This document shows, piece by piece, positions 1 to 44,152 of a DNA stretch of 44,152 nt. Below the pieces are notes generated by a model, which saw only the letters and a list, made by a program, of their open reading frames with translations, was not told the origin of the DNA and ran no database searches. The number at the start of each line of letters is the position of its first letter. Position 1 is the stretch's first letter. The stretch lies in assembly GCA_021845665.1 (NCBI GenBank), contig JAJZVO010000037.1, forward strand, positions 1 through 44,152. Reading direction: 5' to 3'. The translations under genes were made by a program, and so were the position numbers. The stretch comes from Bacteroidota bacterium. Its GTDB lineage: Bacteria; Bacteroidota; Ignavibacteria; Kryptoniales; JAKASW01.

Positions 1-1552
1 AGTATATAAACCAATTACGGGCAAAAGGAATATTGGATAGCGAGACGATGATCGAGAATAAAGAGCTTGCCGATATGCTTAGCGAAGATGCGACGCAGCA
101 CGGACGACCGTCAGAGAAACAGAGCCTACTTGAGCCGTATCTGGAAGAGTTGAAGAGGCTTATCGACAAACCCTCCGATATGAAGCCGAAGACAGCATTC
201 AAGGTCCTGTGCGGCAGGCATGATCTCATCGGGAAAGTAAGTTATACGAGCTTTAAACGATTTGTGAGGAGCAATCAGGTTGTTCTGAATGTAAAGGAGA
301 TAACCTGTCGTATTGAGACCGACCCAGGCGAAGAGATGCAGGTCGATTACTTCAAGGCGGGGATGCTGTACGATCCCATTGAAGGGAGAATGAGAACGGT
401 CTACGGTTTTATTGCGACGCTCTCGTTCAGTCGCCACAAGTTCGTGGAGTTCGTTTTCCGTCAGGACCAGCAGAGCTTCGTGTCGTCTCACGTCAAGGCG
501 TTTAATTACTTCGGTGGTGCTCCAAAGAGAATAGTACTCGACAATCTCAAGGCTGGCGTCATAAAACCGGATCTATACGATCCCAAGTTCAACCGGGGCT
601 TCCAGGAGATGGCAGAGCATTACAACACCTTCCTCGACCCTGCACGCGTCAGAAGTCCCAAGGACAAGGGTAAAGTTGAACGCGATGTCCAGACTGTCCG
701 CGAGAAGTTCAAAGAGATCACCGCACTACATCCAACCATCACGCTCGCCGAACTGAATCAGAAGACGGCGGAATGGCTGCGTAACGACTACGGGATGACC
801 AAACACGGAACCACTCACCAGATGCCTTATCGGGTATTCCAGGAGGAAGAACAGCCGAAGCTTATCCCGCTCCCTCGTGACACGTTCGAAGCGGCGTTTG
901 CCGCTCTGACATCACATTTTTTATATGATGCGGCATGCCGTAAGCGGCACTGGAAGGAAGCCACGGTCCATCCCGACTGCTACATCCAGGTGAAGAAGAA
1001 GAGTTACTCGGTCCCCTACCAATACGCAGGCAAGTGCCGCCCTGCGGCATCCCGCATGTCCTATTTTGATAATAATGAGCGGGAAAAGTCTGGGTCAAAG
1101 TATCGAACAATATCGTGCAAGTCTATTACAACGAACAGCTTATCAAAGAGCACATTGTTCTGACAAAAGGGTACCGGAAGACCGATATACTCGACTTCCC
1201 CGAGAACCTGGCGGCCGCTACCAACAAAGGACTTCCTCGATATCTACAGGACCAAGCAGCCAACATCGGCCCTCAGTTCCAGAGTCTTGTACGCTCCGTG
1301 CTGACTCCTCACGCGTTTATAAATCTCAGGCGGGCTCAGGGCATCGTCTCCGTTGCGAAGAGCTATCCGCCCGAGCTCGTCGAACAGGTGGCGGCTACTC
1401 TGGCTACCCAGCCCGTCCCATTTACACCAAAGTACTTCAAAGCTTCAATCCAAAAGCTTCAAGAGCTTCAATACCAATCACAGGAAATACCGCTCTCTGA
1501 GGAAACAAAAAACTTCGTCAGGGACCCGGAATACTTCAACCACACATCATAA
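1..1552 (+). pseudogene. istA: IS21-family transposase IstA, 5'-partial and interrupted
   Basis: IstA cuts and joins the ends of IS21 elements. The reading frame is open from the window edge, so the true start lies upstream; the first available start is a TTG at 33. The rve/DDE core is intact: Asp at about 345 (MQVDYF), Asp at about 540 (RIVLDN) and Glu at about 678 (KGKVERD). At 1034 the frame is broken by a 50-bp insert (1035-1084). Downstream the expected sequence resumes in another frame (KVWVK then VQVYYNEQLIKEH) and runs to TAA at 1550-1552. Removing the insert gives one continuous protein. The insert itself has no stop in the upstream frame; translation through it ends at 1163. The call as IS21 IstA is firm; loss of function is inferred from the frameshift. 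Confidence 0.85.
1035..1084 (+). repeat. Two-hairpin mini-repeat, copy A (50 bp, within istA)
   Basis: This insert interrupts istA after the AAG codon at 1032-1034. It starts with a perfect 6-bp hairpin, TGCCGC-CCT-GCGGCA (1035-1049). A second dyad follows: TCCCGC (1050-1055) pairing with GCGGGA (1079-1084) around an AT-rich loop. Copies B and C in istB share the CCTGCG.CATCCCG block, the AT-rich centre and the CGGGA end, in the same orientation, but are 6 bp shorter. The exact edges are uncertain by a few bases because istA could read GKKVW or GKVW after removal. Confidence 0.75.
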
Positions 1553-1976
1553 GGGGAATAGCTTTATGTCGACTAACTCCGCTGGGCTCATTACTCAGCT
1601 CAAATCTCTCAAGTTATCCGGCATGGCCGATACGCTTGAGCTAAGGCTCATGGAAGCCGAGAATAACAGCTTAAGCTTCTCTGAGTTCCTCTCCATGGCC
1701 ATCACCGACGAACTTCAGACCAGATCGAACAGGAAGCTCCAGCGACTCCTAAGTCATGCCCATGCCGATCCCAGTAAGACCCTGGAGTCCTTCGACTTCT
1801 CGTTCAATCCGTCCATCAACGCGACTGTCATACGCGAGCTCGCCACGTGTCGCTTCATCGAGAAGGGCGAAAACATCTTCTTTCTCGGTCCTACCGGTAC
1901 CGGAAAAACTCACCTGGCCAAAGCGATAGCTCATATGGCTTGCCGCAAGCATCTCAACGTCGAGTACTTCAACTTC

Positions 1977-2020
1977 TGAGCGCCTTGCGCCATCCCGACA
2001 TATAAATAATTTTGACGGGA
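1977..2020 (+). repeat. Two-hairpin mini-repeat, copy B (44 bp, within istB)
   Basis: This copy is inserted between TTC (Phe) and CAG (Gln) of istB. Its first three bases form an in-frame TGA stop. Hairpin 1 is GCGC-CTT-GCGC (1980-1990); hairpin 2 is TCCCG (1993-1997) pairing with CGGGA (2016-2020) around an 18-nt AT-rich loop. It matches copy C at 42 of 44 positions. No target duplication longer than 1 bp is evident. Confidence 0.85.
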
Positions 2021-2229
2021 CAGGAACTCTTCCGTCTTCTCTCTCAGGCTGATCTGGTTAACTCTTTGGACAAGAAGCTCAGGCCCCTCATCAGAACCGA
2101 CCTTCTCATCCTCGATGATTTTGCCTTCAAGAAGCTCGATCAGCAGTCCGCCGAGTATCTGTACGCCATTGTAGACGGCCGGTACCCGTTAAAGTCCACA
2201 ATCCTAACCAGCAACCGCGCCATTACCGA

Positions 2230-2273
2230 TGAGCGCCCTGCGCCATCCCGACATACAAATAATTTTGACGGGA
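2230..2273 (+). repeat. Two-hairpin mini-repeat, copy C (44 bp, within istB)
   Basis: This copy splits the GAC codon of the istB motif ITDWHAIFPD, after GA at 2228-2229; the codon is completed by C at 2274. It has the same length, orientation and two-hairpin layout as copy B, with two C/T differences. A 2-bp GA at each edge could be a tiny duplication or chance. Confidence 0.85.
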
Positions 2274-2463
2274 CTGGCATGCCATCTTCCCAGATCCCGT
2301 CATGGCCAACGCTCTCATGGACCGGCTTGCTCATAACGCTCACCAAATCTCTATCAAAGGAGAATCGTACAGAAAAAAGCTTTCACCGAAATCTCAAAAT
2401 CTTGACTCTAAGAAACCCGTGAATTAAACTTGTAACCGTTAACAAAAGGGTGGGGAATTAATT

Positions 2464-2498
2464 TGGCCCTGCCATGGGGAATATCGTGGCCCTCGACA
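2464..2498 (+). repeat. Putative IS21 right-end transposase-binding repeats
   Basis: Two TGGCCCT motifs (2464-2470, 2487-2493) lie 23 bp apart and are followed by CGACA ending at 2498, just after istB. This fits the repeated terminal binding sites of IS21 elements. Without the left end in view the inverted-repeat match cannot be tested. Confidence 0.4.
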
Positions 2499-2568
2499 GT
2501 TTTGTAGGCAAGGAGAAAAGACAGTCCGCAGGATCCTCCGGATAACTTCGTGAAGGAGGATACTGGAA

Positions 2569-2847
2569 ATGGAGACAGAGAAAAAGAGAAAGGCATACGA
2601 CCGGCAGTTCAATATTGAGGCAGTGAATATGTATGTGAACGGAGGTCGCACAGTGGAAGGAGCAGCACGGGAACTGGGAATAAGTACAAACTCACTGCAT
2701 CAATCCAAACGAATACGCACCGATCGCGACTCGCGCTCACCGGTCTCATTAATTCATCCGCTAAATAAGGAATTGATTAATCGCTGCGATTGTAATAGAA
2801 CGATTAAGAGAGACGACATGTTGGCATTGCAAGGAGTACTCTCGTAG
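2569..2847 (+). pseudogene. IS3-type transposase OrfA fragment (HTH_Tnp_1)
   Basis: ATG at 2569 follows a strong AAGGAGGA ribosome-binding site (2553-2560). The first ~45 residues are a typical HTH_Tnp_1 domain of IS3/IS911 OrfA: a KRKAYDRQF start, then an E-A-V...G.TV..AARELGIS helix-turn-helix and LHQSK, where the family usually has LHQWK. After about residue 47 the sequence (RTDRDSRSPVSL...) no longer looks like OrfA, which normally continues into a leucine zipper, and no OrfB integrase follows. This is therefore a truncated element with foreign sequence fused to its 3' side. The AT-rich stretch at about 2745-2810 has several short inverted repeats around ATTAAT/GATTAATCG and may serve as upstream DNA of the rhodanese gene. 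Confidence 0.65.
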
Positions 2848-2903
2848 TTCCCTCAGGAGAATCTTTTGAAAGACCGAACTAAATCGAAAGGGATTATCGG
2901 AAA

Positions 2904-3392
2904 ATGCTAAGACGAATATATTTGACATTAACTATCATATCATTTGTATCATTCGCGTTCCTCTCGAACGCAGCGATTGCCGCACAGAAGAGGACGGAGT
3001 TGAGCGCAAGTGACGTCATCAAGCCGCAGGAGCTCCTGAAAATGCTTTCCGGCAACCCTCACGACAGGCCGCTTGTCCTCCAGGTAGGCTTCAGCCTCCT
3101 GTACGAGAGCGGGCACGTCGACGGAGCGATCCACGCGGGACCGGCAATGAGACCCGACGGCATCAGGAAGCTCAGAGCGGCAGTGAAGAAAGTCCCGAAG
3201 AACAGGATGATCGTCATCTACTGCGGATGCTGTCCGTGGCCTGAGTGCCCGAATATCAGGCCCGCGTATGAGCTACTGCACCATCTTGGATTTAAGGATG
3301 TGAAGACGTTGTACATTCCTATAAATTTCGATAAAGACTGGATCAAGAAAGGTTATCCGATAATGAAGGGGTCCAAACCGGGTCCGCATTAA
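2904..3392 (+). CDS. Secreted rhodanese-like protein with Cys-rich active-site loop
   Basis: This is a 162-residue protein with a Sec signal peptide (residues 1-27: basic start, hydrophobic core, cleavage near AIAAQ) and one rhodanese domain. Visible rhodanese features are LVLQVGFSLLYESGHVDGAIHA, in which Q replaces the usual Asp of the L.D.R motif and the .GHI.GA element is clear, and the active-site loop in VIYCGCCPWPECPN. That loop holds four cysteines (C-G-C-C-x4-C) where classical rhodaneses have one catalytic Cys in CxxGxR, so metal binding or thiol chemistry is as likely as sulfur transfer. It acts in the periplasm or is secreted. It precedes the RND adaptor/pump genes by 242 bp on the same strand, which hints at a role in metal or thiol stress. 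The ribosome-binding site is weak (GGG about 13 nt upstream). Confidence 0.75.
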   Translation: MLRRIYLTLTIISFVSFAFLSNAAIAAQKRTELSASDVIKPQELLKMLSGNPHDRPLVLQVGFSLLYESGHVDGAIHAGPAMRPDGIRKLRAAVKKVPKNRMIVIYCGCCPWPECPNIRPAYELLHHLGFKDVKTLYIPINFDKDWIKKGYPIMKGSKPGPH

Positions 3393-3553
3393 CCGTTCAC
3401 AACGCGATTCGCATAACTGTCGCCGGGACCGGACATTTCCGCACTCCCGCATTAGCCTGGTCAATGCTGACAATAGGTTCGCACATTCTTCCGGGGGTTG
3501 CCTTCGGACAGACCTGCCGAGAAGAAGCGCTTCAATCGGCATAAGCCACCAAG

Positions 3554-3608
3554 ATGACAATTCTGTAATGTGACGGTAAGACTCCGGTAAACAATCCGGT
3601 CTTATCTT
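3554..3608 (+). promoter_or_regulatory. CusR/copper-box-like operator and putative promoter of the RND operon
   Basis: ATGACAATTCTGTAAT (3554-3569) matches 12 of 14 defined positions of the E. coli CusR box core ATGACAAnnTTGTCAT. Its spacing is preserved and the left half is perfect. A TATCTT hexamer (3603-3608) could be a -10 element, placing a start near 3615, about 53 bp from the box centre and compatible with activation by an OmpR-type regulator. Between them lies a bulged dyad: TAAGA-CT-CCGG (3577-3587) and CCGG-TCTTA (3596-3604). The gene for a CusR-like regulator is at 11311-11982. The box is seen directly; the regulatory link is inferred. Confidence 0.5.
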
Positions 3609-3634
3609 GCAGTGACAAAAAGCAGGATTGCTAA

Positions 3635-4696
3635 ATGGGTCATCGGAAGCTCTTCAATATTCTCGGACTGTTAGCCTTTTCCCTTTCCGCGCTGTATGCG
3701 GTCAAGTTGATAGGACAAACCGCTGTGCGCAAAAATGGAAGCACAAATGAGGTCATCCCAAAAGCCCCTTCCCAAGTCGTCAGTAAAGAAACCGATAGCG
3801 GCAGGCATATGCTTACCATCGGAAGAAGAGCTCAGCAGCTATCGGGGATCTCCACGCAGATGCTTACAGCCGAGAAGAGATCGCGTTCCATAAAGGCTTA
3901 CGGCGAGGTACTCGACCTGCGAAATTTATTTTCGCTCGTCACCTCCTTTGAGGCCGCGAAGGCCGCGTCAATGAAATCCATTTTCCAGCTCGAAATATCG
4001 AGGAACAAATACGTAAGGGCGAAGCTCCTCTTCGGATCGACGAAGTACGTCTCGCTGGAACAGCTTCAGGCTGCCAGGGCGGCATATTACTCCGATCTTG
4101 CCGACAGCGAATCGGCATTCGGGAATTTGTCCGGACTCAAAGGACAGATCACAGAGGAATGGGGGAAGCGGATTTCACACCTGGTAACCTCCAGCTCTTC
4201 ATTCGTGACAAGACTGATGAGTAACGGGATATCCATGATGCTCGTTACAATCCAGGAACCCGCCAGGTCGTACAACGCTCCAGGTACGGCGCTCGTCAGA
4301 GCCATCGACGGGAACCTCATTGAGGCGCATCTAATCTCGATATCGCCCGTGTCGAATCCGCAGATTCAGGGAGTGAGTTATTTTTATGAGGCGCCGAATT
4401 CATCCAATTTGCCCGCCGGGACAAATGTGGTCGCGTACCTTGACGGCGGGAAAGTGATGAACGGGGTGAGGGTACCGTCGTCCGCGATCGTTTGGTATGA
4501 TGGCACACCGTGGATATTCATTAAAACAGGAGCGACAAGTTTCGAGCGGAAGGAGATATCGCTAACGATTCCGACGGCAGATGGATGGTTCATCCACAAT
4601 GGGGTGAAGCCCGGCGAAGACGTTGTCGTCAACGGCGCACAGCTTCTTCTCTCGCAGGAGTTGATAGGAAACACTCACGGTAATAATGATGACTAG
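3635..4696 (+). CDS. RND efflux periplasmic adaptor (HlyD/CusB-like)
   Basis: This 353-residue protein links an inner-membrane RND pump to an outer-membrane channel. ATG at 3635 follows AGGA (3624-3627). One N-terminal membrane segment (about residues 6-26) anchors it. A barrel/lipoyl half (LTIGRRAQQLSGISTQ...) precedes an alpha-hairpin of about 60 residues (SFEAAKAAS...ESAFGNLSG). Beta-barrel strands and a C-terminal membrane-proximal domain (VPSSAIVWYDGTPWIFIKTG, then VKPGEDVVVNGAQLLLSQEL) follow. The order and the C-terminal motifs are those of membrane-fusion proteins. It is shorter than CusB (about 400 residues) and lacks the Met-rich N-terminal metal-binding stretch of CusB. The pump gene follows after 55 bp, and a CusR-type box lies upstream. 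Substrate cannot be told from sequence. Confidence 0.8.
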   Translation: MGHRKLFNILGLLAFSLSALYAVKLIGQTAVRKNGSTNEVIPKAPSQVVSKETDSGRHMLTIGRRAQQLSGISTQMLTAEKRSRSIKAYGEVLDLRNLFSLVTSFEAAKAASMKSIFQLEISRNKYVRAKLLFGSTKYVSLEQLQAARAAYYSDLADSESAFGNLSGLKGQITEEWGKRISHLVTSSSSFVTRLMSNGISMMLVTIQEPARSYNAPGTALVRAIDGNLIEAHLISISPVSNPQIQGVSYFYEAPNSSNLPAGTNVVAYLDGGKVMNGVRVPSSAIVWYDGTPWIFIKTGATSFERKEISLTIPTADGWFIHNGVKPGEDVVVNGAQLLLSQELIGNTHGNNDD

Positions 4697-4751
4697 CGAG
4701 TCGGCCGAAAGAACAAAACTCACAAATCCCATCCATAAAACTTCGCATTAA

Positions 4752-7700
4752 ATGCTGACATCGATAGTCCGGTTTTCGCTCAAGTTCAGGGGAATAGTAA
4801 TCGCTTTATCACTTGTACTTCTCGTGTACGGTTTTTATGAGTTGACCGGTGCCAAGTATGACGTCTTTCCGCAATTTGCACCGGCGCGAGTGAAGATACA
4901 GACCGAAGCGCCAGGCCTTTCCCCTAAACAGGTTGAGCTGCTCGTTACGCAGCCGATCGAAGAAGCGGTAAACGGGACGGTGGGAGTTCGTACGATGATG
5001 TCGAACTCGATACAGGGAATATCGATTGTCAAGATCACATTCAAGTCGGGCACAAATATTTATCTCGACAGGCAGCTGGTCGCTGAGCGGCTCTCCGAGA
5101 TCGCGGGACAGCTCCCTGCCGGCGTAAGTCCGCCCGTTATCACTCCGCTCACTTCGTCGCTGAGCGTCATCATGGCAATCGGACTCACTTCCGATTCATT
5201 ATCATTAATGCGGCTCAGGACGGCGGCGGACTGGATATTGAAACCGGGTATTCTCGCAGTGCCCGGGGTGGCAAAGGTCGTCACTTTCGGCGGAGGCGTG
5301 AAAGAGCTTCAGGTCCAGGTGAAACCAGACCTACTTCTCAAATACGGATTGTCCATAAACGATGTAATCGATGCCGCCAAAAGGGCGACGGGTGTGGAAG
5401 GGGCAGGCTTCATCGACACGCACAACCAGCGGATAAATATCCAGACAGAAGGGCAATCGATAACACCTGCCGAGCTAGGCGACGCCGTCGTCGTGCAGAA
5501 AGACGGAGCTGCCGTCCTGCTGAAAGATGTCGCCAAGGTGATCGATGCACCTGCACCGGCAATCGGTGCCGCTCAGATAATGGGGAAAGCGGGCATCGTG
5601 ATGCAGATTTCGGATCAGTACGGGGCCAATACGCTGGTCGTTACGAAGAGAATCGACAGGGCCCTGAATGAGCTCATCCCCACGCTGAAGTCGGAAGGGA
5701 TAATCGTCCACCGCAATGTATTCCGCGCGTCAGACTTCATCGACGCGGCGGTTCACGATATCGGGACTTCCCTGCTTTTGGGAGGCATACTCGTGGTAGC
5801 GATCCTCCTTCTCTTCCTTTTCAATCTCAGAACGGCGGCAATCTCACTGACGGTGATACCACTTGCTCTACTGACGGCAGTGGTCGTGCTGCAGTTCCTG
5901 GGATACGGCCTGAACACTATGACGCTCGGCGGGTTGGCAATTGCGATCGGTGAAGTGGTCGACGACGCGGTTATAGATGTAGAGAACATCCTGCGCCGTC
6001 TGCGCGAGAACAAACTGGCGGCAAAGCCGAAGCCGGTTCTTCGCGTTGTCTTGGACGCGTCCATCGAGGTAAGAAGTGCCGTCGTGTACGCCACATTCGC
6101 CGTGATACTTGTGTTCTTGCCGGTACTGACAATGACCGGTCTGGCAGGAAGACTTTTCTCACCGCTCGCTCTCGCTTACGTATTTGCCATACTTGCTTCA
6201 CTGCTGTTCGCGCTGACGGTGACTCCCGCGATGTGTCTTTTGCTGCTCGGCCGCTCACATGTCATAGACGCCGAGCCGCGCTCGACGGCATGGATGAAGA
6301 ACCAATACAGAAGGCTTCTTTCATCAATTGAAAATCATTTTGGCGCCGTGGTTACAGGAGTCGCGATTCTAATAATCGCGGGCATCGCAATAATACCGAC
6401 GTTCAGGGGATCCTTCCTTCCGCAATTCAGGGAAGGCAATTATATCGTGCATATGGAGGAAGTGCCCGGTACGTCGCTTCGACAGACGCTCAAGCTTGGC
6501 GAGAGAGTCACTCGCACATTGCTGAAGCTCCCTTTTGTCGAGTCGGTAATCGCCGATGCCGGCCGCGCCTCGCTAAGCAGCGACTCTCACGGCACACATC
6601 AGAGCGAGATTTGGGTGAAGCTCAAGCCGACGAGCGACGTTTCCGCCAATACGGCAGAGAACAGGATAAGAGATGCGGTCGCCAAATTCACTGGAGCACA
6701 TTTTTCAGTCAACTCATTTCTGACCGAGAGAATCAACGAAACGCTTACCGGATACACGTCCGGGGTCGTTGTCAATATATTTGGAAATAACCTCGACACT
6801 CTGGATCGCAAATCGGCGGAGGTCGCCCGCATTCTGTGGACAATCCGCGGAGCGACCGACATCCAGCTTCAATCGCCCCCGGGCGTACCTCAAATGGTGG
6901 TGCGCCTTCGGAGAGCGCAGCTCGAGAAATGGGGATTCGAGCCCGTCGATGTCATGAATGCCGTTCGGACGGCATATCAGGGCGATATTGTGGGACAGGT
7001 CTATCATGGCAACAGGGTATTCGACGTGGCGGTGATTCTCGATGCGAGAGAGAGACACGATCCCACCGATTTGGGGAGACTTCTTCTCCGTAACTCCAAC
7101 GGAGTTTACGTGCGGCTCGCCCAGTTGGCCGACATATACGAAGACTCGGGGCGATATGTGGTTCAGCACGATGGCGGGCGCCGAGTCGAGGCGATTACCT
7201 GCGATGTAAGCGGAAGAGGCATCGGCTCCTTCGTCAGCGAAGCGAGGCGGCGCATCGCATCCGCAGTACGCTTCCCTCCGGGGACGTACCTAACCTTCAG
7301 CGGAACTGCCGAGGCGAAGGCCAGGTCGGAACGCGAGATACTCATCCATTCGTTGTTCGCAGCCATAGGGATAGTCATTCTCCTTTCGGTTGTGATGAAG
7401 AATTACAGGAATCTCTTGCTTATCCTGGTCAATCTGCCGTTTGCTTTGGTCGGCGGAGTAATAGCGGTTTTCATTACCGGCGGGAATATGTCGATTGGAT
7501 CGCTCGTCGGCTTCGTGACGCTGTTCGGGATCACGCTCAGGAATTCGATAATGCTTATTTCGCATTACGAACATCTTGTGGAAGTGGAAGGTAGGGATTG
7601 GTCGTTCGATGCTGCGATCCGCGGTGCCTCTGAAAGGCTGGTACCGATCCTGATGACGGCAACGGTAACGGGATTAGGACTTCTCCCGCTCGCACTTGCC

Positions 7701-7844
7701 AGCGGCACGGCCGGCAGGGAGATAGAAGGCCCGATGGCGATCGTGATACTCGGCGGGCTGTTCACATCGACTGCGCTCAATTTGCTCGTTCTGCCGACGC
7801 TCGCTTTGAGGTACGGAAGGTTCGAGCCGATGGACACGAATTGA
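4752..7844 (+). CDS. RND-family efflux permease, CusA/CzcA-like
   Basis: This 1030-residue proton-driven inner-membrane pump has the full RND layout: TM1 at about 12-30, a large periplasmic loop, TM2-6 from about 338, a second loop, and TM8-12 from about 860 to the end. Length and overall sequence fit the heavy-metal efflux (HME) group. The TM4 proton-relay stretch reads GEVVDDAVIDVEN (400-412). The first Asp of the CzcA DFG motif is Ala here (A398), while the equivalents of D408 and E415 are kept (D404, E411), and an AcrB-like DD pair (404-405) is present. Of the CusA copper-binding Met triad, only one candidate (HMEEVPGTSL, near 570) is visible. Substrate is therefore open: metal efflux is favoured by family and by the upstream CusR-like box. 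No outer-membrane factor gene is adjacent. The ribosome-binding site is weak. Confidence 0.85.
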   Translation: MLTSIVRFSLKFRGIVIALSLVLLVYGFYELTGAKYDVFPQFAPARVKIQTEAPGLSPKQVELLVTQPIEEAVNGTVGVRTMMSNSIQGISIVKITFKSGTNIYLDRQLVAERLSEIAGQLPAGVSPPVITPLTSSLSVIMAIGLTSDSLSLMRLRTAADWILKPGILAVPGVAKVVTFGGGVKELQVQVKPDLLLKYGLSINDVIDAAKRATGVEGAGFIDTHNQRINIQTEGQSITPAELGDAVVVQKDGAAVLLKDVAKVIDAPAPAIGAAQIMGKAGIVMQISDQYGANTLVVTKRIDRALNELIPTLKSEGIIVHRNVFRASDFIDAAVHDIGTSLLLGGILVVAILLLFLFNLRTAAISLTVIPLALLTAVVVLQFLGYGLNTMTLGGLAIAIGEVVDDAVIDVENILRRLRENKLAAKPKPVLRVVLDASIEVRSAVVYATFAVILVFLPVLTMTGLAGRLFSPLALAYVFAILASLLFALTVTPAMCLLLLGRSHVIDAEPRSTAWMKNQYRRLLSSIENHFGAVVTGVAILIIAGIAIIPTFRGSFLPQFREGNYIVHMEEVPGTSLRQTLKLGERVTRTLLKLPFVESVIADAGRASLSSDSHGTHQSEIWVKLKPTSDVSANTAENRIRDAVAKFTGAHFSVNSFLTERINETLTGYTSGVVVNIFGNNLDTLDRKSAEVARILWTIRGATDIQLQSPPGVPQMVVRLRRAQLEKWGFEPVDVMNAVRTAYQGDIVGQVYHGNRVFDVAVILDARERHDPTDLGRLLLRNSNGVYVRLAQLADIYEDSGRYVVQHDGGRRVEAITCDVSGRGIGSFVSEARRRIASAVRFPPGTYLTFSGTAEAKARSEREILIHSLFAAIGIVILLSVVMKNYRNLLLILVNLPFALVGGVIAVFITGGNMSIGSLVGFVTLFGITLRNSIMLISHYEHLVEVEGRDWSFDAAIRGASERLVPILMTATVTGLGLLPLALASGTAGREIEGPMAIVILGGLFTSTALNLLVLPTLALRYGRFEPMDTN

Positions 7845-8065
7845 CATTCAGATCTACATCTGCCATAACCCCAGCAGGAAAGGGAGCAAGAGAAAGTATG
7901 GCTTACACGGCATTGACAAGCTACAACACGTCACCAGCCGAGCAGGTTTTCGTTTACAGACTTCAAACCATTGCCGGCGCAAGCGATATAACGGTACTGC
8001 TCCCTTGTGGATCGGTTCAAGATTAATAGGCTTGATCGTGGAGAAGCGGAAGCCCTTACAGGCGA

Positions 8066-9844
8066 TTATTCAAGCTCAAGTTTCCTGAGTCTTGCCCTGA
8101 TCGCACCCGCGGTCCGGCCGAAATGTTTCGCGAGCTTCTTTACGGCCAAGCCTTCACGGTAGAGCACAATCAGCTCGCTGTCAAGCTCATCCGTCCACGG
8201 CATGTATGCTTCGTTGTGTTTAAGCCGCACTTCCTGCTCAGAAAGTGTATCACGCTTTTTCCGGCGACCAGGGTACAAAGTTTTCGTTTTCGACTGCGAA
8301 ACTGTCGAGGCCATCCAACCTCTCCCCGATCGTTCGGTCGGGGATATGCGTACTCGTGAAGATGGCGAGATCCCGTCAGGCATAAGCACATCGGGGATCA
8401 CGATTCGATTCTTCGCACGAGTGACCGCAACGTAGAGTAGATTGATCTCCTCACTTAGTTTCGACAAATCCCTATCTTCCCGACTTTCACCGGCATACTT
8501 CTCGAGCTTCTCTTCGGTAATGAAGTCATTCACAAGCTCGACAACGTCATACTCCATTCCTTTGCAGCGATGAACGGTGGAGAATATTACGTCGGCCTTC
8601 CCCCTTTCCTGGTTCGAAACATGCCTTTGCTTCAGATCCCTGATCATCCCGGGAATCTCGTTATCGTATTCTTTGACTATGTCCACCATCATGCCGAGTT
8701 GGCCATCCTCGGTCTTGTCGACATAGTCTTCCAACTCGCTGAAACCCTTCATTTGGCCGATGAGCCTGTCCCTGATCATTTTGAGGTTGCCATTATAGAG
8801 GCTGAGAACGTCATAGAGCGAAGTCCCCTCATCAGCGTACGTGTACGAATTTATGTTTCCCTCAAAGTAAATTCGTCCGGCACTTCTGCTCTCCGTTATA
8901 TACTCGATCGCCTTGAGGAGAAGTCCTAGATTGGTCCGGGCGAGTACGGCATGTGAGCCGACCTCCTGGGAAATGCCTCTCCCGAAGATCCTGGTCGGGG
9001 ACCAATTCCCCGTATGATTCTTCCACTGGAGCACTCCCATCGCGAGATTAGCTATTTCCTGACTGAAACGGAAACTCGTAGAGAGATAGTGATTTTTGAA
9101 ATCGGCGTTCTCGAGTGAGTTGACGGCATATCGCCAGCCATAGATTTGCTGATGAGTGTCACCAACGATAACCTTCGTGCCTTCCTGTCTCAGGAAAACA
9201 TCCAGCATCGCAGGAGAAGCGTCCTGACCTTCGTCGAAGAGAATGTACCCGAAAGGAAGGACCGGATCGGACAACTGAAACTTCTTCAGATAGAAATCGT
9301 GAGTCACCTCAATCTCGCCTCTGTCCATCTTAGCAAGCAGCAGCCGGGTCTTTTTCTGAACGAAATCATAATAGGTGGAAACGATGGCCCTGGCCTTTTC
9401 ATCCGAGACTACTTCGAGATAATTCAGGTCCTGAACCTTCCTCGCATCGCTATTGCAGAAATAGGCCGCGAATTTGTTGATGTGGTTTGCAAGCACGTAT
9501 TCGGCATTTTCCTCTCCGCTTCCCTTGAGACCAAGAATCTCCGCGATCTCGTAAGTCTTGTAACCCTGCGGACGGACGCTGTAGTTGTTTTTGAAGACGA
9601 CGCTTTTGTAAGCAAGCGAATGGGCGGTTTCCACTTTCACGTTGGACAGCCCGCATTCCTCGAACTTCCTTGCCGCCTCCATCCTGACAGATTTGTTGAA
9701 CGCGAGATAGAGTGCCGGAGCCCTTGCCGCCCTCGCTTTGGCAAACTCCACTACGGTCGTAGTCTTGCCGGAGCCGGCGACGGCATTGATCTTCACGTTG
9801 CCGGTCGAGTTGATGATTGCCTTTTGCTCTTCAGTCAGTTCCAA
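8066..9844 (-). CDS. UvrD/FBH1-like SF1 DNA helicase with C-terminal HTH
   Basis: This 592-residue ATP-dependent DNA helicase shows all main SF1A motifs: Walker A AGSGKTTT (23-30), motif II DEGQD (204-208), motif III VGDTHQQIYGWR (227-238), motif V STVHRCKGMEYD (about 435) and motif VI LLYVAVTRAKN (about 487). The GD.HQ.IYGWR form resembles the FBH1-type branch more than UvrD/PcrA proper. The last ~43 residues (WTDELDSELIVLYREG to AGAIRARLRKL) form a small helix-turn-helix/SANT-like domain that could bind DNA. The TTG start at 9844 is chosen because GAGGA lies just upstream. The gene follows the cusS-like kinase by 25 bp on the same strand, so it may be co-transcribed. Likely role is DNA repair or removal of recombinase from DNA; the link to the regulator pair is unexplained. 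Confidence 0.85.
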   Translation of the reverse strand: MELTEEQKAIINSTGNVKINAVAGSGKTTTVVEFAKARAARAPALYLAFNKSVRMEAARKFEECGLSNVKVETAHSLAYKSVVFKNNYSVRPQGYKTYEIAEILGLKGSGEENAEYVLANHINKFAAYFCNSDARKVQDLNYLEVVSDEKARAIVSTYYDFVQKKTRLLLAKMDRGEIEVTHDFYLKKFQLSDPVLPFGYILFDEGQDASPAMLDVFLRQEGTKVIVGDTHQQIYGWRYAVNSLENADFKNHYLSTSFRFSQEIANLAMGVLQWKNHTGNWSPTRIFGRGISQEVGSHAVLARTNLGLLLKAIEYITESRSAGRIYFEGNINSYTYADEGTSLYDVLSLYNGNLKMIRDRLIGQMKGFSELEDYVDKTEDGQLGMMVDIVKEYDNEIPGMIRDLKQRHVSNQERGKADVIFSTVHRCKGMEYDVVELVNDFITEEKLEKYAGESREDRDLSKLSEEINLLYVAVTRAKNRIVIPDVLMPDGISPSSRVRISPTERSGRGWMASTVSQSKTKTLYPGRRKKRDTLSEQEVRLKHNEAYMPWTDELDSELIVLYREGLAVKKLAKHFGRTAGAIRARLRKLELE

Positions 9845-9869
9845 TATTCCTCAACTTCCATCAGTCTTT

Positions 9870-11318
9870 TCACGCCGGGAAGACGAGCGTAACTTTCGTA
9901 CCTTTCCCCGGGGTGCTGTCCACGGAGACGGACCCATGATGCAACTGCATTATCGATTTGACGATCGCAAGACCGAGCCCGCTGCCGGATTTGTTCTCCG
10001 ATCTTGAAGAATCTACGCGAAAGAATCGGTCGAAGATTCTTGCGACGTGCTCAGCTTCTATGCCGACTCCGTTATCGGAAACCCAGACGTAGATATTCCC
10101 GTCCGATGCACGCGACACGCCGATATCTACTTTTCCTCCATCGTTGGTATACCGGAGGGCGTTCGAGACCAGATTGCTCAACGCATGCCTGAACAGCGTC
10201 GGATCCGCGTTCACAATGGGATCCAATGCGGGTGGAGGAGTATCCGCATACGACAGTCTTACATGCTTCTCTTCAGCCATTGCCTCGTAGAATTCGATCA
10301 CATCTTCAATTTCCTTCCGGGGATCGAATCTCTTCTTATCGACATGCGTCTCCGGACTCTCGGCGCGCGCGAGGAATAGGAGGCTTTCAATCACGTGGGA
10401 CAGCCTGGAATATTCTTCCAGGCTCGATTCCAGAACGTCGCGGTACTCTCCCTGCGTCCGTTCCCTCGACAGGGCGACCTCCGTCTCGCCTATTAAATTG
10501 TTTATGGGAGTTCTCAGTTCATGAGCCAGGTCGGCCGAATATTGCGACAGCCTGTTGAAGGAATCTTCGAGCCGGTCCAGCATTCCGTCGAATGCACCGG
10601 CAAGATCATTAAGCTCGAGGGGCCAGTCGGATTGTCCGAGCCTGCGGTGGAGCTGGTGCGCCGATATATGCTGGATCGTCCTCGTAATTCTCTCGATCGG
10701 ATTCAAGCCTTTCCCGGCAATGAATACTCCGATTCCGGCCGAGAGGAGGATGCCCGCCAGAAGAACGAGTATGAGCTGTTTTCGGTAATCGAACGTGAGC
10801 TCATCTTCGTGCGAAATGTCAAGAGCCAATTGCAGGACTCTCACTCCGCCGGCAGTGCCGCCCGCTTTTGCGAGGGCAGTCATGAGCAGGAGGTTGTGTC
10901 CGTCGCTTGATTTTCGCTTCGTGGCGCGTGCGGGTATTTCGGAGAGACCTGTGGGTTTCGGGAAAATGCTCACCGGCGCGACCTCGCGCATCCTGCCGGT
11001 CTCGATGATTATGTTGCCCGACGGCCCGATAATTCTCGCATAGTACTTAGCAAGCCTGAAAGGAGCCGTTTCCCATTTGACCTCTTCACGCAGGACGTCC
11101 CTGTTGTTCGGTTCTTCCTTCAGGATTTCGCGCAGCAATCCGATCTTCGCGGCAAGGAAATGTCCGTCTTCTTTCGCGAGCCTGTTTGCGAGTACCCAAT
11201 AGAGAAATGCGGTGGATATCAGAAGGATTCCAAAGGCGGAGACGAAGTATAAGACCGTCAGTCTCCTTTTTATCGACCACGTCCGCCGTCCTTTATTCGC
11301 AGAGACATCCTCAGTCAT
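9870..11318 (-). CDS. CusS-like heavy-metal sensor histidine kinase
   Basis: This 482-residue inner-membrane sensor kinase has TM1 at about 19-45, a periplasmic sensing domain (46-180), TM2 at about 181-203, and a HAMP linker ([14 protein letters not shown]). The HisKA box has the phospho-acceptor His266 in LAHELRTP. The HATPase_c domain has N box [11 protein letters not shown]1 [11 protein letters not shown] box FDRFFRVD and G2 [10 protein letters not shown]. The periplasmic loop lacks a clear His/Met cluster of the E. coli CusS type, so the signal is uncertain. It overlaps the end of the regulator gene by 8 bp, the tight coupling typical of such pairs. The matched regulator probably acts on the CusR-like box before the RND operon on the other strand. 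Confidence 0.88.
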
Positions 11319-11982
11319 TTTCTATTACGTACCCCACGCCGCGAACGGTCTTAATGAGTTTCTTCTCAAACGGATCGTCGACTTTCGTACGGAGTCTTCG
11401 AACGGCGACATCGACCACGTTTGTGTCGCTGTCGAAATTCATACCCCACACCTGATCCGCTATGAGTGCCCTCGACAGGACCTCATCACTTTTCCTGACA
11501 AGGAGGGCGAGAAGTGAAAATTCCTTCGGAGTGAGGTCCAGTTTCATTCCGGCTCGGGATGCTTTGTGTCCGAGAAGGTCGATTTCGAGATCCGCAATTT
11601 TCAATACGTCCGGCTGGCGGACGGGGCCGCGACGAAGCACGGTCCTTACCCTTGCGAGAAGTTCCGAGAACGCGAACGGCTTCACGAGATAGTCGTCGGC
11701 TCCCAGCTCAAGTCCCTTAACGCGGTCCTGGACGGAGTCTCTGGCCGTCAGAAACAAGACCGGAGTCGTCTTACCTCTCTGCCTGAACTCCGAGAGGACT
11801 TCCCATCCGTCGCGGCCCGGGAGCATAACGTCGAGGATGACGAGGTCATAGTCGTAATCACCCGCAAGCGACAGGCCGGAGTTTCCATCGGCGGCGGCGT
11901 CGACCACGAAACCGTTTTCGGCGAGGCCCTTTTTAAGATAGGCGGCGGTCTTATTTTCGTCTTCGATAATCAGAATACGCAT
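11311..11982 (-). CDS. OmpR-family response regulator, CusR-like
   Basis: This 223-residue regulator has a receiver domain (IIEDE at 5-9, phospho-acceptor Asp51 in [13 protein letters not shown], Lys in YLVKPF) and a C-terminal winged-helix DNA-binding domain ([52 protein letters not shown]). The start at 11982 gives the canonical MRILIIEDE beginning; a longer in-frame extension upstream has no family match and is rejected. The gene leads the regulator-kinase-helicase cluster and is divergent from bshA (201 bp apart). The recognition-helix region resembles CusR/CopR regulators. No copper-type box was found before its own gene, so autoregulation is not supported. Confidence 0.9.
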
Positions 11983-12183
11983 GAGTACTTTAACGGTCTT
12001 GAGTGCATTAAGAATATACATCCACGGGACAAAAAGTGTTGCATTCAAACAAAACCGAATGCCGGAACTGGAGCAACCAAATTCTGGCAGAAATTTAGGG
12101 CAAGGTGGCAATCGGGAATGAAAATCACAGCGGCGTTGTTAAGTTAATAGAAGATAGATTATTTTCGTTTAGGAGATTTCATA

Positions 12184-13329
12184 GTGAAGATTGGAATTAC
12201 TTGTTATCCGACGTACGGTGGAAGCGGCGTAGTCGCAACCGAGCTCGGAAAGGCTCTCGCACAACGGGGTCACCAGATTCATTTCATAAGCTACTCGTTG
12301 CCGGTCCGGCTCGAAAACATCGTCGGGGATGTCTTCTTCCACGAAGTTGAGATGTCGCAGTATCCGTTGTTCGACTTCCCTCTTTACACGGATTCGCTTG
12401 CAAGCAAGATGATCGACGTGGCAAAGTATCACGATCTCGACATATTGCACGTTCATTATGCGATTCCGCACGCTACAAGCGCGTACATAGCGAAACAAAT
12501 CCTCTCGCCTACTAAGGATATCAAAGTAATAACCACGCTCCACGGCACAGACGTAACCCTTGTAGGACTCGAGCCGAGTTTTCTTCCCCTTGTAAAATTC
12601 TCGATCGAACAGAGCGATTACGTAACGTCGGTTTCGCGCTTTCTCCAGATGAAAACCTACACGATGTACAACGTCGAGAAAGAGATCCACGTGATACCGA
12701 ACTTCGTGGACATCAACAGGTTCAAGCGGACGGAGAACAGCCAGTTCAGATCGCGATTTTCTTCAGAGGGAGAGAAAGTAATCGTGCATGTATCGAACTT
12801 CCGGGCGGTGAAACGGGTTCCGGACGTTGTCAGGATTTTCGATATCATAAGGAAATCCATTCCGAGCAAGCTGCTCCTTGTTGGGGACGGGCCTGACAGG
12901 TCGGAATCCGAGAGACTCGCTCGCGAGCTGGGAATTTTCGACGACATCAGGTTCCTCGGCAAGCAGACGAGGCTTCCCGAGATACTTTCGGCAGCCGACC
13001 TGATGCTGATGCCGAGCCAGTCTGAAAGCTTCGGTCTCTCCGCGCTCGAAGCGATGTCGTGCAGCGTACCGGTCGTCTCTTCGAGTACTGGAGGGCTGCC
13101 GGAGCTTGTCGTCCACGGCGAAACCGGTTACATAGCCGAACTTGGGGATGTACAGAGGATGGCGAAGTACGCCCTGGAGCTTTTAGGGGACGACCGTAAA
13201 CTGGAACTCTTCAGGCAGAATGCGAGAAGACGAGCGGAGAAGTTCAGCGAAGACATAATCATACCACAGTATGAAAAGCTTTACGAAGTAGCACTGAACG
13301 AAGCAGGCGCGTCGGTAGACGTGAAGTAA
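12184..13329 (+). CDS. bshA: N-acetyl-alpha-D-glucosaminyl L-malate synthase (bacillithiol step 1)
   Basis: This GT4-family glycosyltransferase of 381 residues couples UDP-GlcNAc to L-malate, the first step of bacillithiol synthesis, in the cytoplasm. The N-terminus (MKIGITCYPTYGGSGVVATE) is diagnostic for BshA. The nucleotide-sugar domain shows VGDGPDRSE, QSESFGLSALEAMSCSVPVV (the E-x7-E motif) and GGLPELV. A GTG start at 12184 follows AGGAG, 8 nt upstream. Length matches characterised BshA proteins. No bshB or bshC is in view, so those steps must be encoded elsewhere. A low-molecular-weight thiol made here could act together with the nearby metal-efflux and rhodanese functions, although bshA is on a separate transcript. 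It is convergent with tamB, only 16 bp apart and with no clear terminator. Confidence 0.92.
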   Translation: MKIGITCYPTYGGSGVVATELGKALAQRGHQIHFISYSLPVRLENIVGDVFFHEVEMSQYPLFDFPLYTDSLASKMIDVAKYHDLDILHVHYAIPHATSAYIAKQILSPTKDIKVITTLHGTDVTLVGLEPSFLPLVKFSIEQSDYVTSVSRFLQMKTYTMYNVEKEIHVIPNFVDINRFKRTENSQFRSRFSSEGEKVIVHVSNFRAVKRVPDVVRIFDIIRKSIPSKLLLVGDGPDRSESERLARELGIFDDIRFLGKQTRLPEILSAADLMLMPSQSESFGLSALEAMSCSVPVVSSSTGGLPELVVHGETGYIAELGDVQRMAKYALELLGDDRKLELFRQNARRRAEKFSEDIIIPQYEKLYEVALNEAGASVDVK

Positions 13330-13345
13330 ACCGTAACGGGATAAT

Positions 13346-16300
13346 TCAGAAACTGAGTTGGTAAAAAAGACGCAAGGCGTTCACGGCCTCGCGCTGGTAG
13401 TACGTCTGGTTATTGAGGACTATCTTATGCGATAGCTGCAGGTACAGCATGTTGCCGAGGAGTTCCGTCAATGGGTAATCGAGGCTCACGTCCGTGTTGT
13501 TTATGTCACTAAAGACCTGTCCGCCGACGTGGATCGTGGCCTTGGCGAACTGGGCAGTGATTGCAAGATCGGGGTTTGTCAGACTGTTGATCGAGCTATA
13601 TCTGAGCTCAGCGCTTCGAATAAAAGAGAACTCGCGGCTGAAGAGGCTTGTCAAGGCACCGGACAGGACGGAAGTGCCCGCACTAAGGAGACCAGGTCCC
13701 GCCTTGTTCCAAAGGTTGTCCGCGATAGACTGCTTAACGGGCGAAGTAACCTGGCTGGCCAACTGATTTGTAAGAATGAACCACATCGCGTTGGTCTGCA
13801 CATCGCCTCCCTGATCGTACGGCAACCCGTTTACGGTCATTGAAATACTTGGCGCGTTTGGGTGATTGAAAGTCCCGCTGATCCCAAGTTGTACGACTAC
13901 CGGTTCCGGCTTGCCGGTGCTTGTCGCCGTCGTGGTGGTGTCGAGTTCTCCATGATATTGTGCCGTTATGTTCATAATAGGATTCAGAGGATCTCCCGTG
14001 AAACTCAACCTCCCGGTCGCATTGAAGTGCTTCCCGTAGAAATTGTAGTATGAATTCGAGTTGCTCGCGAGATTTACACTTCCTGTAAGTTCCATGTTCC
14101 CTGAGAGATTAGACAGGTGAAGCCGGCCACCTAACACCGCGTCGAGCTCTTCGTTGGTCATTGGATCGAAAATCATGCGGAGGCTCATGTTGTCTTTTGT
14201 CTCGACCTGAACGTCGTAACGGAGACTGTCGATCAGACTTCCGGAAGTCGTCTGAGGGGATGGTACGGCAGAGATTAGTCTATGGGCCTTTGGGCTCTCA
14301 TCATTCGGAGGTGCCGGGAAGTGATAAATTATTTCCTGATTGGCAAGGTTTTCACTTCTCTGAATAGGAAGGAGGGTAAGATCGGCCGACTCAATATTAA
14401 GAGTCCCCAGGAGCATCGGTCTATCGAGGCTTCCATCCAGTCTCAAACCACCGGAGCCCGACCCTATCACCGCGGTGCCGTAGATACCGTGAAGAGTTCT
14501 GCTTGCCGAAGAGTTCAACACCAGGAGATTTCCATCAAAGGACAGGTCGAATTTCTTGATGGTATTTTCTCCGATAGTGATTGCACCGTTTGCAGTGATC
14601 GTTCCGCCAGGTTGACCGGGGATATTGCTGATCGACAGCGGTGAAAGACGGAGCATGTCCCCGTCCCCGATGACAGTTCCGGCTAACAGGTAATTGACGT
14701 CGTTTGCCGCAAGCCTAATCCTCCCTTGCGCCAGCGATAATTTCCCCTTCATTTCGGGAGAAGAATATTGTCCGCTTACAACCATATTACCCGAGAGGTA
14801 GCCACCGAAGTCATCGATTCCGGACAGGAAGGGAGTGAGGAAAGACACATTCAGTGAATCGGCGGACAATTCCACTCTCATCTGCGAAGATGACTTCGCA
14901 CTGAGTGGTATGGTGCCGTTGAGTTGCAGTGCGTACCGCGCGGAATCAGCTTCCTTCGATAACTCGGCATTAACAGTCATCACCGGGCCATTGAGTCCGA
15001 CTTTACCCTTGATTGACCGGGCAACCGCCCCGTTATAATGGATGTTTTTGCCGCCAAAGTCTATCGAGAGCGCGGTGGTACCTTTTGAATTGTGAAGGTC
15101 AGCCATCCCGTTTATCCGCCCTTTCAGATTTAGAGTAGTTGTATCCAGGCGGGCAATTTCCTGGAGGGACCGCAGGCCGAAATTGTGGAAGATGAAATGG
15201 AGATTGGCACCGGTCTGGAGAGAATAGGAGCCGCTAGCAGTGACGAGACTGAGCGAATCGGCTCTTTCATCAGAAAGTCCTGCGTTGAAAGTAGCGGGTG
15301 AAATGGTAAAGGTTTCCGGCGAATAACGGATCGCAACAGGGGCTTCGCTGACGAGGGGAACTCCATAGATGTTTCCATTCAGGGAATCAGTCGTAAGGTC
15401 GAACTCATTTCCAACCAGTCGCCCCTGCGCGTTTATAGCGAAATTCACAAGGGTATCGACGGCTCCCCTGGCCCTAAGTGTAAGCGTCGGGAACTCCGTG
15501 GAATCTCCGCCAGCAGAGTAATCAACATGAAGGTACTGCGCGGCCAGAGTAGTCCCTCCGACTCCAAATGAACCGGCATTCGCATCGACGGACCAGCCGC
15601 CGGAGTTCCAAACCGATAGGCGTGGATCAGACTTGTACTTGAACCCTACGTTTATCCTGCCGCCAAAGAGATTGAGAGAGTCCTCCCGGAAATTAACAGT
15701 GTCCGCAGAAAGGTATCCCGAAATAGAAATCATTTTCCGATCGGCGACAAGATGGAATCGTGTATTTGCGTTTCCCATCAACTCGATGTTACCGAGCAGC
15801 TGGCCAAGTATCCGGGCGTCCTTCACGTCAACCGTAACAATGGCGTCCATATCCGGAAAGCCTCTGAATGGAGCGGCGGCAGTATCAGCCAAGCCGGCAA
15901 ACTTAGAGCCGAAGGTGTCGGCAAGTGTGGAGAACAGCCCGGCAAGCTGGCCAGGCAGTTCGTGTGGGACAAAATCCCCGATGACATGTGCGTCCACAAA
16001 CGGTGAGTAGACTTCGAGCTGTTTGTCCGGGTTCTGCGTGTTTACAACTACTGAGAACACAGAACTCCCCAGGTCGACGTTACCAAGTGTCGACCGTTCT
16101 GTCATAAAGGTCACCTGGGTCCGAAGAGAATCTACGTTTAGTCCCCTTCCGTCGACAAGGAGCCTGCCTGTTAGGCTCCCTTTCAATGTCGGCAGGTGGA
16201 GGAACGGCGCAGCGTTGAACTCGCTGAACTTGAAATCCCCGGAGTAAGCTCTATCCCTCAGATTCAACGATGCGACGCCATTAACGTTACCTCTTGAAGT

Positions 16301-17767
16301 CAGCAAGTTGAAATCCGTGCTCAAGCTATCTCCAGTCGAAGAGAACTCCATCCCTACGTGGTGGAGCAGAGTGTGGTCGAAGGAGGATGAATCTATGGAA
16401 AGCGAGATGTTCCCTTCCGGGAAATGGCGCCGGGATAACGCGATTTGGAACTCTGATTTGCCATTCAAACGAGTACGCATGCCGCTGCCGGGAAAAACTT
16501 CTCCCACATCCAGCCCGTTGAAAATAACGCTTCCCTGGTACGCTCCCGGGTTCAGCCTGGACTGTGCAACGATGGAGGTAAACCCATTCGTAAGTTTGAC
16601 AGCTCCGGTCAGCTCAGAAGGCCGTCCGGCAATGGACGCAGAGACATCCATCTTTCCGAGGCTGCGAACATTGGGAAAGCCAACTTTCTGAAGTACCGAT
16701 GAGAGTTCCGTCATGTCGACGCTCGCGTGCTCCATTTTCACCTTCATCGAAAGAGTTGAATCCAGCAAGTTATGAAAAGATGCTGACAGAGGCATCGTGG
16801 AGCTGTCGGTCTTAAGAAGGCATTGCTTGACGTCCAGTGTATCGAGCGTGCCGCTGGCAAACAGCGACAGGTTGAAGTCTGAGGGCGTTCTGATAGGGAG
16901 TTTCACGAAATCACCGACTTTGCGGACATCGCCATGGATGGCTTCGATGTTCGCCGTGAAGTATTTGTTCCTTATCGTGCCGGCATTGAGCGTGTCGAGC
17001 AAATCCTGTCCTTCAAGAGTCACGTCGACATCAAGCATCATCCGACCGGATGCAAGGTGAAACCCGTTGACTTCCGTTCCCGCGGGAGCTGTATAGAAAC
17101 CGAAACTCAACGAATCCACCTTGAATCCAATCGGTTCGACCCGCATCGACATTTGCCTCACATTTGCAGTCAGATTCTCACCCGACAACTCAGCAGATGC
17201 CGCCATGTTCACATTCCTGACCGTAAATCGAGAGGCATCGAACGTTTTACCTTCCACATTCGAAACCGGTCGATCCGTGGGATACCCCGATCCGGCGGCC
17301 GTGGAGTCGAAAAGTTCGAATTCTCCACCGACAATTTTCAAGGACTTTGCAAGTATGGTCCAGTCAAATTTGCCGCCTGGTACCCCTCCCGGTTTGCCGA
17401 TATGATTGATATTGAAAGTTCCATCCCTGGATCTGATGAGGTAGAACCTTGGATGGATGAGCGTCGCCTGGGTGACCTGGACAGTTTTGGTAATCAGTGA
17501 AAGCGGAAGATGACTGACGGTGAGAGTATCTACTGAGGCTATCGGCTTGCCACGGTAAAGGAGGGCCGCGCCGTCCACTGTAAAGGTACCAAAGACGCTG
17601 CCGTGAATCTCGCCCAATCGGAGCCGGGCTTGAGTCCCGCTATCCACAACAGAGATGAGGATATCCCTTACCTCGTCGTTGAAGAATCTCGTATAGGACA
17701 TAACGTAAACGATGAGAGGGAAGAAGACGAAGAGGACGAACAGGGGGATGAATACTCTCTTGCGCAT
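13346..17767 (-). CDS. tamB: TamB-like translocation/assembly protein (DUF490)
   Basis: This 1473-residue protein has one N-terminal membrane anchor (about residues 5-25) and a very long periplasmic body of repeated beta-strands, typical of AsmA/TamB proteins that bridge inner and outer membranes and are thought to carry lipids or help insert outer-membrane proteins. The N-terminal part (LRLGEIHGSVFGTFTVDGAAL) is typical of TamB. The C-terminal DUF490 domain includes VQLGISGTFNHPNAPSISM and a run near 1380-1473 (NPDLAITAQFAKATIHVGGQVF...LRLFYQLSF), ending in Phe like outer-membrane barrels. No Omp85/TamA gene is adjacent. The gene lies 16 bp after rfaE2 on the same strand, grouping envelope functions. 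No clear Shine-Dalgarno sequence is seen at the ATG. Confidence 0.85.
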   Translation of the reverse strand: MRKRVFIPLFVLFVFFPLIVYVMSYTRFFNDEVRDILISVVDSGTQARLRLGEIHGSVFGTFTVDGAALLYRGKPIASVDTLTVSHLPLSLITKTVQVTQATLIHPRFYLIRSRDGTFNINHIGKPGGVPGGKFDWTILAKSLKIVGGEFELFDSTAAGSGYPTDRPVSNVEGKTFDASRFTVRNVNMAASAELSGENLTANVRQMSMRVEPIGFKVDSLSFGFYTAPAGTEVNGFHLASGRMMLDVDVTLEGQDLLDTLNAGTIRNKYFTANIEAIHGDVRKVGDFVKLPIRTPSDFNLSLFASGTLDTLDVKQCLLKTDSSTMPLSASFHNLLDSTLSMKVKMEHASVDMTELSSVLQKVGFPNVRSLGKMDVSASIAGRPSELTGAVKLTNGFTSIVAQSRLNPGAYQGSVIFNGLDVGEVFPGSGMRTRLNGKSEFQIALSRRHFPEGNISLSIDSSSFDHTLLHHVGMEFSSTGDSLSTDFNLLTSRGNVNGVASLNLRDRAYSGDFKFSEFNAAPFLHLPTLKGSLTGRLLVDGRGLNVDSLRTQVTFMTERSTLGNVDLGSSVFSVVVNTQNPDKQLEVYSPFVDAHVIGDFVPHELPGQLAGLFSTLADTFGSKFAGLADTAAAPFRGFPDMDAIVTVDVKDARILGQLLGNIELMGNANTRFHLVADRKMISISGYLSADTVNFREDSLNLFGGRINVGFKYKSDPRLSVWNSGGWSVDANAGSFGVGGTTLAAQYLHVDYSAGGDSTEFPTLTLRARGAVDTLVNFAINAQGRLVGNEFDLTTDSLNGNIYGVPLVSEAPVAIRYSPETFTISPATFNAGLSDERADSLSLVTASGSYSLQTGANLHFIFHNFGLRSLQEIARLDTTTLNLKGRINGMADLHNSKGTTALSIDFGGKNIHYNGAVARSIKGKVGLNGPVMTVNAELSKEADSARYALQLNGTIPLSAKSSSQMRVELSADSLNVSFLTPFLSGIDDFGGYLSGNMVVSGQYSSPEMKGKLSLAQGRIRLAANDVNYLLAGTVIGDGDMLRLSPLSISNIPGQPGGTITANGAITIGENTIKKFDLSFDGNLLVLNSSASRTLHGIYGTAVIGSGSGGLRLDGSLDRPMLLGTLNIESADLTLLPIQRSENLANQEIIYHFPAPPNDESPKAHRLISAVPSPQTTSGSLIDSLRYDVQVETKDNMSLRMIFDPMTNEELDAVLGGRLHLSNLSGNMELTGSVNLASNSNSYYNFYGKHFNATGRLSFTGDPLNPIMNITAQYHGELDTTTTATSTGKPEPVVVQLGISGTFNHPNAPSISMTVNGLPYDQGGDVQTNAMWFILTNQLASQVTSPVKQSIADNLWNKAGPGLLSAGTSVLSGALTSLFSREFSFIRSAELRYSSINSLTNPDLAITAQFAKATIHVGGQVFSDINNTDVSLDYPLTELLGNMLYLQLSHKIVLNNQTYYQREAVNALRLFYQLSF

Positions 17768-17783
17768 GGCAAGTACCGCTAAA

Positions 17784-18269
17784 TCATTTCTCTCGCGATG
17801 AGCTTTCCGAAAGGATCTTATTTATGATATTTGTCGTCGATCGTCCCATCACAAATTCGATCGTGGCAACTTTTCCACCCCTGGTCTCAACGATGTCCTT
17901 GCCAACAACATCTTCGACTTTCCAGTCGGCACCTTTCACAAGGACGTCGGGCTGAAGCAACTTGATGACCTCGTAAGGGGTATCCTCTCCAAATACACAC
18001 GCATAATCGACACATTTAAGATTTGAAACCACGAAGGCGCGGTCCGCTTCAGAGACAATGGGCCTTTTTTCTCCCTTGATTCTCTTTACGCTGGCATCCG
18101 AATTAATGGCGACGATGAGATAATCCCCCAGATCTCTCGCACGGTTCAGATACTCTACATGTCCCCGGTGAATGATATCGAACACGCCGTTGGTAAAAAC
18201 GATCTTTTTCCCTTGCTTGTGCAGCTTCACGACCTCACGACTGAGGTCTTCTTTTGTTAACACGGGCAT
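17784..18269 (-). CDS. rfaE2: Heptose 1-phosphate adenylyltransferase (RfaE2/HldE C-terminal type)
   Basis: This 161-residue cytidylyltransferase-fold enzyme makes ADP-D-glycero-beta-D-manno-heptose for the LPS core. The nucleotide-binding signature TNGVFDIIHRGHVEYL holds the HxGH motif (HRGH), and the C-terminal GRSTTNIINKI matches the RSTT.I motif. In E. coli this activity is the C-terminal half of HldE; here it is a separate gene next to rfaE1. The ATG at 18269 is preferred over the GTG at 18275 because GGAG sits 8 nt upstream of it; rfaE1 ends 2 bp before. A short Ser-rich tail (SESSSREK) follows the domain. Confidence 0.93.
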   Translation of the reverse strand: MPVLTKEDLSREVVKLHKQGKKIVFTNGVFDIIHRGHVEYLNRARDLGDYLIVAINSDASVKRIKGEKRPIVSEADRAFVVSNLKCVDYACVFGEDTPYEVIKLLQPDVLVKGADWKVEDVVGKDIVETRGGKVATIEFVMGRSTTNIINKILSESSSREK

Positions 18270-18271
18270 AA

Positions 18272-19279
18272 TCACGACTCCATTGAATGAGAATCGTTAA
18301 GGACCTCGTCGAAGAGACGCACCTTGTCCACCGGTGCAATACCGACTTCGCCGCACACGAGTCCACCCGCGTGGTTGGCTATCGCGGCAGCTTCTTTGGT
18401 CGTTGCCCCCGAGACCAGCGCCACAGTCAAGGTGGATATGACGGTATCTCCTGCCCCGGAAACATCCGCGACTTGTCTCGCCTTAGTCGGGAAGTGGAGT
18501 ACGCCGCCCTCTTCGTCAATGAGAGTCATGCCTTTCTCTCCTCGAGTCAGGAGGACGTTTTCGCAATTGAGGCGTCTCTTCAATTCTCGTGCTGCAGATT
18601 CAGCCTGTTGATCGGTGCCAGCAGGAACTCCAAGTGCACCTTCAGCTTCTTTACGATTAGGCTTAAAGACCGTCACATTTCGGTACTCGAAGAAATTGCT
18701 TTGCTTGGGATCCACACTGACAACCTTATCATGCTTGCGGGCAAATTGGATGACGAGCGGGAGAAGCTCTTTCGTCAACATCCCCTTGTTATAGTCTTCG
18801 AGCAGAATGGCATCAAGTTCACTGTTCATAGCCTTGAGGGCATCCATGACCGCGCCGACAAGTTTGCTTCCTATATCGCGCCTGGTTTCATAGTCCATTC
18901 TGACGACGTGCTGGTTATGAGCAATGACGCGAGTCTTGACCGTGGTGGGTCTTTCAGAGTCGGTTATTATCCCCGCTTGTGGAAGGTCCATCTCGGAAAG
19001 GATCCGGCGCAGTTCGTCACCGGCGGCGTCGCCACCGACGATACCGAACGGAATAGGTTGGGCGCCGAGAGCTTTTATGTTATTGGCGACATTGGCAGCC
19101 CCACCAAGCCTCGCAGACTCACTATCCACTTCAAGTACCGGTACGGGTGCTTCGGGAGAAATGCGCGATACGCTTCCCCAGACATATTTATCGAGCATAA
19201 GGTCGCCTATGACCGCCACTTTCTTGCCGCTAAAACTATCGAACAGCTTTTTTAGTCTTTCTCTTTTGAATCCACTCAA
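18272..19279 (-). CDS. rfaE1: Heptose-7-phosphate kinase (RfaE1/HldE N-terminal type)
   Basis: This 335-residue PfkB-family sugar kinase phosphorylates D-glycero-beta-D-manno-heptose 7-phosphate. The N-terminus VAVIGDLMLDKYVWG and the SRISPEAPVPVLEV block are diagnostic for RfaE1. GGAANVANNIKALG is the first PfkB signature; DVSGAGDTVIS near the C-terminus contains the catalytic Asp of the second (GAGD). A TTG start at 19279 is supported by GGAG 7 nt upstream. It is the first gene of an rfaE1-rfaE2-tamB run and lies 201 bp from the upstream hybrid kinase gene on the same strand. Confidence 0.93.
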   Translation of the reverse strand: MSGFKRERLKKLFDSFSGKKVAVIGDLMLDKYVWGSVSRISPEAPVPVLEVDSESARLGGAANVANNIKALGAQPIPFGIVGGDAAGDELRRILSEMDLPQAGIITDSERPTTVKTRVIAHNQHVVRMDYETRRDIGSKLVGAVMDALKAMNSELDAILLEDYNKGMLTKELLPLVIQFARKHDKVVSVDPKQSNFFEYRNVTVFKPNRKEAEGALGVPAGTDQQAESAARELKRRLNCENVLLTRGEKGMTLIDEEGGVLHFPTKARQVADVSGAGDTVISTLTVALVSGATTKEAAAIANHAGGLVCGEVGIAPVDKVRLFDEVLNDSHSMES

Positions 19280-19480
19280 CAGAAGACTCCGATTTTAAAT
19301 AATTTAAGCCCATGCTGCCTTACTATCAATTAATTCGGGGGATTTTGGGTAGTGTCATCTTCGGCCCTGGTTCACTCGAACAGAAAGATAACCGGGTGGT
19401 GGGCACCTCCCCGATTAGAGATAGGTAAGCAGGATCAAGGCAAGCTCGAAGCGGCCCCCGACAGCTCACTCGAAAGAGAG

Positions 19481-22400
19481 TCAGTCCAGACTGTAAATTA
19501 CCTCGTAGACAGTCTTTAGAAGTCTTTCGCCGGTAAACGGTTTGTTAATAAACGCATCGACCTGAGAAGCCATGGCAGTGGTGGCTTCATCCTGAAGGCC
19601 GCTTGTTGCGATCAATTTAACTCCCGTATCCATCTTCTTCACGGCGGCGACTGTTGATTTGCCATCAAGTACCGGCATCATATTATCTATGATTATCGCT
19701 CGGATCGTCTCCATGTTTTTGACGAAAGTCGCTATTGCCTCGGCGCCGTCACAGGCGACGAGGACCTGGTAGCCGTAGGCTTCCAGTGTTGCCCTGGCAA
19801 TCTCCCTGATGGAAGACTCGTCGTCCACCACGAGGACGAGCTCACCGTGGCCGACGTATTTATCGAAGTCTGTTTCGCTGGGGATTGTCGCCTCGACGAG
19901 CTCGCTGGCAGGCACGTAAACGCTGAAGGCCGCCCCTTTGTTCACTTCACTGACGACGTTTATGAAACCTCCATGGGCTTTGACCAGAGCAAGGGCGGTT
20001 GATAGGCCGAGCCCCGTACCTCTTCCGACTTCCTTTGTCGTGAAGAACGGTTCGAAGACTTTATCGAGTATCCCCCTTGGCATCCCGATACCGGTATCCC
20101 TGACTTTTACGACCACATATCTTCCCGGTTTCGCGTCGATGTTCACCTTAGCGCAGTCATCGTCGAGTGTCGTGTTCTCCGCACTCAACGTCAGAATGCC
20201 GCCTTCGGGCATCGCGTCGCGCGCGTTGACGCAGAGGTTAAGGATCACCTGATGAATCTGAGTGGTATCGCCCAGGATAGTCCAGAGGTCCTTCGCCATC
20301 ATATGTTCAATTTTGATTGCCTTCGGGAAGGTTTCGTTTGCAATGTTTATTATCTCCCTAATCACGTGTCGAGGCTGCATTATGACCCTCTCCCCTTTCG
20401 CACCGCGGCCAAACATCAAGACCTGCCGTACCATGTCCGCCCCTCTCCGCGCACTCGATTCGATCGCCTGAAGTATGTTTTTACTCTGCTCATCGGTGAG
20501 TCTTCGCTTAAGTGCTCTGACGGACATCATGATCGGAGAAAGGACGTTATTGAGGTCATGAGCGATCCCTCCTGCCAGGGTGCCGATGCTCTCCAGACGC
20601 TGGGCCCGCATGAACTGCGCCTCGAGCTTTTTCTTATCCGTGATATCGGTACAAACTTTCATTATCGACTTTGGCTTCCCTTCGGTGTCCCTGACAAGTT
20701 TCCATCTACAGTTCATTATGATTTCATTGCCGTTCCTATTGGACTCGCTTAACTCTCCAGACCACTCGCCTGTAATTCTTACGGCTTCATCTGCCTTAGC
20801 CATGCCTTCCGGGATCTTGCCGTCGAACAGTTCTTCCTGCAACTTCCCGATCACCTCCTCCGCCTTCCAGCCATAAATGCCGGTGGCTCCTTCGTTCCAG
20901 AAAATGATTTTCCCGCTCAGGTCCTCGAGGACGATGGCATCCTGGGATTTGTTCAGGAGCGCGGCTTGTTCCCGGATCTTTTCATCAGACTGTTTCCGCT
21001 CGATGGCAGTTGCGATCTGGCTAGACAATAGAGAAAGGAGATTCTTCTCCGTCTCGCCGAACTTAACACCGGAAGAGTAGTTTTGGACTCCAAGGACACC
21101 GATGGTTCCCGAGGCGGTTTTCAAAGGCACACCGACCCAATCTTTCGGCATTCTCCTCTGCGCCGTGTCAATAGTTGATGTGCTGAGTTGCCTCGATTCG
21201 TCGATGGCAAGGATAGAAGGACTTCCCCCCAGCATAACCTGCTCGTTGAAGGCATCAAGCCCTGGCTGCCTCTCGGGAATGTCGTAGATCCCGTTGACGT
21301 AATACGGATAGTAAAGGCCTTTGGTTATTTCATCGCGAAGGGCGATATAGAAGTCCTTCGATGGGATGAGTTGCCCTATGATTTCATGTATAGACTTGCA
21401 AAATTCCTTCAGGCTTTCACTCACGCGAGTGACTTCGGCCAATCGATAAAGCGCCGCCTGGAGAAGCTCAGACCGGCGTCTTTCAGTATTATCTCTTCCG
21501 ACTCCGACGAATCCGACGATCTGTCCCGTCTCTACAACGATAGTGAGCGATAAATTCATCGGAATACTCTGACCGTCTTTCGAAACAAAATCGACATCAA
21601 CAATGACATCGTCCTCTTTCCCCTGCAGGGCCCTTTCCTGATAGGAACGTATGACCTCCTTCTGATGGGTCAGATCGAGCAGACTCATCCCTATCATCTC
21701 ATTCTCTGCATACCCGAGAGAGGCGAGCGCGCCTCCACGGACCAACTGGATATTGAGCCCATCGTCCGTCCTGAAAAGTACATCGCTCATAAATGTGAGC
21801 GCGGACTTCATCGAATCGTATAAAGTATTTATTATGATCTTGTGACGGAACACGAAGTACAAAGCGATCACAAGAGCCATCAAGGAAGTAAAAATATAGA
21901 AATCCATCCCCTTCGGGAAGAAGGCGACAAATATCGACTCGGTAAACGGGCCGGGGAGCAGAAGGAGCAACACAGCAAAGCCGGCGACCAATAAGTTTGA
22001 TTTCATCCCTCTGTCGCTGAATCCTTTGAGAAAAGTAAACAGAAGTGCTATACCGATGCTGAAGATCACCGACATCCAGGTGACAAGAAAAACATACCCC
22101 ATACTGGAGATCCCCACATGAGGAGATATCGGATTAGGTATCAGGCCGAGAAGTTCGAAAGTGTAGCTGAAGAGCCCCGCGAAGTACACCGCACCAATAG
22201 TTATGGGAGATTGAAGGAGTTCTTCCCGCCGTACCATTATTATCATGAAATGGAGAAAGAAGAATGGAAAAAGGGCGAACAGGAACGCTCCGACAGAGCC
22301 AATAATGCCCGACTGTAAGGGAGTAAGAGGGAGCGGAGAGAGGAACCCACACAAACCGAAAGTAACCAGACTGGCGACGAGAAAGAGATAGAATTTTACT

Positions 22401-22489
22401 GTCAAGCTTCGCGTCGCCTTGAAAAATATTATCAAAGCAAGCAGCATGTTGGATGCCGAATACCCGATCGACACATACTCATATAACAT
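19481..22489 (-). CDS. Membrane hybrid sensor histidine kinase (7TM-PAS-GAF-PAS-HisKA-HATPase-REC)
   Basis: This is a hybrid kinase of 1002 residues. About seven membrane helices (to residue ~218) are followed by PAS (~233-338, ending GRDNTERR), GAF (~350-498), a second PAS (~505-618, ending CTDITDKKK), HisKA with phospho-acceptor His644 (GGIAHDLNNVLSP), HATPase_c (NLCVNARDAM, DTGIGM, FEPFFTTK, GTGLGLS) and a C-terminal receiver with Asp935 (IIIDNMMPVLDG). The HDLNN and FFTTKEVGRGTGLGLS forms place it in the NtrB-like/HPK4 group. The start at 22489 is chosen because GGAGG lies 8 nt upstream; an in-frame TTG 21 bp earlier is less likely. There is no output domain, so phosphate probably passes to another protein. 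Signal unknown. Downstream rfaE1 lies 201 bp away and is probably separately transcribed. Confidence 0.9.
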   Translation of the reverse strand: MLYEYVSIGYSASNMLLALIIFFKATRSLTVKFYLFLVASLVTFGLCGFLSPLPLTPLQSGIIGSVGAFLFALFPFFFLHFMIIMVRREELLQSPITIGAVYFAGLFSYTFELLGLIPNPISPHVGISSMGYVFLVTWMSVIFSIGIALLFTFLKGFSDRGMKSNLLVAGFAVLLLLLPGPFTESIFVAFFPKGMDFYIFTSLMALVIALYFVFRHKIIINTLYDSMKSALTFMSDVLFRTDDGLNIQLVRGGALASLGYAENEMIGMSLLDLTHQKEVIRSYQERALQGKEDDVIVDVDFVSKDGQSIPMNLSLTIVVETGQIVGFVGVGRDNTERRRSELLQAALYRLAEVTRVSESLKEFCKSIHEIIGQLIPSKDFYIALRDEITKGLYYPYYVNGIYDIPERQPGLDAFNEQVMLGGSPSILAIDESRQLSTSTIDTAQRRMPKDWVGVPLKTASGTIGVLGVQNYSSGVKFGETEKNLLSLLSSQIATAIERKQSDEKIREQAALLNKSQDAIVLEDLSGKIIFWNEGATGIYGWKAEEVIGKLQEELFDGKIPEGMAKADEAVRITGEWSGELSESNRNGNEIIMNCRWKLVRDTEGKPKSIMKVCTDITDKKKLEAQFMRAQRLESIGTLAGGIAHDLNNVLSPIMMSVRALKRRLTDEQSKNILQAIESSARRGADMVRQVLMFGRGAKGERVIMQPRHVIREIINIANETFPKAIKIEHMMAKDLWTILGDTTQIHQVILNLCVNARDAMPEGGILTLSAENTTLDDDCAKVNIDAKPGRYVVVKVRDTGIGMPRGILDKVFEPFFTTKEVGRGTGLGLSTALALVKAHGGFINVVSEVNKGAAFSVYVPASELVEATIPSETDFDKYVGHGELVLVVDDESSIREIARATLEAYGYQVLVACDGAEAIATFVKNMETIRAIIIDNMMPVLDGKSTVAAVKKMDTGVKLIATSGLQDEATTAMASQVDAFINKPFTGERLLKTVYEVIYSLD

Positions 22490-22932
22490 TGTGCAGCCTC
22501 CATTGTACAACTGATGCGACCCCTAAACACCGGCAAATGTGTTCAGAGAAAAAGGGCATTGTGGGCCTGAGCCCACCCACTCTCTTCGACACTTGCGGAG
22601 TCAATCCGCACGGCCGATCAGCTGCTTGGTAACGACTCAATTGCGCGCTCAACTTACATCCGGGTTTTCATTCCATTAAGTGAAGCCGCCAACTCACAGA
22701 AGAATTTAGCGACTTGAGTGATACACTTCCAGCTTACCTAACAAAACTCAAATGATTTATGACCCACGTCAACACTACGGATTTCATCCGTGCGCTCATC
22801 AATGCGCGGCATCCCGATTCTGCTCCTTTGGTTCCCGAGAAGATCAGGACAGCGACTGTCATGCCATCAAGTTACGGGTATCCGATCCAATTCAGCCTTG
22901 TGTTAGGGTCATACGGAGTCTATCTTAAGTTA
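22490..22932. other. Divergent intergenic region between hybrid kinase and GNAT genes
   Basis: These 443 bp separate two divergent genes. An open frame extends the GNAT gene upstream to 22759, but its first 58 codons have no family match and lack a ribosome-binding site, so they are treated as non-coding. Two perfect inverted repeats lie in the kinase-proximal part (separate entry). The rest shows no recognisable RNA gene or repeat. Confidence 0.5.
22561..22610. promoter_or_regulatory. Two adjacent perfect inverted repeats in a divergent promoter region
   Basis: GTGGGC-CTGA-GCCCAC (22561-22576) and TGCGGA-GTCAA-TCCGCA (22594-22610) each have 6-bp arms, with centres about 33 bp apart. They lie 70-120 bp upstream of the hybrid kinase start. 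No T-run follows either, so terminators are unlikely. They could be operator sites or 5'-leader hairpins; the sequences match no operator known to me. Confidence 0.35.
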
Positions 22933-23523
22933 ATGATCGATGATTTCAACACGCTGGTCATCCGCGGTGCCCGACTGATACTACGTTCGGCCCGGCTCGA
23001 TGACGTGATGGAGCTTTTCAGATTGGTAAGCGAATCCAGGGAAGAACTCGCGAAATGGCTTCCGTGGATTGAATTTGTCCGTTCTGTGGAAGACGAGAGA
23101 CATATTGTGGAACAGTGGATTTACGAGATGCAATTAAGATCGGCGATCCACCTGTGTGTAACTCGTGATTGGAAAATTGTGGGGCTCGTCGGGACACATC
23201 AGATCGACTGGATAAATCAGCGAACGAGCGTCGGCTATTGGATGGGCACAAATTACGTCGGGCAGCATTACACGACGGAGTCTACCGCAGTTCTGTTGAA
23301 TTTCCTCTTTGAGAATCTAAGATTGCATAGGGTATTCATCCAGGCTGCAACCGAAAACGAACCGAGCAACAGGGTAATCAAAAGGCTCGGCTTCAGATGG
23401 GAAGGCCTGCTCAGGGAAAACGAACGGATCAAAGACCGATTCTTCGATCATAATATTTATGGAATGACTCAAAACGACTTCGCGGGTCTAAAGGAAAGCC
23501 ACTCGGTTTATCTCCGGCGATAG
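22933..23523 (+). CDS. GNAT N-acetyltransferase, RimJ/RimL-like
   Basis: This acetyl-CoA-dependent acetyltransferase of about 196 residues belongs to the RimJ/RimL group (acetylating N-termini of ribosomal proteins or other amines). ATG at 22933 begins MIDDFNTLVIRGARLILRS, the usual start of these proteins; GGAG lies about 15 nt upstream. Family features are LRSARLDDVMELFRLV, VGYWMGTNYVGQHYTTE (cofactor loop), LRLHRVFIQAATENEPSNRVIKRLGFRWEGLLRENE (the typical N..S..V..KLGF.xEG element) and a Tyr/Met/Asn tail. The real substrate cannot be told. It is convergent with fadE across an inverted-repeat element. Confidence 0.82.
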   Translation: MIDDFNTLVIRGARLILRSARLDDVMELFRLVSESREELAKWLPWIEFVRSVEDERHIVEQWIYEMQLRSAIHLCVTRDWKIVGLVGTHQIDWINQRTSVGYWMGTNYVGQHYTTESTAVLLNFLFENLRLHRVFIQAATENEPSNRVIKRLGFRWEGLLRENERIKDRFFDHNIYGMTQNDFAGLKESHSVYLRR

Positions 23524-23634
23524 GCTGCCCCTCTGCTTTGGGAAGAGCTTCGGGCTTCTTCCTTGAGCTCACTTTGCAGAGTAACCGAAACCATCACCGC
23601 GGGCAGCAGGAGGCGCGACCCAACCCGGGAACAT

Positions 23635-23752
23635 CTAGTGCCCATCCAACTATCATTTGCTAACTTGGTCCCGCCAAAAGCGGGCGGGATGCTCATTCCA
23701 ACAATAATTTTACCTGCACGTTGTTTGGTAAAATTAGTTGGAATGGCACTAG
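23635..23752. repeat. 118-bp element with terminal and internal inverted repeats (MITE-like or bidirectional terminator)
   Basis: The ends CTAGTGCCCATCCAACTA (23635-23652) and TAGTTGGAATGGCACTAG (23735-23752) are inverted copies matching at 17 of 18 positions. Inside lie a GC-rich hairpin, TCCCGCC...GGCGGGA (23669-23689), and a second long dyad, ATTCCAACAATAATTTTACC (23695-23714) with GGTAAAATTAGTTGGAAT (23727-23744), whose right arm overlaps the terminal repeat. The element fills the gap between two convergent genes and ends 6 bp from the fadE stop. It could act as a bidirectional terminator, but the size and terminal repeats also suit a small non-autonomous element. A flanking duplication is not evident. 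Confidence 0.65.
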
Positions 23753-23758
23753 CAGGAT

Positions 23759-25552
23759 TCACATTTCATATTTATCGGCTTCCGCCAATCTATCGGCGAT
23801 ACTCCTCCTTATGTATGCCGAGTTGACGGGTGTGTACTTCAGAAGCCTCCGAACCGCTGTTAGGTAGGTGCGCAACATGTCGCCTTCCGCGATGACTGCA
23901 AGAGCCGCTTTCGCGTGACTTTCAACGCGCTCTATAGCTCCGTACGCGAACGCGCGGGCGACATCGGCATAGAAGTCGATATTCTTTCTACCGGCGGCGG
24001 CCATTTTCATTACACGAAGAAGCACGCTCTCCATAGCATAGGCTTCCATCGCGATATCACTGATGTGCCATACTACTTCCTGTTCATGTTCCAGCTTATC
24101 CATGTACTTCTGAAACGCGGTGCCCGCGACGAGAAGGCCGATCTTCTTTGCGTTCGAAGCGAGGTTCATCTCAGCCGCAAGAATTCCCTCGAATTGAGAC
24201 TCGCCTGCAGAAAACGAGATTACTTCCTCCATCAATTTCTGCGCAGCCGCCATGAGCGGGAGCTCACCCTTCATCGCACGTCTGATAAGCATGGACGGAA
24301 TCAGGAGCCTGTTGATTTCGTTCGTACCCTCGAATATCCTGTTGATTCGCGAATCGCGGTAAGGACGTGCCACCGGATACTCTTCTGTAAAACCATACCC
24401 GCCAAAGATCTGTACTCCCTCGTCCACGACATAATCGAGAATCTCAGACGCATAAACTTTTATTATGCTGCATTCCACAGCGTATTCCTCAATTCCTTTT
24501 AGAGTGAGAACAGAGGAGTCAGGCGATTTCTTGTCGACATTCTGGAGTATCGAGTCGATGAGCCCTGCAGTCCTGTAGACCATAGATTCACCCACAAATG
24601 CCCTAATCGCCATTTCGCCGAGCTTATGCTTGATCATTCCGAATGAAATAATAGGGACTTGGAACTGTTTCCTCGTCTTGGCATATTTCACCGACTCGGT
24701 TATCACGGCTTTCGCTCCGCCTATCACGCTCGCGCCGAGTTTGAACCGTCCAACGTTGAGTATGTTGAGAGCGACTCTGTGCCCTTTGCCGATCTCACCT
24801 ATGACATTCTCTGCCTGCACATCGACATTGTCAAGATTCAGTGCGCGAGTCGAAGAGCCCTTTATGCCCATCTTTTTTTCTTCCTTACCTAGCGAGACTC
24901 CTTTGTAGTTCTTTTCCAATATGAAGGAAGTGAATTTATCGCCTCCCACCTGGGCAAAGGTAATGTATACATCTGCAAATCCCGCGTTAGACAGCCACAT
25001 CTTCGAGCCGTTCAGCGTGAAAATCTTTCCATCCGCGGAAGGGGAAGCCAGCGTTTTTGCCGCCAGTGCATCGCTGCCCGACCCCGGTTCCGAAAGCGAA
25101 TAAGACGAGATCAGTTCGCCGGTGGCGAACTTCGGAAGATATCTTTGCTTTTGTGATTCAGTCCCGAAGTAAACGATCGGAAGCGTCCCTATGCCGGTAT
25201 GGGCACCGTGACTGACTGCGAACGCGCCGGTCTTCCCTAGATTTTCGGCCACGAGCATCGAGCTCGTTTTGTCCAGCCCGAGACCGCCGTATTCTTCAGG
25301 GATGTCCACCGAAAGAAGTCCGATCTCGCCCGCCTTTCTAAGGAGCTTCACCGAAAGGTCATAATTCAATTCTTCGAGCTTGTCGACGTTAGGCATGACT
25401 TCGTTCTCGACAAACTCTTTTGTCGTGCCGGCGATCATTCTATGCTGCTCGCTGAAATCCTCCGGAGTGAAAATATCTTCCGGATGCGTGTCTTCGATGA
25501 GGAAGCTTCCGCCCTTCTTGTAAGTCAAAGCTTGTTTCTGCGTGTTCTCCAT
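23759..25552 (-). CDS. fadE: Acyl-CoA dehydrogenase, FadE type (beta-oxidation)
   Basis: This FAD enzyme of 597 residues makes the first oxidation of fatty acyl-CoA. Visible signatures are YSLSEPGSGSDALAAKT (ACADS_1), LNGSKMWLSNAGFADVY, QVPIISFGMIKHKLGEMAIR, and QIFGGYGFTEEYPVARPYRDSR followed by INRIFEGTNEINR, with the catalytic-base Glu in EGTNE. A C-terminal extension of about 170 residues beyond the ordinary dehydrogenase gives the same length class as Bacillus FadE/YusJ. GAGAGG precedes the ATG. The gene starts 10 bp after fadA and is last in a fadN-fadA-fadE run. The electron acceptor (ETF) is not encoded here. Confidence 0.9.
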   Translation of the reverse strand: MENTQKQALTYKKGGSFLIEDTHPEDIFTPEDFSEQHRMIAGTTKEFVENEVMPNVDKLEELNYDLSVKLLRKAGEIGLLSVDIPEEYGGLGLDKTSSMLVAENLGKTGAFAVSHGAHTGIGTLPIVYFGTESQKQRYLPKFATGELISSYSLSEPGSGSDALAAKTLASPSADGKIFTLNGSKMWLSNAGFADVYITFAQVGGDKFTSFILEKNYKGVSLGKEEKKMGIKGSSTRALNLDNVDVQAENVIGEIGKGHRVALNILNVGRFKLGASVIGGAKAVITESVKYAKTRKQFQVPIISFGMIKHKLGEMAIRAFVGESMVYRTAGLIDSILQNVDKKSPDSSVLTLKGIEEYAVECSIIKVYASEILDYVVDEGVQIFGGYGFTEEYPVARPYRDSRINRIFEGTNEINRLLIPSMLIRRAMKGELPLMAAAQKLMEEVISFSAGESQFEGILAAEMNLASNAKKIGLLVAGTAFQKYMDKLEHEQEVVWHISDIAMEAYAMESVLLRVMKMAAAGRKNIDFYADVARAFAYGAIERVESHAKAALAVIAEGDMLRTYLTAVRRLLKYTPVNSAYIRRSIADRLAEADKYEM

Positions 25553-25562
25553 TTCGCGCCTC

Positions 25563-26741
25563 TCAAATTAAGTTCTGGAAAATTCCCGCGGCGCCCATTC
25601 CGCCGCCGATGCACATAGTCACCATGCCGTACTCAGCGTTACTCCGCTTCATTTCGTGAAGGAGAGTAGCCGTCAGTTTTGCGCCGGTACAACCGAGCGG
25701 GTGTCCCAAGGCGACGGCCCCGCCGTTGACATTGACTTTTTCCTCATCCATTCCCAGCTCCCTGATGACCGCCAGAGCCTGCGAAGCGAACGCCTCGTTG
25801 AGCTCAATTACATCCATGTCTTCCAATCTGAGTCCGGCGAGCTTCAGCGCCTTAGGTACAGCCTTGATGGGGCCGATTCCCATTACCTCGGGTGGAACGC
25901 CGGCGACTGCGAACGATACGAACTTCGCCATCGGCTTGAGTCCGAGCTCCTTCGCTTTTTCCGAGCTCATCACAACGGACGCGGCAGCGCCGTCGCTCAT
26001 CTGCGATGAGTTGCCGGCCGTGACGGTTCCTCCCTGCATGAAAACCGGTTTCAGCTGTGCCAGCTTCTCGATGTCGGTATCGCCCCTCGGCCCCTCGTCG
26101 GTATCGAACATAATCTCCTCGACGAAATTCTTTCCACCCCTGCGAACCTTCCTATTAACGCGAAGTGGGACAATTTCCTCAGCGAACTTTCCCGCACGTA
26201 TAGCCGCTACAGCTCTCTGATGGCTTCTAAAAGAAAATCTGTCCTGGTCCTCACGGCTCACGTTGTATTCGTTTGCAACACGTTCCGCTGTGAGCCCCAT
26301 GTTCAGGTAAGTTTCGGGCCGCGATTCCACAAGAACGGGATTAGGGACGACCTTAAACCCGCCCATCGGAACAAGGCTCATGGTCTCCGTCCCACCCGCG
26401 ATGACAATATCCGCCGATCCCACCATGATTCTCTCTGCTGCCATTGCGATTGTCTGAAGTCCGGAGGAACAGAACCTGTTGATAGTCGCCGCCGGCACGG
26501 ACACAGGCATTCCCGCACGGAGTGCCGCGATACGGGCTACGTTCATTCCCTGCTCGGCCTCGGGCATGGCACAGCCGATAAGGATGTCGTCTATACTTGC
26601 CGGATCGAGTCCGGGCGTACGCTCCACGGCCGCCTTGATTACCTCCGCGGCCATTTCATCAGGCCGCACATCTCTAAGAGTCCCCTTCTTGGCTTTCCCT
26701 ACAGCCGTACGGAGTGAAGTCACTATTACTGCGTCACGCAT
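25563..26741 (-). CDS. fadA: Acetyl-CoA C-acyltransferase (3-ketoacyl-CoA thiolase)
   Basis: This 392-residue thiolase cleaves 3-ketoacyl-CoA to acetyl-CoA in beta-oxidation. The nucleophile Cys91 sits in [10 protein letters not shown]. The NEAFASQAL motif, His347 in [16 protein letters not shown] and second Cys377 in [10 protein letters not shown] complete the active site. Length and motifs are standard. The ATG at 26741 follows AGGAG by about 9 nt. It lies 30 bp after fadN and 10 bp before fadE, so the three are surely co-transcribed. Confidence 0.94.
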
Positions 26742-26771
26742 TTCAAATTTCTCCTGGAATATCTCGATGTT

Positions 26772-29177
26772 TCAGTTTCTCAGCGGCTTATTATTTTTCA
26801 ACATATATTGCATTCTTTCCTGCGTCTTCTTTTCACCGCAGAGGCTCAGGAAGGCGTCGCGTTCAAGATCAAGAAAGTACTCCTCTTCCACTTCCTGGGC
26901 CGAGGTCAAATCACCGCCGGTCAGAACATAGGCGAGCTTCTTTCCTAAGTGGTACTCATATTCGGTTATCTGGCCGGCTTCTCTCCACAGATATAATCCG
27001 AGAGTCAAGGCCGAGAGGACAGGCTGGCCGAGGGCCATGATTTTCTGACGCTCGGGAGGACGGTAGCCTTCGCTTGCCATTGCAAGGGCCGTCGTCTTGG
27101 CGTCATGAACCAAAAATTTCCCGTTCATCGAAATGCCGTCCGTCTTTCTCAGGAAGCCGAGCGTTTTAGCCTCTTCGGCGCTCGTCGCCACTTTCGCCGT
27201 GCCGATAGTCTCCAATACCTCTCTGACGAAAGGCATGAGGTCGACATCCGGGACACCCGGCGCGCGCGCAAGGCTTCTCATCAGCATCTCCTTCGTGCCG
27301 CCGCCGGCGGGTATAAGTCCGACGCCGGCTTCAACAAGTCCGATATATGTCTCAGCGGACGCTCTGACTTTCGGCGCATGCAGCGCCATCTCGCATCCCC
27401 CTCCGAGGGTCATGTTGAACGGAGCTACAACAACGGGCTTCAGAGCGTACTTAATTCGCATGTCGATCCCCTGGAACAGTCTTACGGCCTGGTCGATGTC
27501 GTCGAACTCACCTTCCTGCGCAAGCATCAAAATGAGCATCAGATTCGCGCCGGCCGAGAAGTATTTTCCCTGGTTGGCGATGACGAGAGCATCGAAATCG
27601 GTCTCAAGTTTCTTCAAACCAAACTCCGTCAACTGAAGAACATCCTCGCCGATGACGTTAGCCTTCGAATGGAATTCCACGCAGGCCACCGCATCTCCAA
27701 GATCGATAAGCGAGGCTCCCGCGTTCGATTTAATCACCTTTCCCTTTTTCGACTCCAGTCCAATGCTAATTAGTTTCTTAGGCAATGGAATTTCCCTGTA
27801 GCCTGACGAGGTGAGGTCGTAATAGAGCCGAGTTCCATTTTCTTCCTTGTAAAAGCTTTTGGCACCGGACGAAAGCATATCGATGATTCTTTGCGGAACC
27901 TGCCTCCCCTCGGATTTCATTCTCTCCACCGATTTTTCAACCCCGATCGCATCCCATGTTTCGAACGGTCCGAGTTCCCAGCCAAATCCCCACTTCATAG
28001 CGTTATCGATACTCATAATATCGTCCGCAATTTCAGGGATCCTGTTTGCACTGTAAATAAGGATCGCGGCCGTTGAATCCCAGAAGAAGTCGCCCGCCCT
28101 GTCTTTTGCGTAAGCTAGATTCCTCACGCGTTCGGACACGTCATCGAAGTTTCTTCCCAATTCTATCGATGCGAAGGACGCTTTCTTTTTCGCTCTGTAA
28201 TTCACGTCCCGATAATCGAACGTTAAAATCTCCGACTCACCTTTAGCGTTCTTTATCCGTTTGTAGAAACCGCTCCTTGTTTTCTCTCCGAGCCAATTCT
28301 TCTTCTGCATTTCCATGATAAACCCCGGTACCTTGAAGAAGTCCCTGAGTTCGTCGTCGGGTGCAGCTTCATACAGATTTTCGGCCACATGTATCAGAGT
28401 ATCCAACCCAACGATGTCGCCGGTGCGAAACGTCGCGCTCTTGGGTCTCCCGGAGGCGGGCCCTGTGATCGCATCGACCTCCTCAATAGTGTAATCGCGT
28501 TCGACCATCTTGTGGATAACGTACATCATCGCGGCCACGCCGATGCGATTGCCGATGAAGTTCGGGGTATCCTTGCAGAAGACCGTTCCCTTTCCGAGGG
28601 TCTCACCTGCAAACTCACGCATGAACGTCACGACTTCGGGGAGCGTGTCTGCCGTCGGAATCAGTTCAAGCAAATAGAGATAGCGGGGCGGGTTGAAGAA
28701 ATGCGTTCCAAGGAAATGCTTTTGGAAATCATCAGAAAGCCCGTCGGAGATTTGTGAGATCGGAATGCCGCTTGTATTGGAACTCACGATCGTCCCAGGC
28801 TTCCTCAAAGCATCGACCTTCTTCATTAAATCGCGCTTTGGCGCAAGGCTCTCGACTATGACCTCGATGACCCAGTCGACTTCCCCGACCTTGCCGAGGT
28901 CATCTTCAAAATTTCCCGGGGTTATCAGCGAGGCCTTTTCTTTTGTGAAAAAGGGAGCAGGCTTGAGTCCAAGTGCTCTTTTCAAACCGGCTGCGGCAAA
29001 CCGGTTCCTGACCGCCTTGTCCCGTATCGTAAGCCCGGCTTTCTTTTCCTCATCGTTCGGTTCGCCCGGCACGATATCGAGCAGGTACGAACTGATCCCC
29101 GCATTTGCCAGATGAGCCGCGATCTGCGCCCCCATTACCCCTGCTCCTAATACTGCAACTTTTCTGATTTGTCTCAT
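26772..29177 (-). CDS. fadN: FadN-type 3-hydroxyacyl-CoA dehydrogenase / enoyl-CoA hydratase
   Basis: This bifunctional beta-oxidation enzyme has 801 residues. The NAD-binding dehydrogenase domain comes first (VAVLGAGVMGAQIAAHLANAG at 5-25; SNTSGIPISQIS; GTHFFNPPRYLYLLELI with the catalytic His; DTPNFIGNRIG). The crotonase-type hydratase domain comes last (ANQGKYFSAGANL; MTLGGGCEMALHA; GLVEAGVGLIPAGGG). This order is the reverse of E. coli FadB and matches Bacillus FadN. ATG at 29177 is chosen because AGGA lies 8 nt upstream and it begins MRQIRKVAVLGAG; an in-frame start 27 bp earlier adds no conserved sequence. It is first of fadN-fadA-fadE and follows the acyl-CoA synthetase gene by 186 bp. 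Confidence 0.92.
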   Translation of the reverse strand: MRQIRKVAVLGAGVMGAQIAAHLANAGISSYLLDIVPGEPNDEEKKAGLTIRDKAVRNRFAAAGLKRALGLKPAPFFTKEKASLITPGNFEDDLGKVGEVDWVIEVIVESLAPKRDLMKKVDALRKPGTIVSSNTSGIPISQISDGLSDDFQKHFLGTHFFNPPRYLYLLELIPTADTLPEVVTFMREFAGETLGKGTVFCKDTPNFIGNRIGVAAMMYVIHKMVERDYTIEEVDAITGPASGRPKSATFRTGDIVGLDTLIHVAENLYEAAPDDELRDFFKVPGFIMEMQKKNWLGEKTRSGFYKRIKNAKGESEILTFDYRDVNYRAKKKASFASIELGRNFDDVSERVRNLAYAKDRAGDFFWDSTAAILIYSANRIPEIADDIMSIDNAMKWGFGWELGPFETWDAIGVEKSVERMKSEGRQVPQRIIDMLSSGAKSFYKEENGTRLYYDLTSSGYREIPLPKKLISIGLESKKGKVIKSNAGASLIDLGDAVACVEFHSKANVIGEDVLQLTEFGLKKLETDFDALVIANQGKYFSAGANLMLILMLAQEGEFDDIDQAVRLFQGIDMRIKYALKPVVVAPFNMTLGGGCEMALHAPKVRASAETYIGLVEAGVGLIPAGGGTKEMLMRSLARAPGVPDVDLMPFVREVLETIGTAKVATSAEEAKTLGFLRKTDGISMNGKFLVHDAKTTALAMASEGYRPPERQKIMALGQPVLSALTLGLYLWREAGQITEYEYHLGKKLAYVLTGGDLTSAQEVEEEYFLDLERDAFLSLCGEKKTQERMQYMLKNNKPLRN

Positions 29178-29363
29178 CTTATTGTCCTGAAGTTGATGTC
29201 TCACATCGACCGAAAGAGGTCACCGGCGAGCCAGTGTACGGTCTTATTCAGCTGGGACATGACGCCCGCCTGATGCCCGCAAATTCAACCATTAGCTTCT
29301 GATGGCCTGTTCGCAGTTGCCGGCCGTCCGGCTAACCTGGCGACCTGTTCACAATGGATATTC

Positions 29364-31142
29364 CTATTTTTCTTCGTAGAATTTATCGATTAAATCTTTG
29401 TACCTGTTTTCGACGTTGCGTCTTTTCATCTTGAGGGTGGGTGTCAGGAAATCGTCCTCGACAGTAAGCTCATCTTCTACCACGGCAAACTTCTTCACCG
29501 TCTCCCAATGTGACAATCCACTGTTGACCTCCTGGACGATCTTGTCGTACAGCGCAAGCACCTTGGGGTCCTTGATCAGGTCGGACATCGTGGAATAGAC
29601 AATCCCATTCTTTTCGGCGAAGTTTTTTAGAGCGACCATTTCCGGAAAGATTAAAGCAGCGGCGAACTTCCGCTGGTCTCCGATGACGATAGCCTTGTCG
29701 ACATAGATGCTATGTGCCAGCAGGGCTTCGATCTCCTGCGGCGCAATGAACTTGCCGCCGCTTGTCTTCAATAGATCCTTCTTCCTATCCGTTACGTAAA
29801 GGAACCCGTCCTTGTCAATGTACCCGATGTCACCTGTCCTGAACCACGTTGCGTTATAGGATGCAGACGTCGCGGAATCGTTATGATAGTAACCCATCAT
29901 GACGTTCGGTCCATCGACTAGTATCTCGCCGTCACCCGATATCTTCACTGCGACGTTAGGGATGGGAGGACCGACAGAACCGATCCTGTTTCTTTCGAGT
30001 CTATTGACGGAAATAACCGGCGAAGTTTCAGTGAGTCCGTATCCCTGCAGTACGGTAAGGCCCGCAGCACAGAAAATTCTGGCGAGGTCCGGTCTAAGGG
30101 CTGCCCCACCGCTAATGATATATCTGATCCTTCCGCCGAAGGCATGTCTGAGGTCTTTGTACACCAGGATGCTGGCAAACTTCCGCTTGATCGTGTAGCC
30201 TGAAGACATTTTCCTGTCGGCCTCAAACCGCAGCGCGAGATCGATGGCCCACCTGAACACAAACCTCTTGTACCAAGGCAGCTTCTCAACAACATGCTGT
30301 GCCTTCTCGAAAGCCTTTTCCAGCATGCGGGGAACGGTGGTCATGGAGTGCGGGCGGATCTCCAACAGGTTCTGCGGCAAAGCTTCGATCGATTCCGCAA
30401 AAAAGATGCACTCCCCGACATAGACATACAGGTAAAGCATCATCCTCTCAAAGACATGTGTGGGCGGAAGGTAACTCAACACAATGTCCTCCGCCGGATG
30501 AAAGCTGAAGAGAGAAGCACAATCTACGACATTCGAGAGGAGGTTGCGGTGAGAGAGCATCACCCCTTTCGGTTCGCCGGTCGTCCCACTTGTATATATC
30601 ACAGTGGCGATATCGTCTTCCTTCGCCTTCTTTCCCAAGTCGGCGAAAGCCCCGGGATTTTCGGCTTCAAACTTCCTTCCCCTTTCGATAAGTTCGTCCC
30701 ATGTCAGTGTGCCGTCTGAATAACGCCCCTCGGTCATGCAGACGATGAATTTGCATGCCGAACCTGCCATAGTTTCTTTCGCTCTTTCGTACAGCCGCCT
30801 GCTCCCGACGAAAATACCTTTCGCTTCAGAGTTCTTGAGGATAAAATCTACCTGGGGAAGCGCCTGCGTAACATAAATCGGAATATCCGCGGCACCCGAA
30901 AGAAGGACGGCAAAGTCGGCCATGGTCCAGTAAGCCGAACTGTCCGCATATAGGGCAATGCGGTCGCCGGATACAACACCTAGAGAGTTAAGACCGAGGG
31001 CCACGTATCCGGCCGTCTCATATACGCGGTCGGAGGAAAAGGCTTTCCACTGCCCCCCAATTTTCGAATTGAGCATCCGAGGGTTACGGAAGGACTCAAC
31101 TGAGATCTGCAGCAACTCACACAGTGTTCGTGGCGCGTTCAT
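29364..31142 (-). CDS. fadD: Long-chain fatty acyl-CoA synthetase (AMP-forming)
   Basis: This 592-residue ANL-superfamily ligase activates fatty acids with ATP and CoA, feeding the beta-oxidation genes downstream. The P-loop-like motif YTSGTTGEPKGVMLSHRN begins near residue 183. Other motifs are TTVPRMLEKAFEK (long-chain family linker), GYGLTETSPVIS, WFRTGDIGYIDKDGFLYVTDRKKDLLKTSGGKFIAPQEIE (A7-A8 region) and a C-terminal Lys region near LTPTLKMKRR. The pattern is that of the FAA1/bacterial long-chain group rather than medium-chain enzymes. The ATG at 31142 is preceded by GGGGG at 5 nt. It is divergent from the rsuA-type gene across a 360-bp region. Confidence 0.9.
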   Translation of the reverse strand: MNAPRTLCELLQISVESFRNPRMLNSKIGGQWKAFSSDRVYETAGYVALGLNSLGVVSGDRIALYADSSAYWTMADFAVLLSGAADIPIYVTQALPQVDFILKNSEAKGIFVGSRRLYERAKETMAGSACKFIVCMTEGRYSDGTLTWDELIERGRKFEAENPGAFADLGKKAKEDDIATVIYTSGTTGEPKGVMLSHRNLLSNVVDCASLFSFHPAEDIVLSYLPPTHVFERMMLYLYVYVGECIFFAESIEALPQNLLEIRPHSMTTVPRMLEKAFEKAQHVVEKLPWYKRFVFRWAIDLALRFEADRKMSSGYTIKRKFASILVYKDLRHAFGGRIRYIISGGAALRPDLARIFCAAGLTVLQGYGLTETSPVISVNRLERNRIGSVGPPIPNVAVKISGDGEILVDGPNVMMGYYHNDSATSASYNATWFRTGDIGYIDKDGFLYVTDRKKDLLKTSGGKFIAPQEIEALLAHSIYVDKAIVIGDQRKFAAALIFPEMVALKNFAEKNGIVYSTMSDLIKDPKVLALYDKIVQEVNSGLSHWETVKKFAVVEDELTVEDDFLTPTLKMKRRNVENRYKDLIDKFYEEK

Positions 31143-31502
31143 GCGACCCCCGATTTCTGGTTGTGCAATAGACTACGACCAAGTTTAAGTCAGCAACTTA
31201 CCAATTGCAATAGCCGCCGGCATTTCGGCGTAACCTGGCTGGATGTCCGGAATCATTTCATGGATTCGAAGAAAGGCCGGCGAAGTGCAGATATGGTCCT
31301 CGACAGAACAACCCAGCAGGGAAATAAAAGGAGCGCCACATTGAGAGTTTCGCGAGTTGCGTACGACCCGAAGAAGAGACATCGGTTCGATTTGGAGAAC
31401 TACATAACTTGGTCAGCGTCGACGCTTTATTTGCCCGAGCATTACGACCGAAGAAAGCAGTTGCTTGCTCCCGCCGGATCGAGCTAAATTGAGACACGCC
31501 CA
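31143..31502. other. 360-bp divergent intergenic region
   Basis: This stretch separates the acyl-CoA synthetase gene (minus) from the pseudouridine synthase gene (plus) and should hold both promoters. A short inverted repeat AAGTT...AACTT (about 31181-31199) lies 40-55 bp before the synthetase start. No FadR- or PsrA-type palindrome was recognised. An open frame of 108 codons crosses the region but is very basic, has no ribosome-binding site and matches nothing known to me, so it is not called. Confidence 0.4.
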
Positions 31503-32216
31503 ATGAAAGCTGAAAATGTATCGCTGGCCCGCGCGCTCTCTAAGCTTGGATACTGTTCTCGTTCAAGATCCGCATTCTATATAAAACACGGAAGAGTAAG
31601 TGTAAACGGGAAGTCAATCACGGATCCTTCGCTGATGGTGGACATCGATAGAGACTCAATCACAATCGATGAAGTCCGCCTTGCCAGGCTGAAGACCGTG
31701 GTTATCATGCTTCACAAGCCGACGGGTTACGTAACGACCTCCAGCGACGAGCTCTCGCGGAAGACCGTATATGATCTTGTCCCAGACGATCCTCATCTTT
31801 TCGCGGTGGGAAGACTAGATATGGATACGAGCGGTCTGCTTCTATTCACAAACGACGGAAATATCCAGGACAGGATCACCTCGCCCGAAAGGAAAGTGAG
31901 CAAGACTTATCTAGCGACTGTGAGCGGAAAAGTCGGGGCAGACAAACTTGAAAAGTTCCATAAGGGGATCGACATCGGCACCGGAATGATCGTGAAGGCG
32001 GACGAATGCAGGGTAATCTCGACCGGAATCTCCAGTACAAGCGTCGAACTGAAAATACATGAAGGTAAAAACAGGCAAGTCCGAAAAATGTTCGAAGCGA
32101 TCGGGAAGAGGGTTACGGGTTTACATCGGTCGGCAATAGGCGGACTCGAGCTCGACATCCCTGAAGGGACGTGGAGAAAACTATCCGACAACGAAATGGA
32201 AATGATATTCAGATAA
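31503..32216 (+). CDS. RsuA/RluB-family rRNA pseudouridine synthase
   Basis: This 237-residue enzyme converts specific uridines of 16S or 23S rRNA to pseudouridine. An N-terminal S4 RNA-binding domain (ALSKLGYCSRSRSAFYIKHGRVSVNGK) precedes the catalytic domain with HKPTGYVTTS and the motif GRLDMDTSGLLLFTNDG, Asp106 being the nucleophile. KTYLATVSG, EGKNRQVRKMFEAIG and L.R..IG complete the family signature. The target site (RsuA, RluB, RluE or RluF type) cannot be told from sequence. Its TAA overlaps the Nudix gene start (TAATG), so the two are translationally coupled. Confidence 0.9.
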   Translation: MKAENVSLARALSKLGYCSRSRSAFYIKHGRVSVNGKSITDPSLMVDIDRDSITIDEVRLARLKTVVIMLHKPTGYVTTSSDELSRKTVYDLVPDDPHLFAVGRLDMDTSGLLLFTNDGNIQDRITSPERKVSKTYLATVSGKVGADKLEKFHKGIDIGTGMIVKADECRVISTGISSTSVELKIHEGKNRQVRKMFEAIGKRVTGLHRSAIGGLELDIPEGTWRKLSDNEMEMIFR

Positions 32217-32689
32217 TGCCGAAAATAATTTTTGAAATAGTAGAAACGGTTCTCTTCCGCCGGAAGAGCGAACCGGAGTTTCTGGTTTTGCAGAGGTCGG
32301 ACAAAGAGACAATTTACCCGGGACTGTGGCAGATTGTGAGCGGTGGGATCGAGCCGGGCGAGAAGGCTTACGAGGCGGCGTTGCGCGAAGTGCGGGAGGA
32401 AACCGGCTTAAAGCCGATCGGCCTATACAACACGCCTCTGACTAACACATTCTACTTCTTTACGAACGATTCGGTGAACCTCAGCCCTGTTTTCGCCGCG
32501 GAAGTGGATCCGAATGAAGATGTCCGGCTGTCGGATGAACATAAAGATTTCAGATGGCTCGTCAAAGATGAGGCTATCTCCCTCCTGGTATGGCCCGGTC
32601 AGAAAAGCGCCGTCGGCATCGTAGATGAATATATTGTACGGAGGAATCCGTCCGAGGAATCCATGAAAATCCCCTTCGACCACTTATGA
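32216..32689 (+). CDS. Nudix hydrolase, NudB-like
   Basis: This 157-residue pyrophosphohydrolase has a perfect Nudix box (G43-x5-E49-x7-R57-E-V-R-E-E-T-G-L65). The preceding strand YPGLWQIVSGGIEPGE and the HKDFRWL element near residue 118 resemble dihydroneopterin-triphosphate/dATP pyrophosphatases (NudB), but substrates of Nudix enzymes are hard to predict. The ATG at 32216 overlaps the stop of the pseudouridine synthase gene; a longer in-frame start inside that gene is unlikely. It is convergent with mazG, another house-cleaning phosphohydrolase, 55 bp away. Confidence 0.88.
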   Translation: MPKIIFEIVETVLFRRKSEPEFLVLQRSDKETIYPGLWQIVSGGIEPGEKAYEAALREVREETGLKPIGLYNTPLTNTFYFFTNDSVNLSPVFAAEVDPNEDVRLSDEHKDFRWLVKDEAISLLVWPGQKSAVGIVDEYIVRRNPSEESMKIPFDHL

Positions 32690-32744
32690 GAATATATATG
32701 AGAAGCGTGAGATCCGATGATGCGAAATCCAATCCGTAACTATA

Positions 32745-33515
32745 TCAATCCTTCCGCTTGCTCTTCTCCCAGAGCTCATTCATCTGATCCAGTGTAGCAT
32801 CGTGAAGGGAGACGTTCTGTTTGTCGAGTTCATCCTCGATATACAAAAAGCGCTTCTGAAATTTCTCGGTAGCCATCCGGAGTGAACTTTCTGGATTAAC
32901 ACCGATATGTCGGGCATAATTCACGAGTGAAAAGAGCAAGTCTCCGAATTCCTCTTCTCTTCGCTTTTCGGTTCCGCCGGCGGTGACTTCCTTCAGCTCG
33001 CCAAGTTCTTCCTCGACTTTCACCCAGACTTCTTCCGCATTTCCCCAGTCGAAGCCTACTCTCGCGGCCCTGTCCTGGATCTTGTAAGCGCGCGCGAGGG
33101 CCGGAAAGGCCACCGGTATTCCGTCGAAGATGGACTCCCTCCCCGCTTCCGTCTTGATACGCTCCCAGTTTACCTTAACCTGGTCGGGAGTCTTTGCATC
33201 CACGTTGCTGAAGACGTGAGGATGCCTTTCGATCATCTTCTCAGTCTCGGCCTTAATCATCTCGACGAGCGTGAACTTTCCTTCGTCTTGAGCTATCTGC
33301 GCGTGAAGGAGGACATTGAGAAGGATGTCTCCGAGTTCTCCTTTTACGTCGTCCCATTTTTCCTGGTCGATCGCTTCAGCGAGTTCGTAGACTTCCTCGA
33401 TCGTGTAATGCCGTATCGAGCGGTTCGTCTGGACCTTATCCCATGGGCATTCTCTTCTCAACCTCCGTACGATATCTACAAATTCCTGCAGCGCGTTTTC
33501 TTCGATCTGGGTCAT
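32745..33515 (-). CDS. mazG: Nucleoside triphosphate pyrophosphohydrolase MazG
   Basis: This 256-residue protein removes non-canonical or excess NTPs by release of pyrophosphate. It has the two-domain form of MazG. The N-terminal domain starts LRRECPWDKVQTNRSIRHYTIEEVYELAEAI, with metal ligands E40/E41/E44 followed by E60 and D63 (GELGDILLNV). The second domain repeats the pattern more loosely (KVEEELGELKE...REEEFGDLLFSLVNYARH). Its ATG overlaps the stop of the upstream glycosyltransferase gene by 4 bp (ATGA). Confidence 0.93.
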   Translation of the reverse strand: MTQIEENALQEFVDIVRRLRRECPWDKVQTNRSIRHYTIEEVYELAEAIDQEKWDDVKGELGDILLNVLLHAQIAQDEGKFTLVEMIKAETEKMIERHPHVFSNVDAKTPDQVKVNWERIKTEAGRESIFDGIPVAFPALARAYKIQDRAARVGFDWGNAEEVWVKVEEELGELKEVTAGGTEKRREEEFGDLLFSLVNYARHIGVNPESSLRMATEKFQKRFLYIEDELDKQNVSLHDATLDQMNELWEKSKRKD

Positions 33516-34549
33516 TGGTCAACTCTTTTCTTCTTAAGAATTTGTTCCACATTCTCATAAGCATCCTCGGGCCTTATCAGCTTCATGCACCGAAGGTGGT
33601 CGTCTCCTTTAAGGTCGCAAAAATCCTTGTGGCAGCAATCGATCTCTCTCTTAAGCGCGACGTGGCCAAGCTCTCTCCCGTAAGGGAACCAGATGTCCGG
33701 TTCGCCCGGTCCAAATATCCCGACGGTCGGCGTCCCGACAGCGGCAGAGATGTGCATTGGTGCCGCATCGTTCGAAACATAAACGTCACAGCATGAGATA
33801 GCCGCCGCAAGCTTGCGCAGTTCGCCCGGCGGAAGCTCTATATACTTATGCCTGACGGCGGAGGAAAACTCGTCCAGGTACTTACGGTCCCTGGGACCGT
33901 AAGTCACCACGACATTGGCCCCCAGCCATTCGGACACGAGATCCGCAAGCCGCGCGAAATTCTTTGCAGGCCACACTTTCGCTGGCCATGTTGCGCCGAT
34001 ATGGAGCCCTACTACCGGTTTCCCTTTTTCCAGCCAGAGTTCCTCAAGTTGTTTTCTCGCTTCCGAGATCTCGGAACTGTCGAGATAAATGCGCGGACGT
34101 CTGAACGATTCGTTCACTCCAAGGGGTGCCAGGTATTTGAGATGGAAGGCTACCGCCGTCATCCTCCCGCGAATCTTCATCGGATGTGTGTACGTCTTCC
34201 CTCTCCAGCCGAAATCGCCCCCTATTCTCATCTCCGAACCTGAAAGGTAAATCACCAGCGCGCTCCTCGGGTTGCCGAACAAATCGATCGCAACGTCATA
34301 CTTCTCCTTGCGAAGCAGTCTGGAAACCCTGAACTGTTCGATGACGGAAGGCGCACTAAAGTCGTACTGAATGATGCGATTCAGAGCCGGGTTCCTCCGA
34401 AGAAGAGTTACGCCATCCTTATCCCCCAGATAATGAATTTCAGAGTCGGGGAATTTTTCCCGGAGGACTTCAACAACGGGCGTTGTCAGGACTATATCAC
34501 CTATGAACTTCAGGCGGCTTACGAGGATCTTCAATATGGCGTCCGCCAT
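33512..34549 (-). CDS. GT9-family glycosyltransferase, LPS heptosyltransferase-like
   Basis: This protein of up to 345 residues belongs to glycosyltransferase family 9, which adds heptose to the LPS core. The N-terminal ILVSRLKFIGDIVLTTPVVEVLREKFP is typical. The donor-binding half shows GLHIGATWPAKVWPAKNFARLADL, then VSNDAAPMHISAAVGTPTVGIFGP, as in WaaC/WaaF/RfaQ proteins. It fits with the rfaE1/rfaE2 genes in the window. A Cys-rich patch (DCCHKDFCDLKGDDHLRCM) replaces the C-terminal part, as in many relatives. ATG at 34549 overlaps the preceding gene by 19 bp. A TTG at 34534 would give a canonical MKILVSRL start and a TTGA overlap and is a serious alternative. Confidence 0.85.
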   Translation of the reverse strand: MADAILKILVSRLKFIGDIVLTTPVVEVLREKFPDSEIHYLGDKDGVTLLRRNPALNRIIQYDFSAPSVIEQFRVSRLLRKEKYDVAIDLFGNPRSALVIYLSGSEMRIGGDFGWRGKTYTHPMKIRGRMTAVAFHLKYLAPLGVNESFRRPRIYLDSSEISEARKQLEELWLEKGKPVVGLHIGATWPAKVWPAKNFARLADLVSEWLGANVVVTYGPRDRKYLDEFSSAVRHKYIELPPGELRKLAAAISCCDVYVSNDAAPMHISAAVGTPTVGIFGPGEPDIWFPYGRELGHVALKREIDCCHKDFCDLKGDDHLRCMKLIRPEDAYENVEQILKKKRVDQ

Positions 34550-35943
34550 CTGCTTACATAATAGCTCCAGAAGTCCATGTTGGAGGAAATATTTTCCACA
34601 CCATAGTACCTGTCTTCCGGGTTGTCTGTATCTCTTGTAAGCCTGAAATCGATTACGACCCGTTCATTGGTGGAAGATCGGACATACATCCACCGCTCGC
34701 TGAATGCTCCTCTGCATTCGACGAAATCAGGTGGACCGCAGACCACGTAGAACATTCCCATGGGAGTACGCCAGCCATCCATACATGTCGAGAACAATCG
34801 ATTTGCCTCGCTGACACGTCCGTAATAGTCGCTCATCTTGACCTTACCCCCGCCTTCCGACCAAAACTTTAGAAGGTTCACTTTGGTTGCAGAGTCACTA
34901 TTATCTGATGTGATCTTCCCGAGTTCTCCCGGCGAAGTGATATATCTCAATGAGTTCACCAACTGCGGGAGATCATCCGATATGTCGGGGAAGTATCTTC
35001 CTCTCACAAGAAAAGGCAGAAGACTCGCCGCAGTGATGCCCGCAGTTTCGTGAGTCGACACCTTTAGAATATAACTCCCTGCCTCGGGCCTGGGAATTCC
35101 TCCGAATATGTAAGTGAATTCTCTTTGGACTGCTACGGGTATCTGAAAGCTGTAAACATGGCATGTGTCGACCCCGAGGCGGCACGGGTCATAATTTACG
35201 GCAGAAGAAGAGAAGAGTGATCCGCCGAAGCCGGAGGGCAATCGTTCGTGGCTCTCCAGCCTGAAGACATCGAAGAAGACAGAGTCACTCGAACTGTTTT
35301 CGGAATACAATACTGTGAAGAACTTCAATGTATCCGAAAGGAGGCCTGCATTCTTCAGGATAAACGGGGTAATCCGCCTTCCATTTCCGACTGTATCGAA
35401 GCGGCCCAGCAGCAGTATATCACTCAAATATGACTGCCTTCCGGAAAGATCCGGAATTTCCTTTCGATACTTCCTGATAGCCGTCTCGCCGCTGACTTCG
35501 TCCGTGACAAAAATCTCAGCGGTGTACTTGCCCGGATTCACCCTGAAGGAAACCAGAGAAGCATCGTAAGAGCTATCGGAAAAGGAAGGATACGCTTTTC
35601 TCCACACGACCCGCTGTATTTCTCTCGAGTGGAACGGTTCACCGTCGCGGAGCAGCCGCACATTGACGGTGCAGCGGGCGCGGAACAAATCGCCGATCTT
35701 TTCAAATTTCAACCTGGCTTCCTTGAGACTCACGTAGACATCAAGCCGCTGACCGGAAGAGTCCGGCGTATGAAACAAAGCAGCGTTAAATTCAGGAAGG
35801 CTTGCCCGAGAAATCGCATGGTAATAGAAGCATTTCGGAGAGTACGAAGCGGTTTCGCTGCTCGAGCCGCAGCTCTCAAAAGCGAGAACTGCCGCGATTG
35901 CAAAGCTAAAACTCGTCGCTTTGAACGCGTTCGATGTCTGCAC
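34531..35943 (-). CDS. GWxTD-domain protein, probably exported
   Basis: This protein of about 470 residues ends in a GWxTD domain, named for the motif seen here as DGWRTPMGMFYVVCGPPD from residue 389; the usual TD is TP. The domain is found mainly in Ignavibacteria, Chlorobi, Gemmatimonadetes and related groups and has no firmly known function. The start is taken as GTG at 35943, after AGAGGG and inside the 3' end of murA (38-bp overlap). It gives a signal-like segment (TSFSFAIAAVLAFESCGSS) with a Cys at a lipoprotein-like position, although FES-C is a poor lipobox. The middle (residues ~80-360) is a beta-rich region resembling an Ig-like layout. It sits between murA and the heptosyltransferase-like gene, suggesting an envelope role. 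Function unknown. Confidence 0.75.
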   Translation of the reverse strand: MQTSNAFKATSFSFAIAAVLAFESCGSSSETASYSPKCFYYHAISRASLPEFNAALFHTPDSSGQRLDVYVSLKEARLKFEKIGDLFRARCTVNVRLLRDGEPFHSREIQRVVWRKAYPSFSDSSYDASLVSFRVNPGKYTAEIFVTDEVSGETAIRKYRKEIPDLSGRQSYLSDILLLGRFDTVGNGRRITPFILKNAGLLSDTLKFFTVLYSENSSSDSVFFDVFRLESHERLPSGFGGSLFSSSAVNYDPCRLGVDTCHVYSFQIPVAVQREFTYIFGGIPRPEAGSYILKVSTHETAGITAASLLPFLVRGRYFPDISDDLPQLVNSLRYITSPGELGKITSDNSDSATKVNLLKFWSEGGGKVKMSDYYGRVSEANRLFSTCMDGWRTPMGMFYVVCGPPDFVECRGAFSERWMYVRSSTNERVVIDFRLTRDTDNPEDRYYGVENISSNMDFWSYYVSRWRTPY

Positions 35944-37168
35944 CAAGCCCTCTGAGTTTCTTTTCGATGTGGTCGTACCCCCTGTCCATGTGATAGACGC
36001 GCAGGACTTCCGTAGTCCCTTCGGCGACCAACCCGGCAAGTATCAGCGAGGCACTCGCTCTCAGGTCCGTGGACATTACCTTGGCTCCCTTCAGCGAAGC
36101 GACACCCTTCACGACGGCAACGTTCTCCTTAATCTCAATGTCCGCGCCGAGTCTGACCAGCTCTGGCACATGCTTGAACCTGTCGAAATAGATGGTGTCC
36201 GTGACCACCGCGGATCCGGTCGAGCGAGACATCATCGCAATCCATTGAGCCTGCATGTCGGTTGGGAAGCCCGGATACGGAGATGTAGACACATCTACGG
36301 GTTCTACATGATCGGGAGCCTGTATCCGGACTGAATCGGAAGATATATCGAGCTTTGCGCCTGTTTCTTCAAGTTTCGAAAGGAGAGCGGAGAGGTGTCT
36401 CGGCTCGCACCTTTCGACCGTGACAGAGCCTCCTGCCATGGCGCCCGCCAAGAGAAAAGTGCCCGCTTCTATCCGGTCGGGTATATTCACAAAATCGACC
36501 GGGTGAAGATCCTCGACGCCCTCGATGGTGACGGTGGATGTTCCAAGACCATCGATGTGCGCTCCCATTTTCATCAACATTTCGCCGAGTGCTATGATCT
36601 CAGGCTCGAGCGCTGCGTTGCTTATCACGGTGGTCCCTTCGGCCAGAACTGCAGCCATCATAACGTTACCAGTTGCGCCGACACTCGATATGTCGAAATT
36701 CACTCGGGCTCCTCTGAGCTTCTTTGCCCTGGCAATTATGTAGCCAGAGTCCAGAGACACGTCGGCACCGAGCTTTTCCATCCCTTCCAAATGAAGGTTG
36801 ACCGGACGAGGCCCCCACGCACAGCCGCCCGGCATCGAAACTTTGGCGTAGCCGTATCTCGAGAGAAGAGGACCCAGCACATAAATGGACGCGCGCATTT
36901 TCTTGACAAGTTCATAGGGCGCTTCGAAATTCGAAACGTGACCGGTGTCGATCGTCTGCAGTCTCCCTGAAAAAGAGATACTGGCTCCTAACGTCTCCAT
37001 GAGCTTCGACATCGTGGAGACATCCATGAGATCGGGAGTGTTGTCGATTTTGAAAACGCCGGGCGCAAGCAAAGCGGCAGGCATGAGCGCGAGCGAAGCG
37101 TTCTTCGCACCGCTCACATCGACCTTCCCGGAAAGTTTCTTGCCGCCATTTATCAGGAATTTGTACAT
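35906..37168 (-). CDS. murA: UDP-N-acetylglucosamine 1-carboxyvinyltransferase
   Basis: This 420-residue enzyme transfers enolpyruvate from PEP to UDP-GlcNAc, the first committed step of peptidoglycan synthesis. Lys22 in SGAKNA and active-site Cys116 in MPGGCAWGPRPVNLHLEG (the fosfomycin target) are present, so the enzyme should be fosfomycin-sensitive unlike Asp variants. RIEAGTFLLAGAMAGG and PGFPTDMQAQW are further signatures. The ATG at 37168 is preferred over an upstream in-frame TTG at 37177. The gene lies 40 bp after ftsX and overlaps the GWxTD gene start by 38 bp. Confidence 0.95.
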   Translation of the reverse strand: MYKFLINGGKKLSGKVDVSGAKNASLALMPAALLAPGVFKIDNTPDLMDVSTMSKLMETLGASISFSGRLQTIDTGHVSNFEAPYELVKKMRASIYVLGPLLSRYGYAKVSMPGGCAWGPRPVNLHLEGMEKLGADVSLDSGYIIARAKKLRGARVNFDISSVGATGNVMMAAVLAEGTTVISNAALEPEIIALGEMLMKMGAHIDGLGTSTVTIEGVEDLHPVDFVNIPDRIEAGTFLLAGAMAGGSVTVERCEPRHLSALLSKLEETGAKLDISSDSVRIQAPDHVEPVDVSTSPYPGFPTDMQAQWIAMMSRSTGSAVVTDTIYFDRFKHVPELVRLGADIEIKENVAVVKGVASLKGAKVMSTDLRASASLILAGLVAEGTTEVLRVYHMDRGYDHIEKKLRGLGADIERVQSDEF

Positions 37169-37208
37169 AAGACTCAATCTTTAGTTGGCAACGAGACGAA
37201 GAGGCGGC

Positions 37209-38087
37209 TCAAGACAACCCCTCCTTGATATAACGCCTGGTAGCAATCAGTGTGGAAAACAGGCCAAGCAATGTCGATACCGCGACTATGGCTGCATAGA
37301 ATTCGGGCGGAGGCATCACCTGGATGAGAATGTTCTCCTGCATCAGGACAAGTGCTGCCTGCATCACGCCGTAGATCGCAGCGGCGGCTATTGCCCCGCC
37401 GGTGAAGCCCTGAATCATACCACCGAGAAGGAAGGGCATCCTCACGAAACTTCTGGATGCGCCGACAAGTTTCATCGTGTCGATCATCCGCTTCTTGTAT
37501 GAAATCGCGAGACGCATCGAGTTATATACCAGGAATATCGATAACAAGACCAGGGCCCCACCGAATCCCAGCATGACTGTATAGAAGAGCCTCACGCGTT
37601 TGTCTATTAAAGTCAGGAGAATCTTTCTGTACTTCACAGATTCCACGCCCGGCATCTGACCGATTTTCGAGCTTATCGCCGAAACGGATTTCGAATTCTT
37701 ATAGCTGTTCCTCAGGAAAACTCTGAACGACGCGGGCAGGGGATTGAAATCCAACACTTGCTGTATATCCTGTCCAAATTCCTGCTTAAAAATCCTGGCG
37801 GCCTCATTCTTACTGATATATTTCACGCTGCTCACTCCTCTTGTCGCCAGAAGTTGCTGCCTAACATCTTGAACCTGTTGCGCCGTAAGAGAATCCGACA
37901 GGAACGCCTCAATCTCAACCTTGCTCTTCAGGTAATCGAGAAACTTTTCAGCCTGAATCGTAGTGAGGTAAAAGCTCCCCAGAAGCGTGAAGGAAAGCGT
38001 AACCATGACGATTGAGAATGTCGCGCTCAATCTGGCCCGCCCCAGCCCACTGAAAGCTTCCCTCAGGAGGAACCAGAATCTCCTCAA
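37209..38087 (-). CDS. ftsX: Cell-division protein FtsX
   Basis: This 292-residue inner-membrane protein of the FtsEX complex couples cytoplasmic ATP hydrolysis to periplasmic peptidoglycan hydrolases during division. It has the family layout: TM1 at about 20-42, a periplasmic domain (43-165) with the ECD pattern VEIEAFLSD and YISKNEAARIF, then TM2 (~170-190), TM3 (~222-245) and TM4 (~262-282). MKLVGASRSFVRMPFLLGGMIQG is the typical FtsX coupling-helix region. A TTG start at 38087 follows GGAGG by 8 nt and overlaps the pheA stop (TTGA). The partner ftsE is not in the window. An amidase gene, of the class FtsEX may activate, begins the same gene run at the right edge. Confidence 0.92.
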   Translation of the reverse strand: MRRFWFLLREAFSGLGRARLSATFSIVMVTLSFTLLGSFYLTTIQAEKFLDYLKSKVEIEAFLSDSLTAQQVQDVRQQLLATRGVSSVKYISKNEAARIFKQEFGQDIQQVLDFNPLPASFRVFLRNSYKNSKSVSAISSKIGQMPGVESVKYRKILLTLIDKRVRLFYTVMLGFGGALVLLSIFLVYNSMRLAISYKKRMIDTMKLVGASRSFVRMPFLLGGMIQGFTGGAIAAAAIYGVMQAALVLMQENILIQVMPPPEFYAAIVAVSTLLGLFSTLIATRRYIKEGLS

Positions 38088-38917
38088 TATTCTGTCCTCC
38101 CTTCCTTGTAGCTTCCTATCAGCTTAACGTGCGGACAGATTTCCCTCAAATGCTCGATCGCTTTAGATTGAGCTTCACCGAACATACCCCCTCTGAAATC
38201 GACAAAGAATTTGTACTCCCATGGTTTCCCGACATTCGGTATCGAGTCTATGGAAAGGAGATCGATGTCCCGTATGGCGAACACGCTCAGGCTTTTGTGG
38301 AGCGCCCCCGGCTGGCTCTTCACGCTGAATATTACGGTAGTCTTGTCGGCGTCGCCGGGAACGTAGCTCTCGCGCGTCACGACAAGAAATCTCGTGAAGT
38401 TTTTCCCGTCGCTTTCAATGTGCTTCTTTAGAATCTTCAGTCCATAATCTTCGGCAGCGGACAGGCCAGCTATCGCCGCGACGGACGGATCGCCAAGTTC
38501 CGCAACGAACTTAGCAGCACCGGCAGTGTCATAGTATTCGGCCTGCGAGAGCCTTGCTCCGTGAATGAACTTCCTGCACTGAAGCAAAGCCTGAGGGTGC
38601 GAATAGACGCGCTTGATCCCCGAAATCTTTGCGCCGCGGACACCCAGAAGCATATGCGAGATCCGCAGTTTGATTTCACCCGTTACAAATACGGACTGTT
38701 CGTCCAGGAGGTTGAAGACTTCACGTATTCCACCGTTGAGTGTGTTCTCGACCGGCACAATGCCGCAATCCACTTTTCTCTTCGCGATGGCGTGAAACAC
38801 ATCGGCAAAAGTCTTTTCAGGTATCAGGTCAAGTTTCGTTGACTTGAAGTATCGTCTGGCGGCGAGTTCACTATACGCCCCTTTTTCCCCTTGAAATGCA
38901 ATTTTGATTTTTTTCAT
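38084..38917 (-). CDS. pheA: Prephenate dehydratase
   Basis: This 277-residue enzyme converts prephenate to phenylpyruvate in phenylalanine synthesis. The PDT domain starts KIKIAFQGEKGAYSELAA and includes VPVENTLNGGIREVFNLL and the catalytic GKNFTRFLVV (TRF) motif. The C-terminal ACT domain contains GALHKSLSVFAIRDIDLLSIDSIP and WEYKFFVDFRG, a likely phenylalanine-binding site, so feedback inhibition is expected. There is no chorismate-mutase domain. The ATG at 38917 is chosen from the family start; a longer in-frame reading overlaps the upstream lipoprotein gene. It overlaps ftsX by 4 bp. Confidence 0.93.
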   Translation of the reverse strand: MKKIKIAFQGEKGAYSELAARRYFKSTKLDLIPEKTFADVFHAIAKRKVDCGIVPVENTLNGGIREVFNLLDEQSVFVTGEIKLRISHMLLGVRGAKISGIKRVYSHPQALLQCRKFIHGARLSQAEYYDTAGAAKFVAELGDPSVAAIAGLSAAEDYGLKILKKHIESDGKNFTRFLVVTRESYVPGDADKTTVIFSVKSQPGALHKSLSVFAIRDIDLLSIDSIPNVGKPWEYKFFVDFRGGMFGEAQSKAIEHLREICPHVKLIGSYKEGRTEY

Positions 38918-38921
38918 CGGT

Positions 38922-39425
38922 CTAGAAGTTAGATTCGTCTTTCCAAAGTGTGATTTGCCATGGCGCCGAAGATGAAGCGCGTTCCATTTCAAAATATGCT
39001 TTGCCGTCCACCTCTTCAATGTCCGCCGGATTGAATGCCACCGTAAGAGTGAACCCCCTGGTAACTGTGGCCTGAAGCGAGTCTTCGGTTAGTGACAGGA
39101 TATTGTTCCAGTTTAGAATGAGCCTGTTGACGTACTTGAACATGGCGCTTGTGGATCTCATTTCGTCGTCCCTTCCCCAGGAAACCGAAACGCCCCTGCT
39201 ATAATCCATGTACGTGAAAGTAAAATTCGGTGCGATGAGTTTCGAGTAGACGGTTGTATCCTTGAAAGTATAGGCGTAGATGAAATTCTGAAATACGCCG
39301 TCGATTGTGGACTGGTTGGAAATGAAACTGGAGGGAGCGGTCTGCTGGGTTGCGAGCTTCGGTGCGAAGGGATTCTCACATCCGACAAGTGCAAGTGTCA
39401 ATATCGAAAACAGGAGCCACTTCAT
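38922..39425 (-). CDS. Small lipoprotein of unknown function (NTF2-like?)
   Basis: This 167-residue protein has a type II signal peptide with lipobox LVGC (Cys16), followed by a short linker. The body (TIDGVFQNFIYAYTFKDTTVYSKLIAPNFTFTY...) resembles the NTF2/SnoaL-like fold: an N-terminal helix pair, then F-x-F-x-Y strands and a Trp near the C-terminus (APWQITLW). It overlaps the preceding lipoprotein gene by 4 bp and lies 4 bp before pheA. The next gene upstream encodes a lipoprotein of similar layout, so the two may be diverged duplicates. I do not recognise a specific family; lipoprotein export is clear, function is not. Confidence 0.7.
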   Translation of the reverse strand: MKWLLFSILTLALVGCENPFAPKLATQQTAPSSFISNQSTIDGVFQNFIYAYTFKDTTVYSKLIAPNFTFTYMDYSRGVSVSWGRDDEMRSTSAMFKYVNRLILNWNNILSLTEDSLQATVTRGFTLTVAFNPADIEEVDGKAYFEMERASSSAPWQITLWKDESNF

Positions 39426-40015
39426 TGAGTACTGAATTGAGCTTTCAGGTCACTCCAGGTTTTTACAGTGTCGCTGGTGCCGGAATCCACCCATCTGTAA
39501 ATGGACCAGCTTCCGCTGGGGTTAACCCCGATGTAGAATTGGAGGTTCCCTTCGACTTGCTGAAGGTTACTGGCAACCTTGTTAGGCCAAAGGAGCGTAT
39601 AGTTTGCGCTGTAATATGCCGAGTCTGTGTAAGGGACAAGTTGGACGGAAGAGAGAATGAGTGCAGAGCTGGAGGAAGTGGAAGATTGGCTTATAAGGTT
39701 ATTGAAATACGATTGCTCCTGAGTAACGCTCCATCCCTGGAAAATTGACTGGTACTGACCGGCGGCTCTTGGCGACGGGATGAAGCTGAAGTTTCTCCCG
39801 CCTGATGCCGGATCTGAAAAACAGGCTGCGTAGTTGATCACATTTCTGTCCGAGATAGCATTCTGAAGGTTCTGAACGACGATGTTAGGCGAAGTCGGCG
39901 GTATGAAATCCGAACGGCCTTGCTGAGGAGGTTGCGGCGTCCTCGTTTGAAAGATATTACAGCCGGAAAGAAGAAGCAGCAGCACCAGGAATGTGAAACG
40001 GGGTCTCGTCATCAA
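39422..40015 (-). CDS. Small lipoprotein of unknown function, possible paralogue of its neighbour
   Basis: This 197-residue protein has a clear lipoprotein signal (hydrophobic [10 protein letters not shown], Cys19) and then a Pro/Gln-rich linker. The body ([26 protein letters not shown]...FSFIPSP) starts like the neighbouring lipoprotein, with an N-terminal helix pair followed by F-S-F, and ends in [19 protein letters not shown], where W-x-I-x-x-W corresponds to WQITLWKD in the neighbour. This suggests an NTF2-like fold and duplication. Overlaps of 4 bp with recR and with the next lipoprotein gene indicate strict co-translation. Function unknown. Confidence 0.7.
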
Positions 40016-40608
40016 ACAACGATCCGCCCCTCCAAAGCCCGCACGAGCGTCGCCTCGTCGGCAAATTCCAGATCTCCGCCGACAGGCACTCCACGGGCAA
40101 TCCGCGTTACTTTGATTCCCAGCGGTCTGAGTAAGTTACCCAGATAGATCGTGGTAGCTTCGCCCTCAACATCAGGATTCATTGCAAGTATAACTTCCTT
40201 CACATCATCGCCGAGACGGTTCAGGAGTTCCTTCACCCTGAGCTGCTCCGGCGTGATTCCTTCCAGCGGGTTCAGCGCTCCGCCAAGGACATGGTACACG
40301 CCCTGAAATTCGTTCGTCTTCTCAAGCGCCATTACGTCGCTCGGATCCTCGACGACGCAGATCGACGTATGATCGCGCGACCGGTCGGCACATATCGAGC
40401 AAGGCTCCTTCTCCGTAATGTTCAGGCAGATCGAACAGTACGTGATCCGCCTCTTGACATCGACAATTGCCGATGCCAGCCGGTCTGCATCTTCGTTACC
40501 TGATTTCAGAATATGGAGGGCAAGACGCTGTGCGGTTTTCCTACCTATCCCCGGAAGCTTGCTCAATTCTCCAATCAGCGATTCTAGTGCTTGTGAAGTG
40601 TATATCAT
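40012..40608 (-). CDS. recR: Recombination protein RecR
   Basis: This 198-residue protein acts with RecF/RecO to load RecA at gaps. An N-terminal helix-hairpin-helix ([20 protein letters not shown]) is followed by a C4 zinc finger (Cys58, Cys61, Cys70, Cys73) and a Toprim domain ([34 protein letters not shown]). A C-terminal Walker-like stretch [24 protein letters not shown] completes it. Length is normal. It follows the ybaB gene by 80 bp, the common ybaB-recR pairing, and overlaps a lipoprotein gene by 4 bp. Confidence 0.96.
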
Positions 40609-40688
40609 GATAATCAGCCGAGAAATGACGTCTTAGAACGGTACGGCAAGCCGACAACCATGTAGAGTGGTAAGCAGGCAGTACACAT

Positions 40689-41021
40689 TCAAGATATCCC
40701 GCCGAACTTGAAACCGGGGAGCATCGACATGAGTCCGCCTGTACTGGCTCCGAGGTGATCGGTAGCCATCCTCTCGGCCTTCTGAAGCGCATTATTGACA
40801 GCAGCAGCAATCAGGTCCTCAGTCATCTCCTTGTCATCCGGCTTGAGCAGCTCCGGCTCCAACTCGACTTTGAGTATGTCGCGCTTACCGTTCACTGTCA
40901 CTTTGACCATTCCGCCGCCGGCCTCGCCGACGACGCTCATCCCCTCGAGTTCCTTCATCGCTTTCTCAAGGTTCTTTTGTAAATCCAAAAACAACTTTTG
41001 CATATTACCAAAATCATTCAT
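40689..41021 (-). CDS. ybaB: YbaB/EbfC-family nucleoid-associated protein
   Basis: This 110-residue DNA-binding protein commonly lies next to recR. The helical N-terminus (MQKLFLDLQKNLEKAMKELEG) and the GGGMVKVTVNGKRDILKVELEPELL strand region are typical, ending in a Gly/Met-rich tail. The ATG at 41021 is chosen for the GAGGAG 6 nt upstream; an in-frame TTG 6 bp earlier is less likely. It lies 57 bp after rnr. Confidence 0.93.
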   Translation of the reverse strand: MNDFGNMQKLFLDLQKNLEKAMKELEGMSVVGEAGGGMVKVTVNGKRDILKVELEPELLKPDDKEMTEDLIAAAVNNALQKAERMATDHLGASTGGLMSMLPGFKFGGIS

Positions 41022-41078
41022 TTGCAACTCCTCGACAAAATATATCGCATTACACCCCGTTCTTCAAACTATGACGCT

Positions 41079-43223
41079 TCAGCAGAGCACGAAATCTAAT
41101 TCGTGTCTCTCCATATTTACGCGTACGACTTTGACCCTAACGCGGTCGCCGAGTTGAAACACCTTTCCGCTTCGTCTCCCCTTCAACTGGAACTGACCTT
41201 GAACGAACGTATAGTAGTCATCCATCTCCCTCACGTGCACGAGGCCTTCCACAAGAAGGTCATCGATTTCCACAAACAGGCCGAAGCTCGTCACTCCTGC
41301 TATCGTCCCATCGAATTCATCACCAAGGTGTTCCTCCATAAACTGGACCTGCTTCACCTTGACGGATTCGCGCTCGGCTTCGACCGCCCTTCTTTCGGCT
41401 TCACTCGAGAGCTTGCTGACATCGGCAAGTTTCTTCCTGAGAGCGCCCGGGTCGGCCAAATCCTCTCCCGATTCATACGAGAAGAGGAGACGATGAATAA
41501 TCAAGTCCGGGTAGCGCCTGATGGGGGATGTGAAGTGGGTGTAGTACTTAAATGCGAGGCCGTAATGGCCGATATTCTTTTCCGAATAGACGGCCTTTGC
41601 CATCGAGCGGAGCATGATGTCGTTTATAAGGTACTCTTCGGGTTTTCCCTCCACCGATTTCAGAAGCCGCTGAAGCTGCTTCTGCCCGACACCGCCGTCA
41701 TAATTAAGGTTATAACCAAAGTGGGATACGAACACAGCCAGCTCGCGAATACGGTCCGGATCCGGGAGATCATGGACTCTATAGAGGAAAGGCTTGGCCC
41801 TGACACCATGCTTCCCGATGTGAGCCGCGACAGTCTTATTCGCGAGGAGCATGAACTCCTCGACGAGGCGGTGGCTATCGAGCCGTTGTTTCTTGACAAT
41901 CTCCACCGGTCTCCCTAGCTCGTCGAGCACAAACTTTGCTTCCGGAAGATCGAAATCTATGCTTCCCGCCCTGTTCCTCAACCTCGTGAGAGTCTTCGCG
42001 AGCCTGTCCATCTCGATGACTTTTTCCGCGTAATCGCCCTTTCCGGTTTCAATTATTTTCTGGACTTCTTCGTAAGTGAACCGCCGTTTACTCCGTATCA
42101 CCGACTTTGCAAATTTATACTCTTCCACTTTGCCGGTGGGACGGATTTTCATTATCACGGAATAAGTAAGGCGGTCGACATCTGGGTTCAGGCTGCATAT
42201 ATCGTTTGAGAGCTTGTGCGGGAGCATCGGTATCACGCCGCTAGTCAAATATACGCTCGTTCCGCGCGAGTAGGCCTCGGCATCCAGCTGGCTTCCTTCG
42301 CGCACATAATGGCTCACGTCGGCAATATGGACTCCGAGTTCGAGAAGATCGTCCGGGATCTGCTTGAGAGATACAGCATCGTCAAAATCACGTGCGTCTT
42401 CCGGGTCGATAGTGAATATCACTTCGCCCCTCAGATCCAGACGGGACGCTATTTCTGCGGCAGGAATCGCGTCGACGATAGATTCTGCCTCCCGGTTCAC
42501 ATACGGCGGAAAATCCTTTCTAAGATTGAATTGTGCAGCGATGCTTTCAAGCTCGACGTCAGGGTTTCCCGCAGCTCCGAGGACCTTGATTACATCGGCT
42601 GAAAAGCCGCTGTACCTGTCGACGAGAAGCTTTGCGATGACCTTATCGCCCTCTTCAGCGCCGTTCAGCTTTTTCCTTGAGACATCTATGCTTGCGGGGA
42701 GTTCCCTATCCCTGATCAGTATCTTGTACGAACTCCCGACTCTTTCAATCGTGCCGACGATCCGTCTTTCTTCGCGTTCGAGGATATCGGTAACTTTGGC
42801 TACGAGTACTTTTCCAGAGCCTCCCACAATTTTGACAGCCACCCTATCACCCGGCGACGCGTTGCCGAGTCCGTCGGGATAGACTGCGATTTGAAGTTTG
42901 AAGCCTTCCCCGCCGACTTTTCCCTCGGGTTCAAGTAGTACGTTGCCGCCTTTGTCGAAGGTCAGCCTGCCGACAGCGGTCTCGATCACTTGTGACGGTG
43001 CGAACTTTCGTCTTCCGGTCTGCCGGACATCTCCTTTTTGCTCGAGCTGACGAAGTGCCTGTTTGAACCCGGCGTACTCATGTTCCGATGTGTAACCGAG
43101 GACCTTGGCCAGCTGCCTTTTTTTGAACGAGGCGAGCGGATTGCGCTTCAGGAATGCGTCTATCTCCTTCCCGATGTCCTCGACCTTCTTGCCGCGTTTA
43201 GTTTTGGGTGAAGCTTTTTTCAT
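41079..43223 (-). CDS. rnr: Ribonuclease R
   Basis: This 3'-5' exoribonuclease of 714 residues degrades structured RNA. A winged-helix N-terminus (about 15-75) precedes cold-shock-type OB domains and the RNB catalytic domain. TIDPEDARDFDDAVSL holds the metal-binding aspartates, and HYGLAFKYYTHFTSPIRRYPDLIIHRLL is the family signature. A C-terminal S1 domain ends the protein (EFDGTIAGVTSFGLFVEIDDLLVEGLVHV). It lacks the long Lys-rich tail of E. coli RNase R. The start overlaps the end of the amidase gene by 26 bp, and AAGG lies about 7 nt before the ATG. Confidence 0.95.
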   Translation of the reverse strand: MKKASPKTKRGKKVEDIGKEIDAFLKRNPLASFKKRQLAKVLGYTSEHEYAGFKQALRQLEQKGDVRQTGRRKFAPSQVIETAVGRLTFDKGGNVLLEPEGKVGGEGFKLQIAVYPDGLGNASPGDRVAVKIVGGSGKVLVAKVTDILEREERRIVGTIERVGSSYKILIRDRELPASIDVSRKKLNGAEEGDKVIAKLLVDRYSGFSADVIKVLGAAGNPDVELESIAAQFNLRKDFPPYVNREAESIVDAIPAAEIASRLDLRGEVIFTIDPEDARDFDDAVSLKQIPDDLLELGVHIADVSHYVREGSQLDAEAYSRGTSVYLTSGVIPMLPHKLSNDICSLNPDVDRLTYSVIMKIRPTGKVEEYKFAKSVIRSKRRFTYEEVQKIIETGKGDYAEKVIEMDRLAKTLTRLRNRAGSIDFDLPEAKFVLDELGRPVEIVKKQRLDSHRLVEEFMLLANKTVAAHIGKHGVRAKPFLYRVHDLPDPDRIRELAVFVSHFGYNLNYDGGVGQKQLQRLLKSVEGKPEEYLINDIMLRSMAKAVYSEKNIGHYGLAFKYYTHFTSPIRRYPDLIIHRLLFSYESGEDLADPGALRKKLADVSKLSSEAERRAVEAERESVKVKQVQFMEEHLGDEFDGTIAGVTSFGLFVEIDDLLVEGLVHVREMDDYYTFVQGQFQLKGRRSGKVFQLGDRVRVKVVRVNMERHELDFVLC

Positions 43224-44152
43224 ACTCCGCCTTGTACTTTACGATTGCGTTGCAGATGCCGCGAGCAACCAGGTGCTGTCCACGAATGCTCCCGAGGAAT
43301 CTCGCTTCCGGCGGGTCGGAAAGATATCCCGTCTCGACAAGCACAGCCGGCATCGATGCGCCTATAAGGACATAAAATCCCGCCTGGCCCACGCCGTTGT
43401 CGCGTTCATGGGCCACTCTCGAGACGTTAGTTTCGATGAGTTCCGCCAGACGTTCGGAGTACTTGACGTATGCGCTGTGAGCCATTGTAGTAAGGATGAT
43501 GTTGTCCGCATCATATGAACGGTAAGTCTTCTCGTAATTATTCTCATATTTTATCGCGGCGTTTTCCTGGGCTGCAATGCGAATCGCCTCGGCGGTTTTC
43601 CCGGGCCTCAAAAAGAAGGTCTCGACCCCATGCATCGGGTTAGGCTTAGTTGGCATGGAGTTGCAGTGGATGCTTATGAACAGCTTTCCGCCTGCCTCGT
43701 TGGCTATCTCGCCCCTTTTGTACAACGGAATAAACACGTCTTTGTCGCGTGTCATTACAATCCTTACATTTGGAAGCGCCCTGTGGAGATCCCTTCTAAG
43801 ATCAAGACCGATCGCGAGCGCCACATTTTTTTCCTCTATGCCATACATCCCTATCGTACCGGGATCTTTGCCTCCGTGTCCCGGATCGAGGACTATGACA
43901 TTCAGTTTCCAATTCTTCTTTTCGTTATCCAGTTTCTGCCGGATCTCTTCCGACAATATTCTCTGAACGTTCTCGCTCGAATAAAGCGCAATGATAACAG
44001 AGTTTGTTGTGCTGTCGACGAAGACGTGCTTGGAGGCAAACTTTTGTTTGAGACGGAAGCTGAGCTGAACGGATTTAGGATTTTGTATTGCTATCACGTT
44101 CGAGTAGACGCTTGTACCGGGAAGAGAGTCAAGAGCCGGCACGTCAGCCATG
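43198..44152 (-). CDS. N-acetylmuramoyl-L-alanine amidase (Amidase_3), 5'-partial
   Basis: This zinc amidase cleaves peptide stems from peptidoglycan in the periplasm. About 317 residues are visible; the frame runs into the window edge, so the signal peptide and part of the AMIN-like region are missing. Catalytic features are the VLDPGHGGKDPGT motif (first Zn His), IEEKNVAL (Glu), ISIHCNS (second His) and VLVETGYLS (catalytic Glu). FFLRPGKTAEAIRIA is typical of AmiC-type enzymes. The part before the catalytic domain (VQLSFRLKQKFASKHVFVD...) looks like the end of an AMIN domain. The gene overlaps rnr and begins the run that later includes ftsX. Confidence 0.9.
   Translation of the reverse strand, partial: MADVPALDSLPGTSVYSNVIAIQNPKSVQLSFRLKQKFASKHVFVDSTTNSVIIALYSSENVQRILSEEIRQKLDNEKKNWKLNVIVLDPGHGGKDPGTIGMYGIEEKNVALAIGLDLRRDLHRALPNVRIVMTRDKDVFIPLYKRGEIANEAGGKLFISIHCNSMPTKPNPMHGVETFFLRPGKTAEAIRIAAQENAAIKYENNYEKTYRSYDADNIILTTMAHSAYVKYSERLAELIETNVSRVAHERDNGVGQAGFYVLIGASMPAVLVETGYLSDPPEARFLGSIRGQHLVARGICNAIVKYKAEYEKSFTQN

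Follow-up and report, generated by a model that had tools for sequence, protein, structure and literature searches.

A short repeat inserted four times into one IS21 element of a Bacteroidota genome is very probably (probability about 0.88) a genus-restricted, non-autonomous, site-selective mobile element of about 42-54 bp built of two hairpins. Comparisons across the genus document its mobility, judged by sites that are filled in some sequences and empty in others, together with its anatomy, the covariation of its stems and the nesting of its copies, and at the level of sequence they indicate that insertion is precise, free of target duplication, possible in either orientation and directed to preferred nucleotides. 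The window, i.e., the whole stretch of 44,152 nucleotides that was analyzed, is contig C19 of a draft genome of 4.64 Mb in 135 contigs.

Mini-Elements in the IS21 Element of the Window

The IS21 element spans a contig join, with the 5' end of istA located on contig C86 (identical 127-bp overlap at the end of C86), and both of its ends are present. Its genes and the four mini-elements that interrupt them, three on the plus strand and one on the minus strand, are listed in Table 1.

Table 1. Genes of the IS21 element and mini-element copies within them (positions in the window)
Feature	Position	Strand	Match or subfamily	Remarks
istA of IS21	1-1551	+	NF033546 IS21 transposase, E 1.5e-64	Interrupted by the copies at 899 and 1035
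Fourth copy	899-949	-	Subfamily C, 51 bp	In frame in istA; absent from the initial annotation
Copy 1	1035-1084	+	Subfamily B, 50 bp	Shifts the istA frame
istB of IS21	1566-2426	+	PF01695 IstB_IS21, E 1.3e-71 (inserts skipped)	Interrupted by the copies at 1977 and 2230
Copy 2	1977-2020	+	Subfamily A, 44 bp	Shifts the istB frame and brings in an immediate TGA
Copy 3	2230-2273	+	Subfamily A, 44 bp	Shifts the istB frame

The initial annotation had described copies 1 to 3 as members of one repeat family with TG...CGGGA ends, all in the same orientation. The three copies are present as described, belong to one family, and their ends are exact when set against empty sites. Their common orientation also holds, but not for the set as a whole, as the fourth copy lies on the opposite strand. 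The limits, strand and in-frame state of this fourth copy were set by alignment with five IS21 relatives; it consists of a TGCCGCTTACGGCA hairpin followed by a TGCCGC...GCGGCA hairpin, and positions 898-950 are a repeat in their own right in a BLAST comparison of the first 2.6 kb with the own genome (matches on C70, C128 and C8). Copies 2 and 3 agree at all but 2 of 44 positions, and shuffled sequence yielded no match. A covariance model (R1), built from seven copies that did not include copy 1, found copy 1 at E 1.9e-5 and the fourth copy at E 0.041. DNA fold z scores were -3.8 for the fourth copy, -3.6 for copy 1, and -3.1 for both copies 2 and 3.

Skipping the inserts restores both genes, as had been proposed, with istA passing from frame 2 to frame 1 and istB running through frames 2, 1, and 0; apart from its two inserts, istB is open. 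The sites at 899, 1035, and 2230 are exactly empty, with no target duplication, in all five IS21 relatives (two copies in genome G002 and one each in G009, G011, and G005). The dN/dS of istB against its nearest relatives is 0.03-0.05. Because the IS21 genes are otherwise without decay, the four inserts are probably recent, and they probably inactivate this IS21, since the contrast in reading frame between inserts in host genes and those in transposases, described below, speaks against splicing or skipping.

Structure and Distribution of the Family

The elements contain no gene, measure mostly 42-54 bp and comprise two adjacent hairpins. Hairpin 1 has a GC-rich stem and a loop of 3-4 nt (e.g., TG-A-GCGC CYT GCGC-CA, TGCCGC CTT GCGGCA, or TC-A-CCGC CTT GCGG-GA), and hairpin 2 follows directly as TCCCG..AT-rich..CGGGA or TGCCGC..GCGGCA. 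Among 111 distinct copies, 96.9% of cells were paired, with 45 double changes versus 14.6 in shuffled data and a covariation score of 0.130 versus 0.047, counts that rest on a structure-fitted alignment and thus lean towards the structure; slid controls scored far lower.

At E<=1, the covariance model matched the own genome 26 times. With the same model, the family was found in every one of the genus's 13 genomes, and 48 genomes from other genera in the order or class gave no match, all genomes being drafts that are probably metagenome-assembled. No viral contig and no plasmid with the family was found, and positions 1-6000 of the window gave no Rfam match at E<=1. The simple pattern CATCCCG..CGGGA had 87 matches versus 2 in the control; it mixes several families and was therefore not used as a copy count.

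Genomic Surroundings of the Elements

Copies are also found in transposases of IS1634, IS256, and IS1380, in group II introns, in REP-like hairpins, in heptamer-like intergenic repeats and in other copies of the family. Nested cases that allow exact reconstruction include a subfamily A element within B' (L124) and subfamily B elements within A (L173 and L217).

Several further observations concern the repeats that accompany the elements. In several genomes of the genus, mini-elements lie at the same point of a REP-like hairpin (GAGCCTGTCCCGA/CACGCTCTTGGTCGGGAAGCGTC; L176, L187, L188, L209, L136, and L101), and others lie in the loop of GTCATTCCCG..CGGGAATCC hairpins similar to known CGTC-type REPs (L233, 1098-1142; L126, 1501-1544). 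At four loci (L083, L181, L349, and L350), subfamily C elements are placed between the D1-D4 part of a group II intron and its RT gene or D5-6 (Rfam RF02005 and RF00029), and the intron may be able to spread them by retrohoming. In genome G011, one element sits near the beginning of a multicopy repeat at which contigs stop in no fewer than six places (L177, L178, and L195-L198), and it therefore travels with that repeat. Two other repeats are distinct: positions 23669-23691 of the window (minus strand), with their flanks, are part of a repeat of roughly 110-130 bp (AGTGCCATTCCAAC..hairpin..TTGGAATGAGCATCCCGCCCGCTTTTGGCGGGACCAAG...), of which the own genome contains about ten nearly identical copies, and the near-perfect palindrome CATCCCGATAAGTTGAACTCAACTTATCGGGA, present there in several copies (e.g., C130:7089, C92:28136, C86:8873, and C83:32381), is a separate repeat family.

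Target Sites and Candidate Routes of Mobilization

The observation of no duplication longer than 1-2 bp was borne out: across 99 copies, the two flanks matched no more often than by chance for k=1-4 and almost never for longer k, and the 2-bp GA seen at copy 3 is coincidental. Subfamily A carries a C on the right flank in 53 of 60 copies, most often as CA, equivalent to a left-hand G on the other strand, and the preference of subfamily B is smaller. The left flanks vary, with no fixed left target sequence or tetranucleotide. This weak flank motif by itself does not account for the repeated use of one nucleotide described below. Two further ideas on targeting were discarded. Junctions at 56 distinct sites, folded with RNA and DNA parameters on both strands, were neither more unpaired nor more enclosed than shifted positions, which disfavors targeting of hairpin loops, and a pairing of the TGAGC start with GCTC in the right flanks was dropped because the GCTC stemmed from a few repeated host hairpins.

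The initial annotation was reminded of REP-type or IS200/IS605-like mobilization, in which the repeat would be moved via single-stranded DNA by a Y1 (HUH) transposase such as RAYT or the TnpA of IS200/IS605. The hairpin anatomy, the absence of target duplication, the flank preference on one side and the presence of Y1 genes in 12 of the 13 genomes of the genus are consistent with this route. However, a GTAG or CGTC tag is found at neither end of any of the 99 copies, the left tetranucleotide is not fixed, and the covariance model gave no match (E<=0.5) in the roughly 3 kb loci (about 1.5 kb on each side) of 32 Y1_Tnp genes from 12 genomes. In addition, genome G003 carries three copies and no Y1 gene was detected in it. 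The orientation of IS200/IS605 follows the lagging-strand template; that of the mini-elements agrees with local GC skew, here only a proxy and with subfamilies pooled, in 21 of 46 copies, which shows no clear bias. Taken together, the results do not support the earlier suggestion, which is less likely than not; a Y1 enzyme acting in trans is compatible with them.

Copying through RNA, in which an element transcript would be attached to the target DNA for copying by a reverse transcriptase, perhaps that of a group II intron, could explain the compact RNA-like folds with their compensatory changes and the copies within group II introns. However, RVT_1 was not found in 6 of the 13 genomes, among them the copy-rich G006, G008, and G010, and elements occur within genes in both orientations, and therefore insertion is not simply into mRNA. 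This route thus seems rather unlikely, even though a reverse transcriptase, like a Y1 enzyme, is compatible with the data as a past or trans-acting source. It is also conceivable, albeit doubtful, that an element of 42-54 nt, selective enough to strike a single nucleotide more than once, enters its target as a folded single strand with the help of an enzyme or RNA distinct from both Y1 transposases and the reverse transcriptases of group II introns; if true, some of the smallest mobile DNA known would move by a new mechanism.

Independent Insertions at the Same Nucleotide

Many full copies elsewhere in the genome and clean empty sites had been named beforehand as support for mobility, and both were encountered, with full copies genome- and genus-wide and clean empty and filled sites in orthologous IS copies, an orthology that is not vertical. 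As to whether the hits in IS21 reflect an active tiny element or a strong target preference, the outcome is both. The set of IS1380 transposases offers a simple example, being filled in C11 and empty in C76 and G010_C55, and one of the IS21 copies of G002 carries a further, different insert in istA (subfamily B', 47-48 bp).

The site at 1977 is empty in G009, G011, and G005, and the identical 44-mer occupies the same nucleotide in both IS21 copies of G002. The three filled istB genes have pairwise dS values of 0.56-0.73 and a dN/dS of about 0.03-0.05, downstream of the site as well, while their inserts are 44/44 identical, and differences between them begin within 5-24 nt on both sides of the site. 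Filling by separate recent insertions appears to be the better reading, because descent over so large a distance should have left strong divergence in a neutral insert. The alternative, that copies at the same site reflect shared inheritance or gene conversion, can point to one site common to three IS21 copies and to the support of only 86% for the separation of the filled copies in the tree, where they form no clade. It is improbable in view of the identical insert and the closely placed flanking differences, and IS1634 is the decisive case. There, the transposase genes W_C131 of the own genome and G002_C88, 68% identical to each other, each have a subfamily A element, inserted at one and the same nucleotide, and the two inserts agree at 41 of 43 positions. 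Each filled gene has an empty closest relative, G007_C66 (84% identity) and G012_C12 (196 of 200 positions around the site), and two further homologues are empty as well; one nucleotide has thus been filled twice independently.

Inserts in Host Genes and in Transposases

Host-gene cases are few, yet all three recognized inserts are multiples of three and open. They comprise a 48-bp element at the same codon of ccmF (cytochrome c biogenesis; L223 and L228) in the genomes of two species, possibly from one event, and a 45-bp element in a prolyl oligopeptidase gene that is in frame and open throughout. In contrast, most inserts in transposases have lengths of 43, 44, 49, or 50 bp or include stop codons. 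That inserts are harmless, being removed from mRNA by splicing or bypassed by ribosomes and hence long retained in working transposases, would fit the low dN/dS of istB downstream of the shared site 1977 and the identical insert in three filled istB copies, but it is highly improbable because frame would be irrelevant if inserts were removed or skipped, and because IS1634 relatives indicate recent gain and, at copies 1 and 2, the take-off codon differs from the landing codon.

The site-selective mobile double hairpin accommodates these observations as follows. A trans-supplied enzyme would recognize the folded single strand, whether DNA or RNA, and insert the element. Transposase genes and other repeats would act as sinks in which damage is tolerated, and in host genes only in-frame, open inserts, which would be translated, would survive.

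Comparison with Known Systems

Movement of tiny palindromic repeats in bacteria has so far been argued mainly from copy numbers. The small dispersed repeats (SDRs) of Nostoc, an account attributed to Elhai et al. in 2008, are reportedly structured sequences of 21-27 nt with compensatory changes and nested insertions, and are said to occur in heptamer repeats and minitransposons, in one clade only, and to lack an enzyme of their own; an RNA/reverse-transcriptase route has been proposed for them. Set against this description, the mini-elements share a covarying structure, nesting, clade restriction, and mobility without a gene of their own. They differ in their size of 42-54 bp, their two adjacent hairpins, the phylum of their host, and the independent insertions at the same nucleotide.

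Other comparisons are less close. Hairpins and insertion without target duplication are shared with IS200/IS605, but the mini-elements have no fixed left target tetranucleotide, and none of the copies examined contains or adjoins a Y1 gene. Neither the terminal inverted repeats nor the target duplication by which a MITE mirrors its parent DDE element are found, and each of the two ends is part of a different hairpin. The byps of Magnusiomyces mitochondria are inserts skipped in working genes and present there irrespective of frame, whereas the host-gene inserts described here are open multiples of three.

REPs tagged with CGTC or GTAG are defined by an unpaired tetranucleotide at one end, include the Rickettsia palindromic elements, are intragenic and intergenic, and are sometimes inserted within palindromes, the CGTC type having no dedicated transposase (PMC3733652). 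REPINs are REP-related repeats alongside which SDRs are cited (PMC3116915). The mini-elements resemble both in being short palindromic repeats in and between genes, sometimes within palindromes, and, as with CGTC REPs, no dedicated transposase is associated with them. However, they have no terminal unpaired tag, they consist of two tandem hairpins rather than one hairpin or an inverted pair, their ends are proven by empty sites, and no copy lies beside the 32 Y1_Tnp genes in the way that GTAG REPs and REPINs lie beside RAYT genes. The genus also holds REP-like hairpins of its own, and mini-elements insert into their loops.

In mitochondria, GC42 is a GC-rich hairpin unit of about 42 nt whose AG direct repeats are taken as target duplication, and an RNA-mediated route has been discussed for yeast GC clusters (PMC4478555). 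Fungal mitochondrial double-hairpin elements (DHEs) and GC clusters share with the mini-elements GC-rich hairpins of ~42 nt, presence or absence at homologous sites and merged units (PMC4478555), and the two adjacent hairpins with covarying stems that characterize DHEs are found here as well. Unlike GC42, the mini-elements reside in bacteria and produce no target duplication.

By analogy, the mini-elements would seem to work like Nostoc SDRs and the mitochondrial double-hairpin and GC-cluster elements, and they resemble REPs without a tag. They are among the smallest pieces of DNA with such evidence of mobility. For annotation, they imply that IS genes that seem multiply frameshifted may merely hold several precise inserts of 43-51 bp. 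Ends, empty sites, nesting and independent insertions at the same nucleotide can all be read within one genus, which makes these elements, next to their Nostoc and mitochondrial counterparts, a system in which to seek the target rule and the enzyme.
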